DNA of 64,000 nucleotides from positions 1,964,501 to 2,028,500 of the forward strand of contig NZ_CP146275.1 of the NCBI RefSeq assembly GCF_037044555.1, read 5' to 3'. Shown one piece after another: positions 1 through 64,000 of this stretch (positions are counted from its first letter, which is position 1; each line of letters begins with the position of its first letter). The notes under the pieces were generated by a model, which was given only the letters and a program-made list of their open reading frames with translations, was not told where the DNA came from and did not search any database. The DNA is from Pelagibacterium nitratireducens. GTDB taxonomy: Bacteria > Pseudomonadota > Alphaproteobacteria > Rhizobiales > Devosiaceae. Both the position numbers and the translations under genes were made by a program.

Positions 1-988
1 GATAATAGGGCGAAGAGGTTTTCGACCAGGGCTGGACAGCACCGTCCCGCAGCGACAGCGAGCCATCGGGAACCACGAGATCGGGATCGATCTTGGCCTC
101 GGTGCCGAGCCCTGAACAGACCGGACAGGCGCCGAAGGGGTTGTTGAACGAGAACAGACGCGGCTCGATTTCCGCAATGGTAAAGCCGGACACCGGGCAG
201 GCGAATTTTTCCGAGAAGGTCAGGCGTTTGGGGGTGCCATCGTCCTCGGTCTGGTCCGCGTATTCGGTCAGCGCGATGCCATCGGCCAGACGCAGCGCGG
301 TTTCGAAACTTTCCGCCAGCCGGCCGGCGATATCGCCATTGACGACGACCCGGTCGACCACGACCTCGATATCGTGCTTGAGCTTCTTGTCGAGGGCGGG
401 CGCCTCCTCGATCTCGTAGAACGCGCCGTCGATCTTGACGCGCTGAAAGCCCTTTTTCATCAGTTCGGCGAGTTCCTTACGGTACTCACCCTTGCGGCCG
501 CGCACGATGGGGGCCAGCAGATAAAGGCGGGTGCCTTCCTCGAGCGCCATAACCTTGTCGACCATCTGGGAAACGGTCTGGCTCTCGATGGGGAGCCCGG
601 TTGCCGGGGAATAGGGGATGCCGACGCGGGCGAACAGCAGGCGGAGATAATCGTAGATCTCGGTGACCGTCCCCACAGTCGAGCGTGGATTGCGCGACGT
701 GGTTTTCTGCTCGATGGAAATGGCCGGTGAAAGGCCCTCGATGCTTTCCACATCGGGCTTTTGCATCATTTCAAGGAACTGACGCGCATAGGCCGAAAGG
801 CTTTCGACGTAGCGGCGCTGGCCCTCGGCATAGATGGTATCGAAGGCGAGCGAGGATTTGCCCGAGCCCGAAAGCCCGGTCATCACGATCAGCTTGTCGC
901 GGGGCAGGCGAACGTCGATATTTTTGAGGTTATGCTCCTTGGCGCCCCGGATGACGATGTCGCGGTTGGGATTGGAAATGTCATTCAT
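1..988 (-). CDS. uvrA: UvrA, excinuclease ABC subunit A (N-terminal part, cut by window edge)
   Basis: The reading frame runs from an ATG at 988 off the left edge, giving about 329 residues of the DNA damage-recognition ATPase of nucleotide excision repair, which works with UvrB and UvrC. The first P-loop is visible as [14 protein letters not shown] near residue 39, followed by the family motif [20 protein letters not shown], the Q-loop region and the start of the UvrB-binding insert with a CPVC zinc half-site near the window edge. It is divergent from ssb across a region carrying two LexA boxes, so SOS induction is expected. The stop lies outside the window. Confidence 0.97.
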
Positions 989-1120
989 GGGCGATTATCC
1001 AAGGATAGCGGGCCGGGCGGGCGGCAACAAAAGTCTTAACGGGCGCGGGAGGCGTCCGGTTCACTTAAGCACAACTCCGCCCGCCTGCAAGGCCAGCTTA
1101 TGCACAGCAGCTTTGCCAAG

Positions 1121-1135
1121 GAACATAATAGGAAC
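1121..1135. promoter_or_regulatory. LexA box 1 (uvrA/ssb)
   Basis: GAAC, seven bases, GAAC: the direct-repeat SOS operator of alphaproteobacteria. It lies between the divergent uvrA and ssb genes, 133 bases from the uvrA start. Seen directly; LexA binding is inferred from the consensus. Confidence 0.8.
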
Positions 1136-1175
1136 AAATTAGATTCCGTCAAGCTTGACATTTCGCATTTATTCA

Positions 1176-1190
1176 GAACAAAATCAGAAC
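1176..1190. promoter_or_regulatory. LexA box 2 (uvrA/ssb)
   Basis: A second GAAC, seven bases, GAAC site, 55 bases from the first and 117 bases before the ssb start. Two boxes in one divergent region would let LexA control each promoter separately. The rest of the 318-base gap between uvrA and ssb shows no gene. Confidence 0.8.
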
Positions 1191-1306
1191 AAACGAGTTG
1201 TGCATAGAACTTGCGGGCGCTGAACTTTTGCCGCCGATGGCTATATAGTGCGCTCAACGTGACTGGCCGGACCCTGGTCCGGCGGACAAGAGACAGGAAG
1301 GCGAAT

Positions 1307-1783
1307 ATGTCGGGAAGCGTGAACAAAGTTATTCTGGTGGGCAATCTGGGTGCCGACCCTGAAGTGCGGTCGCTGCCCAATGGCAACCCCGTGGTCAATC
1401 TGCGCATCGCGACGTCCGAGCGCTGGCGCGACCGCAATTCCGGCGAGCCACGCGAAAAGACCGAATGGCATCGCGTGGTGATCTTCAGCGAGGGATTGGC
1501 CAAGGTGGCCCAGAACTACCTCAAGAAGGGCGCCAAGGTTTATATCGAGGGCCAGCTCCAGACCCGGAAATGGGAAAAGGACGGCCAGGACCAGTACACG
1601 ACCGAGATCGTGTTGCAGGGGTTCAATTCGACGCTGACCATGCTCGACGGGCGCGGTGAAGGTGGCGGCGACCGCGATAGCGGCGGCTATGGCGGCGGCA
1701 GCCGACAGGTCGAAAATCGCGGGCGGCCGTCCAGCGCTCCAGCCTTCGAGCCGGGGGGCATGGACGACGATATCCCGTTCTGA
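1307..1783 (+). CDS. ssb: Single-stranded DNA-binding protein
   Basis: A 158-residue SSB that coats single-stranded DNA in replication and repair. The OB fold covers roughly residues 5 to 110 (start [15 protein letters not shown], with the EWHRVV strand), followed by a Gly-rich linker and the acidic C-terminal tail MDDDIPF that recruits partner proteins. The ATG at 1307 is chosen because it begins the conserved sequence and has an AGGAAGG ribosome site; an in-frame upstream extension to 1211 has no family counterpart. Divergent from uvrA, the classic arrangement, with two LexA boxes upstream. Confidence 0.97.
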
Positions 1784-1789
1784 ACGAAC

Positions 1790-1811
1790 AAGGGCGCTGC
1801 GAGGCGCCCTT
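1790..1811. terminator. Hairpin terminator after ssb
   Basis: Perfect 8-bp stem AAGGGCGC / GCGCCCTT with a 6-base loop, 6 bases after the ssb stop. It lies between ssb and the converging gene that ends at 1841 and may serve both. There is only a weak T-run. Confidence 0.65.
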
Positions 1812-1840
1812 ATCATATGCGGCAAAAGGGGTGCTTGCCG

Positions 1841-2365
1841 CTATTGGCTGAAGGGCACCTGGGCCGTGGTGATGCCGCCGGTCGAGAGATCGGTGATCTG
1901 GAGATCCATGCCGATCCGGGCGCCCTGAAGGGCCATTGCGGCCTCGATCTGGTATTCCTTGCCTTCGGCGTTGCGGTTTATGAGTTCGAAATTGACGTCG
2001 TCCCCGCTGCGGCGGCCAATGGCCAGGCTCTGGAAACCGGCAACCGAAGACATTGCGGCCTCATACTGGCTGGCCTGCTCGTTCCAGATCATCGTGCCGG
2101 CCACCGCGATGGTTCGACCCGCCAGCGTGCATCGGCCATCGAATGTGATGCGCGCCGCGCCGGTATCTTCAACGCTCATTCGGCAAACGACGGTTTCCTC
2201 CTTGCCGGTGGATGCCAATACGGCAGAGCCCCGACCGCGCCATTCTCCGACATAGCTCTTGAGCAATTCTATATCCTCGGGCGCCGCCAAGGCGGGTCCG
2301 GCAAGCGGCAGGCTCGCAAGGGCGATGGCGCAACCCGCAAGGGTGGATCTAAGCACGGATCTCAT
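1841..2365 (-). CDS. Secreted protein of unknown function
   Basis: A 174-residue protein with a clear signal peptide (MRSVLRSTLAGCAIALASLP, cleavage near ALA-AP around residue 28). The mature part opens with a YVGEWRGRG segment, resembling the first strand of small lipocalin-like or DUF1579-type barrels, and contains two cysteines (in VVCRM and GRCTL) that could form a disulfide in the periplasm. The ATG at 2365 is preferred over one at 2389 because it starts the signal peptide. It overlaps the end of the MMPL exporter by 17 bases, so the two are probably co-transcribed and may act together. Function unknown. Confidence 0.75.
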   Translation of the reverse strand: MRSVLRSTLAGCAIALASLPLAGPALAAPEDIELLKSYVGEWRGRGSAVLASTGKEETVVCRMSVEDTGAARITFDGRCTLAGRTIAVAGTMIWNEQASQYEAAMSSVAGFQSLAIGRRSGDDVNFELINRNAEGKEYQIEAAMALQGARIGMDLQITDLSTGGITTAQVPFSQ

Positions 2366-4607
2366 TTTTTCTTTCACTCCATCTGGCAAACATCATTCCG
2401 CCACCGATCAGCAGCGCGGGCAACACGATCAGATCGCCGATCAGCGCCGCAAGCAGCGTGATGATGGTCAAAAGGCCGAACAGGGCGACCTGGGGGAGAA
2501 CCGAAACCGTGACCACGGCACATCCGGCGATCAGGATGAGCGTGGTTGCGATCAGGGCCGGGCCTACCCTGTCGAGGGTCGTATCGACCGCATGGGCAAT
2601 GCTTTCTCCGCGTTCACGCGCCCGGGCGTAATGGGCAAGGAAGTGGATTGTGTCATCGACAGCGATACCAAAGGCAATCGTTAAGGAAATGACAGTCGTG
2701 AGCTGCAGGTGAATGCCCGATAAATAGAGGAACAATTCGGTCAAAAGGACCGGCAGGCTATTTGGAATCACCGCCACGAGCGCCATTTTCCAGGACCGAA
2801 AGGCGATGCCGATCAAAACGACAGACAAGAAAACCGCGAGCACGAGACTGATCTGCAACGTCGCGATCATATCGAGGCTGGCATAGGCGGTGAGCACGCG
2901 AAAGCCCGAGATTTCGGCACCTTCGATGCCGGCGGCGGCCAGTTCGGCGCGCATGGATTCGATAAGGGCCACCGTCTGCTGCGCGTTTTCCGATGTCGGA
3001 GAAAAGGCGGTTACCAGGGCCTGCATGCCGTCATCTGTTACAAAGCGTTGGCGCAGGAACGGGCCGACGGCCTCGAAAATGCGCTCGCGGGAAAATCCCA
3101 GGTCGGAATAGTGCCGGAAGCTGGCGGCCGAGATGGCCTTGCCGGCACCGAAATTGTTTTCGGCGATCTGGTGAACCTTTTCGACGGTGGCAAAATCGCC
3201 GTCGGTCATTTCGGTCAACCCGCCCTGGAGCGGTATGCGGATATAAACGGGCGCCACGCCGCCGACGCCAGCATCTATCCGCTCGCTGGTGGCGATGGCA
3301 TCGCTGCCGCGGGGCAGGAAATCCTGGAAGCGGAACCGCGCTTCGAGCAGGAAATGGGGTATGAGCAACAAGCCCACGACAATGATTGCGGCAATCGCTG
3401 CCGGGCGCGGGGCGGCGCGGGCCAGGCGGCGAACAAAGGGTATGGGCGCGGTAAGAGCGGCGGCCGGTGCCTTGCGCATCTTAAAGCCCAGACGCACGGC
3501 GAGCAGCAACGACAGCGGCAGGAAGGTCACGAGGGCCAGAAAGGCCAGCGCCATACCCATGGCACCGGAGATGGCGAATTCGCGCAAGCCCTGTCCAGGC
3601 GCGAGGTTGAGGCTGGCAAAGGCGATGATCGTCGTGATGGTGGTCAGGGCACAGGCCGGGCTGACCTTGCGCACGGTCTCGACCAGCGCCTGGCGCTGAT
3701 CTACGCCGGAATTGCCGGTCCGCATCCAGTAGAGGCAGAAATACATGCTTTCGGCGAACGCAATGACGAGCACCAGAGCGGAGACGATGTTGGTGAGAAA
3801 GGTGAAGCTGCCAAACACCAGAATGGTCATGCCGGTGACCCAGAAGGCCGTGACCACGGGGGCGAACGTGGCGATCAGGGCTCCCCAGAAGGTGCGGAAA
3901 CTCAAAAATGCCGTGAAAAAGCCGAGCGCTACCCCGGCAAACATGAACATGAGCTGGTCGAAGCGCGAGGCGTTGAGCACTTCCTGTTTCCAGATGGACG
4001 GACCGGTCAGCTCGATCCGGATGTCCTCGCTCTCATAGGCGGCGATCAACTCGCGCATGGACGCGATCATGGCTTCGTCGCCGCGCTCGATCGAGATCTC
4101 GGGGTCGGGGAACATGATCATGACCATCCCCGCATTGTCTGCGAGAATGAGGTTGCTCATCAGCGGATCGTTGGCACGCAGATCATCAAGAGCGGCGGCC
4201 ACTTGCGCGCGGGTCTCCATGCCCTCGGGAACGGCGGGCACCGAGGTGCCGCCTTCGGCCGGGCGCCGCAGGGAAAAGGGCGACATGGTGCCGGCGGCAA
4301 ATTCGTTCAGTTCGAGTTCGAACCCCAGAAAGCGCAGGTCTTCGAGGGTTTCAGGGTCGGTCAGATTGTCCGATCGCACCAGAAGGTAGACGTCGTTTTC
4401 GAAGGTGCCGAAATTTTCGTTGAGCGCCATATAGCGGTCGTATTCGATGCCGGAGCCGCGATAGAGGCGCAAAAGATCGCCGTCGATGTTGAATTTGGTG
4501 AGCTGGAAGGTGCAAAGGGCCGTGAAGGCGAGGACCGCAATGGCCATGATGCGCGGGAACCGAAGGGTTAGCAGACCCAGTCGCTCAAGGCCAAATCCGA
4601 TCGACAC
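2349..4607 (-). CDS. MMPL/RND-superfamily exporter with SSD-like domain
   Basis: A 752-residue inner-membrane protein with the RND half-repeat layout: one membrane helix near residues 18 to 38, a large periplasmic domain, five helices (around ALGFFTAFLSFRTFWGALIA onward), then the pattern repeated with a second loop and five helices near the C-terminus (GIAFGIAVDDTIHFLAHY). The family exports hydrophobic compounds such as lipids or hopanoids using the proton gradient; the substrate here is unknown. The start is set at the GTG at 4607 because GGAGGAG lies just before it; a longer frame to 4682 lacks a ribosome site. Followed in an overlapping arrangement by the secreted protein. Confidence 0.88.
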   Translation of the reverse strand: MSIGFGLERLGLLTLRFPRIMAIAVLAFTALCTFQLTKFNIDGDLLRLYRGSGIEYDRYMALNENFGTFENDVYLLVRSDNLTDPETLEDLRFLGFELELNEFAAGTMSPFSLRRPAEGGTSVPAVPEGMETRAQVAAALDDLRANDPLMSNLILADNAGMVMIMFPDPEISIERGDEAMIASMRELIAAYESEDIRIELTGPSIWKQEVLNASRFDQLMFMFAGVALGFFTAFLSFRTFWGALIATFAPVVTAFWVTGMTILVFGSFTFLTNIVSALVLVIAFAESMYFCLYWMRTGNSGVDQRQALVETVRKVSPACALTTITTIIAFASLNLAPGQGLREFAISGAMGMALAFLALVTFLPLSLLLAVRLGFKMRKAPAAALTAPIPFVRRLARAAPRPAAIAAIIVVGLLLIPHFLLEARFRFQDFLPRGSDAIATSERIDAGVGGVAPVYIRIPLQGGLTEMTDGDFATVEKVHQIAENNFGAGKAISAASFRHYSDLGFSRERIFEAVGPFLRQRFVTDDGMQALVTAFSPTSENAQQTVALIESMRAELAAAGIEGAEISGFRVLTAYASLDMIATLQISLVLAVFLSVVLIGIAFRSWKMALVAVIPNSLPVLLTELFLYLSGIHLQLTTVISLTIAFGIAVDDTIHFLAHYARARERGESIAHAVDTTLDRVGPALIATTLILIAGCAVVTVSVLPQVALFGLLTIITLLAALIGDLIVLPALLIGGGMMFARWSERKNEIRA

Positions 4608-4701
4608 TTGGTTTCTCCTCCGGGCGAATCGCAGGGAAAAGGCGCGTTTGAATTGGTAAAGGCTTGAGCGGGCGGCGTCCACCGTGGAGGACTGACAGGC
4701 G

Positions 4702-5136
4702 CTAGCGGCGGAATCGGGCGGCGAGCAGGATATTGGTTTCGGTGAGGCTGATGCCTTCGATCAGCCTGATGGCGCCGAGGACGGAATCGAAATCGGGCAG
4801 CGAAGCGCTTTCGATTTCGGCGACGAGGTCCCAGCGCCCGTTGGTGCTGTAGAGTGCCCGCACCTGGGGCAGTCCCGAGAGGGCGCGGGCGACCTTTTCG
4901 GTTCCTCTGCCCTCAACCTCGATCATGGCTATGGCGCGGACGCGCTCGGCGTCGTCGGGTTCGCCGAGGCGAACGCCATAGCCCGAGATGGTGCCGTTGG
5001 CTTCCATGCGTTCCATACGGGTCCGGACTGTGGTGCGGGAAACGCCAAGGGTTGTGGCAAGGCTGGCGATGGGCAGGCGGGCATCGTCGCGCAGTAATGC
5101 CAGAATTTTGCGGTCCAATTGGTCGGTACTTGGCAT
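4702..5136 (-). CDS. Lrp/AsnC-family transcriptional regulator
   Basis: A 144-residue regulator: winged helix-turn-helix at about residues 3 to 60 (LDRKILALLRDDARLPIASL, recognition helix SRTTVRTRMERME) and a RAM ligand-binding domain at about 65 to 144. Such proteins form octamers and sense amino acids. It is transcribed divergently from arginase and ornithine aminotransferase, so it is probably their arginine- or ornithine-responsive activator, as in other alphaproteobacteria with rocF-rocD. The start is placed at the ATG at 5136; a TTG three codons upstream is possible. Confidence 0.93.
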   Translation of the reverse strand: MPSTDQLDRKILALLRDDARLPIASLATTLGVSRTTVRTRMERMEANGTISGYGVRLGEPDDAERVRAIAMIEVEGRGTEKVARALSGLPQVRALYSTNGRWDLVAEIESASLPDFDSVLGAIRLIEGISLTETNILLAARFRR

Positions 5137-5253
5137 TTCGCGCAATGGTCCTTGTCAGATCGGCCAATACTTGTGCCAGATTGCGCAGATTTGCAACTTT
5201 CCGTCTTCGCATTGCTTGGGCATGCTGGCGTGAGCATTTGGAGGCAAGAGCGC

Positions 5254-6180
5254 ATGCGTGGACCACAGCCCAGGACAATCACCCTGATCGGAGCGCCCAT
5301 CGAGGGCGGCGCGGGGCGGCAGGGGTGTTCGATGGGACCGAAGGCCCTGCGTATTGCCGGGCTGGCGGACGCCTTGTCGGGCCTCGGGCACACGGTGATC
5401 GACCGTGGCGATGTTGGGCCGCGGGACAATGATTTCGCGCTCGATGGGCTGGCGCACAATGTGGGCGAAGTGACCGGATTTGCGCGTTCGCTGGCCGATG
5501 CAGGGGAAGCGGCGCTTGCGGACGGGACCGCGGTCTATCTGGGCGGAGATCATGCGCTCTCGTTCGGCTCGGTGGCGGCGGCTCTGCGCCATGCGGACCG
5601 ATTGGGCAAGACGCTGCATGTGCTCTGGCTGGACGCGCATGCCGATTTCAATACGCCGCTCAGTTCGACGTCGGGCAATATGCACGGCATGCCGGCAGCG
5701 TTTTTTTGCGGCGAGGCGGGGTTCGAGGGAATGCTCGAGTGCCCCAAGATGGAGGCGACCCGTTATCATCTGGTCGGTGCGCGCTCCATCGATCCGGCCG
5801 AGGTCGATCTGCTGGCGGCGCGGGGTGCCGATGTCAACGACATGGCCGAGGTCGACGAATATGGAATTGCCGCGATCCTGCGGCGCATCCTTGGCGCGGT
5901 CGAGGCCGATGACGCGCTTTTGCATGTGAGCCTCGATGTCGATTTCATCGAGCCCGATCTGGCGCCCGGCGTGGGCACGACGGTGCCCGGCGGCGCGACG
6001 GTGCGCGAGGCGCATCTGGCAATGGAAATGGTGGGGCGGTGCGGGCGGCTGGTCAGTCTCGACCTGGTCGAGCTCAACCCGTTTCTCGACGATCGGGGAA
6101 AGAGCGCCCGGCTGATGGTTGATCTGGCGGCCAGCGCCTTCGGGCGCCGCATTTTCGACCGTCCGACACAACCTGCATAA
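5254..6180 (+). CDS. rocF: Arginase
   Basis: A 308-residue ureohydrolase that splits arginine into ornithine and urea. The binuclear manganese ligands are all visible: GGDHAL (about residue 97), DAHADFN (about 125 to 131) and SLDVDFIEPD (about 228 to 237). The start at 5254 has GGAGG 8 bases upstream; earlier in-frame codons extend into the promoter region of the divergent AsnC gene. It is 12 bases from rocD, forming a two-step route from arginine to glutamate semialdehyde. Arginase rather than agmatinase is favoured by this partner. Confidence 0.95.
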   Translation: MRGPQPRTITLIGAPIEGGAGRQGCSMGPKALRIAGLADALSGLGHTVIDRGDVGPRDNDFALDGLAHNVGEVTGFARSLADAGEAALADGTAVYLGGDHALSFGSVAAALRHADRLGKTLHVLWLDAHADFNTPLSSTSGNMHGMPAAFFCGEAGFEGMLECPKMEATRYHLVGARSIDPAEVDLLAARGADVNDMAEVDEYGIAAILRRILGAVEADDALLHVSLDVDFIEPDLAPGVGTTVPGGATVREAHLAMEMVGRCGRLVSLDLVELNPFLDDRGKSARLMVDLAASAFGRRIFDRPTQPA

Positions 6181-6192
6181 TCGAGGAAGAAC

Positions 6193-7395
6193 ATGGCACT
6201 GACCGAGGATCTTATCGCGCTGGAACAGTCTCTGGGCGCACACAATTACAAGCCGCTCGACGTGGCGTTGGTGCGCGGCGAAGGCGTGTTCGTCTATGAT
6301 GTGGACGGCAAGCAATATCTCGATTGTCTGTCGGCTTATTCGGCGGTCAATCAGGGCCATTGCCATCCCAAAATCTTCGAAGCGATGGTCGAGCAGGCCA
6401 GAAAGCTGACGCTGACCTCGCGGGCCTTTCACAACGACCAGCTCGCCCTATTCTATCAGGAGATCGCGGAGCTTACCGGATCGCACAAGGTGCTGCCGAT
6501 GAACACGGGGGCCGAGGCGGTCGAGAGCGCCATCAAGGCGGTGCGCAAATGGGGTTATGAGGTCAAGGGCGTCGAAAAGGACAAGGCGGAGATCATCGTC
6601 TGTGCCAACAATTTTCACGGGCGGACCATGGGAATCGTCGGGTTTTCGACGGATCCGGATGCGCGGGGCGGGTTCGGGCCGTTCGCGCCCGGGTTTCGGA
6701 TCATTCCGTTCGGCGATGCCGAAGCTCTGGAAAAGGCGATTACCCCGAATACCGTCGGGTTTCTGGTCGAGCCGATCCAGGGCGAAGCTGGCGTTATCAT
6801 TCCGCCGGAGGGGTATTTCCGGCGCGTGCGGCAGTTGTGCACCGACAATAATGTGACGCTTATATTAGACGAAATTCAAACGGGGCTCGGCCGGACGGGC
6901 AAGCTGCTGGCCGAGCAGCATGAAGGCATCGAGGCTGACGTTACGCTGCTGGGTAAGGCACTTTCGGGCGGGTTTTACCCCGTATCCGCCGTGCTTTCCA
7001 ATTCGGAGGTTCTGGGCGTGCTTCAGCCGGGGCAGCATGGCTCGACGTTTGGCGGCAATCCGCTGGCCTGTGCAGTGGCGCGGGCGGCGCTGCGGGTCTT
7101 GACCGAGGAGGGCATGATCGAAAATGCCGCCGCGCTCGGGCCGTATTTCCTCGACGGGCTGGCCGGCATCAAATCGAACCATATCCGTTCGGTTCGGGGG
7201 CGCGGGCTGATGCTGGCGGTCGATCTGCACCCCGAAGCGGGTGGAGCGCGGAAATTCTGCCATACACTTAAAGAGCATGGCATTCTGGCCAAGGACACCC
7301 ACACCGACACGATAAGGATCGCACCGCCCCTGGTGATTACCAAGGGACAGATCGATGATGCGCTTGAAGTGTTCGACAAGGTGCTTGTGGGTTAG
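6193..7395 (+). CDS. rocD: Ornithine aminotransferase
   Basis: A 400-residue class III PLP-dependent aminotransferase, converting ornithine and 2-oxoglutarate into glutamate-5-semialdehyde and glutamate. Visible features are the substrate region near [22 protein letters not shown], the cofactor motif [12 protein letters not shown], the aspartate in [14 protein letters not shown] and the PLP lysine in [12 protein letters not shown]. Family length is about 400. It follows rocF in an operon with a GAGGAAG ribosome site. Its last 4 bases overlap the end of the converging BrkB-like gene. Confidence 0.96.
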
Positions 7396-8321
7396 GTTTC
7401 CACATTGTCGGCGACGTAGGCGCCGCGCTTGCCCATGGGGCGGTCGGGGCCGACCGTGCTGTCGACGGCGGTCCGCAGTTCGATGCCAGCGTTGAGCGCT
7501 GCTCCGAAGACAAAGATCTGTGCGGAGATGAACATCCAGAACAGCATGACCACGGCGGCAGCGAGCGATCCGAAAGTGGCCTCGAACTCGCCGAAATATT
7601 CGACATAGAGCGAAAACAGCAGGCAGGCGGCGATCCAGACGAGGGCCGCCAATGTCGCTCCGGGCCAGATCCAGCGCAATTTGGCGCCACGCCTGTTGAG
7701 AGCGTAGCGGTAGATCAGAGCAAAGGCGACAACGGCCAGGGCGAGAAGTGCCGGCCAGCGCAATAGCAGGGCAAGCTGTTCGCTGGTGCCCGGAAAGGGA
7801 GAGAGAGAGGTGACAATGGGAATGGCCGCGATCAGCGTCAGGGCCACGACCAGAAAGACAGCGCCGAGAACGGTCGTGGCAAAGGCCACCAGCACTCCAA
7901 TGAAAAAGCCGCGATCCGATGTCTCGCCATAGGCGACCGAGGTGGCGTGCAGGAGCGCATCGACGCCGCGCGAACTACTCCAGAGTATGACCACTATGGA
8001 AATGGCCAGTCCGACGCCGAACCCTGTCTGATCCTGGTTCATGAAGGAGTCGAGCTGATTGGCGATCAGCGAATAGGCAATGGCCGGCATGATGTCGGAA
8101 AATCTGTCGATCTCGGCCCGCAGCGCACCATAATCACCGAGGATGCCGACCAGCGACACGACGATGCCGATGGCGGGAAAGATCGACAGGAATCCGAAAA
8201 ACGCAACCCCGGCGCAGCGAAGGGACATGTCCTTTTCGCTCATGGTCTTTATCGTATGGATCGCAACGCGCTTCCAGTCCCGCAACGAGAGGGCGAAAGG
8301 ATTGTGCGCCGAATGGGTCAC
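7392..8321 (-). CDS. YihY/BrkB-family membrane protein
   Basis: A 309-residue inner-membrane protein with about six helices, starting with the family segment [20 protein letters not shown] near residue 34 and including [21 protein letters not shown] and the terminal [27 protein letters not shown]. The family was once called ribonuclease BN in error; its true role is unknown, possibly envelope transport. It starts 4 bases after the host-attachment-type gene, so the two form an operon. Its end overlaps rocD by 4 bases. Confidence 0.92.
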
Positions 8322-8325
8322 CTGG

Positions 8326-8781
8326 CTAGCTCGCGCTGAGAATACGTTCGATCTGATCCACAGGATGGTTGGTCAGCGTCTTGGGAACTTCGCCGATTAC
8401 GCGGTCAGTGACAACCGCATGGAGTTCCTTGCGCAATTCGCCCAGGAGCCGGGGGGCCGCGCACAACACGATCTGCTTGTAACGATTCTGGTTGGCGTAT
8501 TTGTAGAGCAGTTCGGCGGCTTCCTTGGCGAAACGCTCTTCGGCAAGCCGATGCCAGTCGGTCGGCTCCATCGCGCTCTTGTGGCCGGGACCGCTGTCGT
8601 TCATCCGGCCGGGCGCGTCGGTGCCCTGTTCCCGTGTTGGCGGATTGTCCTGTTCCATTTCGCGCACGACCTTGAAAACAGGATTTTTGCGCGTGCCCGT
8701 GTTTTCAAAGAACAAGGCTTTTTCGCCATCCGCGACAAGCACCCAGACCTTATTGTCGACCTTGAAATCCATTTCCTGCAT
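8326..8781 (-). CDS. Host attachment-like protein (AtsE/baeRF family)
   Basis: A 151-residue protein of the family named after a rhizobial attachment protein and related to archaeal release-factor-like domains. Typical segments are WVLVADGEKALFFENTG at the N-terminus and IVLCAAPRLLGELRKEL and VPKTLTNHPVDQIERIL near the C-terminus. The ATG at 8781 has AGGAG six bases upstream. Immediately precedes the BrkB-like gene. Biochemical role is not established. Confidence 0.9.
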   Translation of the reverse strand: MQEMDFKVDNKVWVLVADGEKALFFENTGTRKNPVFKVVREMEQDNPPTREQGTDAPGRMNDSGPGHKSAMEPTDWHRLAEERFAKEAAELLYKYANQNRYKQIVLCAAPRLLGELRKELHAVVTDRVIGEVPKTLTNHPVDQIERILSAS

Positions 8782-8847
8782 GGGTGGCTCCTGTTCTTTC
8801 GAAATGCGAACAGGGAACGGGTCAGGGCGTCGTGGGTTCCGAGCGGA

Positions 8848-10080
8848 TCACTCGGCGCTGAAATTGGCGTGGCGGGCCAGCCGGGAGAGGCCGAGGGTAA
8901 CGAGAACAAGGGCCGCCGTGCCCATCAGAACCGGCGAAAAGCCCGTGTGCTCGGCGATGAAACCGATGGCGGATGGGGCGACCAGAATGCCCGAATAGCC
9001 CATGACCGTGACAATCGACAGCCCGATCCCCGAGGGGATGCCCGGGAGGTTTCCGGCGGCGGAAAAGGCGATGGGGACGATGTTGGAAATGCCGATACCG
9101 GCAATGGCAAAGCCCAATATGGCGAGTTGGGGCGTGGGGGCGAGTGCGGCAAGCATCATGCCGGTCAGCGCGAAGCCCCCGCACATGCGCAGGGTGACGA
9201 CGGCGCCGAGCCTTTGCCGGATGAAATCGCCCGCAAAGCGCATGATGGCCATCGTCGCGGAGAAGGCGGCAAAGCCAAGCGCTGCAAGTTCGATGCCGGC
9301 CCCGTGCTCCTTTTGCAAAAAGAGCGCCGACCAATCGAGAATGGCCCCCTCGGGAATCATGGAGAACAGCGCCATGATGCCCACGAGATAGGGCAGGGGC
9401 GAGCGGGGAAATTTCAGAGGTGTCGCGGCCCGGGCCTCTGGCGTTGGTTGATCCTGAGCGAGGAGCGGGAGCGCGAAAAGGGCAGCGCCCGCGGCCAGGA
9501 TCGTGAGAATGAATGCGTGAGCCAACTCGCCCAGCGCGCCGAGCAGAACGCCGCCCAGGGCGGCACCAAGCAAGGCACCCAGGCTCCAGAAACCATGGCA
9601 TGAGGACATGATCGCCCGCTTCATGCGTTTTTCGACGGCCACCGCATTTGTATTCATGGCCACGTCCATGCCGCCGATGAGGCCGCCGAACACGAAAATG
9701 ACCACCGCGGTGGTTATCAGTTCGGGAGCGATGGTGAGCAGCAACAGCATGGGCAGGACGCCAAGCGTTGCGGGCTTGAGCAGAGGGGCGGATCCGTGCC
9801 GTGCGGTCAGCGCGCCGATAACGGGCATGATGGCAATCGAGCCCAGACCGAAGACCAGAATCAGCAGGCCCATTATCGACTCGGTTATGTCGAGCCGCGC
9901 CATGAGCACCGGAATCTTGGGCGCCCAGCTTCCCACAAGAAAGCCATTGACCAGAAACAGGGCCGAGACGGCCAGCCGGTCGCCGCGCATGCCGAAATAA
10001 AGCGGCGCAGAGCCGCGGGACGTCGCCAGATCGGACATCGAAATCCACACTCGCAAAAGGGGATGGTCGTTGTCCTTCAT
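8848..10080 (-). CDS. MFS transporter (YbjJ-like)
   Basis: A 410-residue, 12-helix major facilitator protein. Helix 1 is SALFLVNGFLVGSWAPKIPV; the motif A-like loop GALTARHGSAPLLK follows helix 2; the segment GGLIGGMDVAMNTNAVAVEK is typical of the YbjJ branch, which is poorly characterised. The start is uncertain: an ATG at 10038 (MSDLATSRG) would shorten it by 14 residues and neither has a clear ribosome site. Divergent from gyrA. Confidence 0.88.
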   Translation of the reverse strand: MKDNDHPLLRVWISMSDLATSRGSAPLYFGMRGDRLAVSALFLVNGFLVGSWAPKIPVLMARLDITESIMGLLILVFGLGSIAIMPVIGALTARHGSAPLLKPATLGVLPMLLLLTIAPELITTAVVIFVFGGLIGGMDVAMNTNAVAVEKRMKRAIMSSCHGFWSLGALLGAALGGVLLGALGELAHAFILTILAAGAALFALPLLAQDQPTPEARAATPLKFPRSPLPYLVGIMALFSMIPEGAILDWSALFLQKEHGAGIELAALGFAAFSATMAIMRFAGDFIRQRLGAVVTLRMCGGFALTGMMLAALAPTPQLAILGFAIAGIGISNIVPIAFSAAGNLPGIPSGIGLSIVTVMGYSGILVAPSAIGFIAEHTGFSPVLMGTAALVLVTLGLSRLARHANFSAE

Positions 10081-10248
10081 TCAACCGATTGCGCCAATTT
10101 GGGCAAGCCTTTTTCTGTAATCGATGTCATCGGCGGCCCTTAGCAAGAAAACTGTGCCTCGAAGGTGTCATAAGGGCGCGCAAAACTGGCATCTGCGTTC
10201 GGAATCGACTAAACCCGGTGCCAGCAGAATCAGTGCAGAACGAGCATC

Positions 10249-13011
<2,763 letters not shown>

Positions 13012-13018
13012 TCGAGCA

Positions 13019-13056
13019 TAGCCATGGCTCTTGCCAGAATCCTGGGGCCATGGCTA
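13019..13056. terminator. Inverted repeat after gyrA, possible terminator
   Basis: Perfect 10-bp arms TAGCCATGGC and GCCATGGCTA separated by 18 bases, starting 8 bases after the gyrA stop. There is no T-run, so it may be a weak or factor-dependent terminator or an RNA-processing site before the LysE gene. Confidence 0.45.
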
Positions 13057-13085
13057 GCTGAGGGCGCTTTCCCGTGGAGGGTGCC

Positions 13086-13706
13086 ATGCCCGATATAACT
13101 TCGCTTCTCGCTTTTCTCGCGGCTTCATTTTTCATAGCGGTCGTTCCCGGACCGACCGTGACTGTCATCATTGCCAGCGCGTTGTCGCGCGGGACGATGG
13201 CCGGCATGGCCATTATTCTGGGCACGCAGTTGGGGTTGGTCTCGATGATCGCGGTTGTCGCCTTCGGCCTTGAGGCGGTGATGAGCCTGATGGGTTGGGC
13301 ATTCGACTGGATCAAGCTGATCGGGGCGGCGTATCTGATCTGGCTGGGCTATCGCATGCTGCGCTCGAGCGGGGAGATCGAGACAGTTAAGGCCGAGCGG
13401 CACAGGAGCCTGCGCGGCTATGTGGTTCAGGGTTTTGTGGTCATCTGGTCCAATCCGAAGGCATTGCTGATGTTTGGCGCTTTCCTGCCGCAATTCGTGG
13501 TGGCCAGCGGTGCGGCGCTGCCGCAGATCCTCTTGCTGGGCGGATTGTTCATGCTGGCGACGACGCTGAGCGATTCCGTTTATGCGGTGCTGGCCGGACA
13601 AGCGCGCCACTGGATCAATGCGGCGCGGGTGCGGCTGGTCAATCGCGTTTCGGGCGCTGTGCTGATCGGGGGCGGCATCTGGCTTGCGCTCCAGCGCCGA
13701 GCGTGA
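13086..13706 (+). CDS. LysE/RhtB-family amino-acid exporter
   Basis: A 206-residue membrane protein with six predicted helices. The family signature is VVPGPTVTVIIASALSRGTMAGMA near residues 17 to 40, and WSNPKALLMFGAFLPQFV is the conserved central region. Members export amino acids such as threonine, homoserine or lysine; the substrate here cannot be told. The ATG at 13086 is chosen because of GGAGG 7 bases before it. It ends 12 bases before coaD. Confidence 0.93.
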   Translation: MPDITSLLAFLAASFFIAVVPGPTVTVIIASALSRGTMAGMAIILGTQLGLVSMIAVVAFGLEAVMSLMGWAFDWIKLIGAAYLIWLGYRMLRSSGEIETVKAERHRSLRGYVVQGFVVIWSNPKALLMFGAFLPQFVVASGAALPQILLLGGLFMLATTLSDSVYAVLAGQARHWINAARVRLVNRVSGAVLIGGGIWLALQRRA

Positions 13707-13718
13707 CAAAAACCGGCA

Positions 13719-14207
13719 ATGACTGAGCGTGTGGGATTTTACCCCGGATCGTTCGATCCGGTGACCAACGGCCATCTCGATGTTATCGAGCGGGCATGCA
13801 AACTCGTGGACCGGCTGATTGTCGGGATCGGGGTGCACGCGGCCAAAAAGCCGATGCTGAGCGCGGACCAGCGGCGCGACCTGCTGGCGGAGACGGCAGG
13901 GGCGATCGGGACGCGCAAGGGCGTGGCAATCGAGATCGTCGAGTTCGACGGATTGATGGTTCAGGCGGCACAGCGCTGCGGCGCGGGCATGGTCATTCGC
14001 GGGCTGCGCGATACGACTGACTATAATTACGAAATGCAGATGGTGGGCATGAACGCGCAGATGGCGCCCGACATTCAGACGGTATTTGTGCCTTCGAGCC
14101 CCTATGTGCGCCATATTTCGGCAACTCTGGTGCGCCAGATAGCGGAGATGGGGGGCGATATTGCCCCCTTCGTGCCGCGTGCCGTGCTCAAACTTCTGGA
14201 GACATGA
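13719..14207 (+). CDS. coaD: Phosphopantetheine adenylyltransferase
   Basis: A 162-residue nucleotidyltransferase that makes dephospho-CoA from 4'-phosphopantetheine and ATP in coenzyme A synthesis. The T/HxGH motif is in [14 protein letters not shown] (residues 8 to 21), the phosphopantetheine region in [17 protein letters not shown] and the ISSTLVR-type motif in [11 protein letters not shown]. Length matches the family (about 160). Its stop overlaps the start of the following cyclophilin by ATGA. Confidence 0.97.
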
Positions 14208-14821
14208 TGGCTGATCATTCCGCCAAACCGGCCAACCGCATGGTTGGCTTTCTCGTTTTCGCTTTCGTTGCCGTTTTCGGCGTTATGGTTGCATGGCCTT
14301 ATCTGCCATTCGGGCAGACCCCAGCCATGGCACAATCTGCCTCCGAAGCGCCCGCGGACGCCCCTATTGCCACGATGACGCTGGAGAGCGGCGATGTGAC
14401 GATCGCGCTGCGTCCCGATCTGGCGCCCGAACATGTGGCGCGGATCACCGAACTGGCCAATTCGGGCTTTTATGACGGCTTGAAATTCCATCGGGTGATC
14501 GATGGGTTCATGGCCCAGACAGGCGACCCGCAAGGCACGGGAATGGGCGGGTCCGACCTGCCCGACCTCAACGCCGAGTTTTCAAACGAATCCTTCGTGC
14601 GCGGGACGCTGGGGATGGCGCGCTCGGCCAGCCCCAACTCGGCCAATTCCCAGTTTTTCATCGTGACAGCGGATTCGCCGCATCTGAACGGGCAATATAC
14701 CTTGTTCGGCAATGTCATCTCGGGAATGGAGCTGGTCGACGGGCTGGAAAAAGGCTCGGCAAGCGCCAATGGTGCTGTCGCCAATCCCGACATCATGGTT
14801 TCTCTGCGCGTCGCAGAGTAA
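14204..14821 (+). CDS. Cyclophilin-type peptidyl-prolyl isomerase, membrane-anchored or periplasmic
   Basis: A 205-residue protein with an N-terminal membrane helix ([20 protein letters not shown], residues 11 to 30) and a cyclophilin domain from about residue 50 ([37 protein letters not shown]). It should speed proline isomerisation in the periplasm. It overlaps coaD by 4 bases and is followed 27 bases later by a cytoplasmic cyclophilin, a tandem pair common in this order. A second ATG at 14207 is also possible. Confidence 0.93.
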
Positions 14822-14848
14822 CAATAATCAAGAAAAGGAAAGCCGCTC

Positions 14849-15325
14849 ATGGCCGATATCAAGGATCCGGAAAACACAATCGTCATGGAGACATCGAAGG
14901 GCAATGTGGTCATCGAACTGCGCCCCGACCTGGCTCCCGGCCATGTGGACCGCATCAAGGAACTGGCCCGCGAAGGGTTTTACGACGGGATCGTGTTTCA
15001 TCGCGTGATCGACGGGTTCATGGCTCAGGTCGGCTGCCCCAAGGGCAACGGCACGGGCGGATCGGACAAGCCCGATCTCAAGGCGGAGTTTTCGCAGGAA
15101 AAGCATGTGCGCGGCACGGTTTCGGCGGCGCGTTCGGCCAATCCCAATTCTGCCAATTCCCAGTTCTTCATCTGCTTTGGCGAAGCGCCCTGGCTCAATG
15201 GTCAGTATTCGGTGTTCGGCAAGGTGATCGAGGGCATGGACGTTGTCGATCAGCTTGAAAAGGGTGAGCCGGTTCGCAACCCCGACAAGATCGTTTCGAT
15301 GAAGGTTGCCGCCGACGCTGCCTAG
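14849..15325 (+). CDS. ppiB: Cyclophilin-type peptidyl-prolyl isomerase, cytoplasmic
   Basis: A 158-residue cyclophilin with no signal peptide. Active-site segments are [39 protein letters not shown] and GQYSVFGKVIEGMDVV. It is about half identical to the preceding anchored copy, suggesting duplication followed by targeting to different compartments. AAGGAAAG lies just upstream of the start. A terminator follows 27 bases after the stop. Confidence 0.95.
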   Translation: MADIKDPENTIVMETSKGNVVIELRPDLAPGHVDRIKELAREGFYDGIVFHRVIDGFMAQVGCPKGNGTGGSDKPDLKAEFSQEKHVRGTVSAARSANPNSANSQFFICFGEAPWLNGQYSVFGKVIEGMDVVDQLEKGEPVRNPDKIVSMKVAADAA

Positions 15326-15352
15326 GCTGCAGATATCTGAAGTGCTTTGTGT

Positions 15353-15380
15353 ACCCCGGCGCGAGCCGGGGTCGCTTTTT
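15353..15380 (+). terminator. Rho-independent terminator between ppiB and queA
   Basis: Stem ACCCCGG / CCGGGGT (7 bp) with a 6-base loop, then CGCTTTTT. It ends only 14 bases before the queA start codon, leaving no room for a separate queA promoter downstream of it. It may be an attenuator or may be read through. Confidence 0.8.
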
Positions 15381-15394
15381 GTGGAAGACAGAAA

Positions 15395-16468
15395 ATGAAG
15401 GTCGATCTCTTCGACTTCGATCTCCCTGAAGACCGGATTGCGCTGCATCCGGTTTCGCCCCGCGACAGCGCGAAAATGCTGGTCGTTGGCGAAGAGGGCG
15501 CGCTTTCGGATCGGGTCGTGACCGACCTTGAGGCGATCCTGCGCGCGGGGGACGTGCTGGTGGTCAACGACACGCGGGTCATTCCGGCTGAACTGCGGGG
15601 CACGCGGCATCGTGGCGAGTTTTCCGCCTCTGTGTCCTTCAACCTGCACAAGCGGGTGGACGGCAACACCTGGCTGGCCTTTGCCCGGCCGGCCAAACGG
15701 CTGAAAGCGGGCGACCGCGTGGTGTTCGGGGCCACTTCGGAGGTCTGCATGCTCGATGAACTGGCCGCGACCGCCAAAGCGGTCGAGGACGGGCAGGTAA
15801 CGCTTGGTTTCGATCTGTCCGACGCGGTGCTCGATGAGGCGATCAAGGCTCGGGGCGCGATGCCGCTGCCGCCCTATATCGGGGCCAAGCGCGACATCGA
15901 GGAACGCGACAAGACCGATTACCAGACGGTCTATGCCGAACATGACGGCGCCGTCGCCGCGCCGACCGCAGGCCTCCATTTTACGCCCGAGCTGCTCGAG
16001 CGGCTAAAGAGCAAGGGCGTCGGAATCGAACATGTGACGCTGCATGTGGGGGCGGGGACGTTCCTGCCGATGAAGGCGGACGATACCGAGGATCATCAGA
16101 TGCACGCCGAATGGGGCGTGGTCTCCCCCGAAACGGTCGAACGCATCAAGGCGGCCAAGGCTACGGGCGGACGGATTGTCGCCGTGGGAACCACGAGCCT
16201 GCGGCTGCTCGAAAGCGCCGCGCGCAAGAGCGGCACGCTTGAACCTTTCGCAGACGAGACCGATATCTTCATCACGCCGGGATTTGGGTTCCGGGTGGTC
16301 GATGTGCTGATGACCAATTTCCATCTGCCGCGCTCGACGCTGTTCATGCTGGTTTCTGCCTTTTCCGGCCTGGAGACCATGCACAAGGCTTATGAGCACG
16401 CTATCGATCAAAACTATCGCTTCTATTCCTACGGCGACTCTTCGCTGTTGTTCCGGGCTGACCGATGA
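15395..16468 (+). CDS. queA: S-adenosylmethionine:tRNA ribosyltransferase-isomerase
   Basis: A 357-residue enzyme that adds the epoxycyclopentane of epoxyqueuosine to the preQ1 base at tRNA position 34. Family segments include [19 protein letters not shown] at the start, [41 protein letters not shown] and [19 protein letters not shown]. The ATG at 15395 matches the family start. Its stop overlaps the tgt start by ATGA, so the two successive steps of queuosine formation are translationally coupled. Confidence 0.97.
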
Positions 16469-17604
16469 CCGAAAATTTCCAGTTCACGCTTTCCACCACC
16501 GACGGCATGGCGCGCCGTGGGCAGATGGATACGCCGCGCGGTGAAATCAGGACGCCGGCCTTCATGCCTGTGGGGACGGCCGGAACGGTCAAGGCGATGT
16601 ATCCCGAGCAGGTGCGCGAGACCGGTGCCGATATCGTTCTGGGCAATACCTATCATCTTATGCTGCGCCCCGGGGCGGAGCGGGTGGCGCGGCTGGGCGG
16701 GCTCCATCAGTTCATGGACTGGCAGCGCCCGGTCCTGACCGATTCCGGCGGGTTTCAGGTGATGAGCCTGGCCAAGCTGCGCAAGCTCGACGAGAACGGG
16801 GTCACGTTCAAATCCCATATCGATGGGTCCTCGCACAGCCTGACGCCGGAGCGCTCCATCGAAATCCAGAAGTTGCTGGATTCCGATATCATCATGCAGC
16901 TCGACGAATGCGTGAGCCTGCCGGCCGAATATGACGAGCTCGAACGGGCCATGGAGTTGTCCATCCGGTGGGCGGAACGCTCGAAAAAGGCGTTCGATAA
17001 CGCCAAGGGCAGGGCGCTGTTCGGGATTGTGCAGGGGGGCGATAACGCCGAGCTGCGGGCACGATCTGCTGCCGGGCTGATCGATATCGGGTTTGACGGG
17101 TACGCGGTTGGCGGGCTGGCCGTTGGCGAGCCGCAAGAGGTGATGTTTCGAGTGCTTGACGAAACGACGCCGCAATTGCCGAGCGACAAGCCGCGCTATC
17201 TGATGGGGGTTGGTAAGCCAGACGACCTTTTGGGTGCGGTCGGGCGCGGGATCGACATGTTCGATTGCGTGCATCCGACGCGCGCGGGGCGGCACGGGCA
17301 TGCCTATACGCGGTTCGGCGTGGTGAATCTGAAAAATGCCCGCCACAAGGACGACCACCGGCCGCTCGATGAAGCCTCGCCCAATCCGACGGCGCGGCGG
17401 TTTTCGAGGGCCTATCTGCATCACCTTGTCCGGTGCGAGGAAATGCTGGGCGCAATGATCCTGAGCCAGATCAACCTTTCCTATTATCAGGAGTTGATGG
17501 CGGGGATGCGAAATGCGATTGAGAATGCGACTTTCGTCCAATATTGCGCAGAGGTCCGCGAAGGCTGGGCCAAGGGCGATCTGCCGGCGCTAGATCAGGG
17601 GTGA
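16465..17604 (+). CDS. tgt: tRNA-guanine transglycosylase, lacking the zinc ligands
   Basis: A 379-residue enzyme that swaps guanine 34 for preQ1 in tRNAs with GUN anticodons. Active-site parts are intact: [28 protein letters not shown] and the nucleophile in [12 protein letters not shown]. The structural zinc site is gone: where most bacterial enzymes have C-x-C-x2-C, this one has SPNPTA (residues 305 to 310), and the fourth ligand, a His before N-L-x-Y-Y-Q, is Ile336. The flanking [14 protein letters not shown] is normal, so this is not a frameshift. Overlaps queA by 4 bases. Confidence 0.95.
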
Positions 17605-17609
17605 ATACG

Positions 17610-19250
17610 ATGTCGAACAAGGTTCGCAAGGCCGGCTTCGAAGTTTTGAAGAAACACAGAAAGCGCCTGGCCGATACCAGCATGCGCGAATTGTTCGCCC
17701 ATGATGAGCACCGCTTTTCGGCCTATTCGGCAGCGTTCGGCGACATGCTGCTCGACTATTCCAAGAACCGGATAGACAGCCAGTCGATGGCAGCGCTGTT
17801 CGATCTGGCCCGCGAGACGGGCGTCGAAGCGCGGCGCGACCAGATGTGGGCGGGCGATCCGATCAACATCACGGAGCACCGTTCGGTGCTGCATATGGCG
17901 CTGCGCTATGGCGGCGATGAAGCGGTGATGGTTGAAGGCGCCGACGTGATGCCGGCGGTGCGGGACGTTCTGGCGCGGATCAAGGGGTTTTCCAACGATG
18001 TGCGTGACGGGGCGATCCGCGGTGCGCTGGGTGACCAGTTTACCGATGTGGTCAATATCGGCATCGGCGGGTCCGACCTGGGGCCGGCGATGGTGACACT
18101 GGCGCTGGCGCCCTACACCCGAGCCAATCTGCGTGCGCACTACGTCTCCAATGTCGATGGCGCACACATGCACGACACGCTCAAGGGGCTCGACCCGGCG
18201 CGGACATTGTTCATCGTCGCCTCCAAGACCTTCACCACCGACGAGACGATGACGAACGCGCATACGGCCCGCAAATGGCTGGCCGATGCGTTGGGCGAGC
18301 AGGCGGTCAACGACCATTTCGCCGCTGTTTCGACCAATATCGAGGGCTGCCAGGCCTTTGGCATACGCGAAGACCGCATCTTCGGGTTCTGGGACTGGGT
18401 CGGCGGGCGCTATTCGGTGTGGTCGGCCATCGGACTGCCGGTGGCGATTGCCGTGGGATACGACAATTTCGAGGCGTTCCTGCGGGGCGCCTACGAGATG
18501 GATCAGCATTTTCTCACCGCGCCGCTTGAAGAGAACCTGCCTGTCATCATGGGCCTTTTGGGCGTCTGGTACCGCAATGCCTGGGGGTTCGGGACCCATG
18601 CGGTGCTGCCCTACGATCAGCGGCTTTCGCGCTTTCCGGCCTATCTGCAGCAGCAGGACATGGAGTCGAACGGCAAATCGGTGACACTGAGCGGCAAGCA
18701 AGCACCTTGGGAAACCGGGCCGGTCATCTGGGGTGAGCCGGGGACAAATGGGCAGCACGCCTTTTACCAATTGATCCATCAAGGGACCTCGGTCATTCCC
18801 TGCGATTTTCTCGTGGCGGCCAATCCGCACGAAGACTTGCCGCCCCATCACGTCAAGCTCGTCGCCAACTGTCTGGCGCAGTCCGAGGCGCTGATGCTCG
18901 GAAAGAGCGAGGAAGAGGTCATAAACGAGCTCAAGGGAACGGGGCTGTCCAAGGCGGAGATCAAGGCGTTGACGCCGCACAAGGTGTTTCCCGGCAACCG
19001 CCCGTCCAACACTATTCTGTATTCCCGGCTCGATCCGGCGACGCTGGGCAAGCTGGTGGCGCTCTACGAGCACAAGGTGTTCGTTCAGGGCACGATCTGG
19101 AACGTCAATTCCTATGACCAGTGGGGCGTGGAACTGGGCAAGCAATTGGCCAAGGCGCTGCTGCCCAAGGTGGAGGGCGCCGAAACGGCCGAGCGCCATG
19201 ACAGCTCGACCCGGGGGCTGCTCGATCATTTCCATGCTCTGAAAGGGTAA
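17610..19250 (+). CDS. pgi: Glucose-6-phosphate isomerase
   Basis: A 546-residue enzyme interconverting glucose-6-phosphate and fructose-6-phosphate. The phosphate-binding motif is IGIGGSDLGPAMV, the PGI signatures are visible in GTHAVLPYDQRLSRFPAYLQ and GEPGTNGQHAFYQLIHQGT, and the catalytic lysine region is near the C-terminus (YDQWGVELGKQLAK). The ATG at 17610 lies 6 bases after tgt; a GTG at 17601 would add three residues. Supplies fructose-6-phosphate, the substrate of GlmS encoded further along. Map follows 4 bases after the stop. Confidence 0.97.
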   Translation: MSNKVRKAGFEVLKKHRKRLADTSMRELFAHDEHRFSAYSAAFGDMLLDYSKNRIDSQSMAALFDLARETGVEARRDQMWAGDPINITEHRSVLHMALRYGGDEAVMVEGADVMPAVRDVLARIKGFSNDVRDGAIRGALGDQFTDVVNIGIGGSDLGPAMVTLALAPYTRANLRAHYVSNVDGAHMHDTLKGLDPARTLFIVASKTFTTDETMTNAHTARKWLADALGEQAVNDHFAAVSTNIEGCQAFGIREDRIFGFWDWVGGRYSVWSAIGLPVAIAVGYDNFEAFLRGAYEMDQHFLTAPLEENLPVIMGLLGVWYRNAWGFGTHAVLPYDQRLSRFPAYLQQQDMESNGKSVTLSGKQAPWETGPVIWGEPGTNGQHAFYQLIHQGTSVIPCDFLVAANPHEDLPPHHVKLVANCLAQSEALMLGKSEEEVINELKGTGLSKAEIKALTPHKVFPGNRPSNTILYSRLDPATLGKLVALYEHKVFVQGTIWNVNSYDQWGVELGKQLAKALLPKVEGAETAERHDSSTRGLLDHFHALKG

Positions 19251-19253
19251 GCC

Positions 19254-20012
19254 ATGACCATTACGTCCGAGGAAGAACTTGAACGCCTAAAGGTCATCGG
19301 CCGTATCTGTGCGATTGCGCGCGATGCGATGGCGAGTGCGCTCGAGCCGGGCATGACGACCAAGGAACTCGATAATATCGGACGCAAGGTGCTCGACGAT
19401 CACGGCGCGCGCTCGGCACCGGAAGTGACCTACCAGTTCCCCGGTGCGACCTGCATTTCGGTCAATGAAGAGATCGCGCATGGGATTCCCGGAAACCGGG
19501 TCATCAAGGCAGGCGATCTGATCAATATCGATGTTTCGGCAGAAAAGGACGGCATTTTCGCCGATACGGGGGCGTCTTATATCGTTCCGCCAGGGTCGGT
19601 GCGCCGGCTCGAAAAGCTTTGCACCGATGGCAAGAAGGCCATGTGGGCCGGCATTCGCGCGGTGCGGGCCGGTGGGCGGATCGCCGATGTCGGCGATGCG
19701 ATCGGCAAGTTTGCCGGCACGAACGGCTATACGCTGATCCGCAGTCTGGCCAGCCATGGCATCGGGCACAAACTGCATGACGAGCCGGGCGAAATCCCCA
19801 CCTGGCCCGACCGGTCCGAGCGGCGGCGAATTTCGGATGGGCTGGTGTTTACCGTCGAGCCGTTCCTGTCGATGGGCGGGCAGATTGCCGAAGAAAAGTC
19901 CATGGACGATCCCTGGACCCTGGTCAGCGTGCCTTCGGCGCCGTGTGTGCAGTATGAGCACACGATCGTGGCTACGCGGCGTGGGGCGGTTGTTGTGACG
20001 CTGGCTGCCTGA
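19254..20012 (+). CDS. map: Methionine aminopeptidase, type I
   Basis: A 252-residue metalloprotease that removes the initiator methionine. The five metal ligands are visible: Asp in NIDVSAEKDG, Asp in FADTGAS, His in SLASHGIGHKLHDEP, Glu in FTVEPF and Glu in QYEHTIV. It begins 3 bases after pgi. The family often appears in several copies in alphaproteobacteria, so this need not be the only one. Confidence 0.96.
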   Translation: MTITSEEELERLKVIGRICAIARDAMASALEPGMTTKELDNIGRKVLDDHGARSAPEVTYQFPGATCISVNEEIAHGIPGNRVIKAGDLINIDVSAEKDGIFADTGASYIVPPGSVRRLEKLCTDGKKAMWAGIRAVRAGGRIADVGDAIGKFAGTNGYTLIRSLASHGIGHKLHDEPGEIPTWPDRSERRRISDGLVFTVEPFLSMGGQIAEEKSMDDPWTLVSVPSAPCVQYEHTIVATRRGAVVVTLAA

Positions 20013-20049
20013 GATTCATTTATGACTGTGATGGCCGAAGTCCCGGCGA

Positions 20050-20580
20050 TCAGAGCCCGCCAAGCCCATTGGACAAGCGTTGAGCGCGGATGTCGTCGGC
20101 GTTTTCGGCGATGTGGGTCTTTAATTCATTGAGCCCTGTGAGGACATCGACCCTGGCCGTCGCACAGTCGGCGTCGGGGGCGTAGCCGTTTGGCGTGGAC
20201 TGGTCCCAATCGATCACAGCGTCGATCGTTTCCAAGAGCCTTTCGAGATCGCCAAAGGCATAGAGGTTGATTTCAGACCCGATGACTTCGCTCAGCGCAC
20301 TGAACAGCGCGGGGTCGCCATCGGGCGGGAGATCTGGGTTGCAGGCGATGTGGGTGCGGTAGCGCAACTGGCCGGCGTAGAACCAGAAAACCGCCTCGTC
20401 CTTATCGCCCCGGTCGTAGAGTCGCGAGGCGAGGACGTAGTAGGCGGATGGATGGGCGTTGGGCGCTTCGGCCCTGAGCTGGTCGACCGGCATGGTGTTG
20501 AAGTCCTGCGCGAAGGCGGGCACCGTCGACAGCAAAAAGAAAAAGGCAAAAGGGGAGAGGGCGCGATAGAGGGCGGCCAT
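20050..20580 (-). CDS. Secreted protein of unknown function
   Basis: A 176-residue protein with a signal peptide ending near AFA-QD (residue about 22). The mature part has a YYVLASRLYDRGDKDEAVFWFYAGQLRYR segment that looks like one helical repeat of the Sel1/TPR kind, and two cysteines (IACNPD, ADCATA). The start at 20580 is supported by AAGGAG; a longer frame to 20619 lacks a signal-like start. Converges with map. Function unknown. Confidence 0.75.
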   Translation of the reverse strand: MAALYRALSPFAFFFLLSTVPAFAQDFNTMPVDQLRAEAPNAHPSAYYVLASRLYDRGDKDEAVFWFYAGQLRYRTHIACNPDLPPDGDPALFSALSEVIGSEINLYAFGDLERLLETIDAVIDWDQSTPNGYAPDADCATARVDVLTGLNELKTHIAENADDIRAQRLSNGLGGL

Positions 20581-20734
20581 TGGGGTGCTCCTTGAACTGG
20601 CGCCATTGGCGACCTGCAATGCGACGCAAATTTGGCAATCGGCGTGCTGCGTCAGGATGCAGCGGGTAAATGCCTAGGGTCTGTACTCGATTATTTCGCA
20701 TCCGCGCTGGAGACGAAATAGTCGCGTACATATC

Positions 20735-21262
20735 CTAGGGCAGATGGACCAGCATCAGGGGGGCGGCGATGAGGAGCGCGAGGATGGCGGCGATGCGGAA
20801 TACCCATGAGGAGCGAAGCCATGTGGGCGAGAGCAGAGAGACCGCGAAGACGACAACGGGCGGGATAAGGGCGACCTGAAGAAAATCGAGCCGCATGAAG
20901 TTCTCAAAGCCCGCGAGGCGGAGCAGCACCCAATAGCCGGCGACAAAGCCTGCCAGAGCCGCCATGACCATGAGCAGCACGTCAGCGAAAATGGCGATCA
21001 TCTTGTCGAGATAGGCGCTGGAAAACACCAGGACGATGGCTGTCGCGACAAGGAATGCGGCGGAGAGCGCGACCGGCAGGCGCAGATCCGACAGGATCGA
21101 CACCGTGTCGTGCGGACGGTAGGCGGTGAGCGCCAAGCCGCCGGGCACAGTGAAGGGCAGGGCGGAAAGACCCCAGATCACGCCGAGCAAGGCCAACCCG
21201 CTCAGGGCAAAGAATGCGGCGGTGACTGCGATCGCCTTGAGCCTGCTTGCAACAGGGTTCAT
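20735..21262 (-). CDS. Small integral membrane protein of unknown function
   Basis: A 175-residue protein with about five hydrophobic stretches: AIAVTAAFFALSGLALLGVI, VALSAAFLVATAIVLVF, MIAIFADVLLMVMAALAGFV, LQVALIPPVVVFAVSLL and IAAILALLIAAPLMLV. No family is recognised. The start lies 3 bases after the stop of the secreted protein encoded upstream, suggesting co-expression. Confidence 0.7.
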   Translation of the reverse strand: MNPVASRLKAIAVTAAFFALSGLALLGVIWGLSALPFTVPGGLALTAYRPHDTVSILSDLRLPVALSAAFLVATAIVLVFSSAYLDKMIAIFADVLLMVMAALAGFVAGYWVLLRLAGFENFMRLDFLQVALIPPVVVFAVSLLSPTWLRSSWVFRIAAILALLIAAPLMLVHLP

Positions 21263-21265
21263 GGC

Positions 21266-21715
21266 CTACTCGGTTCCTTCCACGAACACCGAATAGGCGG
21301 TGTAGCAATAGGCGGCGTCGCAATCGACGAGATCGAGTTCGAGCGCGAGGCGGCCGTCGTCCTCGGAGACGAAGGAGACGATGGGGTAATAATCGTCATA
21401 GCGATCTTCGCCCAGCAGCTTTCCGGCGGCGTTATAGATGCCCAGATCGAGGTCGGTGCAGTCCTCGTCGCAATCGCCCATGATCTCGATGGCGGTGTTG
21501 GTGGGTACATCGAGCTCGATGCGCGTGGTCGCACCCTCATTGAGGCGAACCACGCCAAAGGAATCGAGGAAAAACCCCGGCTTTGTGTATTCGATGTTTT
21601 CGAGCACCTGTTCGTAAAGGCGCGAGATATGAACGTTCTGGCTCATGGCCGGAAGCGCTGCCAACGACAGGCCGGCCGCGGAAAGCGCCACGATGAAAGG
21701 CTTTGCGTGCAACAT
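21266..21715 (-). CDS. Secreted protein of unknown function
   Basis: A 149-residue protein with a signal peptide (FIVALSAAGLSLAALPAMS, cleavage near MSQ-NV). The mature part is acidic and beta-rich, with cysteines in GDCDEDCTDLDLG and DCDAAYCYTA that could form two disulfides. The aspartate-rich segment resembles pre-peptidase C-terminal (PPC-like) domains, but this is only a resemblance. Located upstream of the membrane protein and downstream of motB on the same strand. Confidence 0.7.
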   Translation of the reverse strand: MLHAKPFIVALSAAGLSLAALPAMSQNVHISRLYEQVLENIEYTKPGFFLDSFGVVRLNEGATTRIELDVPTNTAIEIMGDCDEDCTDLDLGIYNAAGKLLGEDRYDDYYPIVSFVSEDDGRLALELDLVDCDAAYCYTAYSVFVEGTE

Positions 21716-21819
21716 GGAATGGCGGTCCCTCGTCTTCTTGAGCCCGTCCCGCGCGGGGAACGGGTCCAGCATTAATGAGGCTCTGCGGCAACGGCAAGCC
21801 TCGCGCGGGTCAAAATCGG

Positions 21820-22716
21820 CTAGGGCGCCATGTTGAGCGGGATGGGCGAGGGCTCGTTGATGACCGTGATCCTGATCCGCTCATTGGCCGCCAGATAAGG
21901 ATCGTTGGCAAAGAACGGTTCGCTGGTCGCCCGACCGGCGACCGAGTAGATGTGCTCATCGGACAGCCCGAACTCGCCCAGCAGAGCCCGCACGGTATTG
22001 GCGCGGTCGGCGGAGAGCTCCCAGGCACCATAGGCCGGATTTGAATAGACAACGCCAGCGGCCGTGTGACCGGAAATGCGAACCTGGTTGGGAAGGCGCT
22101 GGAGGGTCGGGGCAACTGCTGCAATGGCGCTGCGCATCCATTCATAGGGATATTTCGACCCCTCCTGGAACATGGGGCGACCACGCTGCTCGACGATCTG
22201 GATGTCGAGCCCGTTTTCGGTGACCTCGACGATGAGATTGTCGGCAATCTCGGTGATGTCGGGGAGCGCTTCCCAGGCCTGTCTTATGCTGGCGGCGGCA
22301 CTGTGGAACATTTGCGGATCGGAGGCGGAAAGATCGAAGGCCGAGTCCTTTTCGGCGGCATCGCCATCGCTCACGCTGCCGGCGGCCGGATCGGTCGAGG
22401 CGTAGTCCTGGGCGCCTATGGTCGCGATGCCGTTGGCTTCGACACTCGAGGTCAGCGAGCCCTGATCGTCCATCGCGCGACCGCCCATTGCTCCACCCGA
22501 ACCCGAAGTGCTTTCGCTGATGTTGGGGGGCGCGAAATAATTGGCGAGGCCTTCTTTTTGCTCGGGCGTGGTCATGTTGATGAGCCAGAGGAGCAGGAAG
22601 AAGGCCATCATGGCCGTCACGAAATCGGCGTAGGCGATTTTCCAGGCGCCGCCGTGATGGGCGTGTCCAGCTTTCTTGACCTTCTTGACGATGATCGAGC
22701 CCTGCTGACGCGACAT
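21820..22716 (-). CDS. motB: Flagellar motor stator protein MotB
   Basis: A 298-residue stator subunit. The single membrane helix holds the proton-carrying aspartate in AYADFVTAMMAFFLLLWLIN (residues about 29 to 48), followed by the plug region and a C-terminal OmpA-like peptidoglycan-binding domain (about residues 160 to 290, ending in a GRATSEPFFAND segment). With MotA it forms the ion channel that turns the flagellum. It starts 24 bases after motA, giving a motA-motB operon apart from any other flagellar genes in view. Confidence 0.95.
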   Translation of the reverse strand: MSRQQGSIIVKKVKKAGHAHHGGAWKIAYADFVTAMMAFFLLLWLINMTTPEQKEGLANYFAPPNISESTSGSGGAMGGRAMDDQGSLTSSVEANGIATIGAQDYASTDPAAGSVSDGDAAEKDSAFDLSASDPQMFHSAAASIRQAWEALPDITEIADNLIVEVTENGLDIQIVEQRGRPMFQEGSKYPYEWMRSAIAAVAPTLQRLPNQVRISGHTAAGVVYSNPAYGAWELSADRANTVRALLGEFGLSDEHIYSVAGRATSEPFFANDPYLAANERIRITVINEPSPIPLNMAP

Positions 22717-22740
22717 GACGAATGCTCCCGATGAAAAAGG

Positions 22741-23604
22741 CTAGACGACGGCTTTGAGATCGGACGTAGCGCGGTCGACTTCGGCGAAACTGGGTCGATC
22801 TTCGGACATGACGGCCTTGCGGGCGAATTCGATGGCGATGACCGGCGGGTAGCCGGACACATGGGCCAGCAAGCCCGCCTTCATCGACAGGAAGTATTTC
22901 GACTCTGCCTCGTTGGTGTTGCGCAGGGCCTGGGCCATCGGGCCAAAGAAACCGTAGGCGACGAAAACGCCAAGGAACGTGCCCACAAGCGCGCCGCCAA
23001 TCAGGTGGCCGAGCACTTCGGGTGGCTCGGAAATGGCGCCCATGGTCTTGATGACACCCAGCACGGCGGCGACGATGCCCAGGGCAGGCGTGGCATCGGC
23101 AAGAGACTGGACGGCGGTCACGACGCGCTCGGTTTCCTGATGGTGGGTCTCAAGCTCTTCGTCCATCAAGGATTCGAGTTCATGGACCGCATAGGTGCCC
23201 AGCGTGATCATGCGCAGGTAGTCGCACATGAATTCGACCGCGTGGTGGTTTTTTGCAAATGTGGGGAAGCGCGAGAACAGGTCGGACTGCTCGGGGTTTT
23301 CGATGTGCTGCTCGAGCACCAGCAACCCCTTCGACTGAACCAGTTTGAAGATCGAAAACTGCAGTCCGAGCAATTCGACGTAGGCTTGCTTGTTGTAACG
23401 CGGGCCTTTGAACAGCGAACCAAAGACACCAAGGCTCTGTTTGAGGATGGCCTTGGGGTTGCCGATGATGAAGGCGCCGATGGCCGCACCCAGGATGATG
23501 ACGGCTTCAAAGGGTTGCCAGAGGACTTCCAGATGGCCGCCCATGGCGGCATAGCCCCCAAGAACCGAGACAAAAACGATTACGGCTCCGGCAATCAATC
23601 GCAT
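22741..23604 (-). CDS. motA: Flagellar motor stator protein MotA
   Basis: A 287-residue four-helix stator subunit: helices at about residues 2 to 20 and 30 to 50, a cytoplasmic domain with the rotor-contact segment ending in MITLGTYAVHELESLMDEELE, and helices in ALGIVAAVLGVIKTMG and GALVGTFLGVFVAYGF. The start at 23604 begins the first helix and has GGGAG upstream; a frame to 23667 adds residues with no counterpart. Forms an operon with motB. Confidence 0.95.
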   Translation of the reverse strand: MRLIAGAVIVFVSVLGGYAAMGGHLEVLWQPFEAVIILGAAIGAFIIGNPKAILKQSLGVFGSLFKGPRYNKQAYVELLGLQFSIFKLVQSKGLLVLEQHIENPEQSDLFSRFPTFAKNHHAVEFMCDYLRMITLGTYAVHELESLMDEELETHHQETERVVTAVQSLADATPALGIVAAVLGVIKTMGAISEPPEVLGHLIGGALVGTFLGVFVAYGFFGPMAQALRNTNEAESKYFLSMKAGLLAHVSGYPPVIAIEFARKAVMSEDRPSFAEVDRATSDLKAVV

Positions 23605-23874
23605 GCGTTCTGCACTCCCGCGGTATCGGCGCCATTCTGCACCTAACCACCCTCTATACCGGTGCAAGGTTACTGAACTCTAAGTGCCTGCCGAGAGGGG
23701 GCATCGGACATGGGTGGAGACCAGTCCGTCCCTCCGCCTCCAAATAACCCCGTCATTTCCACGGTTCGGACCTATTGCCGCCTTGGTGTCGAGTAGGCTG
23801 TTCACAGTCTCGTGAACGGCGAGACGCGGGCCGCATACTCCGAATGCGGCTTAAACCGAAAACGGAGAATACAG

Positions 23875-24171
23875 ATGAAAAAGACCATTATTGCTATTGC
23901 TTCCGTCGTTGGCCTCTCGATCTCGGGGGCCGCTCTCGCACAGGATCTCGATTTTGCCACGCTTGACGCCGACGCCAGCGGCGGCGTGAGCCTGACCGAG
24001 TTGCAGGTGGCCATGCCTGACATCACTGAGGAGGACTTCGCTTCCTATGATACCGATGCCAGTGGCGAGCTTTCCGAAGACGAGTTGGCCGCAGTGGCCG
24101 GTGTGGATGCGGGCGCCGACTCGATGAGCGTCGAAGGCGAAATGGACGCAGAGACGCCCGTCGTCGAGTAA
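23875..24171 (+). CDS. Small periplasmic EF-hand protein
   Basis: A 98-residue protein with a signal peptide (IIAIASVVGLSISGAALA, cleavage near ALA-QD) and two canonical 12-residue EF-hand loops, DADASGGVSLTE and DTDASGELSEDE, separated by about 20 residues as in a paired EF-hand unit. It should bind calcium in the periplasm. The tail is acidic. The ATG at 23875 has a GGAG site. Partner and role are unknown. The 270-base gap before it, down to motA, shows no clear gene. Confidence 0.85.
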   Translation: MKKTIIAIASVVGLSISGAALAQDLDFATLDADASGGVSLTELQVAMPDITEEDFASYDTDASGELSEDELAAVAGVDAGADSMSVEGEMDAETPVVE

Positions 24172-24197
24172 TGGGCCCTATATAAGCTTTGCCCATG

Positions 24198-24232
24198 GGG
24201 CCGCCTCACCGAAAGGAGAGGCGGCCCTTCTT
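24198..24232. terminator. Strong hairpin terminator
   Basis: Perfect 10-bp stem GGGCCGCCTC / GAGGCGGCCC with a 10-base loop followed by TTCTT, 26 bases after the EF-hand gene and 5 bases from the end of the converging gene. Probably bidirectional. Confidence 0.8.
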
Positions 24233-24237
24233 GTGAG

Positions 24238-24582
24238 CTATTCGGCCGGGGAGGCGGCCTTTCGCCTGGAATTGAGGGAGACCACGTTCGAAGCGGGCTT
24301 GAGGGTTCTCGCCAACTCCGCAATCCGCCACTGAGTCAACAGAAAGAGCTGATCGAGTTGATGATCGTAGCCATTGCTGTTCTGGATCTGTTGCTGAAGA
24401 TCGGCAAGACGCCAACCGGCGTCGAGCAACGTGTCCCGCTGGGAAGTCTGGCTCATCGTACGCAATACCGTTTCGATCTGGCGCGAGACATTCTTCTCAT
24501 GATCGATACGCGTCCTGCGTACCGGAAATTGAGCGGAGGGAGGCGGTCGTTCGGCTTGGGGGCTCGCTGACCCGCCTCCCAT
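24238..24582 (-). CDS. Small hypothetical protein
   Basis: Up to 114 residues, of which the last 70 or so look real: a helical segment (RDTLLDAGWRLADLQQQIQN, LDQLFLLTQWRIAELARTL) with the feel of a coiled coil. The N-terminal 35 residues are Pro/Ser-rich and may be untranslated; a GTG at 24489 or an ATG at 24456 are alternative starts. No family recognised. Confidence 0.5.
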   Translation of the reverse strand: MGGGSASPQAERPPPSAQFPVRRTRIDHEKNVSRQIETVLRTMSQTSQRDTLLDAGWRLADLQQQIQNSNGYDHQLDQLFLLTQWRIAELARTLKPASNVVSLNSRRKAASPAE

Positions 24583-24696
24583 CGGCGTTTGCACCGATGT
24601 GCCGAGAATACGGCAGGCACGCTGTCACGAACAAGCAGAGTTTTTTGCCCAAAATTGATCCAGGCCAAGAAAATCGCACGATTCGCAGGAAAAAAT

Positions 24697-24772
24697 TGGT
24701 AGGCTCGCCGGGGCTCGAACCCGGGACAACTCGATTAAAAGTCGAGTGCTCTACCAGCTGAGCTACGAGCCC
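24697..24772 (-). tRNA. tRNA-Lys (anticodon TTT)
   Basis: Complete 76-base cloverleaf on the minus strand: acceptor GGGCTCG, D-arm with AGCTCAGCTGGTAGAGC, anticodon stem ACTCG-CTTTTAA type loop reading TTT, T-arm CCGGGTTCGAGCCCCGG, and an encoded CCA end. The first acceptor pair is a G-U wobble. Confidence 0.96.
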
Positions 24773-24860
24773 TTACCGAAGCGGTCGATATCGACCGGCT
24801 GGAGACGGGCGGAACATAGTGCCTGCCCCCGCCGAGTCAACCCGTTTATTGACTGGTGCT

Positions 24861-25676
24861 TCAGAGGGGCAGGGGTTCGCCCGAATAGGGGGTTGGCTCA
24901 CAGGGCAGGTCGAGCCGTTCGATGCGGGCGCAAAGGGCCTGGGCCGAGGCGCTATCGGGCAGGGGTCCAAGGACGATCCGGGTTTGATCGGACCCTTCGG
25001 ATGCGGCTGCCAGTGGCGAAGTGCCAAGAAGCAGCATGCCGGCGGTCTGGGTTATTTCGGCATAGAGCGCGGCCGATTGATCGAATGGAACACTGTGGCC
25101 AACCGCAACACCCTGAAGCGTGAGATCGACCGTGGGTTCGGCGGCCGTGACCGGCGGTTGCTCGGGGGTAAGCGGCGGGGGCATGGGCTGGTCCGCGACC
25201 GGTTGGGGCGCAGCGTCGTCAAACAGGGGGCTGTAGCGCACGACCATGGTGCCGCCATCGAACTCATAGACCTCCTCGGCGGACTCCGCGATCGAAGCGG
25301 TGAGCAGCGAGCGGTCGATATCGCTGGAAAGGGGCAGGGATTCGATCAAGAGCGGGAGGCTTTTTTCGAGCGCCCCAAGACGGCGGATGGCCTCATCGCT
25401 ATCGTCATCGAGAAGGTTGAAACGGGCGAGTAGCGCCCGATAATCTCCCATAACGCGGTTGCGGTCTTCGGCGAGTTCGGCAAGCTGGGTGCGCAGCTGG
25501 TGATAGTTTGCGCCCTGGCGGTAGGGCGTATGCAAGCCGCCAAGGGTATCGGCGGGCAGCAATGCCGACAGATTGACCGCGGCGACGGCCATAGCGCCGC
25601 AGACAAGCGCGGCGATGCCCCATGGGGCGACATCGGCGTGGTCGGCTGGCAGGGAAAACCGTTTCGGCTTTGGCAC
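24861..25676 (-). CDS. Membrane-anchored protein with SPOR-like C-terminal domain
   Basis: A 271-residue protein with one N-terminal membrane helix (WGIAALVCGAMAVAAVNLSAL, residues 19 to 39), a coiled-coil segment (about residues 57 to 115), a Pro-rich linker and a C-terminal region in which RIVLGPLPDSASAQALCARIERLDLPC resembles a SPOR peptidoglycan-binding repeat. This layout suggests a cell-envelope or division role. Assignment to SPOR is by eye only. Divergent from glmU. Confidence 0.7.
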   Translation of the reverse strand: MPKPKRFSLPADHADVAPWGIAALVCGAMAVAAVNLSALLPADTLGGLHTPYRQGANYHQLRTQLAELAEDRNRVMGDYRALLARFNLLDDDSDEAIRRLGALEKSLPLLIESLPLSSDIDRSLLTASIAESAEEVYEFDGGTMVVRYSPLFDDAAPQPVADQPMPPPLTPEQPPVTAAEPTVDLTLQGVAVGHSVPFDQSAALYAEITQTAGMLLLGTSPLAAASEGSDQTRIVLGPLPDSASAQALCARIERLDLPCEPTPYSGEPLPL

Positions 25677-25835
25677 CTAAATATAATCCCGCTATCAGGC
25701 GAATCAGATCAAAGCTGACTTTAGGCATACAAATGTAAACGGAGCGGTTACGCGGGTCTGTTAGGGGTTCTGCCAACACCGTGCTGCCATAAAGATGCGC
25801 AAGAGGGGCGGCAAGCAGAGGCTGGGGAAATATTC

Positions 25836-27182
25836 ATGACCGAACTGATGGCAATCGTTCTGGCAGCGGGTGAAGGCACGCGGATGAAGTCCGCTCATCC
25901 CAAGGTGCTCCACAAGGTCGGAGGGCGCCCGATTGCCGGGCATGTGCTGGCCGCAGCGCGCGAGGCCGGCGCCGGGGCCATCGCCATGATTACCGGGCCA
26001 GGGCACGAGGCGGTGCGCAAGGCGATGGCGGCCATCGATCCCGAGGTCGCGTTTTTCGAGCAGACCGAGCGCAAGGGTACGGCGCATGCCGCCTCCATGG
26101 CGCGGCCGGCTTTCGCGGAAGCCAGCGGCTATGTGGCCGTGGTGTATGGCGATCACCCTTTGTTGCGGGGTGCGGATTTTTCGCGGGTGACCGAGCGGCT
26201 CGATGCGGGGCTGGATGTGGCGATCCTGGGGTTCGAGCCAAAGGATCCGACGGGTTATGGCCGGTTCATCACCGATGGCGAAAAGCTGCTGGCCATTCGC
26301 GAGCACAAGGATGCCAGTGAGGCCGAACGGGCCATTGGGCTTTGCAATGCGTGCATCCTTGCGTTTCGGGCCGAGGTGTTCAGGGCGCTGATCGACAAGG
26401 TGGGCACCAATAACGCGCAGGGTGAATATTATCTCACCGACCTTGTGGAGCTCGCCAACGCGGCCGGGCACAAGGTAGGCTATGCCGTGGCGCCCGAAGA
26501 CAATGTGATGGGAGTGAACGACCGCGCACAACTGGCGCGGGCCGAAGCGGTGTTCCAGCAATTGCGGCGCGAGGATTTCATGGCGGCGGGCGTGACGCTG
26601 CACGATCCGGGATCCGTTTATTTCTCGTTCGATACGAAAATTGCGCCCGACGTCGAGATCGAGCCGCATGTGGTGTTCGGACCGGGCGTGGCAATCGAGA
26701 GCGGGGCCGTGGTCCACGCGTTTTCCCATGTCGAGGGCGCGCATATCGGTCAGGGGGCCAATGTGGGGCCGTTTGCGCGGCTGCGGCCGGGGGCGGATCT
26801 GGGCGAGGGGGCCAAGGTCGGCAATTTCGTCGAGGTGAAAAACGCCGATATCGGGCAGGGGGCCAAGGTGAGCCATTTGACCTATATCGGGGACGCGGCC
26901 ATCGGGGCGGGCGCCAATATCGGGGCCGGAACCGTGACGTGCAATTATGACGGCTACAACAAGGCCAAGACGACCATCGGCGCGCACGCCTTTATCGGAT
27001 CGAACTCTGCGCTGGTGGCGCCGGTGGAGATCGGGGACGGGGCCTATGTCGCGTCAGGATCGGTGATTACCGAGCCGGTGCCGGCAGACGCTTTGGGCAT
27101 CGGGCGGGCGCGGCAGATCAACAAGCCTGGCTATGGCAAGGCGCTGAACGCGCGGTTCAAGGCCATCAAGGATCAAAAATAA
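25836..27182 (+). CDS. glmU: Bifunctional UDP-N-acetylglucosamine pyrophosphorylase / glucosamine-1-phosphate acetyltransferase
   Basis: A 448-residue enzyme making UDP-GlcNAc for peptidoglycan and LPS. The uridyltransferase half (about residues 1 to 225) has LAAGEGTRMKS and the metal-binding aspartate in VYGDHPLL. The acetyltransferase half is a left-handed beta helix of hexapeptide repeats with the catalytic histidine in AKVSHLTYIGD and the acetyl-CoA region NCNYDGYNKAKT-like (CNYDGYNK). It is 11 bases before glmS, which makes the upstream precursor. Confidence 0.97.
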   Translation: MTELMAIVLAAGEGTRMKSAHPKVLHKVGGRPIAGHVLAAAREAGAGAIAMITGPGHEAVRKAMAAIDPEVAFFEQTERKGTAHAASMARPAFAEASGYVAVVYGDHPLLRGADFSRVTERLDAGLDVAILGFEPKDPTGYGRFITDGEKLLAIREHKDASEAERAIGLCNACILAFRAEVFRALIDKVGTNNAQGEYYLTDLVELANAAGHKVGYAVAPEDNVMGVNDRAQLARAEAVFQQLRREDFMAAGVTLHDPGSVYFSFDTKIAPDVEIEPHVVFGPGVAIESGAVVHAFSHVEGAHIGQGANVGPFARLRPGADLGEGAKVGNFVEVKNADIGQGAKVSHLTYIGDAAIGAGANIGAGTVTCNYDGYNKAKTTIGAHAFIGSNSALVAPVEIGDGAYVASGSVITEPVPADALGIGRARQINKPGYGKALNARFKAIKDQK

Positions 27183-27193
27183 GGGGCGGCGGC

Positions 27194-29020
27194 ATGTGCG
27201 GTATCGTTGGAATCATCGGAGTCGAGCCGGTTGCCGACCGGCTCGTGGATGCGCTGCGGCGACTCGAGTATCGGGGCTATGACAGCGCCGGAATCGCCAC
27301 GCTGACCGGCGAGGGGCTCGATCGGCGGCGAGCCGAGGGCAAGCTCAACAATCTGGCGGGCAAACTGGCTGCGGAGCCGCTCGAGGGGACGATCGGGATC
27401 GGGCATACGCGTTGGGCGACGCATGGCGGGGCGACCGAAGGCAATGCCCATCCGCATTTGGCGGGCAAGGTTGCCGTGGTCCACAATGGGATCATTGAGA
27501 ACTTCAAGGATCTGCTCGAAGATCTTGCAAGAGATGGGTATTTTCCACAGAGCGAGACGGATACGGAATCCGTGGCGCTGTGGGTGACGCGGGAGATCGA
27601 GCGGGGGGCAAGGCCGCGCGAGGCGGTTGCCAACACGCTGCCGAAGCTGCGCGGTACGTTCGGGCTGGTGTTCATGTTCGCGGGCGAGGACAAGCTTTTG
27701 ATTGCGGCCCGGCAGGGCTCACCCCTGGCGGTCGGGCATGGACAGGACGAGATGTATCTGGGGTCCGATGCGTTTGCGCTGGCTCCATTCACCAACCAGA
27801 TAACCTATCTTGAAGAGGGCGACTGGGCGGTGATTACGCCCGGCAAGGTGGAGATTTTCGATTTCGATGGCGCTGTCGTCGAGCGGGCGCGGCAGGTGTC
27901 TTCGGCGTCGGCGGCCTTGGCCGACAAGGGCAATCATCGCCATTTCATGGCCAAGGAAATCTACGAGCAGCCCGAGACCGTGTCGCACACGCTGGCGCAT
28001 TACATCGATCTGGCGGGCGAAACGGTCAAGCTGCGGGAAGAATTGCCATTCGATTTCGCAAAGCTGTCGCGGCTGACGATCACGGCGTGCGGGACGGCCT
28101 TTTATGCAGGACTGGTGGCCAAGTACTGGTTCGAGCGCTATGCGCGACTGCCGGTGGATGTCGATGTGGCGTCCGAATTTCGCTATCGCGAGCCGCCGCT
28201 GCCTGACAACGGGCTGACGCTGGTGATTTCGCAGTCGGGCGAGACAGCGGATACGCTTGCGGCGCTGCGCTATGCGGCAAAAGAAGGTCAGCACATTGCG
28301 GCGCTGGTCAATGTGCAGGAATCGACAATAGCCCGGGAAAGCCATGTGATCTTTCCCACGCTGTGCGGACCGGAAATCGCTGTCGCTTCAACCAAGGCCA
28401 CGACGGCACAGCTTTCGATCCTCGCCAGCCTGGCGATTGCGGCTGGGCAGGCGCGGGGCGTGCTGAGCCCATCCGATGCACATGCGCTGGTGCAGGCCTT
28501 GATCGAACTGCCGCGCAACATCTCTGAAATGCTGCGATCTGAAGGGCGTATCGAGGAAATCTCGCGCAATCTCTCAAAATCCAAGGATGTGCTCTATCTG
28601 GGCCGCGGGCAGCTTTATCCGATCGCGCTCGAGGGTGCGCTCAAGCTCAAGGAAATTTCCTATATTCACGCCGAGGGCTATGCGGCGGGTGAACTCAAGC
28701 ATGGGCCGATTGCGCTGGTGAATGAGGAGATGCCAGTGATCGTGGTGGCGCCATCGGACGAGCTGATGGAAAAGACGCTCTCGAACATGCACGAGGTTGC
28801 GGCGCGCGGCGGCAAGATCATTCTGATCACCGATGCCGAGGGCAAGGCTGTGGCTGGTGGCGGCATACACGACATCATCGAGATGCCGCGCGTTCACCCG
28901 TTCGTCGCGCCGATCCTTGCCGCGGTGCCGGTGCAGCTTCTGGCCTATCACACGGCGGTTTTCATGGGGACCGACGTCGATCAGCCAAGAAATCTGGCGA
29001 AATCGGTGACTGTGGAGTAG
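27194..29020 (+). CDS. glmS: Glutamine--fructose-6-phosphate aminotransferase
   Basis: A 608-residue enzyme making glucosamine-6-phosphate from fructose-6-phosphate and glutamine. The N-terminal glutaminase begins MCGIVGIIG with nucleophile Cys2 and has GHTRWATHG. Two SIS sugar-isomerase domains follow (TACGTAFYAGLVAKYW, ISQSGETADT, and YLGRGQLYPIALEGALKLKE), and the C-terminus ends in the conserved DQPRNLAKSVTVE. Operon with glmU. No glmS ribozyme is expected in proteobacteria and none is seen. Confidence 0.98.
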   Translation: MCGIVGIIGVEPVADRLVDALRRLEYRGYDSAGIATLTGEGLDRRRAEGKLNNLAGKLAAEPLEGTIGIGHTRWATHGGATEGNAHPHLAGKVAVVHNGIIENFKDLLEDLARDGYFPQSETDTESVALWVTREIERGARPREAVANTLPKLRGTFGLVFMFAGEDKLLIAARQGSPLAVGHGQDEMYLGSDAFALAPFTNQITYLEEGDWAVITPGKVEIFDFDGAVVERARQVSSASAALADKGNHRHFMAKEIYEQPETVSHTLAHYIDLAGETVKLREELPFDFAKLSRLTITACGTAFYAGLVAKYWFERYARLPVDVDVASEFRYREPPLPDNGLTLVISQSGETADTLAALRYAAKEGQHIAALVNVQESTIARESHVIFPTLCGPEIAVASTKATTAQLSILASLAIAAGQARGVLSPSDAHALVQALIELPRNISEMLRSEGRIEEISRNLSKSKDVLYLGRGQLYPIALEGALKLKEISYIHAEGYAAGELKHGPIALVNEEMPVIVVAPSDELMEKTLSNMHEVAARGGKIILITDAEGKAVAGGGIHDIIEMPRVHPFVAPILAAVPVQLLAYHTAVFMGTDVDQPRNLAKSVTVE

Positions 29021-29052
29021 GGCGCAGGCGGCGACTCTCGTAGCCTTTGGGC

Positions 29053-29838
29053 ATGTCGGATCATTTGCGATATGCCAGAGCCTCGCCGCGCGAGCAATGG
29101 GCCGCGTTGGACGCCATCGTGCGTGCCAATGCCGCTCTGATGAACGTGCTGGATATTTTGCGACTTCAAGCGTTGCCGCAGGCGCTGGTTGGTGGCGGGG
29201 CCGTGTATCAGACGGTCTGGAACGCGCTGACGGGGCGACCGGCCTGGTATGGGGTCAAGGATATCGACGTCATCTATTTCGACGATACCGACCTCAGCTA
29301 TGAGGGCGAGGACACCGTGATACGTCGTGTTGGAGCGCTTATGTGCGATGCGCCAGTGCCTGTCGAAATCCGCAATCAGGCGCGCGTGCATTTGTGGTTC
29401 GGTGAAAAGTTCGGGTTCGATGTAGCGCCACTGAAATCGTCGGCCGAAGCGCTGACGCGCTACGCGTCGCGGACACACGCGGTTGCTGTCGCGCTGGAGG
29501 ATGATCGCCACCTCAGGATCGAGGCGCCGTTCGGGCTGGATGACCTGTTTGCGTTCTGCGTGACACCGAACAGATTGGGCAAGAGTCGTCAGGCTCATAT
29601 CGAAAAGGGCGAAAGAGCCCGGCGCGTGTGGCCGGAGGTCGAGGTTATGCCGTGGGCGGACGAGGACGGCAGGGGCGATTTAACCAATCCGGTGGTCGGG
29701 GAGCCTGAAACGAGGCCGGTCGTATCGAATATCCGTTATTCGCATAATATATATTATGGAACTTTTATCACGAACAACAAGTGCGGGCATGGCCGTGTGG
29801 AGCTGCAAAAAGCCTCTCTAGAGCCGTTCAGGATTTGA
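29053..29838 (+). CDS. Nucleotidyltransferase family protein (COG3575-like), with unusual C-terminal extension
   Basis: A 261-residue frame. The first 200 or so residues match the small nucleotidyltransferase-fold family: ALVGGGAVYQTVWNALTG and the paired acidic motif DIDVIYFDD, and FGLDDLFAFCVTPNR. Substrate unknown. The family normally ends near the MPWAD segment; the last 50 or so residues are compositionally different, contain a perfect AT-rich palindrome and take their stop codon from a repeat element, so the native end may have been lost. The start at 29053 (ATG) is preferred over a TTG at 29047. Confidence 0.8.
   Translation: MSDHLRYARASPREQWAALDAIVRANAALMNVLDILRLQALPQALVGGGAVYQTVWNALTGRPAWYGVKDIDVIYFDDTDLSYEGEDTVIRRVGALMCDAPVPVEIRNQARVHLWFGEKFGFDVAPLKSSAEALTRYASRTHAVAVALEDDRHLRIEAPFGLDDLFAFCVTPNRLGKSRQAHIEKGERARRVWPEVEVMPWADEDGRGDLTNPVVGEPETRPVVSNIRYSHNIYYGTFITNNKCGHGRVELQKASLEPFRI
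29743..29758. promoter_or_regulatory. AT-rich 16-bp perfect palindrome
   Basis: CATAATATATATTATG, perfectly self-complementary, inside the 3' end of the nucleotidyltransferase frame. It looks like a dimeric repressor operator rather than coding sequence. No adjacent promoter or target gene is evident, so it could be a relic. Confidence 0.4.
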
Positions 29839-29925
29839 TTGAATCAAATCCTTGGCTCTAAATCCTTGTTTTGTCGCGTGTCCGAACCGCAAAACCGTTT
29901 CCACTTTTGCTGGACACGCTCTAAG
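29819..29925. repeat. Rhizobiales-type intergenic palindromic repeat
   Basis: Nested inverted repeats: outer arms TAGAGCC and GGCTCTA enclose a perfect 11-bp dyad AGGATTTGATT / AATCAAATCCT (29830 to 29852). It continues into a segment reading CCGCAAAACCGTTTCCACTT and CTGGACACGCTCTAAG, which matches by eye the short interspersed repeats common in Rhizobiales. It supplies the stop codon of the preceding frame. Confidence 0.65.
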
Positions 29926-29982
29926 TGTTTGTTCGGTCACGTTTTTGTCGGGAATGCGGCATCCACCCTCCCGCAAAATGTC

Positions 29983-31554
29983 CTAGCGATCGACAGTGAC
30001 CCAGCGCAGCATGAAGAAATTGTCGGGACGCTGCACGACTGATATCCCGTCGCGTGCCGCCCAGACGAGCGGTTCTTCATAGAGCGGAACGTATGCGACC
30101 TCCTCTTGCAGAATGCCGGCGATTTCGTCGAGCATGGACTGACGCAATTGGGGATCGAGTTCTGATTGGACCATGGGAAGCAATTCATCGATGCGGGCGT
30201 TCGAGTAGCCACCGTAGTTCCATGTGCCCAGAGTGTCGGTCGGCGTGTGTGCAAGAAAGCGGATCGGGTGCTCAGCGTCGAAGGTGCCCGGTGACCAGCC
30301 GAGCAGATACATATCGTAATTGCCTTCACGCAGCTCGGTCCAGTAATTGGCAACCGGAATTGCCTCGAGCTGCGCTTCCAGGCCGATCTGAGCGAGCATG
30401 GCAACGATGGCCTGGCAGACCTCTGAATCGTTGAGATAGCGATCGTTGGTACACTTGAAATTGAAGCTGAACCCGTCGGGATGGCCGGCCTCGTCCAAAA
30501 GTTGGGCTGCCCGTTCGAGGTCATATTCCGGGCGGTCGGAATGTTCTTGTGAATAGCCTGACAATCCGGCGGGTTGAAGCTGGCTTGCGGGCTTGGCGAG
30601 GCCGTTCATCAGGATTTGATCGATGGCCTCGACGTTGACCGCATGCGCTACGGCCCGGCGAACCAACACGTCCTGAAAGGGATTGCCTTGCACCGAGCCA
30701 TCGCCGCCATAAAGCATGTCCTTGTCGTGGCCGAAGCCGAGCATGATAACGCGTGCCTCGATCCCTTCAAAGATCGTGATGCCCTCACTGGCCCGCAAGC
30801 GCTCGACGTCCTGGACCGGCACCGAAGCCAGCATGTCCACCTCGTTGGAGACAAGGGCGGCGATTGCGGTCGCGGCTGTGGTAATTGGATTGAAGACGGC
30901 TTGGGTGATGTTGTGTTCGGGGGTATCCCACCAGTCAGGATTGGGCACGAGCGTTGTTTGGACCCCTGGTTCCCGATCGACCAGCATAAATGGCCCTGTG
31001 CCGTTGGTCTCCAATGTAGCCGCGGTCTGCTGATCGCGGGCCGGGGCAATCGAGCCATTGGCCTGGGCCCAGTCGCGATCCATGATCATCCAGTTGGCGA
31101 TGGAATCGGGGAAAATCGGGTTGGGCGCATTGAGCACGATCTCAACGGTGAGATCGTCCACTACGCGAACTTCAGATACCGGCGCGAACCATGAGCGAAC
31201 GTCCGACTGTTCGGAGATCCCACGCTCGTAGGAAAACAGCACATCGTCGGCGTTGAAGGTCGAACCGTCATGAAACGTGACCCCTTCGCGCAAATGGAAG
31301 CGCCAGCCATCTTCATCCTCGAGCGGCTCCCAACTGGTGGCCAGAGAGGGTTCGAGCGCCATGTCCTTGCCGCGGCGGACGAGCCCTTCGTATATGTTGT
31401 TGAGAAACGAGGTGACCGGTGCCAGATTGGCCGCATGAGGATCCATGGTCGATGGATCGGTCGTGGCTGACCAGCGAAAGGTCTCGGCGTTGGCAATGCC
31501 AGCCATCGCAGATGTCGCTAACAGCACACCCGCTATAAGCCCTAATCTGGTCAT
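29983..31554 (-). CDS. ABC transporter substrate-binding protein, peptide/nickel type (SBP family 5)
   Basis: A 523-residue periplasmic binding protein with a signal peptide (LGLIAGVLLATSAMAGIANA, cleavage after ANA). Family landmarks are STMDPHAANLAPVTSFLNNIYEGL, WRFHLREGVTFHDGSTFNADDV and NGTGPFMLVDREPG. Members bind oligopeptides, dipeptides or related solutes. AAGGAG precedes the ATG at 31554. No permease or ATPase genes are adjacent, so it is an orphan that must use a transporter encoded elsewhere. Confidence 0.93.
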   Translation of the reverse strand: MTRLGLIAGVLLATSAMAGIANAETFRWSATTDPSTMDPHAANLAPVTSFLNNIYEGLVRRGKDMALEPSLATSWEPLEDEDGWRFHLREGVTFHDGSTFNADDVLFSYERGISEQSDVRSWFAPVSEVRVVDDLTVEIVLNAPNPIFPDSIANWMIMDRDWAQANGSIAPARDQQTAATLETNGTGPFMLVDREPGVQTTLVPNPDWWDTPEHNITQAVFNPITTAATAIAALVSNEVDMLASVPVQDVERLRASEGITIFEGIEARVIMLGFGHDKDMLYGGDGSVQGNPFQDVLVRRAVAHAVNVEAIDQILMNGLAKPASQLQPAGLSGYSQEHSDRPEYDLERAAQLLDEAGHPDGFSFNFKCTNDRYLNDSEVCQAIVAMLAQIGLEAQLEAIPVANYWTELREGNYDMYLLGWSPGTFDAEHPIRFLAHTPTDTLGTWNYGGYSNARIDELLPMVQSELDPQLRQSMLDEIAGILQEEVAYVPLYEEPLVWAARDGISVVQRPDNFFMLRWVTVDR

Positions 31555-31663
31555 ACCGTTCTCCTTCCCAAATTGCGGCATTTTCTTTGCCTGAAGTCGG
31601 ATACTACCTCAGAATTTGGGTGCCTGATACAATTGCACACCGTTTCAGCGTGAGATCACACAC

Positions 31664-32026
31664 ATGGGCCGTACCGCTATCTGGATCGCCAATCTAAGAA
31701 CGTTTGTCGTCGATGAGGCGGAGAAGCTGCCAGCTGAGAATTTGGCCAATGATCTGATCGGGTTGGCGTGGGAGCATGAAGCGGAGCGTATCGTCGTGCC
31801 GGCCGGTTGCCTGCCGGACGAGGTGTTTGACTTGCGGTCAGGAATTCTGGGCGAAATGGCTCAGAAAGCGTCCAATTATCGCGTTCGGATGGTCATTATC
31901 GGGGATGTCTCTGGCCATGTGGAAGCGAGCAAAGCCTTTCGTGATTACGTTTATGAGACCAACAAGGGACTGACGCTCTGGTTCGTGGCCGATATGGCGG
32001 CGCTCGAGGCGCGGCTTGTGAGCTGA
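31664..32026 (+). CDS. DUF4180 protein
   Basis: A 120-residue protein matching the DUF4180 pattern: an ERIVVPAGCLPDEVFDLRSGILGEM segment, then NYRVRMVIIGDVSGHVEASKAFRDYVYETNKG, the most conserved part of the family. Members are small, cytoplasmic and uncharacterised. It stands alone and ends 1 base before the end of the converging MFS gene. Confidence 0.85.
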   Translation: MGRTAIWIANLRTFVVDEAEKLPAENLANDLIGLAWEHEAERIVVPAGCLPDEVFDLRSGILGEMAQKASNYRVRMVIIGDVSGHVEASKAFRDYVYETNKGLTLWFVADMAALEARLVS

Positions 32027-32027
32027 T

Positions 32028-33440
32028 TCAGGAGGTTTCTCGCGCCCTGCCCTTTCCCACTCCGATGGTGCCGGCGGCTGCCAACGCGCTCAGGAAGGCC
32101 AGGCAGGCGGCTGCGGCCATGATCCAGCGATAGGACATACGCAGGGCCTCGGGTGGCAGGGTTGAAAGATCGGACCCACCAAAAGCAAAGCCAAGGGCAG
32201 CGACGGCGACCAGACCACCAATGCGCGAGGCAGCGTTGTTGATGCCCGAGGCGGTGCCGCCGGCATCGTCAGGGGCGGCGTCGAACACGGCAGTGGTGAG
32301 CGGCGCGACGGTTATCGTCATGCCCACCCCGATGATGACGAGGCCCGGGAAGAAGGCCATCCAATATCCGCCGAGGTCGACCATCAGGGCCAGGACCACA
32401 TAGCCGACGCCGGTGGCTGCCGGCCCGGCGATCAGCATGATGCGGGTGCCGATGCGCTTGGCCAGCGCGCCGGCATAGCGCGAGCCCAGTCCGAGCAGGA
32501 TCGAGAACGGCAACAGCGCGGCGCCGGCCATGGTGGCGCTGTAGCCGTTCGCGTAGATCAAGACGAAAGGCAGGATGAACAGAGAGCCTGAAAGCGAAGC
32601 ATAGAGGGTTATGGTGAGCAAGTTTGCGCCGGAAAACTGGCTGTTGGCGAACAGCCCCATGGGCACGAGCGGTTCGCCGGCGCGGCGCTCAATGAAGAAA
32701 AAGGCTATGGCGAAGGGAATTGAAGCGGCAATGGCGAGGCTACCGATGGTTGTATTGCCCTCGCCGGCGGTGATGAGGCCGTAAGAGAGCAGGCCGAGCC
32801 CTGCGACCATGGCGATCGTGCCGGTAATGTCGAACTCGCGATGGGTGCGGCCAGAGGGTGCCGCGGCGATGCGCCAGGCCATGGCCAGCGCGGCGGCGGC
32901 AATGGGAATGTTGATATAAAAGATGGCCCGCCAGCCAACCGTATCGACGAGCCAGCCGCCAAAGGGCGGGCCGAGTGCGGTAGTCAGTGCTCCTGCTGCC
33001 GCCCACGTGCCTATGGCCTTGCCGCGTGCTTCGCCAGTGAAAGCAGAGCCGATCAGGGCCAGGCTGGACGGGACGAGGAAGGCAGCGGCGATCCCCTGGA
33101 TTGTCCGCGCGACAACGAGGGCCAGTGGGGACGGGGCGAGCGCGCAGGCGATCGAGGCCAAGGCAAAGCCGACAAGGCCGAAAAGAAAGACCCGGCGCTG
33201 GCCGAAGCGGTCGCCGATTGTGCCGCCAAGCAGGATGAGGCTGCCGAGCATGAGCATGTAGCCGTTGACCACCCATTGGGCAGTTGCGAGCCCGGCATCG
33301 AGGTCGGACTGTATGGCGGGCAAGGCGACATTGACCACCGAGCCGTCGATAAAGCCCAGGCTGGAGCCCAGAATGGTGGCGGGAAGCACCCAGTGCGTGT
33401 CGCGGATGGGGGTTTGGGAACTGTCGGCAGGATTGCTCAT
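32028..33440 (-). CDS. MFS multidrug exporter, DHA2 (EmrB/QacA) type
   Basis: A 470-residue, 14-helix drug:proton antiporter. Typical features are SLGFIDGSVVNVALPAIQSDL in helix 1 (motif D1), GDRFGQRRVFLFG (motif A) and the motif C-like segment ALTTALGPPFGGWLVD in helix 5. The substrate range is unknown. It lies 35 bases downstream of the MBL-fold gene and may be the last gene of that operon. Confidence 0.93.
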   Translation of the reverse strand: MSNPADSSQTPIRDTHWVLPATILGSSLGFIDGSVVNVALPAIQSDLDAGLATAQWVVNGYMLMLGSLILLGGTIGDRFGQRRVFLFGLVGFALASIACALAPSPLALVVARTIQGIAAAFLVPSSLALIGSAFTGEARGKAIGTWAAAGALTTALGPPFGGWLVDTVGWRAIFYINIPIAAAALAMAWRIAAAPSGRTHREFDITGTIAMVAGLGLLSYGLITAGEGNTTIGSLAIAASIPFAIAFFFIERRAGEPLVPMGLFANSQFSGANLLTITLYASLSGSLFILPFVLIYANGYSATMAGAALLPFSILLGLGSRYAGALAKRIGTRIMLIAGPAATGVGYVVLALMVDLGGYWMAFFPGLVIIGVGMTITVAPLTTAVFDAAPDDAGGTASGINNAASRIGGLVAVAALGFAFGGSDLSTLPPEALRMSYRWIMAAAACLAFLSALAAAGTIGVGKGRARETS

Positions 33441-33475
33441 GGCGGGCGCTCGCGTGAGACGAAACCGTAGCGGTC

Positions 33476-34300
33476 CTAAAGCCTGATGTCGATCTCCATG
33501 CCGTCAAAGGCCGGTGTGACGTTACCCGGGGTTTCGGCGCCGAGGGTCACATAGTCCAGATCGACGTGGAGATTGGTGAGTACGGCCTGTTGCGGCCGAT
33601 GTGTTTCGATCAGCGCCAGAGCCTGTTCAAGATCGAGATGGCTCGGATGGGGTGTGTAGCGCAATGCATCGAGGACCCAGGTGTCGAGGTTCTCGATTGC
33701 CCAGTGCGACGTTTCGGGAATACCCGAAAGATCGCAGGAATAGGCGAATTTACCTATACGGAAACCGAGCGAAGTGATCGAGCCGTGCTGCTGTTCGAAG
33801 GGCCGTAGAGTGACGGTGCCCCCTGCCCCATCGATGACGATTTCCTCGCCGTCGGCAATGGAGTTCGTGTTGAGAATCGGTGGGTAGGAGCTGCCCTGGG
33901 GTGCTGTAAAGCAATAGCCGAAGGCTTCGCGCAGCCGCACTTCGGTCGCCGTCGACATGTAGGCGTCGACGCGGCGTTTGGCGTTGAGAGCCAGAACGCG
34001 CAGATCGTCGATGCCGTGGGTGTGGTCGGCATGTTCATGGGTGAAAAATACGGCATCGATCTCCGGCACCTGTGCGGCGAGCATCTGCTCGCGCAGGTCG
34101 GGTCCGGCGTCGATAAGAACACGGGTGATGCCGTCGGTATCGTCGCGCGTGCCGGTGATCAGCAGGGCGCAGCGCAGACGGCGGTTCCTTGGATTTTCGG
34201 GATCGCAGGCGCCCCAGACATTGCCGATACGCGGCACGCCGCCGGACGAACCGCAGCCCAGAATACGGGCGGTGAGCCGGGTGGCGGGTCTGTCGCTCAT
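33476..34300 (-). CDS. MBL-fold metallohydrolase (PhnP-like)
   Basis: A 274-residue metallo-beta-lactamase-fold protein. The metal motif is THEHADHTHGID (residues about 92 to 103), with GCGSSGGVPRIGNVWGACDP at the start typical of the COG1235 group related to PhnP cyclic phosphodiesterase. Phn genes are absent, so the substrate is open. Its ATG overlaps the tatD stop (ATGA), and the tatD-MBL pair at the end of the metG operon is common in alphaproteobacteria. Confidence 0.92.
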   Translation of the reverse strand: MSDRPATRLTARILGCGSSGGVPRIGNVWGACDPENPRNRRLRCALLITGTRDDTDGITRVLIDAGPDLREQMLAAQVPEIDAVFFTHEHADHTHGIDDLRVLALNAKRRVDAYMSTATEVRLREAFGYCFTAPQGSSYPPILNTNSIADGEEIVIDGAGGTVTLRPFEQQHGSITSLGFRIGKFAYSCDLSGIPETSHWAIENLDTWVLDALRYTPHPSHLDLEQALALIETHRPQQAVLTNLHVDLDYVTLGAETPGNVTPAFDGMEIDIRL

Positions 34301-35079
34301 ACGGTCAGCCCTGTCTTTGAGAACAGGCGAGCGAAATTGCGGGTCGATTGCTCGGCGATGGTTTCGAACGGAACGCCGCGCAATTCGGCCAGCTTTTCGG
34401 CGGTGTGGCGCACGAAGGCGGGCTGGTTGGGTTTGCCGCGATGGGGAACCGGCGCGAGATAGGGCGCGTCCGTCTCGACCAGGAACCGGTCGTCGGGGAC
34501 AAATTTGGCGACGTCCTGGATTTCGGCGGCGTTCTTGAAGGTGACGATGCCGGAAAACGAGACATAACCGCCAAGCGCCAGGCCGCGACGGGCCAGTTCG
34601 GCGCCGGAGGAAAAGCAGTGCAGGACGAAGGGGAAGGCCCCCTGCCCGGTTTCGTGCTCGAGAATGGCGATCATGTCGTCATCGGCGGCGCGGGCGTGGA
34701 TGACCAGCGGCAGGCCCGTCTGGCGGGCGGCGGCGATGTGATTGCGGAACCCTTGAGCCTGGGCGTCGCGGGGCGAGGAATCGTAGTGGTAGTCGAGGCC
34801 GGCCTCGCCGATGGCGACGCATTTGGGATGCTGGGATAAAGCGATTATTTCGTCGACGCTTACATCGAGTTCTTCATGTGCATTGTGCGGATGTGTGCCG
34901 ACAGAGCAAAAGACGTTTTCATGCGTTTCGGCAATGGCGAGGAGCGCTTCAAAGCGCCGAATGCGAGTGGAGATGGTGACGCAATGGCTCACTCCATTGT
35001 CGCGGGCGCGCGAAATAACGCCGTCGATATCGTCGGCAAGGACGTCGAAATCGAGGTGGCAGTGGCTATCGACAAGCAT
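34297..35079 (-). CDS. tatD: TatD-family metal-dependent DNase
   Basis: A 260-residue TIM-barrel hydrolase of the TatD/YcfH group, with 3'-5' DNase activity in characterised members. Metal ligands are visible in DSHCHLDF, the Glu in AIGEAGLDYHYD, LVIHARAADDD, LHCFSS and ETDAPYLAP. The ATG at 35079 starts the conserved sequence and shares one base with the metG stop (TGATG); a much longer upstream frame lies inside metG and is not real. Confidence 0.95.
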   Translation of the reverse strand: MLVDSHCHLDFDVLADDIDGVISRARDNGVSHCVTISTRIRRFEALLAIAETHENVFCSVGTHPHNAHEELDVSVDEIIALSQHPKCVAIGEAGLDYHYDSSPRDAQAQGFRNHIAAARQTGLPLVIHARAADDDMIAILEHETGQGAFPFVLHCFSSGAELARRGLALGGYVSFSGIVTFKNAAEIQDVAKFVPDDRFLVETDAPYLAPVPHRGKPNQPAFVRHTAEKLAELRGVPFETIAEQSTRNFARLFSKTGLTV

Positions 35080-36632
35080 CAGGCTGCGCCTTCGTCCTTT
35101 TCCACATAACGGGGGAATACGCCCTCTGGCGCGGGCAGTGCGGTGCCGGCGGCGAGGCGGCCGTAGGAACCCAGTTGCTCGAAAGAGCGGCCCTCTGCGT
35201 GCAGACCCAGAAGATCGAGCAGTTTTTCGCTCGATGCGGGCATCACCGGCTGGGCGAGAATGGCAACCTGACGGACCACCTCGATTGTCACATAGAGCAC
35301 GGTGGCCATGCGGGCCGGGTCGGTCTTGCGCAGCGCCCAGGGCTCCTGCCCCGCAAAGTACCGGTTGGCATCTGCCACCACCTGCCAGACGGCGTTGAGC
35401 ATCTGGTGGATGGCCTGATCGTCCATCGCGGTTCGGGACGTTTCGAGCAGGGCATCGGCGGCGCCAAGAATGGCGTTGTCTTCGTCCGTCAATTCGCCCG
35501 GGGTGGGCACCTGCCCTTCGCAGTTCTTGGCGACCATGGAGAGCGAGCGCTGGGCGAGATTGCCCAGATCGTTGGCGAGGTCGGCATTGATGCGGTTGAC
35601 GATGGCTTCGTGATTGTACGAGCCGTCGCTGCCGAACGAGACTTCGCGCAGGAAGTAATAGCGCATGGCATCGAGGCCGTATTTCGCGACGAGTTCGAAG
35701 GGATCGACGACGTTGCCGACCGATTTGCTCATCTTCTCGCCGCGGTTGAACAGGAAACCGTGGGCAAAGACGCGTTTGGGCAACTCGATATCGGCGCTCA
35801 TGAGGAAGGCAGGCCAATAGACGGCGTGGAAGCGCACAATGTCCTTGCCGATCATATGAATATCGGCGGGCCAGTATTTCCAGCGCTCGGCATTCTCATC
35901 GGGATAGCCCGCGGCGGTAATGTAATTGGTCAGCGCGTCGACCCAGACGTACATGATGTGCTTGGGATCGTTGGGTACGGGCACGCCCCAATCGAACGTG
36001 GTGCGCGAGATCGAAAGGTCGCGCAGGCCCGATTTGACGAAGCTGGCCACTTCGTTGCGCCGCTCGGCGGGCAGGATGAACCCGGGGTTTGCCTCATAGT
36101 GGGCGAGCAGTTTGTCGCCATAGGCAGAGAGGCGGAAGAAATAGCTTTCCTCTTCCACCCATTCGACGGGTGAGCCGAGCGGTTCGCGCCGGATGCCGTC
36201 CTCGCCGAGCATGGTTTCCTTTTCGTCGAAGAAGGCTTCCTGCCGGACCGAATACCAGCCGGAGTAGGAGTCGAGGTAGATATCGCCCTTTTCGACCATC
36301 TTGTTCCAGATGGCTTGCGAGGCCTTATGGTGCCGCTCCTCGGTTGTGCGGATGTAGTCGTCGTAAGAGATGTTGAGGGTCGCCCAGAGGTCCTTGAAGG
36401 CCTGCGAGTTTTTGGTCGCCAGCTCGATCGGGGTGATCCCCTCTTTTTCGGCGGTCTGCTGCATCTTCTGGCCATGCTCGTCGGTGCCGGTCAGAAAAAA
36501 CACATCCTTGCCGTCCAGCCGGTGAAAACGCGCGATCACGTCACTGGCGATGGCGGTATAGGCATGGCCGATATGGGGGACGCCGTTGGGATAAAAGATC
36601 GGCGTGGTGATGTAGAAGGTCGGGCGGCTCAT
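35079..36632 (-). CDS. metG: Methionyl-tRNA synthetase
   Basis: A 517-residue class I synthetase charging tRNA-Met. HIGH is in [11 protein letters not shown] and KMSKS in [11 protein letters not shown]. The knuckle region has no Cys pairs, so it belongs to the zinc-free short form, and it lacks the C-terminal tRNA-binding dimer domain; both are usual in alphaproteobacteria. It sits between holB (7 bases) and tatD (1-base overlap) in the replication/translation operon. Confidence 0.97.
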
Positions 36633-36639
36633 AGGAAAA

Positions 36640-37671
36640 TCAGCTCACGGGCGTGGTTCTGCGCACATGGTCGCGCAGGAAATCAAAGACTGCGACCAGC
36701 GTCTGCCGCCGGTCAAGATTGTAGATATCGGCATCGGCGATAAGGGCGTTGGCCTTCTCCCACAGGCCATTGGCCGAAGCAAGGCGGAAACGCGCGGCAG
36801 GGCCGGCGCGCGCGGCGTTTTCCGCCTCGGTGGCAAGCCAGTCGCGGATCATGTCCTGGGCAAAGCCGAGTTCGGCCCCCTTGGATGCGGCCAGCCCGTC
36901 GGCAATCTTGAGATGGGCGCGCGTAGGGTGCGCCGACGGGTCTTTTAGCCAGGTCCGGAGCGCGTCGAGAACGTCGCCTTCCTCAAGCATGAGGGATTCA
37001 AAGCCCCGGCGGGGGCGACCGGCGGCAAAACTTACGGCGCGGGAGACATCTTGGGCCGCGAGCTCGGGGCGGATACGCGATATCACCTGTGCCGTATCGG
37101 GATCGGCGAGCGGGCGCAGGCCAAAACTCTGGCAGCGCGAGCGGATTGTGGCCAGCATGCCGCCGGGGCGATGGGACAACACGATGAACATTGTGTCGGC
37201 GGGTGGCTCTTCGAGGGTCTTGAGGAGCGCATTGGCGGAATTGGCGTTGCAATCGTCCACGCTGTCGACAATGGCGAGGCGGTAGCCCGCCCGGCCCCGG
37301 GTCTGGTGCAGGGAGTCGCGCATGGCACGCACGTCGTCGACACGTATGGCCGAATAGTATTTTTCGGAATTTGCGGGATCGGTGGTGCGGCGCAACAGGA
37401 ACAGGTTTGGATGGGAAAGCGCAGCGACCTGGGCGCTTATTCTTTCCTCGGATTCATCGGAGGTGCGCGAGAGAACCTGACGGGCGATGTCGAAAGCGAA
37501 GGTCGCCTTGCCGATACCGCGCGGGCCGTGGAGCAGGATGGCGCTGGGCAGGCGATTGCGCTCGAGCGCGCTCAGAAGCGAGGCGCGCGCCTGGTCATGG
37601 CCGACAAGCGTGCCGAATTCGGGCGCAGGCACGTCGGTGATCTGATCGGCTTCGCGACGTTCTACACTCAC
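36640..37671 (-). CDS. holB: DNA polymerase III subunit delta'
   Basis: A 343-residue clamp-loader subunit with an AAA+ fold. The P-loop-like segment [19 protein letters not shown] starts near residue 49, and [26 protein letters not shown] contains the Walker B region and the conserved LLKTLEEPP. The GTG start overlaps the tmk stop (GTGA). The tmk-holB-metG order is the usual one. Confidence 0.95.
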
Positions 37672-38360
37672 CCGGTCAATCCTTCGCGGGCCAGATCGGG
37701 GAAATGATCGAGCACGGCGCGCCAGATCGCTTCGGTGAGGACGTCTTCTTCGGTATCGGCCGACAGGACAACGCAGCGTCCGGGATTGGATATCGCTATG
37801 GCAAGGAAATTGTCACGCAGGCGGCGATGGAAGGCGAGATCCTCTTTTTCGAAGCGGTCGGCGATGGCGGGCATGCCGTCTTCCGTGGCGCGTTTGCGCA
37901 CGCGCTCAAAGGCGACGTCAGGATCCATGTCGAGGATGACGGTGAGGTCGGGCGTATGGCCGTTGAGGGCGAGATGTTCGAGTGCATCGATCAGTTTGTC
38001 ATCGACACCGCCGGTCAGGCCCTGGTAGGCGCGGGTCGAATCGGCGAAGCGGTCGCAGATGACCCATTTGCCCTCGGCCAGCGAGGGCGCGATCAACTGG
38101 TTGACGTGATCGAGGCGGGCGGAGGCAAACAGCACAGCCTCTGCACCGACGCCCCAGCTTTCGGGCTTGCCCTGCAGGATGAAGGAGCGGACGGCCTCGG
38201 CCTTTGGCGTGCCGCCGGGCTCACGGGTGCGGACCACCGAAATGCCGTATTCGGACAGCCGGTCGGCCAGACGGCGGACCTGGGTGGACTTGCCCACGCC
38301 CTCCCCGCCCTCGAACGTTATGAATCGGGGTGTGATCGATCGGTGCTGATCTGCCGCCAT
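37668..38360 (-). CDS. tmk: Thymidylate kinase
   Basis: A 230-residue kinase converting dTMP to dTDP. Visible motifs are the P-loop FEGGEGVGKSTQ (residues 14 to 25), TREPGGTP, the DRF-type CDRFADSTRAYQG and the LID segment near ERVRKRATEDG. The ATG at 38360 begins the family sequence; 27 further in-frame residues up to 38441 overlap the intergenic region and lack a counterpart. Followed directly by holB. Confidence 0.96.
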   Translation of the reverse strand: MAADQHRSITPRFITFEGGEGVGKSTQVRRLADRLSEYGISVVRTREPGGTPKAEAVRSFILQGKPESWGVGAEAVLFASARLDHVNQLIAPSLAEGKWVICDRFADSTRAYQGLTGGVDDKLIDALEHLALNGHTPDLTVILDMDPDVAFERVRKRATEDGMPAIADRFEKEDLAFHRRLRDNFLAIAISNPGRCVVLSADTEEDVLTEAIWRAVLDHFPDLAREGLTG

Positions 38361-38413
38361 CGTGTCCGTATCAAATCCTGTTGCGGCCGCCAGACCGGCA
38401 GATGCTGGGTTTA

Positions 38414-39580
38414 TCAGAACCAGCCGAATGCCAGTTCCCACAGCGCATCGGTTGCCCGGCGCACGATATCCCCTTGTCCGACAGCCTCTGCCGCGTAAAG
38501 CGGCGCGGTCTGAATGATCAGGTCATCGCAAAGTATGTTGAGTTGCGCAAGCCTGTCGCCGGCGCGGACCGGGGGAAGGATCGGCGCGGCATAGGTGATA
38601 CTGGCGGAAAGGCAGCGGCGGTTGCCGCGCGGCAGGTAGATATCGATGCTGCCTTCGCCGACCAGGCCAACGCTGGCCCGTTCGCCGCCATAGACGCTGG
38701 CTTCGCCAACGATTGCTCCGTTCGCGAAGGCGGGGATGCGCTCGAAGCTGCGGGAGCCCCACGTGATGAGGGCGCGCGCCTGCTCGTTGCGCTGGTTGAC
38801 GCTGTCCATGCCGTGCAGAACAGCTATGAGGCGACGCCCGCCTTCTATGGTCGAAGCGACGATGCCATAGCCTGCAGATTCGGTGTGCCCGGTCTTGAGG
38901 CCATCGACACCGATGCCAAGCCCGAGAAGTCCATTGCGGTTGGATTGGCGGATATCGTTCCAGGTGAATTCTTCGATGGCGAAGACCGGATAATAATCGG
39001 GAAACTCACGGATGATGTAGCGGGCAAGATTGGCCAGATCGCGGGCCGTGACGTACATGTCAGGATCGGGCAGACCGCTGGCATTTGTGAAATGGGAATC
39101 GGTGAGCCCGATGTCGAGGGCAAACTCGTTCATGATATCGGCGAAGGCCGGTTCGCTGCCGGCGATGCCTTCGGCCAGCGCGATGGAGGCATCATTGCCC
39201 GACTGGATGATCACCGAGTGCAACAGATCATCGACACTGATTTGCGAACCGAGTTCGGCGAACATCGCCGAGCCACCCGAGGGCGCTCCGCCGGTTCGCC
39301 ATGCGTGTTCGGATATGAAGAACTGATCGGTGAGGTTGAGCGCGCCGCGTTCGACCATGTCGAGGACGATTGCGACCGTCATCAGCTTGGCCATGCTGGC
39401 CGGTTCGATCCTTGTGTCGGCCTCTTTCTGAAACAGCACCGTGCCCGATTCATGATCGACCAGAATGGCGTATGGAGCGCTGGTGTCGAAATCGAGCTGG
39501 GCGTTGACCGGGTGGGCCAGAGCGGCGATGATGGCCAGTCCAACGAAGATTACGCGCCAGGTACGTTCCAGACGAACCAT
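38414..39580 (-). CDS. dacA: D-alanyl-D-alanine carboxypeptidase (PBP5/6 family)
   Basis: A 388-residue S11 peptidase that trims the terminal D-alanine of peptidoglycan stem peptides. Signal peptide ends near VNA-QLD; the catalytic SxxK is in EPASMAKLMT, SxN is in SGNDASIALAEG and KTG is in GLKTGHTESAGYG. The C-terminal beta-rich domain and an amphipathic tail (ALWELAFGWF) follow. The ATG at 39580 starts the signal peptide. It lies between rlpA and tmk. Confidence 0.95.
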   Translation of the reverse strand: MVRLERTWRVIFVGLAIIAALAHPVNAQLDFDTSAPYAILVDHESGTVLFQKEADTRIEPASMAKLMTVAIVLDMVERGALNLTDQFFISEHAWRTGGAPSGGSAMFAELGSQISVDDLLHSVIIQSGNDASIALAEGIAGSEPAFADIMNEFALDIGLTDSHFTNASGLPDPDMYVTARDLANLARYIIREFPDYYPVFAIEEFTWNDIRQSNRNGLLGLGIGVDGLKTGHTESAGYGIVASTIEGGRRLIAVLHGMDSVNQRNEQARALITWGSRSFERIPAFANGAIVGEASVYGGERASVGLVGEGSIDIYLPRGNRRCLSASITYAAPILPPVRAGDRLAQLNILCDDLIIQTAPLYAAEAVGQGDIVRRATDALWELAFGWF

Positions 39581-39629
39581 GAGAACCAGCCGCGTTGCGG
39601 CGCCCTTTTTTAAGCTAAGCCTTGGTCCC

Positions 39630-40691
39630 TCAATACAAAGTCGGGGAGGATAAGCCAAGTGATGTTGCCATATCCACGGCGTCGGTTTCGGTCACACCTT
39701 CGCGAAGATGGGTGAGCATGAGATGGGTGACTGCCTGATCGCCCTGAACCACCGTGGTGGTGTCGACGGCGCCAAGAAGAGCAAACCGAGTGGCGATGTC
39801 GCGGGCAGCCGCTTCATCATTCCAGGTGCCGAGCGCCATCCGAACGGGCGTTCCGTTGGGTTCGGACGTCGTTTCAAGGGATGTTGCGCCAGCGTAGGAC
39901 AGGACCCGGAAGGGGATGTATTCGGGCGCGGCAATGCTGCCGGCGGCCTCCGAAGCCGTTGCGGGACGCGGAACTGGCGTCGGGGCGGCCGCGGGAGATG
40001 AGGCGGGTTCAGGGCTGGCCCGTGCGACCTGCACGGGTTCCTGATAGGCCATGCGCGTGTTGTTCTGGATCTCGTAGGGTGTCAACTGGTTGATCGAGGC
40101 GACGAGGAACTTGGTGTCGTCGCCCTCGAGCGGAGCCGGTCCGATATACTGCACGCGGACATTGGCGGTACCCTGCTGCTGGAAACCGAGAACTTCAGCG
40201 GCGCGGCGGGAGAGATCGACGGTGCGCTCATAGGAAAACGGACCGCGATCGTTGATGCGGACGATCGTCGAAGCGCCGTTATCGGCGTTGGTCACCCGGA
40301 CGTAGGATGGCAGGGGCAGCGTCGGGTGAGCTCCCGAGAGCGCGTACATGTCGAAGACTTCGCCATTTGCGGTCAGCCGGCCATGGAAGGCCGGTCCGTA
40401 CCAGGAGGCGCGGCCCGTCACGTCGAGGTCGGGTTGCTCGCGCGGCACGAAGCGGTTGCCAGCGACCGTATAGGGTTGGCCGACAACATAGCGACCGCCG
40501 CCCTTGGGGACGTTGCGCGAGGTCGTGACCCGGGGCGAGGCTTTGACGCCCATCGAGGATTCGGAGAAGAACTCATTGCCTGCAAACAAGTCTGCACCGG
40601 TGCATCCGGCCAGCAGCACGGCGGCGGCAACCGAGGTGCCAAAAGCGGCAAAAAGAGAACGGCGGCGCGCCGATCCGATATTCGAGCTCAT
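39630..40691 (-). CDS. rlpA: RlpA-family septal lipoprotein with SPOR domain
   Basis: A 353-residue lipoprotein: lipobox LLAGC near residue 29, a double-psi beta-barrel (GRASWYGPAFHGRLTANGE through INDRGPFSYERTVDLSRRAAE, about residues 92 to 175), an Ala/Pro-rich linker and a C-terminal SPOR-like region (about 275 to 350). Characterised members are lytic transglycosylases acting on denuded glycan at the septum. First gene of the rlpA-dacA-tmk-holB-metG-tatD operon. Confidence 0.93.
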   Translation of the reverse strand: MSSNIGSARRRSLFAAFGTSVAAAVLLAGCTGADLFAGNEFFSESSMGVKASPRVTTSRNVPKGGGRYVVGQPYTVAGNRFVPREQPDLDVTGRASWYGPAFHGRLTANGEVFDMYALSGAHPTLPLPSYVRVTNADNGASTIVRINDRGPFSYERTVDLSRRAAEVLGFQQQGTANVRVQYIGPAPLEGDDTKFLVASINQLTPYEIQNNTRMAYQEPVQVARASPEPASSPAAAPTPVPRPATASEAAGSIAAPEYIPFRVLSYAGATSLETTSEPNGTPVRMALGTWNDEAAARDIATRFALLGAVDTTTVVQGDQAVTHLMLTHLREGVTETDAVDMATSLGLSSPTLY

Positions 40692-40864
40692 ACAATCTGA
40701 CCCAATACTAACAAGATTGTCGTGCTTTCGAACCGCAAGGCCGGCTCAACCCGTGCTGAAAGCAATCCCATGCGATTGCCGGTGCCTTCGCGCATCGAAC
40801 CTTCCAGAAACCATAGGTTTGTGTAGGTTTTCTTAACGCGGCGGCAAACTTTAGGGTCGGTGCG

Positions 40865-41596
40865 TTACATCAGATTGCGAGATCTGAGGGCATCGCGCAC
40901 CGCGCGGGCATGTTCGAGGGCGCCCGATGTGTCGCCATGCAGGCAGATAGAGCGGGCGTCGGATTTGAAGGCCGTGCCGTTGATGGCGATGATTTCGCCC
41001 TGCTCGGCGAGCCGCAGGCATCGGGCGACGACGGCGGCGGTATCCTCAATGACGCCGCCCGGCAGGCTGCGGGCGGCCAGCAATCCGTCGGGCCTATAGG
41101 CGCGATCGGCATAGGCTTCAGCGATGACGGGGAGACCGAGTTGTTTCGCGGCGCTTTCCTGGGCGGAAGCCGCGAGGGCGAGAATGGCCAGACCTGGATA
41201 CGCTCGGGCAACGCCAGCGAAGACGGCATGAGAAAGCGCTTCGTCCTCCGCAGCCATGTTGGCGAGCGCGCCGTGAAGCTTGAGATAGGAGATGGGAGCC
41301 CCCTCCTCCGCCGCGATGGATGCGAGGCGGGCGATCTGGGCCAGAACCTGATCGCGGATGGTCTCGAAGGGCAGATCGAGGCGAAGGCGGCCGAAATTGT
41401 CCGGGTCCTCGAAACCGGGATGGGCGCCGATGCGGACGCCATTGGCCTGCGCTCCACGGACGGCCGCGCGCATGGTTTGCGCGTTGCCGGCGTGGCCGCC
41501 GCAGGCGATCGAGGCGCTGGTGACGATTTTGAGCATAGAAAGGTCGTCGCCGATGCCCTCGCCCAGATCGGCGTTGAGATCGATCAGGGCAGCCAT
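40865..41596 (-). CDS. pxpA: 5-oxoprolinase subunit A
   Basis: A 243-residue LamB/YcsF-family protein, one of three subunits that open 5-oxoproline to glutamate using ATP. Conserved parts are IDLNADLGEG at the start, ASIACGGHAGN, GAHPGFEDPDNFGRR-like segment, YLKLHGALAN and INGTAFKSDARSICLHGDT. It overlaps pxpC by 13 bases and is the last gene of pxpB-pxpC-pxpA. The 173 bases between its end and rlpA show nothing identifiable. Confidence 0.95.
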   Translation of the reverse strand: MAALIDLNADLGEGIGDDLSMLKIVTSASIACGGHAGNAQTMRAAVRGAQANGVRIGAHPGFEDPDNFGRLRLDLPFETIRDQVLAQIARLASIAAEEGAPISYLKLHGALANMAAEDEALSHAVFAGVARAYPGLAILALAASAQESAAKQLGLPVIAEAYADRAYRPDGLLAARSLPGGVIEDTAAVVARCLRLAEQGEIIAINGTAFKSDARSICLHGDTSGALEHARAVRDALRSRNLM

Positions 41597-42486
41597 TTCG
41601 ATATCCTGTGAGCGTGCGCCACGCTGACGGGTTCGAAGCGCACCATCTTGCCTGCGCGAATCTGGGCAAAGCGGTCGAGATCGGCATCGATGACCGTGCC
41701 GATGCGGGGATAGCCACCGGTCGGCTGGTTGTCGCGCATAAGGATGATCGGGGTGCCGTCGCCCAGGATCTGGACGTCGCCGGGGACGACGGCATCGGAG
41801 ACGAGGTTGAGCAGTTTTGCGTCGGCGAAGACGGATCCGGTGTCGTCGAGCCTGACGCCCATGCGGTCCATGCGCGATGAGATGCGGAAATCGGAAGTGG
41901 TAAATGCCGAGCGGATCGGGGCTGGAAACAGATCGGCGTGAATGCCCCAGACGAAGCGGATCGGGTCGCCGGGCGAGGCGGTCTCAGGACGAGTCAGCTC
42001 GGGGCCGGTATCGATCAGATCAATCAGGCTGAGTTCGTCTCCGGCCGCCAGCATGCGGCCATCCAAGCCGCCCAGCCCTACCGTTGCGTTGGTTGAGCGG
42101 CTGCCGAGGATGAGCGGAACGTCGATCTGGGCCGCAAATCGCAGATAGGCGTAATTGCCCTGAGGACCAGGCTTTATGGAGATTTTCGTGTTTTCGACGA
42201 GGTCGAGGCGGGCCGGCCAAGGTCGAGGTTCACCATCGACAGTTAGCGTAAACGTTCCTCCGGCCATGCCGGCAGACAGCGGATCGCCGCGATAGGTGAA
42301 ATCGAGACCGAGCGGCCCGATTTCGATGGCGGCACCGCAGAGCACTTCGGTGATGGCGGCGGCCATCGCATAACCGTTGCGGTCCATGGGGCCGGATGCA
42401 CCGATGCCATGCGCAAAGAGACCGGGACGTCCGTCGTCCTGGATTGTGGTCATCGGGCCGACGCGGGTGAGAACGATGCGGCTCAT
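41584..42486 (-). CDS. pxpC: 5-oxoprolinase subunit C (biotin-dependent carboxyltransferase family)
   Basis: A 300-residue protein with the family start VGPMTTIQDDGRPG and segments GASGPMDRNGYAMA and ILMRDNQPTGGYPRIGTV. With PxpB it forms the ATP-using part of 5-oxoprolinase. Its ATG overlaps the pxpB stop (ATGA) and its end overlaps pxpA, so the three subunits are translationally coupled. The older name urea amidolyase-like reflects homology only. Confidence 0.95.
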   Translation of the reverse strand: MSRIVLTRVGPMTTIQDDGRPGLFAHGIGASGPMDRNGYAMAAAITEVLCGAAIEIGPLGLDFTYRGDPLSAGMAGGTFTLTVDGEPRPWPARLDLVENTKISIKPGPQGNYAYLRFAAQIDVPLILGSRSTNATVGLGGLDGRMLAAGDELSLIDLIDTGPELTRPETASPGDPIRFVWGIHADLFPAPIRSAFTTSDFRISSRMDRMGVRLDDTGSVFADAKLLNLVSDAVVPGDVQILGDGTPIILMRDNQPTGGYPRIGTVIDADLDRFAQIRAGKMVRFEPVSVAHAHRISKWLP

Positions 42487-43178
42487 GGGGCCGTCTCAAA
42501 GGTGATCGTATCCCCTGCCCGCAACCGCGTGGGCGGGGAAGCGGCCGGGTCGAAATTGATGAGGCTGGTCCGCCCGATCACGGCCCATCCGGTAGGCACG
42601 GGCGTGGCGGTAATCGCTGTCTGGCGGGCGGCGAAAAGGATGCTGCCGGGCGGAACCGAGCGCCTGACGGTCTCGCGGCGTGGCACGAGCAGGTCGTCGG
42701 CGTGCATGCCGCAATAGACAAATCCCGGGGCAAAGCCGACGGCGAGGATATCCAGACGCTCCGCAGCGTGCGCAGCGATGAAGGCGGGAACCGTCAGTCC
42801 GAGTTCTGCGGCCACCGCCTCGAGATCGGGACCATCCTCACCACCATAGGCAATCTCTATCCGGTGATTGGTCGGTGGTTCGGTGTTCTCGATGTCACGG
42901 TCGATGAGTCGCAACTCGCCGCACAGGCCGGCAAAGCCGATGCGTCGGGGATCGTAGCGCACCAGGACCGAGACGAGATTGGGGACGATTTCGACAACGC
43001 CAGGAATGGGGCTGGATTCGAGGTTTCTTGCGAAAGCGATGGCTGCCGCGTTGGCTGGGAGATCGAGGCGATCGGCAAAGCGCACGAGAACGCCGCTGTC
43101 GCCGAGCGGCATGAGTGTGGGAACGATCTCGATAACGCTGTCCACCGCGTGCCCCTGCCCTTTTTCAACGCCTGTCAC
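42483..43178 (-). CDS. pxpB: 5-oxoprolinase subunit B
   Basis: A 231-residue protein of the KipI family. Typical parts are MPLGDSGVLVRF, the LAVGFAPGFVYCGMHADDL core and RTSLINFDPAASPPTRLRAGD. It is the first gene of the 5-oxoprolinase operon. The GTG at 43178 is taken as the start but a GTG at 43145 is possible, as the conserved region begins after either. Confidence 0.94.
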   Translation of the reverse strand: MTGVEKGQGHAVDSVIEIVPTLMPLGDSGVLVRFADRLDLPANAAAIAFARNLESSPIPGVVEIVPNLVSVLVRYDPRRIGFAGLCGELRLIDRDIENTEPPTNHRIEIAYGGEDGPDLEAVAAELGLTVPAFIAAHAAERLDILAVGFAPGFVYCGMHADDLLVPRRETVRRSVPPGSILFAARQTAITATPVPTGWAVIGRTSLINFDPAASPPTRLRAGDTITFETAP

Positions 43179-43245
43179 GGCGTAGCCGGGTGTGCTTGCA
43201 TTGGCAAGTCAAACACGACACCATGACCATCAGGATGGAGGCAAG

Positions 43246-43449
43246 ATGCGGATTTTCATCATAGCGGCCAGTCTCGTCGTTCTGGTGGTTGCATTGCTGA
43301 CGCTGGGGCTTTCGGCGGCGGAGTTCGGGTTCGTGATGCTCGGGGGTGCGCTGGTCGTGGCGGTTGTCATGTATATCATCACGCGGCGGCGCTATCAGCG
43401 CATGCCTGATAGCGACAAAAACGATCGTGAGCCGCCCAGTCTTCCCTAG
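43246..43449 (+). CDS. Small membrane protein of unknown function
   Basis: A 67-residue protein with two hydrophobic stretches (FIIAASLVVLVVALLTLGL and FGFVMLGGALVVAVVMYII) and a positively charged, soluble tail (TRRRYQRMPDSDKNDREPP). The ATG at 43246 has GGAGG 4 bases upstream. Divergent from pxpB. No family recognised. Confidence 0.7.
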   Translation: MRIFIIAASLVVLVVALLTLGLSAAEFGFVMLGGALVVAVVMYIITRRRYQRMPDSDKNDREPPSLP

Positions 43450-43533
43450 AGATTGATCCTGCGCGATTGGATTTATTCAATTTTTCCGAAATGCGTTTGC
43501 CGGGTTTTGGCATCTTTATGGTCAGATACGGCC

Positions 43534-43773
43534 ATGAAACCTATGCCATCAGAAACATTGCAGCAGCGCGCCCTATGCGGTCAGGCCGAGGCGGTTCTGG
43601 AGAATCTCGGCCGTTCGCAGAGCCTGCCGAGTTGCCTGAGCCTCTCGATCGAGGAAATCATCGAGCGCGCGTGGGAGCTTGCCTATAAACGCAATGGCGG
43701 CGAGCGCGATGGCAATGTGATCGTGGTGCCGCAATGGGCCTTTCGGCACAAGGGCGAAAGCAAACCGCGCTAG
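43534..43773 (+). CDS. Small hypothetical protein
   Basis: A 79-residue soluble, mostly helical protein with a short C-terminal basic strand (IVVPQWAFRHKGESKPR). The ATG at 43534 is preferred because the 27 residues of frame before it are unlike the rest. No family recognised. Confidence 0.55.
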   Translation: MKPMPSETLQQRALCGQAEAVLENLGRSQSLPSCLSLSIEEIIERAWELAYKRNGGERDGNVIVVPQWAFRHKGESKPR

Positions 43774-43871
43774 GGCCGGCCAAACGATCGCGGTGGCTGT
43801 CGAAAACGCTGGAAAGTTTCCATCGTTCCGGGCATAGGATCGACATCCGATCGAATGTCGAGACGCGCTTT

Positions 43872-44117
43872 ATGAAACCTGCAGCTGCCGTCATTTTCCT
43901 TATTGTCCTTGCTGGATGTTCCTCGACCTCTTCGGGAAACCCCGAACTCGATGTCAGCCAGAAGATCGAAGTCGAGTGCGTGGCGAGCAATTTCGAGCCC
44001 AATGGCTGTACGACATCGCACAAGCTCGGCGTGGCCGCCACTTTCTCTACAAATCCGGGGACTCTGCCCAGCGCCGACGACCTGCGCGCGCCGGTTGCCG
44101 GCGAGTCCGAATTCTAG
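43872..44117 (+). CDS. Small lipoprotein
   Basis: An 81-residue protein with a lipoprotein signal peptide and lipobox (AAAVIFLIVLAGCSS), so it should be lipid-anchored facing the periplasm. The mature part has two more cysteines (VECVASNFEPNGCTTS). Role unknown. Confidence 0.7.
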   Translation: MKPAAAVIFLIVLAGCSSTSSGNPELDVSQKIEVECVASNFEPNGCTTSHKLGVAATFSTNPGTLPSADDLRAPVAGESEF

Positions 44118-44231
44118 CTGAGCGGGCGTGAGGCGACGTCCGACGGGCAGTGGCGGCAAACAGGTGTTTACGACGGGAACGGACGAGGGGCTCGCAGGTT
44201 AACCCTGCACACTCAAAAAAGAGGAGCCTTA

Positions 44232-44534
44232 ATGATGGATCACTCCAATCATGTTCGCCTCAGCGAAGCCGAGCTCAATGAAGCAACCTTGCAGGACGCC
44301 ACCGTTTACGGCGCCGACGACCACAAAGTCGGAAAGGTGTCACACCTGCATGGCGTGGGTGCGAGCGCCCAGGCGGTGATCGATGTCGGCGGATTTCTCG
44401 GCATCGGGTCCAAACCCGTCGCCGTCGCTGTCAATCAGCTCGATTTCATGCGTGATGAAAATGGCGAGGTGCATGCGGTAACCGGCTGGACCAAGGATGC
44501 GCTCGAGGACATGCCCGAGCATCACCATCATTGA
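44232..44534 (+). CDS. PRC-barrel domain protein
   Basis: A 100-residue protein made of a single PRC-barrel: DATVYGADDHKVGKVSHLHGVG, then VIDVGGFLGIGSKPVAVAVNQLDF. PRC-barrels occur in photosystem and RNA-maturation proteins and as stand-alone stress-linked proteins in rhizobia. GAGGAG precedes the start (ATG at 44232 or 44235). It ends in a His cluster (PEHHHH). Confidence 0.85.
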   Translation: MMDHSNHVRLSEAELNEATLQDATVYGADDHKVGKVSHLHGVGASAQAVIDVGGFLGIGSKPVAVAVNQLDFMRDENGEVHAVTGWTKDALEDMPEHHHH

Positions 44535-44555
44535 TTGCATGACGCGAAGACGCAA

Positions 44556-44586
44556 AGGGCCCCTGCCTTGGCGGGGGTCTTTTTTG
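44556..44586 (+). terminator. Rho-independent terminator after the PRC-barrel gene
   Basis: A GC-rich stem pairs CCCCTGCC with GGCGGGGG (one G-T pair), followed by TCTTTTTT. It lies 22 bases after the PRC-barrel stop and before the converging LysR gene. Confidence 0.75.
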
Positions 44587-44608
44587 TCGGGCGTGTCCTG
44601 TCAAAGGG

Positions 44609-45514
44609 TCAGGCAACTCTTCCATATCTGGCGAGGAAATCGAGCAGTGCCCTGACACGCGAGGGGAGAGGGCCGCCCTGCCCCACATAGACGGCGTGGA
44701 AGGGTTCAGGGTCGCCAGAGACAAGGTGGCCGAGCACCGGGACGAGGCGCCCCGCTGCGATATCGTCTCTCACGGTAAAGGCAGCGAGCCTGGCGAGGCC
44801 TACGCCGGACAGAGCCAGCTGGCGCAAGGCCTCACCGTCGCTCACTTGCACACGACCCGTGGCCGGCACGACAACGGCTTTGCCATTCTCGCAAAGTGCC
44901 CAGCCGTCGACGGCGCGGGCGTATCCGAAACCGAGGCGGTCATGGTTTTGAAGATCAGCGATGCTGTGCGGTTCGCCGCGACGTTCGAGATAGGATGGCG
45001 CGGCAACGATCAGCAGCGGCGTTTCACCGAGCTTGCGGGCAACAAGGCTCGAACTTTTTAACGGTCCGGCGCGGATCGCGACATCCATACGTTCGGCCAG
45101 AAGATCGACCACGGCATCGGTTTGCACGATGTCGAGGGTGACACCGGGGTGGCGCGCGAGAAAGTCGGGCAGCAATGGTGCAAGGATATGGGTGGCGTAG
45201 GATGCGCTGGTGTTGATGCGCACCCGGCCAATCGCCTCCTCGCCAATGCTTGCTGCCCGTTCGGCATCTTCGAGATCAGCCAGAACGCGTGTTGCGCGCT
45301 CATAGAAGGTGCAGCCCTCGGGCGTCAGCTGGAGTTGGCGAGTCGAGCGATTGAGCAATCGGGCGCCGAGCCGGGCTTCCAGCCGCGCGATCAGCTTGCT
45401 CACGGCCGAGGGCGTCATGCGTCCGGCGCGGGCGGCGGGCGAAAAGCCGCCGAGTTCGACCACCCGCACAAACACTTCCATCTCGCCGGATCGGTTGACG
45501 TCAAGTCGCGCCAT
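44609..45514 (-). CDS. LysR-family transcriptional regulator
   Basis: A 301-residue LysR regulator: N-terminal winged helix (SAVSKLIARLEARLGARLLNRSTRQLQLT, residues 31 to 59) and a C-terminal effector domain in two lobes. It is divergent from an MFS exporter and an aldo/keto reductase, which it probably controls in response to a compound those genes act on. The CrgA/YafC-type branch is suggested by the MARLDVNRSGEMEVFVRVVE opening. Confidence 0.94.
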   Translation of the reverse strand: MARLDVNRSGEMEVFVRVVELGGFSPAARAGRMTPSAVSKLIARLEARLGARLLNRSTRQLQLTPEGCTFYERATRVLADLEDAERAASIGEEAIGRVRINTSASYATHILAPLLPDFLARHPGVTLDIVQTDAVVDLLAERMDVAIRAGPLKSSSLVARKLGETPLLIVAAPSYLERRGEPHSIADLQNHDRLGFGYARAVDGWALCENGKAVVVPATGRVQVSDGEALRQLALSGVGLARLAAFTVRDDIAAGRLVPVLGHLVSGDPEPFHAVYVGQGGPLPSRVRALLDFLARYGRVA

Positions 45515-45567
45515 AATGACTTCATCTCACAAGTGCTATTCCAGAAGGCATTCTATTTCATCGCGTA

Positions 45568-45586
45568 CCGAAGGTCTATCTTTCGG
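45568..45586. promoter_or_regulatory. Candidate LysR operator
   Basis: CCGAA, nine bases, TTCGG: an interrupted dyad between the divergent LysR and MFS genes, 31 bases before the MFS start. Its placement fits a LysR-type site, but the match is only positional. Confidence 0.4.
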
Positions 45587-45616
45587 ACATCAGTTTTGGA
45601 TGGATAGAGATTTCAT

Positions 45617-46798
45617 ATGCCTTTGGCACTTTATGCCCTGACAGTCGGCGCTTTCGGCGTTGGCGTCACCGAATTTGTCATCATGGGCCTTCTTTTGGAG
45701 GTCAGTCGTGAATTGAACGTCACCATAGCGGCGGCGGGCCTTTTGATTTCGGGGTACGCGCTTGGCGTGACCGTCGGCGCCCCGGTGCTTACCGTGCTCA
45801 CGGCACGCTGGCCGCGCAAGCGCGTGTTGATCGGGCTGATGGTGATCTTCGTCGTCGGCAATGCTGCGTGCGCTCTCGCTCCGAGTTATGGGTGGCTGAT
45901 GGCGGCGCGGGTGCTCACGGCGCTGACCCACGGCACGTTCTTCGGCGTCGGCGCTGTGGTGGCGACGGGGCTTGTTTCCGAGGACAAGCGCGCTTCGGCC
46001 ATTGCTATCATGTTCACCGGTCTGACTGTGGCGACTGTCCTCGGCGTGCCGTTTGGTACCTGGCTTGGCCAACACTATGGCTGGCGGGCAACCTTCTGGG
46101 CCGTCACTGGAGTGGGGCTCGTTGCCATCGTTGTTCTTGCCTTTCTGGTGCCCCAAGACCGAACACGACCGCAAGCATCGGATTGGCGGACAGATTTCCG
46201 TGCCATGGCCCGGCGTTCTGTGCTGCTTGGGCTTTTGACGACCGTGTTCGGGTATGCGGGTGTTTTTGCGGTCTTTACCTATATCGCGCCCTTGCTGACC
46301 GAGATCGGCGGGTTTGACGACAGTGCGGTCTCACCGATCCTGCTGGTGTTCGGGGGCGGTCTGTTTGTGGGGAATTTGCTGGGCGGCAGGTTCGCCGACC
46401 GGGGCCTTGTCCCCTCCATCTTCGGAACATTGGTGGGACTCACCCTCGTCCTGGGGCTGATGAGTTTTGCCTTCGGCAATCAATTTACCGCCGTGCTTTT
46501 CGCCGGCCTGCTTGGCGCGACCGGATTTGCCACGGTAGCGCCCCTGCAGATGTGGGTACTTTCAAGGGCCGAAGGGGCCGGCCAGAGCCTCGCATCGAGC
46601 TTCAACATCGGCGCTTTCAATCTCGGCAATGCCCTTGGTGCGTGGACTGGCGGCCTGGTTATCGACCACGGGCCTGGCCTCATCCTCGTGCCGGCCATCG
46701 CCACACTGTTTCCGCTTCTCGCCCTCGGCACCGCTCTGATTGCCGTTCGAACCGTCGGACGGCCCCTGGCGAAACCCGCTTGCAATCCTATCGTCTAA
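45617..46798 (+). CDS. MFS exporter, DHA1 (AraJ-like) type
   Basis: A 393-residue, 12-helix exporter. Helix 1 is LYALTVGAFGVGVTEFVIMGLL, typical of the AraJ/YdhP branch that exports sugars or drugs, and LTHGTFFGVGAVVATGLV is the helix 4 segment. Motif A is weak (LTARWPRKRVLIG). Twelve bases separate it from the aldo/keto reductase, so the two are co-transcribed under the divergent LysR gene. Confidence 0.93.
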   Translation: MPLALYALTVGAFGVGVTEFVIMGLLLEVSRELNVTIAAAGLLISGYALGVTVGAPVLTVLTARWPRKRVLIGLMVIFVVGNAACALAPSYGWLMAARVLTALTHGTFFGVGAVVATGLVSEDKRASAIAIMFTGLTVATVLGVPFGTWLGQHYGWRATFWAVTGVGLVAIVVLAFLVPQDRTRPQASDWRTDFRAMARRSVLLGLLTTVFGYAGVFAVFTYIAPLLTEIGGFDDSAVSPILLVFGGGLFVGNLLGGRFADRGLVPSIFGTLVGLTLVLGLMSFAFGNQFTAVLFAGLLGATGFATVAPLQMWVLSRAEGAGQSLASSFNIGAFNLGNALGAWTGGLVIDHGPGLILVPAIATLFPLLALGTALIAVRTVGRPLAKPACNPIV

Positions 46799-46810
46799 GG
46801 AGTTTTTATC

Positions 46811-47845
46811 ATGGATTACAGACCGCTCGGCAAATCCGGCCTCAAGGTGCCGGTTCTCAGCTTCGGCGCCGGCACGTTCGGTGGGGCCGGCCCACTATTT
46901 GGCAATTGGGGCACTTCCGATGCCATTGAAGCCGGCCGCCTCGTCGACATCTGTCTTGAGGCGGGGGTCAATTTGTTCGACACCGCCGATGTCTATTCTG
47001 ACGGCGCCTCTGAAGAGGTTCTGGGGCAAGCCATCAAGGGCAAGCGCGATGCCGTGCTGATCTCGACCAAGACCGGGCTTCCGATGGGGGATGGGCCCAA
47101 TGACGGCGGATCCTCCCGCTTCCGTCTGGTTCGCGCAGTCGAGGATGCGCTGCGCCGCCTTGAGACGGACCATATCGACATACTCCAACTTCATGCCTTC
47201 GACATCGCGACCCCGGTCGAGGAGGTGCTTTCAACGCTCGATATGCTGGTCCGCGCCGGCAAGGTTCGCTATGTCGGAGTGTCAAATTTCTCAGGCTGGC
47301 AGGTGATGAAATCGCTGGCCATGGCCGACCGTCACGGTTGGCCGCGCTATGTTGCCAATCAGGTCTATTATTCGCTGGTCGGGCGCGACTATGAGTGGGA
47401 ATTGATGCCGCTCGGGCAGGATCAGGGGCTCGGTGCGCTGGTCTGGAGTCCGCTGGGCTGGGGGCGGCTGACGGGGAAAATCCGGCGCGGGGCGCCGTTG
47501 CCGGAGGGCAGCCGTCTGCACGAAACCGCAAGCTTTGGTCCGCCGGTGGATGAGGAGCACCTCTATGGCGTTGTCGAGGCTCTCGATGCGGTAGCTGAGG
47601 AAACCGGCAAGACCGTTGCGCAGGTCGCGCTCAACTGGTTGCTACAACGCCCCACAGTCTCATCAGTCATTGTCGGGGCGCGCAACGAAGAGCAATTGCG
47701 CCAGAATCTGGGTGCGGTCGGCTGGAATCTGACCGCTGAGCAGGTCGCCAGGCTCGATGATGCCAGTGCCGTGACGGCTCCCTATCCCTATTTCCCCTAT
47801 CGCCGGCAGGAGGGGTTTGCACGGCTCAATCCGCCAATGGTCTGA
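46811..47845 (+). CDS. Aldo/keto reductase
   Basis: A 344-residue NADPH-dependent reductase. The catalytic tetrad is visible: Asp and Tyr in NLFDTADVYSDGASEEVLG, Lys in ISTKTG and His in ILQLHAFD. Cofactor binding is in the IVGARNEEQLRQNLGA segment near the C-terminus. The family reduces aldehydes and ketones; here it may modify a compound exported by the neighbouring MFS protein. It is the last core gene before the acquired island. Confidence 0.95.
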   Translation: MDYRPLGKSGLKVPVLSFGAGTFGGAGPLFGNWGTSDAIEAGRLVDICLEAGVNLFDTADVYSDGASEEVLGQAIKGKRDAVLISTKTGLPMGDGPNDGGSSRFRLVRAVEDALRRLETDHIDILQLHAFDIATPVEEVLSTLDMLVRAGKVRYVGVSNFSGWQVMKSLAMADRHGWPRYVANQVYYSLVGRDYEWELMPLGQDQGLGALVWSPLGWGRLTGKIRRGAPLPEGSRLHETASFGPPVDEEHLYGVVEALDAVAEETGKTVAQVALNWLLQRPTVSSVIVGARNEEQLRQNLGAVGWNLTAEQVARLDDASAVTAPYPYFPYRRQEGFARLNPPMV

Positions 47846-48026
47846 TCTCTTGTATCTGGAAGATGGCGGGTGGGGGGAGTATGCGTTCAGCTATACAAAA
47901 CAACAGCTTGGCAAGGCTAACCGGTCAAAGTCGCGCCTTTGTATCAGTTTGCCAATTTCGAAGATTGGCTCCCTAATGCGGAGTGAAGCCTACCATAGGA
48001 GTTGGCTTCAACGCGATGCGAGCGCA
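47846..48026. other. Intergenic, probable left edge of the acquired island
   Basis: The 181 bases between the aldo/keto reductase and ietS hold no gene, tRNA or clear terminator. Base composition begins to fall here. An intact tRNA-Pro that would mark the other end of a tRNA-targeted island was looked for and not seen. Confidence 0.4.
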
Positions 48027-50288
48027 TTAACTGAACACGTCGACTTCCAGTTCCTGATCGATGACGGCGCTCTCTACGTAAGAGCGCAAGCGTTGCGCCG
48101 TGGAATTATAGATGGCGGGCTCATCCGACTGCGACTCCAGCGTTAAGACAAACGCGACCGATTGTTCCCCGAGCTCCCTCTGGCTCGTCACTTCAAACTG
48201 AAACAGATCGCGGGCAAAGACCTGTGCTCGTAACCGGAAGCTGCTCCCTGTAAACTGGATCCCAGTTCGCTTGCTGAAGTCGCGCGCATGCCTCCGTACT
48301 GGGTACCACTTTGCTAAGTCGTCTCTAGCTGATTGCTCCGGATCTGTACTCTCCCGCATACTGCCAAGGAGATTGGCGACAGCACCCTTTGTATTCTTGT
48401 ATTGGAGGGCTACCTGGAGACGGGTGGAAAAGTAATTCGGCCCGCCAGTCTCTGAAAGCAATGGATCAAGTATGGCCGTCAAACGTGCCTTTCCCTTCAG
48501 CTTTCCATCTACAATCAATTCCGGCGGGATTGGTATGTCATCCCAATGATATGCATACCCCGGCACCAACTCGGACTTCCATGCCATGGTGACGGATCCC
48601 GGCTTGCATAACCATGGTAAAGTGCCGTGGAAAGGCGTGCCCCATCCTTGCGTCCTTGAATGCTGCATCAACTCCGAGCGATCGATTAGCAACGCTTTTA
48701 CGAGGTCTGGCGATGGGTTTTTAAGTACTGCGAATGTATGGGCCGCGAGGGAAGAAACCAGAGGTGTAGCATAGCTACTCCCTACACGAGGGTCTCCGCC
48801 ACCGAGCATATTCACTCTGGAGAACCAAGACAGGTCGGGCTTTAACATTCCGTCGGGACCAGGCCCAAGCAGTGAAACAGAACAGTCTCCTGCAGGCTTG
48901 CCATCATGATCGTATTCGCGACCGCTAACAACTAGCGCCGCTTCGCAGTCCGCTGGCGGGCAAAGTTGATGTGAAGGATTTCCTGCCCCACGGTTGCCGA
49001 CGGAAATTATTGGTAGAATTGCGAAGTCACGGGCCAATCGCGAAATTTCGTGACCTAAGTAGCTTACAGTTTCTAGCCCAAACTCTGGTAGCAGTTGATT
49101 AAATGAAAGGTTCCAGACTTTCGCTTCCGGGTACCGTCGGGCGATCTGGCGAAGATAGTCCACGAGCGCGTCTGGCGTTGGGGACTGATTTGAACTGGCC
49201 TTTGCAACTGCCGCGACAGTGCCAAACCGGCAATCCAATTGCGGCAAATTGAGCTTGTTATTCCAAGCGTATCCATGAACGACAAGGGAGGTGACCCTGT
49301 TTCCATGTGCAACATCAGCTATGCCCTGCGGAACGAGAGGGATTGCCTTCCAGGCCTCCAAACCAGCATACGAACGTGCACTGTGCCCGCCATCAACCAC
49401 GGCAATTACTGGTTGCGTTAACGCAGAAGGTAATGGCGGCGCGGGATGGTTGCCTTCACTCGGTGCCGTCAGGCCCACTTTGGCGACCGGGTCAACGCGG
49501 AGGAGCGTTCCCGACGCCACTATTTGGCCCAACGCATCTATCGATGGGATGGTGAGAACTGCTCGTGCAGTGAGATGCTCACGATACTGCCGGACCACCC
49601 GGTTTAGTGCCGATTGGCTCTCATTCCGTACCGCTGGAGCACCTTCGGCCTGATCGCCTGAATTGAGCGCGACAGACGAAAAGCTTCTCAATATTCTGCG
49701 CCGTTCCTCCAAACCTACCAGCGATTGGACTACCGAACTTTTCGCGTGATGATCCCTAAACGGCCGAAGCCATACGGCAAATGCTTTGCCGCCCTCAACC
49801 TCTTCGGCCAGCTCCCACAGCGTCTCTATTTTTCTGCCGCGTGTGACAGCCTCCGCATCCAGCGCGCGGATGCTCCTAACGCGTGAGATTGCTGTCCGCG
49901 CTTCAATCGTTTGCGCTGTCAAAATCTGCTTTGCAAATCCTTCTAACCGATCCACAGGTATCTCGGCCAAATATCCCCGTGAAGCAGGCGCGACGAGTTT
50001 CGCGTCCCCAGCAAGCGCAACCAATCCTTTTGGAGTCCAGGTGGGCGCGAAAGAGTCAGAAAACATTTCCACTATCAGATGGATACGCCCCCCATGCGCC
50101 GAGAGGCTAGCGCTTTCGGCCGAGATGCGACGACACGATTCGGCCAACGCTACTCGTTGAGCCGAGAGACGACCCGCCACCACTCCCGCCTCACCCTGCC
50201 CACCAACAGGGGGTTCTTCGGGCACTGGGCCTTTTGTAAGGCGCAGTACAGGATTCAGCAGCGGGGCTTTTTCCGGCTCGCGGGCCAT
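48027..50288 (-). CDS. ietS: Subtilisin-like serine protease of an IetAS-type system
   Basis: A 753-residue protein with an S8 subtilase domain in the middle. The catalytic triad can be read: Asp299 in VIAVVDGGHS, His328 in VAHGNRVTSL and Ser505 in VGSSYATPLVSS; the oxyanion Asn432 is in ISVGNRGAGNP. About 290 residues precede the domain and about 190 follow it; neither part has a recognised family, and no signal peptide is present, so it acts in the cytoplasm. It starts 4 bases after the AAA+ ATPase with AAGGA. This pair was first described for plasmid incompatibility and stability on an Agrobacterium Ti plasmid and later as an antiphage system. GC is lower than in the flanking core genes. 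Confidence 0.88.
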   Translation of the reverse strand: MAREPEKAPLLNPVLRLTKGPVPEEPPVGGQGEAGVVAGRLSAQRVALAESCRRISAESASLSAHGGRIHLIVEMFSDSFAPTWTPKGLVALAGDAKLVAPASRGYLAEIPVDRLEGFAKQILTAQTIEARTAISRVRSIRALDAEAVTRGRKIETLWELAEEVEGGKAFAVWLRPFRDHHAKSSVVQSLVGLEERRRILRSFSSVALNSGDQAEGAPAVRNESQSALNRVVRQYREHLTARAVLTIPSIDALGQIVASGTLLRVDPVAKVGLTAPSEGNHPAPPLPSALTQPVIAVVDGGHSARSYAGLEAWKAIPLVPQGIADVAHGNRVTSLVVHGYAWNNKLNLPQLDCRFGTVAAVAKASSNQSPTPDALVDYLRQIARRYPEAKVWNLSFNQLLPEFGLETVSYLGHEISRLARDFAILPIISVGNRGAGNPSHQLCPPADCEAALVVSGREYDHDGKPAGDCSVSLLGPGPDGMLKPDLSWFSRVNMLGGGDPRVGSSYATPLVSSLAAHTFAVLKNPSPDLVKALLIDRSELMQHSRTQGWGTPFHGTLPWLCKPGSVTMAWKSELVPGYAYHWDDIPIPPELIVDGKLKGKARLTAILDPLLSETGGPNYFSTRLQVALQYKNTKGAVANLLGSMRESTDPEQSARDDLAKWYPVRRHARDFSKRTGIQFTGSSFRLRAQVFARDLFQFEVTSQRELGEQSVAFVLTLESQSDEPAIYNSTAQRLRSYVESAVIDQELEVDVFS

Positions 50289-50292
50289 CTGT

Positions 50293-51399
50293 CTAATCCT
50301 TCAAATATGCTGCTACAGCCTGCCTCGAAACACCGAGTAGTCGCGCGGCTTCCGCGCCAGACAGCTTCAACTCTCCCACCAAGATGTTCGCCGCCTCTCT
50401 CTTGGCCTCGCTAGATATCAACCCCCGAGAGGGCAAGCCAACTCCGCTGCGCCTTCTCTGTATAACCGAGTAAGCTACTGCAGCGATATCCAAATCGTTA
50501 CTATCTAAAACAGCATTTCGACGAACTGCCCATGCGATATTCTGGATATCGGCACCAGTTAAGCCATCCGATATTTTCCCTAACGTCAAGTGCACTTTAT
50601 CCAAATCGGCGTCATTCAACAAAAAGTGGCGCCATAAACTGCTGCGCACTTCTTCATCTGGAAGACCAACTTCTATGCGATATGGAAACCGCCTGAAAAT
50701 CGCTGGATCAAGCAACTGCGCGTGATTAGTTGCACCAATCACAACGGCTCTGTCATCGAGAGAATCTAAGCCCTGGATGACAGTATTAACAACGCGTTTC
50801 AGTTCGCCAAGTTCATGTTTGTCATCGCGCATTTTAGCAACGGCATCCATTTCATCGAGAAATAGGACTCCATCGCGACCGGGCACGTAGTCGAAAACGT
50901 TACGGATGTTCTTGGCGGTATCGCCCAGAAGTGACGAAATCACAGCATCAAGGCGTACCACATACAGAGGGCGGCCGATTTGAGATGCGATATGACCGGC
51001 AATCAACGACTTCCCTGTGCCTGGTGGCCCCGACAACAAAAGCGACTGTCGATTCGTGAGCCCCATTTTGCTCAGAAGCTCAGAGTTCTGGACGTCGTCG
51101 ATGAACGAGCTGAAGGTAGCGGCAGCATCACCGTTTAGAAAAAGTGGCGTTGTTGGCCAGTCCTGCTCCTCCACTAGAGGTGCTCGCGATTTTGTGTCGA
51201 CCGGCAGGGTTTCGGCATAACCTGATGCTCGAAGCGGCACCCCCTTCCGCCTCAGAAGGCTGCGAATTTTTTTCGCCCCATCTTCGTCGTCCGACATAAG
51301 AAATTGCGCAAGACGATTTGCGACCCGTCGGACGCGAGTATAGTCGGCTGCCAAAGCTGCATCGGTTAGTTCATAAATGTCGACTGAGAGTCTGCTCAT
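50293..51399 (-). CDS. ietA: AAA+ ATPase of an IetAS-type system, with C-terminal helix-turn-helix
   Basis: A 368-residue protein: a helical N-terminus (residues 1 to 85), then a single AAA+ module with Walker A GPPGTGKS (124 to 131), Walker B VLFLDEMDA (178 to 186), sensor 1 in IGATNHAQL (221 to 229) and an arginine-rich DPAIFRRFPYR. The last 35 residues (LSGAEAARLLGVSRQAVAAYLKD) read as a DNA-binding helix-turn-helix of the kind seen in FIS-like or homeodomain-like regulators. It is thought to restrain or license the protease. The HTH and the palindrome just upstream suggest autoregulation. First gene of the ietA-ietS operon. Confidence 0.88.
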   Translation of the reverse strand: MSRLSVDIYELTDAALAADYTRVRRVANRLAQFLMSDDEDGAKKIRSLLRRKGVPLRASGYAETLPVDTKSRAPLVEEQDWPTTPLFLNGDAAATFSSFIDDVQNSELLSKMGLTNRQSLLLSGPPGTGKSLIAGHIASQIGRPLYVVRLDAVISSLLGDTAKNIRNVFDYVPGRDGVLFLDEMDAVAKMRDDKHELGELKRVVNTVIQGLDSLDDRAVVIGATNHAQLLDPAIFRRFPYRIEVGLPDEEVRSSLWRHFLLNDADLDKVHLTLGKISDGLTGADIQNIAWAVRRNAVLDSNDLDIAAVAYSVIQRRRSGVGLPSRGLISSEAKREAANILVGELKLSGAEAARLLGVSRQAVAAYLKD

Positions 51400-51450
51400 A
51401 GGTTGGTTCCGTCAATTTATATCGCTCAGATGTAAACCGAAATCGGGCAA

Positions 51451-51481
51451 TTGACAAACGATTTAGCGCATGCGTAAATCG
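51451..51481. promoter_or_regulatory. Shared promoter/operator between ietA and the DUF2188 gene
   Basis: A plus-strand -35 TTGACA (51451 to 51456) is followed by a 23-bp near-perfect palindrome with arms CGATTTA (51459 to 51465) and TAAATCG (51475 to 51481) around GCGCATGCG, which covers the spacer and the probable -10 (TAAATC, 18-base spacing). On the other strand TTGTCA-N17-TACATC could serve ietA. The palindrome is placed to block both promoters. Confidence 0.55.
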
Positions 51482-51628
51482 ATTTGCTGACATTGTGAGT
51501 CTACAGCAGAAAGGAGGTGATCAAATGTCTGGAAAGAATCAACACGTCGTCCCGCACGCGAACGGCTGGGCCGTTCGCGGTGCCGGTAACGTTCGCTCAA
51601 CAGCGGTTCATGACACGCAAGCAGAGGC

Positions 51629-51636
51629 TATCTCGC
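51629..51636. repeat. Left target-site duplication of IS66
   Basis: TATCTCGC, repeated exactly at 54426 to 54433. Eight bases is the standard duplication length for IS66 elements. Confidence 0.92.
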
Positions 51637-51696
51637 GTAAGCCTCCGTTGAGGGCCGCCTTTGCCTGAGCGGCCGATCTGGTAGCAAACTATCGCT

Positions 51697-52107
51697 ATGG
51701 ATATCCTTACAGATAGAAGCCGTGTGGAGCGGCTCGAGATTGTGGACACAGGCCGGCGCCGGCGGTTCAGTGATGCGGAGAAGATCCGGATCGTTGAAGA
51801 AAGCTTGTCGGCCCCGCGAATGGGTTCGGCGACCGCACGACGTCATGGAATTGCGGTGCCATTGCTTTTTGCCTGGCGCAAGGCGTATCGCGACGGCCAG
51901 CTGGGCAACGAGGCGGCTTCGTTTTATCCGGTACGCTTGGATGGGATTGGGGGTCATGCCAGCGATGGCAGCCTTCCACCAGAGCCGCCCACGGATGGAT
52001 CAGCCAGTCCTGTCGAGATCGTGCTGCGCAATGGTCGCCGCATGATCGTACGCTCCGATATCGCCCCGTTTGCGTTGGGACGCCTGCTCGATGTGGTGGA
52101 CCGATGA
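51697..52107 (+). CDS. tnpA: IS66 accessory protein TnpA
   Basis: A 136-residue protein with an N-terminal helix-turn-helix ([31 protein letters not shown], about residues 22 to 52) of the IS66 OrfA group, thought to bind the element ends or regulate transposition. Its stop overlaps tnpB by ATGA. Confidence 0.92.
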
Positions 52108-52451
52108 TCCCGGTTCCAAGCGGGACCCGTGTATGGCTGGCGGCGGGCCACACTGACATGCGAAAGGGGTTCAACTCTTTAGCGCTGGTGGTCCAGGAAG
52201 TGCTCAAGCGTGACCCTCATGGCGGACATCTGTTTGTGTTCCGGGGTCGCAAGGGCAATCTGGTTCGCATCATCTGGCACGATGGCCAGGGGGCATGTGT
52301 TTTTACAAAGCGGCTCGAGCGCGGCCGCTTCCTTTGGCCCTCGCCGGCCGATGGTGTTGTGACGATCTCGTCTGCCCAGCTCGGATATCTGCTTGAGGGG
52401 ATCGACTGGCGGATGCCGCAAAAGACTTGGCGGCCACTCTCGGCGGGATAG
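52104..52451 (+). CDS. tnpB: IS66 accessory protein TnpB
   Basis: A 115-residue protein of the IS66 Orf2 group: [24 protein letters not shown], then [23 protein letters not shown] and FLWPSP. It is required for transposition in studied elements, with unknown biochemistry. It is unrelated to the RNA-guided nuclease TnpB of IS200/IS605 in spite of the name. Confidence 0.94.
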
Positions 52452-52540
52452 TCATATTGGACCGCGACACGGTGACTCATCTGGTGCAAAACGGGGCATA
52501 TCGGCTCGTGGGTGGGACCACATTCTGGTAAGGTCACGGC

Positions 52541-54169
52541 ATGGTCGAACCTGCCGGAAACGCCGAGATTGCTGCCCTTCGCGCTGCACTTGCCGCAGCC
52601 GAACAGCGTGCCGATCTGGCGGAAGCCGAAGCGGCGCGGGTTGTTGCAGAAAAGACCGATGGCGACGCCGAGATCGCCCGCCTCAAGCTCGAAATCGAAA
52701 AGCTCAAGCGCAGTCTTTATGGACAGCGCTCCGAGAGGAAGGCCAAGCTGCTCGACCAGCTCGAGTTCGAACTCGAGGATCTTGAAGCGGCGGCCACCGA
52801 AGACGAGCTTGCCGCCGAAATGGCCGCAGCCAAGGCTGCACCGGTCAGAGCCTTTACCCGCAAGCGGGCGCAACGGCGCGCCTTTCCCGATCACCTGCCG
52901 CGCGAGCGCGTCGTGGTGCCAGCGCCGCAAGCCTGTGAATGCTGCGGGTCCGATCACCTGGTCAAGCTGGGCGAGGACGTGACCGAAACGCTTGAGGTGA
53001 TCCCGCGTCAATGGAAGGTGGTCCAGACGGTGCGGGAGAAGTTCAGTTGCCGGGATTGTGAGAAGATCAGTCAACCACCGGCACCATTCCATCCCACCCC
53101 GCGTGGCTTTGCCGGACCCAATCTTCTGGCGACGATCCTGTTTGAAAAGTTCGGTCAGCATCAGCCGCTCAACCGCCAGTCCGAGCGCTTTGCCAGAGAG
53201 GGCGTGCCCGTCAGTCTCTCGACGCTGGCCGATCAGGTTGGCGCCGCAACGGTTGCGCTCAAGCCGCTCCATGATCTGATCGCCGATCACGTGATGGCTG
53301 CCGATCGATTGCACGGGGACGACACCACCGTGCCGATCCTGGCCAAGGGTCAGACCAGAACGGGTCGGGTGTGGACTTACGTACGTGATAACCGCCCCTT
53401 CGGCGGTATCGATGGTCCGGCAGCTCTGTTCTTTGCTTCACCCGATCGTAGGGGCGAGCATCCAAGGAGCCATCTTGTCGACTATTCCGGCATCCTTCAG
53501 GTGGACGCCTTCGCCGGCTACAACGGCCTGTTCGATCCCGAGCGTCGCAGTGAGCCTATCCAGCCGGCCTTTTGCTGGGCTCACGGACGACGACCCTTGT
53601 TCGAGCTTGCCGATATCGAAAGGGTCCGAAAAAAGAACGGCAAGGGCGGCGCCATCTCTCCGGTTGCGCTCGAGGCGGTGCGCAGGATCGACGAGATCTT
53701 TGCCATCGAACGCGATCTTTATGGCCTGCCGCCTGATCAGCGTCTTGCCGAGCGGCAGCGGCTTTGCGCGCCACTGGTTGAGGAGCTGCATGCCTATATG
53801 ATGACCGAGCGCGAAAAGCTCTCGCGTCACGCTCCGGTGGCCAAGGCCATGAACTATATGCTCGCGCGCTGGACAGGCTTTGCCGCATTCCTTGAGGATG
53901 GCCGCATATGCCTCTCGAACAACGCAGCCGAGCGGGCGCTGCGCGGAATTGCCCTTGGCAGAAAAGCGTGGCTGTTCGCTGGTTCGGACCGCGGTGCCCG
54001 CCGGGCCGCGTTCATGTACACCCTCATTGTCTCGGCCAAGCTCAACGATATCGATCCCCAGGCCTGGCTCGCCGACGTGCTCGCCCGCATTGCCGACATG
54101 CCGCAGAACCGGCTGGGAGAACTGCTTCCCTGGAACTGGGTGCCGCAGGCCACGCGTCAGGCCGCCTGA
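52541..54169 (+). CDS. tnpC: IS66 transposase TnpC
   Basis: A 542-residue DDE transposase. An N-terminal coiled coil (residues about 5 to 70) is followed by a zinc-finger-like CECCGSDH and CRDCEKI, then the catalytic triad: Asp in LHGDDTTVPIL, Asp in LQVDAFAGYN and Glu in NNAAERALRGI. The frame is intact and of normal length. Confidence 0.95.
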   Translation: MVEPAGNAEIAALRAALAAAEQRADLAEAEAARVVAEKTDGDAEIARLKLEIEKLKRSLYGQRSERKAKLLDQLEFELEDLEAAATEDELAAEMAAAKAAPVRAFTRKRAQRRAFPDHLPRERVVVPAPQACECCGSDHLVKLGEDVTETLEVIPRQWKVVQTVREKFSCRDCEKISQPPAPFHPTPRGFAGPNLLATILFEKFGQHQPLNRQSERFAREGVPVSLSTLADQVGAATVALKPLHDLIADHVMAADRLHGDDTTVPILAKGQTRTGRVWTYVRDNRPFGGIDGPAALFFASPDRRGEHPRSHLVDYSGILQVDAFAGYNGLFDPERRSEPIQPAFCWAHGRRPLFELADIERVRKKNGKGGAISPVALEAVRRIDEIFAIERDLYGLPPDQRLAERQRLCAPLVEELHAYMMTEREKLSRHAPVAKAMNYMLARWTGFAAFLEDGRICLSNNAAERALRGIALGRKAWLFAGSDRGARRAAFMYTLIVSAKLNDIDPQAWLADVLARIADMPQNRLGELLPWNWVPQATRQAA

Positions 54170-54171
54170 TC

Positions 54172-54396
54172 GTGCAGCGCAATAAGGTTCATGCCGTCAA
54201 AACCATCGACCGCGTCGCTGCCGAGCTCGGCGAGACGGTCGACCGCATCTTCGACATCGCCATCGAAATGGAAACGGAAGACGGCGTGATCTGGGTCTAT
54301 AGTCCCGCCGATGACGGTGGCACGATCGCCTTTACTGAAGATGGGATCGAGTGCCTCCGAAATCTCATCGAAGAACACCAATCAGCCGGATCCTGA
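54172..54396 (+). CDS. Small passenger protein of IS66
   Basis: A 74-residue protein with a GTG start 2 bases after tnpC, inside the right end of the element. It has a helical first half (IDRVAAELGETVDRIFDIAIEME) and a strand-rich segment (DGVIWVYSPADDGGTIAFTED). Similar small frames are found at this place in other rhizobial IS66 elements; function unknown. Confidence 0.7.
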   Translation: MQRNKVHAVKTIDRVAAELGETVDRIFDIAIEMETEDGVIWVYSPADDGGTIAFTEDGIECLRNLIEEHQSAGS

Positions 54397-54425
54397 AAGC
54401 TCCGCGGTTCTCAACGGATGCTTAC

Positions 54426-54433
54426 TATCTCGC
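54426..54433. repeat. Right target-site duplication of IS66
   Basis: Second exact copy of TATCTCGC, directly followed by the rest of the DUF2188 frame. Confidence 0.92.
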
Positions 54434-54546
54434 GCGCCCGCGATATAGCCATGAATCAGCAATCGGAATTGCTGATTCATGGCCGAAATGGGCAAATCCG
54501 TGCCCGGGATAGCTACGGCAATGACCCCTATCCTCCCAAGGGATAG

Positions 54547-54696
54547 CACTTACCCAAACAGCTAATCGCCAGGGTGAATGGCGGTGAACTGCAAGGGACC
54601 ACGCAGGAGTCGGGCGCATGTTAGTCGCGCCCGGCTCCATGTTCAAGGCTCTTGCCGCGCGGAACGGAGATGTCTTGTGATGAACAACTGTCCGTT
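54547..54696. other. Intergenic stretch with one hairpin
   Basis: No gene. A 7-bp stem CGGGCGC / GCGCCCG with a 9-base loop lies at 54611 to 54633. It separates the split DUF2188 gene from the truncated zinc-ribbon fragment and could end transcripts from the left. Confidence 0.4.
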
Positions 54697-54864
54697 TCAA
54701 AAGCCAAAGTCCTCGGCCTTCACATAATGATAACGGCTACGTTTGGTGAAGGTCGCCTTGCGCTGTGTCTGAACGACCTTTTTCAGTCCCGGCTGGCGCA
54801 CTGTGATCTTACCGAAATCGGCAATCTCGAGATTGTAGGTTGTCAGGCTTACGAAGATTTGGCT
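54697..54864 (-). pseudogene. Truncated C-terminal copy of the prophage zinc-ribbon gene
   Basis: Reading from about 54864 to a stop at 54697, the frame gives a segment with LEIADFGKITVRQPGLKKVV and RSRYHYVKAEDFGF. It aligns along its whole length with the C-terminus of the 116-residue protein at 57735 to 58085 (PEIADFGRITLRRPGPKKLV, NYVPDGDFRF). The N-terminal half with the zinc motifs and any start codon are missing. It looks like a remnant of a related phage or of a duplication. Confidence 0.75.
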
Positions 54865-54983
54865 GACTGCTAGCCTGAGAACTTATTGACGCGCCCGCTT
54901 AGCTTTCCTACCTTTCAGACTCTGACCGGTAGTGCATGAGCGCAAGCTGTGCCGAGCCGCGAGGCGCCGGTCGGGTCTCATGA

Positions 54984-55700
54984 TTAAGGTTGCCAATTTG
55001 TCGTCACGGGCCAATTTCTGCTCTTGTGACAGGCATAAATTCCGCTTTGCTGGATGATGTCAGCGATGGCTTTTCGCCAATGGCTCTCATTGTTTTGCAG
55101 CGTGAATTGGCAACAATAGAGAAACACATCGGCCAGTTGAATCATCCGGCTATGGTGTGAGCGGGCAAAATGGACGGTATCGATGATGTTCTCGATGTCT
55201 CGCCCTGCAGCCCACTCAGTGCCACCTCGGCGGTACTTTGAAAGGCTTGTAACAGAGGGACCAACGGCCGGCTCGTCATAGTCGCCGAACAGCATTCCCA
55301 AAGTTTCCTTCTCACGAAAATACGCGTCAGCCTGCTCGATCAGATACATGAAAGCGATCTCGCTGGGGTCCTTCGGAGAGTATACAATATTTTGCGGATT
55401 GATCCTAATCCGGATGCGGCCCACTTTTTCGTCGGTCAGGATGTCCAGCAACTCCTTCAAAATGCCGAGCCGCTCCCCCCAATCTCGCCCTTTGAAATTT
55501 CCTTTGCCACGGCATAGCTCAAAGCCGTGAAATTCGGTTTCGCGACTGAGTCGGCGGTCGCCGAATGCCTTCAACGACAGGTCGTTTACTCGCTCTTCCA
55601 AGGCTGGCACGTGCTCATGGTGGACGCAAACGCCGCCCATCCAAAAGCTGCTCTGGACTGGCGGGTCATACTTAACTTCATCAAAATAAAGAAGGTGCAC
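54984..55700 (-). CDS. DUF3800 protein
   Basis: A 238-residue protein of the DUF3800 type, an RNase H-like fold: YFDEVKYDPPVQSSFWMGGV at the start, a central GRIRIRINPQ strand and the late SHHSRMIQLADVFLYCCQFTL with the conserved LAD. Such proteins are often in islands and prophages and some occur beside defence genes, but the substrate is unknown. It is flanked by a phage-gene fragment and by the tRNA-Pro-like scar. Codon use and GC are below those of the core. Confidence 0.8.
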   Translation of the reverse strand: MHLLYFDEVKYDPPVQSSFWMGGVCVHHEHVPALEERVNDLSLKAFGDRRLSRETEFHGFELCRGKGNFKGRDWGERLGILKELLDILTDEKVGRIRIRINPQNIVYSPKDPSEIAFMYLIEQADAYFREKETLGMLFGDYDEPAVGPSVTSLSKYRRGGTEWAAGRDIENIIDTVHFARSHHSRMIQLADVFLYCCQFTLQNNESHWRKAIADIIQQSGIYACHKSRNWPVTTNWQP

Positions 55701-55841
55701 GAGCTACCTAGGGTTATTGAACACATCCCCAAATACCGCTTTTCGATTTCATCGGACAACCGAGGCGCTTGTCTTTGCACAGCCGATGCACCAGCTCTGT
55801 GCTGGGCGGCGCAGTCGCAGCGCGTGCAAGTCTGGCACGAG

Positions 55842-55888
55842 ATCTCGTTCGGGACGAGGGGGCGGGTGTTCGAATCACCCTACTCCGA
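55842..55888 (+). other. tRNA-Pro(CGG) 3'-half remnant, candidate attachment site
   Basis: The segment contains an anticodon arm CTCGTTCGGGACGAG (anticodon CGG), a variable stretch, a perfect T-arm GGGTGTTCGAATCACCC and the 3' acceptor strand TACTCCGA. The matching 5' acceptor (CGGAGTA) and a proper D-arm are absent upstream. Elements that integrate into the 3' end of a tRNA gene leave exactly such a fragment. The match to tRNA-Pro is by memory of the family. Confidence 0.6.
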
Positions 55889-55895
55889 TCAGTTG

Positions 55896-55921
55896 AACCG
55901 GGGGCTTTCGAGCCCCCGGTT
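55896..55921. terminator. Perfect UUCG-loop hairpin
   Basis: An 11-bp perfect stem AACCGGGGGCT / AGCCCCCGGTT around TTCG, 7 bases after the tRNA-like fragment. It probably was the terminator of the tRNA gene and now also lies 18 bases beyond the end of the converging methylase gene. Confidence 0.8.
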
Positions 55922-55939
55922 TCGTTGCACCGGCAGAAT

Positions 55940-56773
55940 TTACCCAAACAGGGGCAAGCTCGGCTCCGGAAATGTGTAGATCAGCACCTCGCCTACAGCT
56001 TTGGGTCCACCGCTCGCCTGCCCGATGGAATAGGTTAGATCGACAGCCTCCGTGCGAAAATTGCCGAAGGTGCGACGCACGCCCGGTGTATCGTTGAGGG
56101 AAACGATTGCCTTGCCTTGGAGCCGCTCGAGACGCTCTGCCATCTTGTCGAACTGCTCACGATCGAACAGCCCGGAGCCATAATCGTCTTCACAATCCCA
56201 ATATGGAGGATCGAGATAGAACAATGTACTTGGTCCATCATAGCGATCGATCACCTCGGCCCAGTCGAGGTTCTCGATGACGACGCCGGCGAGACGCTCA
56301 TAAACGTCCTCGAGCGCCGGCCCGATCTGGGTATAGTCGAACCGAGCCGGGCGGCCCGATGAAACACCAAAATTCTGGCCCGTCACTTTGCCGCCGTAAG
56401 CGGTGCGCTGCAGGTACAGAAATCGCGCAGCGCGCTCCAGATCGGTCAGCGTTGACGGATCGACGCGTGACAATCGCTCGAACTCGCGGCGCGAGGTCAG
56501 TTGGAATTTCAGGTGATCGAGGAAGGCCGGATAGTGCCGCTGCAGGATCCTGAACAGCGTCACCACATCGCCATTGCGATCATTGATGATTTCGGACGTC
56601 GGGCGATGGGTCCTGCGGAAGAAGATGCCGCCCATACCAATGAAGGGCTCGGCATACACGGTGTGCGGGATTTGCCCAATGCGCTCTATGATTTTTGGCG
56701 CAAGAAGGCGCTTGCCACCCATATACGGGGCGAGCGGAGACACCGGTTGAACCGGCTCAAGGTAAGTTTCCAT
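55940..56773 (-). CDS. D12-class DNA adenine methyltransferase
   Basis: A 277-residue methylase of the Dam/D12 class. The AdoMet motif I is YAEPFIGMGGIFFRR (about residue 41), the target-recognition region lies between, and the catalytic motif is LFYLDPPYW (DPPY). The opening SPLAPYMGGKRLLAPKIIERI is typical. No restriction enzyme is nearby, so it is likely a solitary phage methylase that protects or times phage DNA. The target sequence is unknown. Confidence 0.9.
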   Translation of the reverse strand: METYLEPVQPVSPLAPYMGGKRLLAPKIIERIGQIPHTVYAEPFIGMGGIFFRRTHRPTSEIINDRNGDVVTLFRILQRHYPAFLDHLKFQLTSRREFERLSRVDPSTLTDLERAARFLYLQRTAYGGKVTGQNFGVSSGRPARFDYTQIGPALEDVYERLAGVVIENLDWAEVIDRYDGPSTLFYLDPPYWDCEDDYGSGLFDREQFDKMAERLERLQGKAIVSLNDTPGVRRTFGNFRTEAVDLTYSIGQASGGPKAVGEVLIYTFPEPSLPLFG

Positions 56774-56937
56774 TTAGGGATGTGCCTTAAAAGCGCCCTG
56801 CCCTCGAGGGTGGCGGGGCCAGGTTTTAAGGCTATGGTCTACTGGACCGGGGCGAGCACCAACTCAATACCCGGTAGAGCAGCGTTGGCGCGCTGCTCTC
56901 CCCGCATTGCGGGGAAAAGTGAACGTGGGGGTTCGCA

Positions 56938-57702
56938 ATGACGCTGCGGAAACGAGTCGTCCGAAATTTTCGAACATTAGCGGTCAGGCTGGCGCTCCGG
57001 CGTCCAGGGCCGGAAAGCGTGCCGCTCACCGGAGAGGCCATTTTCCAAAGAAACTATCGCCACTGCTTCCTGACCGGCCCTGGCGGTAAGGCCGTGTTCG
57101 TTGCGCTCGAGGAGCACAAGAACGGGTTTACTGGCCGCTGGCTGCCGTCAGACAATCTACCAAGCAGCCCCTGCTCCGTGAGCAGGCGGGAGCTGTCGTA
57201 TTTTGGCGTTGAAGTTAGAGAATTCTATTGCGAAATCCAGTGCGACTATCAATCCGCCGGTGACTATCTGATAAATTTCTGGTGGCGCCCTCGCCTTGCA
57301 TTAGTCAAGTTCCGTATTCAAAAATGGCTTTTCGGGCGCCGCAAACTTGCCCACCATGGCCGCATGACGGTGTTGAGCCACATGTACCAACGTTACGTCG
57401 AGGAAAACGAGCCTGGTCTGAGTGAAGTCGGGCTTATGACAGACTTTTATGGACCGATGTGGGTTCATCATCCCGACGACGACCGGCTGCTCCGACACTA
57501 CCGCCTGCTGTTACAATCCCTGGTGTCCAGCAACGACCTGGAGGTCAATCAAGGTATCTACGTCCTGGCCGCACGAGGTATATCCACCCTCGATTCGAGC
57601 GAACGGGATAATCGCCGACATAGGGATATGGTCATTATGCAGCGAATTATTGCGGCACTGACGCTCGCTTTGGTGCTCGTTGGAATTTTTCAGGCAATCT
57701 AA
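56938..57702 (+). CDS. Hypothetical protein with C-terminal membrane helix
   Basis: A 254-residue basic protein with one hydrophobic helix at the end (IIAALTLALVLVGIFQAI), suggesting a tail-anchored protein with its bulk in the cytoplasm. A central stretch FWWRPRLALVKFRIQKWLF is rich in aromatic and basic residues. No family recognised. The 164 bases before it, back to the divergent methylase gene, show no clear operator. Confidence 0.65.
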   Translation: MTLRKRVVRNFRTLAVRLALRRPGPESVPLTGEAIFQRNYRHCFLTGPGGKAVFVALEEHKNGFTGRWLPSDNLPSSPCSVSRRELSYFGVEVREFYCEIQCDYQSAGDYLINFWWRPRLALVKFRIQKWLFGRRKLAHHGRMTVLSHMYQRYVEENEPGLSEVGLMTDFYGPMWVHHPDDDRLLRHYRLLLQSLVSSNDLEVNQGIYVLAARGISTLDSSERDNRRHRDMVIMQRIIAALTLALVLVGIFQAI

Positions 57703-57734
57703 GCTTGGTCAGAGCAAGCCGGCTGCCCGGATGT

Positions 57735-58085
57735 TCAAAACCTGAAATCACCATCCGGCACATAATTGGACCGACTGCGCTCGGTAAATGTCTCGTTTTC
57801 CCAGGTCTGCACCAGCTTTTTCGGACCCGGCCGGCGCAGGGTGATCCTGCCGAAATCGGCGATTTCCGGGCTATAGGTCGTCACCCGAACGAAATCTGTC
57901 GTGCCGCATTTGCTGCAGGGAAACAGCGGTTCGAGCGCAAACCTGCTGCCGCCATAGACCGCTGCCAGATCTTCGGGCAGGAAATTGGCCGCGCGTCGGC
58001 AGGCGCCACAGCGCACCCGCACGATCTGGCCCTGGATGATCGCATCGTCGAGACTGAAATATTCCCCTGTCCGCCGCCGACCCAT
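57735..58085 (-). CDS. Small zinc-ribbon protein of the prophage
   Basis: A 116-residue protein with two CxxC pairs, VRCGACRRAA and FPCSKCGTTDF, about 30 residues apart, as in a zinc ribbon. The basic C-terminus (GRITLRRPGPKKLV) could bind nucleic acid. The ATG at 58085 is used. A truncated relative is at 54697. It follows the 75-residue gene by 4 bases in the leftward arm of an SOS-controlled divergent unit. Confidence 0.8.
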   Translation of the reverse strand: MGRRRTGEYFSLDDAIIQGQIVRVRCGACRRAANFLPEDLAAVYGGSRFALEPLFPCSKCGTTDFVRVTTYSPEIADFGRITLRRPGPKKLVQTWENETFTERSRSNYVPDGDFRF

Positions 58086-58089
58086 GTCG

Positions 58090-58317
58090 TCAGTCCTGGA
58101 TGATCGTGAGCATATCACGATCGATATAGCGCAGCGTCGCGTACGGGATCGAGATATTGAACTCGCCCGTGTGCTCGTTGAAAATCGAAAACCGGATGCC
58201 GGCCGCCAGGGCCCCGCGCGCCTCCTCGAGGGTGAGCTGCGGCCAGGCCGCATCGCGGCCGTTCAGATGGATCGTGTAGCGGACCTGGTCGCTTTCTGCG
58301 GCGGGCAAAGCTGCCAT
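58090..58317 (-). CDS. Small hypothetical prophage protein
   Basis: A 75-residue soluble protein (RYTIHLNGRDAAWPQLTLEE start region, ending YIDRDMLTIIQD). First gene of the leftward arm from the LexA box, 32 bases from it. Resembles no family known to me. Confidence 0.7.
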   Translation of the reverse strand: MAALPAAESDQVRYTIHLNGRDAAWPQLTLEEARGALAAGIRFSIFNEHTGEFNISIPYATLRYIDRDMLTIIQD

Positions 58318-58349
58318 CTTGTTCTCCTTGCCCCCGAGTCATAATATGA

Positions 58350-58364
58350 GAACAAAACTGGAAC
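58350..58364. promoter_or_regulatory. LexA box of the prophage
   Basis: GAAC-N7-GAAC between the divergent 75-residue gene (start 58317) and the SRAP unit (start 58387). It is the same form as the two boxes at uvrA/ssb, so SOS damage should turn on this unit. LexA binding is inferred. Confidence 0.78.
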
Positions 58365-58386
58365 AAGTGGCAGGGGCGATCACAAA

Positions 58387-58734
58387 ATGTCGCGCAGGAA
58401 AGGAGAGATGACTGCAGCGCGCATAGACCGGGAGTTCCCCTTCCAGGTCGCCCTGGCTGAAAGGCAGCGCAACTGGGCCTCGACCACGATCGAACAATTC
58501 TGCCGGATCCATGGTCTGTCGGTTGCCCCCTTCGGCCACGGCGTCTGTATCGACAATGACAGTTATGTGGTGACCTGCTTTGCCAGGCCCGAACACGCCG
58601 AGAAATTCCGCCGGGCGTTCGATGGCTATCGCTTTGACCCGCGCGACCGGGGTCGCGGTCACAACTGGATGAAGTGGACACCGAGGCAAATCCCGCTCAC
58701 ATTCATGCAAGAAGAGCTGATAAAGGACGCCGCC
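58387..58734 (+). CDS. Hypothetical module in frame with, and upstream of, the SRAP gene
   Basis: About 116 codons beginning at an ATG at 58387 (or 58408, after GGAAAGGAG) and continuing without a stop into the SRAP sequence. It has a compact small-protein look: FPFQVALAERQRNWASTTIEQ, then VAPFGHGVCIDNDSYVVTCF and DPRDRGRGHNWMKW. Similar stretches appear to me as free-standing small proteins. Here no stop codon separates it from the next gene, so the product is either a fusion or a separate chain from a lost stop. Confidence 0.6.
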
Positions 58735-59427
58735 ATGTGCAACCTCTATAGCCACACCTCGAACCGACAGGCGATCATCGATCTCGTCCGGGCCTTCCGC
58801 ATAAGCGAGCGGATCGGCAACCTCGAGCCCCAGTCTGCCATCTTTCCCAATTACCACGCTCCGATCGTCCGCGTTGTGGACGGCGAACGCGAGCTGACGC
58901 TTGGACGCTGGGGCATGCCCAGCCCGTCCTTCGCGCTCCAGGGAAAGGCCTATGATCCCGGCATCACCAACATCCGCAACACCAAGAGCCCCCATTGGCG
59001 TCGCTGGCTGGGACCGCAGGCGCGGTGCGTTGTGCCGTTCACCAGCTTTTCCGAATACGACCACACCAAGGGTCCGGACGGAAAAAAACTGGGCGACACC
59101 TGGTTCGCGCTGGATGAAACCCGCCGCCTCGCCTTCTTCGCCGGCATCTGGACCAATTACACCAGCGTCAGGCGCATAAAGGGCGACGACGGGAACTATC
59201 GCAATGAGGAGATCACCGATGATCTCTATGGCTTTTTGACCTGCGAACCCAATGCCGAGGTCGGCAAGGTGCATGAAAAGGCGATGCCGGTAATCCTCAC
59301 GACGGCCGACGAAATCGATCTCTGGCTTACAGCCCCTTGGGCAGAGGCAGAAGCCCTGCAGCGCCCCCTGCCCGACGGTACGCTCGACATTGTGGCCGTG
59401 GGCCAGAAATTCGACGAGGCAGCATGA
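58735..59427 (+). CDS. SRAP (YedK/HMCES-like) abasic-site protein
   Basis: A 230-residue SOS-response-associated peptidase-family protein. Known members link covalently to abasic sites in single-stranded DNA through Cys2 after Met1 is removed. Here the sequence MCNLYSHTSNRQAI gives Cys2, and NIRNT (Asn), CVVPFTSFSEYD (Glu) and KVHEKAMPVIL (His) supply the other active-site residues. AAAGGAC lies 6 to 12 bases before the ATG at 58735, supporting an internal start; starting at 58387 instead would bury Cys2. The upstream LexA box fits. Likely repairs or shields phage DNA during induction. Confidence 0.88.
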   Translation: MCNLYSHTSNRQAIIDLVRAFRISERIGNLEPQSAIFPNYHAPIVRVVDGERELTLGRWGMPSPSFALQGKAYDPGITNIRNTKSPHWRRWLGPQARCVVPFTSFSEYDHTKGPDGKKLGDTWFALDETRRLAFFAGIWTNYTSVRRIKGDDGNYRNEEITDDLYGFLTCEPNAEVGKVHEKAMPVILTTADEIDLWLTAPWAEAEALQRPLPDGTLDIVAVGQKFDEAA

Positions 59428-59816
59428 CAAACGACGACATGACCATTGATGCGCGCTTGGCCGCGGCGATCGATCAGGCGCTCGAGTATTACGGCCTGTT
59501 TATCGCCGGGCTGGATGAAGGACTGGATCCTGAAGAAGAGGATTACAGCGGGCCGGACATGCGGCTCGACGGATTTGTAGAACAGGCATCGCTGGCCCGG
59601 CTCTACAGTCTCTATCTCGATCAGGCCGGCTGGGCCGCCGGCGCTGACCTGCGCGATGAATTCCGGCGGGCTCAGGGTGGCACAGTCGGCAAATTTTCCA
59701 GCGCGGAGTTTGCCTTTGGATACTACCGGATCGGCAACGAACGCTTTGATATCACCGCCATTGCCGAAGCCCTCCGAACCCTCAACGCAGCTCTGGACCG
59801 GCCCGGAACCGACTGA
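59424..59816 (+). CDS. Hypothetical protein, acidic
   Basis: A 130-residue protein rich in Asp/Glu (LDEGLDPEEEDYSGPDM) with helices before and after. Its ATG overlaps the SRAP stop by ATGA, so translation is coupled. No family recognised. Confidence 0.75.
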   Translation: MTNDDMTIDARLAAAIDQALEYYGLFIAGLDEGLDPEEEDYSGPDMRLDGFVEQASLARLYSLYLDQAGWAAGADLRDEFRRAQGGTVGKFSSAEFAFGYYRIGNERFDITAIAEALRTLNAALDRPGTD

Positions 59817-59992
59817 TGCGCGTTCCGTCCGTCGGCCCCGCAACAAAGGAGCGAGAGGCGCTGCTGTCCCACTACCGCAAGCGGCTGGCCGCGTTCGAAC
59901 GCATCCCGCCCGGTCGGCGCGAGGCTGAATGCGCTGACGAGGGCGAGGCGACCTGTCGGGTAATGATCGCCGAACTGGAGCGGAAGAAATGA
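59816..59992 (+). CDS. Tiny hypothetical protein
   Basis: A 58-residue frame whose ATG shares its A with the preceding stop (TGATG) and whose own stop overlaps the next start by ATGA. It is basic and helical (KEREALLSHYRKRLAAFERI). The precise nesting between two genes argues that it is real. Confidence 0.7.
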   Translation: MRVPSVGPATKEREALLSHYRKRLAAFERIPPGRREAECADEGEATCRVMIAELERKK

Positions 59993-60240
59993 ACATACCC
60001 ACACCGCCAGCCAAGCTGATCGTGGTCATGGCCTTCGAGGGCGATGGCGAGGGCGGCATGCGTCCGGCGTTCGAACCGCGCGAACATCAGAGCGAGCAGC
60101 GCGCCAAAATCGAGGCCGGATCGCTCATCAACACTTACCCTGCGGTGATAGCCTGGGCGCGCGAGGCGCGGCCCGACATCGGCGAATATGGCGCGCCCGA
60201 AGTGCTGTTCAGCTTCGGGCCGGTGCCAGATATGGATTAG
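59989..60240 (+). CDS. Small hypothetical protein
   Basis: An 83-residue protein starting by an ATGA overlap. The first strand LIVVMAFEGDGEG and the tail PEVLFSFGPVPDMD suggest a small alpha/beta fold. Last gene of the SOS-controlled plus-strand chain; function unknown. Confidence 0.7.
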   Translation: MNIPTPPAKLIVVMAFEGDGEGGMRPAFEPREHQSEQRAKIEAGSLINTYPAVIAWAREARPDIGEYGAPEVLFSFGPVPDMD

Positions 60241-60279
60241 AGCGAGTGAAGCGGCGCAACCTCTAATTTGCCCCGGTCC

Positions 60280-60582
60280 CTATTCCCGCCTGACGCGCCA
60301 TTCCTCAATCGCAATGCAAAACCGCCCCATGAAGACGTCCTGCAGGGCAGGAACGGTTTCTCCGTCAGGCGTGAACTCATAAGTGGCATCTGTATCGTCA
60401 GAGCCCCAGGTGCCGAGATACTCGCCATCCTTGGTCACAACGCTGCCATCCTCCAATAGATTAATTCGGTACTCCAATTCGAATCCCCCGCATTTGCGCT
60501 GACACGCTGGGGACACTATCACATGATAGAAGCTGATTGGATCGACCACAGATGGCCGCTGACGAGCCATCGGGAGAACCAA
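60280..60582 (-). CDS. Small hypothetical protein
   Basis: Up to 100 residues; the last 65 (LEYRINLLEDGSVVTKDGEY onward) look like a small strand-rich domain. The N-terminal start is unclear: alternatives are a GTG or a TTG about 20 to 35 residues in. No family recognised. Confidence 0.5.
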   Translation of the reverse strand: MVLPMARQRPSVVDPISFYHVIVSPACQRKCGGFELEYRINLLEDGSVVTKDGEYLGTWGSDDTDATYEFTPDGETVPALQDVFMGRFCIAIEEWRVRRE

Positions 60583-60584
60583 TC

Positions 60585-60800
60585 ATGCAAGATCTACAGG
60601 AACGCGTCATCACCTGCCCGGAATGTCTGGCCGACAACACTTTTGTCGCCGATTACGAGGTTGCGGACACACCGATCTATTGCTCGCGCTGCGGCGCCCT
60701 TACCGGCACTTGGGCCGACACAAGGATTGCTCTTGTACCTCGCGAAGCGCCAGGATCTGGGCAACATTTGGCGAATGCTAACCGCCATTCCACTTGCTGA
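60585..60800 (+). CDS. Small zinc-ribbon protein
   Basis: A 71-residue protein with two CxxC pairs, ITCPECLAD and IYCSRCGAL, forming a probable zinc ribbon. The ATG at 60585 has GGGAGA upstream. Its 3' end overlaps the converging coiled-coil gene by 23 bases. Confidence 0.65.
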   Translation: MQDLQERVITCPECLADNTFVADYEVADTPIYCSRCGALTGTWADTRIALVPREAPGSGQHLANANRHSTC

Positions 60801-61161
60801 CGATCACGTCCCAGGCCCAATAGATGAATGCCCCGATCGAGGCGCCGGCGATCCCCACCATGGAAAGCACCGTCATGCCGGTGATCTTCCAGCGCCTCAC
60901 CTCGTTGATTGTGGGCATGACGTCGGTCGAGAGCTTGCTGTCGAACCCGTCGAGCCGCTCGCGCACCTGCGCGTCGATGCCCGCGCTGATCTTTACATCA
61001 GTTTCGATCGCACCGACGCGTTCATAGAGAGCCTTTCGACTTTCGCTCGAAGCGACATTCTGCTCTCGTATCAGCCGCTCGATGGCCGAGAGATTAGCCT
61101 CGATCCCTTCCAGCCGTCCTTCGATGCGACCAATGTCGCGCTGTGTCGTGTCATCAGCCAT
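60778..61161 (-). CDS. Coiled-coil membrane protein of the lysis cassette
   Basis: A 127-residue protein: a long coiled coil (RIEGRLEGIEANLSAIERLI, about residues 10 to 85) and one C-terminal membrane helix (ITGMTVLSMVGIAGASIGAFIYWAW). This layout resembles DUF1515-type or spanin-like phage proteins that act late in lysis. Follows the holin-like gene on the same strand. Confidence 0.75.
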   Translation of the reverse strand: MADDTTQRDIGRIEGRLEGIEANLSAIERLIREQNVASSESRKALYERVGAIETDVKISAGIDAQVRERLDGFDSKLSTDVMPTINEVRRWKITGMTVLSMVGIAGASIGAFIYWAWDVIVSKWNGG

Positions 61162-61219
61162 AGAGCCCCGGCATGATCAGAATTGTCGATCGGGCGCACG
61201 AGGCGCGCGCCCGGCGAAA

Positions 61220-61495
61220 TCAGCGGTTGCGCGTTTCGATGGGACCCGAGTAGCCGGTACGCGCTCGCGCCTCAGCCTCTGTCAGCACGGGAATTGCCGG
61301 CTTCTTGTTGGGAACGAGCCAGATCAGCGCCGCACCAATGCCGTTGATGATCGTGGTTGCGGTCGTCTGATCGAGCCCCAGATCGAAGCCGGTATACACC
61401 TGCACGAAATTGACCACGCCCATAGTGAGCGCGATCCAGAACTTGGCCGCAGCGAGGGGGCCGAACATGGTCAGAAGGTTGAGCAGTTTGCCCAT
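61220..61495 (-). CDS. Holin-like small membrane protein
   Basis: A 91-residue protein with two hydrophobic segments (GPLAAAKFWIALTMGVVNFV and TTATTIINGIGAALIWLV) and a charged soluble tail, the shape of a class II holin. The ATG at 61495 has AGGAG upstream. It lies between the lysozyme and the coiled-coil gene, a usual lysis order. Assignment as holin is by layout. Confidence 0.7.
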   Translation of the reverse strand: MGKLLNLLTMFGPLAAAKFWIALTMGVVNFVQVYTGFDLGLDQTTATTIINGIGAALIWLVPNKKPAIPVLTEAEARARTGYSGPIETRNR

Positions 61496-61558
61496 GGTGG
61501 TTCTCCTACAAAAAGGCCGCCTCACAGGGCGGCGGGAAAGACAGGGGTTGTGGAAAGA

Positions 61559-62266
61559 TCATCGGCGGGTGAAAAGCCAACCGGCAAAGCCCGCTATGGC
61601 CGCCACGATGATTGCGATGACGCCCGCAGCATTTGGCTTGGGCGAGAGCGTTGGCACTACGACCGGCGCATCGGGCTGCGGTGCCTGGTCGACAGTAACA
61701 GGCGGGGTTTTGGCGAAGGCATTGCGCAGCTCGGTCGCAACTTTGATCCGCCTGGCGCTCGACCAGTCCGGTGTCATGTTGGCGCCAACCCGGGTGTATT
61801 CGATCATCGTGCCGGTGTTGGACCACTTGCCGTCAAAAAACAGGTCGCGTTCTCTTTCCCGGCGCCCTTCGATCTCGGGCGGCGTGACCCAGTTCATGAT
61901 GGCCCGCTTGGCTTCGTCCGTCTTTCCCTGTTTCCACAGTTTGACCCACGACGCCCTTTCGATAGCGCCGGTGTTCCAGTGGAAGGAAAGCGCCGCAGCG
62001 AACTGTGCCTTGGTCAGCTTATGGCCCGCGAAGGCCCGATAGACGCCAGCGGCATAGTTCTTGAGCGCCCACGCATAGACGTTCATGCAATGCTGGAGCG
62101 GCGCGGGGTTGCCGATATAGCGCTGGACGGTGTGGCCAGTGGCATTGGTCATGCCGACGCACCAGGTCAGGACGCCGACGCTGTCTTTGTATGTTTGACG
62201 GATCAGGGCTTCATGGGCCGCAACCTCAAGGGCCACGTCCGCGTCAACGGGTGGGTGTGGGGCCAT
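61559..62266 (-). CDS. Phage GH24 lysozyme with membrane anchor
   Basis: A 235-residue endolysin. The T4-lysozyme catalytic spacing Glu-x8-Asp-x5-Thr is met by Glu19, Asp28 and Thr34 in HEALIRQTYKDSVGVLT. After the about 170-residue enzyme there is a Pro-rich linker and a C-terminal membrane helix (AAGVIAIIVAAIAGFAGWLF), an uncommon placement. AGGAGG precedes the ATG at 62266. It cuts peptidoglycan at lysis. Confidence 0.9.
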   Translation of the reverse strand: MAPHPPVDADVALEVAAHEALIRQTYKDSVGVLTWCVGMTNATGHTVQRYIGNPAPLQHCMNVYAWALKNYAAGVYRAFAGHKLTKAQFAAALSFHWNTGAIERASWVKLWKQGKTDEAKRAIMNWVTPPEIEGRRERERDLFFDGKWSNTGTMIEYTRVGANMTPDWSSARRIKVATELRNAFAKTPPVTVDQAPQPDAPVVVPTLSPKPNAAGVIAIIVAAIAGFAGWLFTRR

Positions 62267-62365
62267 ACCGGCCTCCTGTAGGTTGGATTTGATGAAAGTT
62301 GAGTCGACCGTCCGCACCAACTAGCAACGGCCGCGCGGATACCCTGGCGCCTTGGGAGACGCACC

Positions 62366-62656
62366 ATGCGGTCAGTACTTTCGAATATCGGTCTCGTATT
62401 GGCGGCGGGCGCAATCGGCTTTGCAGGCGTCTATATGTTCAGCAGCGGCGAGCCGGTGTACGGCCAGTTCACGGCCATGTTATCTGCCGAGTGCGACATC
62501 AAGGGCAACGTTAGCATCGGGTCAGGCGAGAAAATCTTCCATGTGCCGGGTCAGCGCTATTACGCCGAGACCATAATTCGCCCCGAATATGGTGAGCGCT
62601 GGTTCTGCTCGGAGACGGAAGCGCGAGCTGCCGGTTGGCGTAAATCGGGTGTCTAG
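62366..62656 (+). CDS. Sunset-domain protein
   Basis: A 96-residue protein with an N-terminal membrane helix or signal peptide (IGLVLAAGAIGFAGVYMF) and a sunset domain: CDIKGNVSIGSGEKIFHVPG, ERWFCSETEARAAGWRKS. Such proteins are small, envelope-located and of unknown role. Opposite in direction to the lysis genes and so likely a cargo (moron) gene with its own promoter. Confidence 0.8.
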   Translation: MRSVLSNIGLVLAAGAIGFAGVYMFSSGEPVYGQFTAMLSAECDIKGNVSIGSGEKIFHVPGQRYYAETIIRPEYGERWFCSETEARAAGWRKSGV

Positions 62657-62658
62657 CT

Positions 62659-62820
62659 GTGGTCAAGGAAGCCGAGTTTTCCAGTTTCGGCGGCTCAATC
62701 GCAACGGAAGTTGAAAATGCTTTCCGAGACACAGTCGCGCCCTGAGTTTCGTGGATCGAGATTGGACTTGCGGCCCTCATTCCTGCCGCGCTGATCGTCA
62801 TTGCCGCGCACATGATCTGA
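62659..62820 (+). pseudogene. Possible small membrane protein split by an in-frame TGA
   Basis: From a GTG at 62659 the frame gives 28 residues, a TGA, then 24 residues with a membrane-like stretch (IEIGLAALIPAALIVIAA) before the final TGA at 62820, all in one register. It may be a broken small gene or chance. The next 210 bases to 63031 hold nothing identifiable. Confidence 0.3.
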
Positions 62821-63030
62821 GTGCGGCACTACCGATTAACCTCGGTGATGCAGCGCAACGATTTTGAATAGGAGCCGTTCAGGTCCGGGTGGCTTTGCAG
62901 TCGCTCCTCCCTGGCCGCTCGCCTCCTTCCCTCTACCCACAAGCGCCGAGGCGGGCGGCTTCGGTTTCCCGAAGGTGAGGCCGACTAAAGAAAGCACTAC
63001 GCTTATGGCGCACCGCAATAGGAGAGCGCC

Positions 63031-63222
63031 ATGAAGCCGGACACCCATGAATTTCCGCTCCGCATCGGCCTGGAGACCGCTGATGGCCTGCGGCGCTACC
63101 AGATCAAGCATGATCTGGAAACGATGGAGGACGCTGCCAAGGCGTGCCTGCGGGAGCATCTTTCAAACTATGGGTTCATCAAGTTAGAAGATCCGCCGTA
63201 TCTCCAAGACGCAGGGCAATGA
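63031..63222 (+). CDS. Tiny hypothetical prophage protein
   Basis: A 63-residue soluble protein (MKPDTHEFPLRIGLETADGL, helical middle). AGGAGAG lies 4 bases before the ATG. Converges with the tail gene. No family recognised. Confidence 0.65.
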   Translation: MKPDTHEFPLRIGLETADGLRRYQIKHDLETMEDAAKACLREHLSNYGFIKLEDPPYLQDAGQ

Positions 63223-63265
63223 TCCTTCGGCAGCTTCACGCTGCATATCCGACAGCGCCCATCGA

Positions 63266-64000
63266 TCAGCGGGCGTCGGTACCTGCACCGCCAGCGGGTT
63301 GTTTGACCGAAATCGTCGTTGTCGCACCGCCATTGCGGTCCGACCGATGCGATACGCTATCGGCCCGGTAGGTGCCGTCAATGCCGGGCCGCGCCCCGAT
63401 CAGCACCACGTCGCATTCGGCGCGGGCGCCGGGCGCCAGATCGAGGGTGATGGTTCCCCCGCCGGCCTCGCGTTCGCTTTCGCGTCCGCGCGCTTCGAGC
63501 GTGGCCTTAGCGTCGGACCGGGTCGCCTCGGCAAGCCGCAACACGTTGTCGCCGACGCCTTCGGTTCCCTCAAATTGGACGCGTTCGGTTTTGACTTCCC
63601 CGGCCTCCCGGTCGAAATAGCGCGTTTCGCCGGCTGCAAAGGTCCGGCGCGGATCGCGCGGTTTCAGGCTCCAGCCGATCAGATTGGCGCCATAGCGGGC
63701 CGTAATCACCGGCAAGGGCTGGCCGCTGGCCGAAAGGCCCTCTCCGCGCCGAGCCAACACCGCCCTGTCACCGCGCAGTTTGAAGGTGCCGCCAAACTGG
63801 CGAGCCAAGCGTTCCCCCAGGGACAGGAAGCTCTCGAACTCGGCCGACCAGTAGTCCCGCGCGATGCCCGCCAGGGCAGGATTGACGGTCACCGAAAACC
63901 CTGCTTCGGCCCCGGCCGCCTCGATGAACTCGCCAAGGGTGGCGTCGTCGAGATGAAAGCCCTGCACCGTTTTGGCGCCGCCGGCCGTATCGAAGCCCTT
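63266..64000 (-). CDS. Phage late control gene D protein (tail), cut by window edge
   Basis: About 244 residues of the C-terminal part, open to the right edge. The sequence GFHLDDATLGEFIEAAGAEAGF, SEYEFLSLGERLARQFGG-like and KPRDPRRTFAAGETRYFDRE, and the end WRAD-type GIDGTYRADSVSHRSDRNGG are those of the phage GpD/late-control family, a tail baseplate hub component homologous to gp27-type proteins of myophages. It shows that structural genes continue beyond the right edge. Confidence 0.85.
   Translation of the reverse strand, partial: KGFDTAGGAKTVQGFHLDDATLGEFIEAAGAEAGFSVTVNPALAGIARDYWSAEFESFLSLGERLARQFGGTFKLRGDRAVLARRGEGLSASGQPLPVITARYGANLIGWSLKPRDPRRTFAAGETRYFDREAGEVKTERVQFEGTEGVGDNVLRLAEATRSDAKATLEARGRESEREAGGGTITLDLAPGARAECDVVLIGARPGIDGTYRADSVSHRSDRNGGATTTISVKQPAGGAGTDAR

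Follow-up and report, generated by a model that had tools for sequence, protein, structure and literature searches.

The window, a 64,000-nucleotide stretch of the Pelagibacterium nitratireducens chromosome (contig NZ_CP146275.1), contains a gene for an AAA ATPase, ietA, and one for a subtilase, ietS (Table 1). The genes share a strand, with ietA immediately upstream of ietS, and, as originally predicted, the two open reading frames are separated by 4 bases. The low-GC island expected here is also borne out: GC content is 53.4–55.6% across the four kilobases from position 48,001, whereas the individual kilobases of the preceding 48 kb have 56.6–65.8%, and it is also low (54.2–58.6%) at 54–58 kb. 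The pair had been placed next to a prophage. Prophage genes are indeed present, but the pair shares one att-bounded element with them, and lies within this element and not beside it. This prophage-like element of ~56 kb resides in tRNA-Ser(TGA), with IetAS at the end opposite the integrase and a phrog_52 tail gene among the prophage genes between them. The island scar noted earlier is the tRNA-Pro(CGG) fragment, all 26 bp of which are identical to the intact gene at another site of the same genome.

Table 1. Features of the IetAS locus and domains of the two proteins (positions in the window unless stated otherwise)
Feature	Position	Strand	Remark
Left att repeat	47865-47879		GGCGGGTGGGGGGAG
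ietS	48027-50288	minus	753 aa ORF, subtilase
ietA	50293-51399	minus	368 aa ORF, AAA ATPase
Array box 4	51411-51415	minus	TTGAC
Array box 3	51432-51436	minus	TTTAC
Array box 2	51453-51457	minus	TTGTC
Array box 1	51474-51478	minus	TTTAC
DUF2188 gene, 5' piece	51525-51636	plus	cut by IS66-family element
Target duplication (8 bp) of IS66-family element	51629-51636 and 54426-54433		TATCTCGC
IS66-family element	51637-54425	plus	TnpB and DDE transposase genes; 22-bp ends 86% complementary
DUF2188 gene, 3' piece	54434-54546	plus	remainder of split gene
tRNA-Pro(CGG) 3' fragment	55863-55888	plus	older integration scar inside element
Phage tail protein (phrog_52)	63266-64000	minus	cut by window end
Right att copy	G000:C1:2068449-2068463		in tRNA-Ser(TGA), outside window
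IetA N-terminal three-helix bundle	residues 3-51		predicted structure and profiles
IetA classical-clade AAA ATPase	residues about 90-300		
IetA C-terminal helix-turn-helix	residues 330-367		
IetS N-terminal domain	residues 1-165		
IetS propeptide-like domain	residues about 166-275		structural alignment
IetS S8 catalytic domain	residues about 290-560		D299/H328/N432/S505
IetS KP-43-like beta domain	residues about 565-717		structural alignment

In profile and homologue searches, both proteins show homology to IetA and IetS well beyond chance. The PADLOC models PDLC02196 and PDLC02197 match IetA (E=1.1e-94, residues 7–367 of 368) and IetS (E=3.9e-53, residues 106–737 of 753), respectively. However, against the NCBIfam IteA/IteS equivalogs (NF042959, NF042956), which model an experimentally named subfamily, IetA scores 288.6 bits and IetS 168.7 bits, below the curated cut-offs of 510 and 900. 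The IetAS match thus stands for the PADLOC models and fails for the NCBIfam ones and, because both proteins are under the latter cut-offs, the pair is placed from its sequence as a distant branch of the known IetAS pair. Absence of homology, or a housekeeping protein as best match, would speak against this identity; since both proteins match the PADLOC models, neither was found. A housekeeping ATPase and protease can be rejected: the other AAA genes of the genome reach 3.1e-38 at best against the IetA model, compared with 3.0e-94 for IetA of the window, and no housekeeping NCBIfam model reached its cut-off among the matches listed (25 of 39 for IetA and three for IetS). ietA is present at 28 of 39 genome loci and, whole or in part, at all 21 viral-contig loci; at the 11 genome loci without it, the IetS match is at a contig edge, fragmentary or broken in frame. 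The window copy can be regarded as a candidate for a role in defence.

The predicted structure of IetA (pLDDT 81.6, pTM 0.71) agrees with a classical AAA fold, and the corresponding family (PF00004) scores 96.1 bits against a cut-off of 21.2. An alignment of 30 IetA sequences, including that of the window, shows no variation at K130 (Walker A), D182/E183 (Walker B), N225 (sensor 1) and R236/R237. The C-terminal helix-turn-helix is weak in Pfam (HTH_3, E=0.021), and it is not exclusive to the window's branch, since other IetA clades, judged by eye, also end in a helix-turn-helix-like manner.

In IetS, the Peptidase S8 family (PF00082) scores 38.1 bits against a cut-off of 21.8, in agreement with the triad and the fold. 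D299, H328, N432 and S505 do not vary across an alignment of 110 sequences that includes the window's; these are the 120 listed of 435 homologues after omission of 10 mostly incomplete rows. Both the Walker motifs and the Asp299/His328/Ser505 triad of the original prediction are, therefore, conserved. The region before the subtilase domain and the tail after it had been described as belonging to no recognised family. This still applies to residues 1–165, but structure comparison aligns the following domain with subtilase propeptides and the tail with KP-43/SubHal. Pro-subtilisins, ProN-Tk-SP and KP-43/SubHal are secreted enzymes. Their propeptide-like, catalytic and C-terminal beta domains (PDB 3whi, 2e1p, 3afg, 1wmd, 5fax) align with those of IetS; unlike them, IetS shows no evident signal peptide on inspection by eye, and it has both an additional N-terminal domain and a partner ATPase.

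Several related pairs are known. In the available text of two sources, the IetS-type protein is a toxin and the IetA-type protein its antitoxin (PMC5006074, PMC8562856). SgiAT of SGI1, tested in E. coli as antitoxin and toxin, is like the window pair an ATPase-subtilase pair in an integrated mobile element, with 20 bp between the genes compared with 4 in the window; the accessible part of its description mentions no companion gene, helix-turn-helix or operator array (PMC5006074). TA132/3 of Mycoplasma mycoides, a chromosomal AAA ATPase/subtilisin pair, is by its available description similar to the window pair in protein sizes (353 and 757 aa), and there too the antitoxin gene comes first (PMC8562856). 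The pairs of pRi1724 and pRL8 (L048, L107) belong to the same sub-branch as the window pair (IetS 49% and IetA 61% identical) and share its upstream array, described below; the divergent DUF2188 gene is uninterrupted there and, unlike the window pair, they reside on conjugative plasmids.

Mobile elements are a recurrent setting for such pairs. IetAS-type loci were found on IMG/VR viral contigs (21 loci), and 12 of 30 matching plasmid records have at least 80% of the query covered. The founding role of the family, that of IetAS of pTiC58, is reportedly plasmid stability and incompatibility, a role attributed to Yamamoto 2009. As far as the accessible account goes, this system resembles that of the window in being an AAA ATPase and subtilase toxin-antitoxin pair on a mobile element; the Acidovorax plasmid p1-T1, used as a stand-in for pTiC58, has annotated iteS and iteA products 26% and 37% identical to the window pair. 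Together with the position of the window pair at the att end of its element, these observations could mean that IetAS is a selfish stability module, which chiefly keeps its element from being lost or shuts out related ones and whose anti-phage activity is incidental. This reading has a little less than an even chance, given that some pairs adjoin defence genes (e.g., annotated Shedu genes at L049 and L173) and that stability and defence can coexist.

In the window, the boxes of the array lie 12–79 bp before ietA. TTNAC boxes exactly 21 bp apart are found upstream of ietA in 33 of 39 non-redundant regions, compared with 0.75 in shuffles, and a fourth box is present at +63 in 17 of 37. In a second IetA clade, where the C-terminal helix-turn-helix is different, 6 of 10 regions have GCAAC boxes spaced by 21 bp; L170 supplied this box, and five of the other nine regions then proved to contain it. 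Both boxes were picked after viewing some of the same sequences, so spacing and shuffles serve as controls that are not blind. The array is not common to every IetA. It is below threshold in 6 of the 39 regions (L013, L016, L028, L030, L049 and L163), with L163 belonging to the GCAAC group instead; no clear array is seen at L049, L168 and L171, which represent other clades, and L169 and L179 have weak 20-bp repeats (5 of 8 columns). IetA clades with different C-terminal helix-turn-helix sequences also have different boxes. These clade-matched boxes and the helix-turn-helix itself suggest that IetA reads the array.

TTGACA is the textbook −35 hexamer. Because TTGAC resembles this sigma-70 element, part of the array may be a promoter; it might then be read by RNA polymerase or a host regulator, with the helix-turn-helix of IetA used otherwise, and the short distance from the boxes to ietA would suit this. 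A fixed two-turn period with three or four boxes is, however, no promoter layout, and the change of box with the helix-turn-helix also argues against this, which makes another reader rather doubtful. A simple scan found no sigma-70-like promoter in 47800–51700.

Beyond the array is a divergent slot, occupied in the window by a DUF2188 gene, both pieces of which match PF09954 (43.5 and 36.8 bits against a cut-off of 22). Because the IS66-family element has split this companion gene, the window copy could be decaying, but this is quite improbable: ietA and ietS are fully open with all their motifs, and the array is intact. DUF2188 is unlikely to be an essential antitoxin, since the pair has persisted despite the split gene and the rest of the genome has a single DUF2188 match, which spans 46 of 62 profile positions. 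DUF2188 was seen beside none of the 21 viral-contig pairs, although at two of these (L057 and L058) the sequence before ietA is short or missing. The slot DUF2188 genes may have been gained once, which is compatible with the tree, or repeatedly. In the order to which the window organism belongs, DUF2188 adjoins not only IetAS but also other immune genes, namely CBASS and Pycsar cyclases, RmrA and ubiquitin-like modules.

At five other loci (L021, L023, L024, L106 and L037), tblastn places Multi_ubiq-type and E1 genes in the slot, joined by an E2 gene at all but L037; a Pfam check of these genes covered L106 and L037. Multi_ubiq (PF14452) has no match in the window genome. Such genes would suit a two-component ATP-dependent protease, where IetA unfolds phage or plasmid proteins and feeds them to IetS without neutralising it, while the slot supplies tags or adaptors. 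The matches of IetA to solved structures, which include the protease-linked unfoldases FtsH and PAN, are in keeping with this. On the other hand, the ATPase counteracts protease toxicity in sgiAT and TA132/3, as far as their accessible descriptions go, and neither companion occurs at 14 of the 28 genome loci that contain ietA. A protease of this kind is, thus, unlikely.

We consider it probable that the pair is cargo of the prophage-like element, in which a self-regulating AAA+ antitoxin restrains a cytosolic, zymogen-like subtilase toxin. It would be an IetAS-family toxin-antitoxin or immunity pair carried at the attL end, with IetS as the toxic effector, a cytosolic subtilase containing its own propeptide-like domain. 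IetA, an ATPase of the PAN/FtsH/Vps4 type, would restrain IetS, or remodel and license it. Its C-terminal helix-turn-helix would read the 21-bp array between ietA and the divergent companion; if so, IetA would therefore set the levels of both itself and the companion. Loss, titration or switching of IetA by an invading element would free IetS, leading to cell death or arrest. The direct basis of this explanation is homology, active-site conservation, predicted domain folds, the array and the companion slot, from which we infer the array reader, the trigger and the activity of the window copy. In the accessible account, no post-segregational killing was seen with the SGI1 pair driven by its own putative promoter, which counts against the explanation (PMC5006074).

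A more specific version, which taken as a whole is not likely, concerns titration. An IetA oligomer would align its helix-turn-helix domains on the two-turn (20–21 bp) array, the box sequence changing with the helix-turn-helix from clade to clade. A plasmid or phage bearing the same array, or disturbing the array complex, would pull the antitoxin off IetS and so free the protease. The interchangeable small slot companions (DUF2188 or ubiquitin-like conjugation genes) would tune or tag the targets of IetS, and DUF2188 would be a small protein that partners bacterial immune systems in general. If true, one mechanism would account for both incompatibility and immunity.

In the available text of a 2025 paper, the mechanism of IetAS 'remains unknown' (PMC11878078), and the terms 'AAA' and 'subtilase' are absent from that of PMC1779556. 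In the accessible literature on such pairs, a scope outside which subscription papers (e.g., Yamamoto 2009) fall, no description of the array, the companion slot or the propeptide fold was found. A conserved array following the helix-turn-helix of the antitoxin, a propeptide-like domain within the toxin and a companion slot open to exchange make the mechanism of IetAS directly testable with small constructs. DUF2188, a family named 'of unknown function', gains a recurring immune context in the order of the window organism.

The original prediction, that an adjacent ATPase and subtilase with catalytic motifs form an IetAS pair, is borne out by the gene layout (see the table) and by profile searches of both proteins. 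In PADLOC, residues 7-367 of IetA match the IetA model (E=1.1e-94) and residues 106-737 of IetS match the IetS model (E=3.9e-53), while the Pfam AAA and Peptidase_S8 families both score over their cut-offs. The pair also matches the NCBIfam IteA/IteS models, with scores under the curated cut-offs, and so stands as a distant branch within a family already known. It is thus confirmed as a member, if a distant one, of a known kind. Residues D299, H328, N432 and S505 of IetS are the same in all 110 aligned sequences, that of the window among them, N432 presumably being the oxyanion residue as in subtilisins, and the ATPase residues of IetA are invariant in 30. In the parts of the open-access papers covered by our search, no description of the features of this branch was found.

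Features at and around the IetAS pair
Feature	Position in window	Strand	Remarks
IetA AAA ATPase gene	50293-51399	minus	368 aa, complete; upstream of the subtilase gene
IetS subtilase gene	48027-50288	minus	753 aa, complete; 4 bp downstream of the IetA gene
Array upstream of ietA, four boxes	starts 51478, 51457, 51436, 51415	minus	
att repeats GGCGGGTGGGGGGAG	47865 (attL); second copy in the tRNA-Ser(TGA) gene, outside the window		bound the ~56-kb insertion
DUF3800 protein gene	54984-55700		between IetAS and phage tail genes
tRNA-Pro(CGG) 3' fragment	55863-55888		
D12-class adenine methyltransferase gene	55940-56773		between IetAS and phage tail genes
SRAP peptidase gene	58387-59427		between IetAS and phage tail genes

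The pair lies within a mobile element. In two genomes of the same genus, G780 and G772, the backbone shared with the window breaks off, at about 47845-47879 of the window, on the 3' side of the aldo/keto reductase gene, and the match is picked up again at G000:C1:2068447-2068448 of the window genome. Both flanks join in a tRNA-Ser(TGA) gene in G772 (L089:13888-13977, overlap about 17 bp), so that the window genome has an insertion of about 56 kb; for G507 the left flank alone was matched in the stretch taken. An integrase lies at the right end. When ten of the larger ORFs of the element were compared with PHROGs, eight matched named tail, head, terminase, primase or integrase families; the other two had a best family of unknown function, one of them with a DNA methyltransferase family second. 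The pair had been placed next to a prophage: the prophage genes are there, but the pair is inside the insertion rather than beside it, as cargo adjoining attL at the far end from the integrase. The island scar, also predicted, was found as the tRNA-Pro(CGG) 3' fragment, which marks an older event.

The distribution of IetAS is rare and patchy. Counting the window genome each time, IetA occurs in 2/397 genomes of the order (E<=1e-90) and 2/136 of the family (E<=1e-80), and IetS in 1/385 genomes drawn from the class (E<=1e-30). A genome of the same species (84% complete) gave zero matches. Twenty-one IMG/VR viral contigs (L053-L073) carry this branch, which is thus often prophage cargo.

Conserved boxes upstream of ietA first became visible in an intergenic alignment. 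After near-copies were removed by script, 39 non-redundant regions out of 55 were searched for three TTNAC boxes at exactly 21 bp spacing with <=2 mismatches of 12. Such triples occur in 33 of the 39, against 0.75 in dinucleotide shuffles, and triples at other spacings (14-32) in 0-4 regions; a fourth box is present in 17/37 (background 6%). In a second IetA clade, with DIGEIAGKDKSTVSRQLG or a similar sequence as its helix-turn-helix, 6/10 regions have GCAAC boxes at 21 bp (shuffles 0, other spacings 0-1). GCAT/TGCA-like boxes recur at 20 bp in L177 and L178, and weaker 20-bp repeats in L169 and L179. When spacing is scored without a motif, 20 or 21 comes out best in 7/13 loci of other IetA clades (shuffles 0.2), and three loci (L049, L168, L171) are without an array. 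Since the boxes differ in sequence along with the helix-turn-helix but keep a period of about two helical turns, the pattern would fit a reader inside IetA itself, making IetA a candidate. The reader might instead be another factor, as TTGAC also resembles a -35 hexamer.

The array sits between ietA and a divergent gene, and this slot varies in content. Across 28 genome loci with ietA it holds DUF2188 in ten, a ubiquitin-like module in four and neither in 14. The module was identified by Pfam in L037 (Multi_ubiq + DUF6791/ThiF) and, in L021, L023 and L024, through the resemblance of its genes to Multi_ubiq, E2 and E1 in a Bradyrhizobium quebecense plasmid record (L106), itself a further slot case; pRi1724 adds one with DUF2188. 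In these five Multi_ubiq-type loci, Multi_ubiq-type and E1 genes lie divergently 5' of ietA across the array-bearing intergenic region, with an E2 gene too in four, so that a ubiquitin-like conjugation module adjoins the ATPase-protease pair. DUF2188 was detected in 0/21 viral-contig loci, two of which have little or no upstream sequence. On the IetA tree (L052 being identical to L009 in IetA), all 13 DUF2188 rows belong to a single clade of 28 rows (100/99), where they form four groups: the window with Devosia (80/87), Magnetospirillum, two Defluviicoccus-type rows and seven Rhizobiaceae-type rows. DUF2188 may have had a single origin there. An IS66-family element, flanked by an 8-bp target duplication, interrupts the window copy, and the pair thus persists there without an intact copy. 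Two other slots are distinct: a Microvirga plasmid encodes an 83-aa ORF with two YRSAxSGRFVT-type repeats and zero Pfam matches (L103:2028-2279, minus strand), and L020 a patatin ORF (5490-6758, minus strand) whose start resembles a decayed DUF2188 C-terminus over a short stretch, by eye.

DUF2188 is also encountered in other immune contexts. Of 394 genomes of the order, 122 have DUF2188 and 30 have Multi_ubiq; in four of these 30 (G507, G440, G532, G700) no more than about 0.4 kb separates the start of a DUF2188 gene from Multi_ubiq, where placing the genes at random in the 14 genomes with both would give 0.011 such cases within 1 kb. The four cases lie at G507:C1:878649-879134 (L092, L134) and in G440 (L133), G532 and G700 (L118), an E1-like gene coming next in G507, G440 and G700. 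Around 30 high-scoring DUF2188 loci, 58 nearest-neighbour ORFs were compared with PADLOC (E<=1e-20). Among 25 listed of the 36 matching models, RmrA accounts for at most five members, CapH four, IetA two, CBASS cyclase two and Pycsar cyclase one, the counts being per model with overlap possible. The control was chromosomal backbone (1/53 ORFs matching, mad3), so the excess may partly reflect accessory regions generally. The two IetA neighbours are the Devosia locus of this branch and L163 of another clade (PDLC02195, E=4e-158). At L138, L139, L140, L142, L151 and L160, DUF2188 adjoins CBASS cyclase, guanylate-cyclase-type, patatin effector, RmrA or TRIP13 genes. A recurring family of ~207 aa (FINCPFDxxYxPxLxA...) adjoins it at L145, L146, L148, L154, L155 and L162, with zero matches for the two members compared with PADLOC and the one compared with Pfam.

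Among relatives of the pair, sgiAT is described, in the parts of the sources consulted, as a toxic protease with a counteracting ATPase (PMC5006074), and protease toxicity countered by an ATPase is likewise described for TA132/3 (PMC8562856). Phage resistance was linked to IetAS in a 2025 study, which, in the part consulted, calls the mechanism unknown (PMC11878078). Three readings compete with the mechanism proposed here: an ATP-dependent protease supplied with substrates by its ATPase, a device that serves purely selfish stability, and an array with a reader other than IetA. In the proposed mechanism, IetA would act as an AAA+ antitoxin: it would read the promoter of its own gene and hold back IetS, a putative zymogen-like subtilase, and loss or titration of IetA would release IetS.
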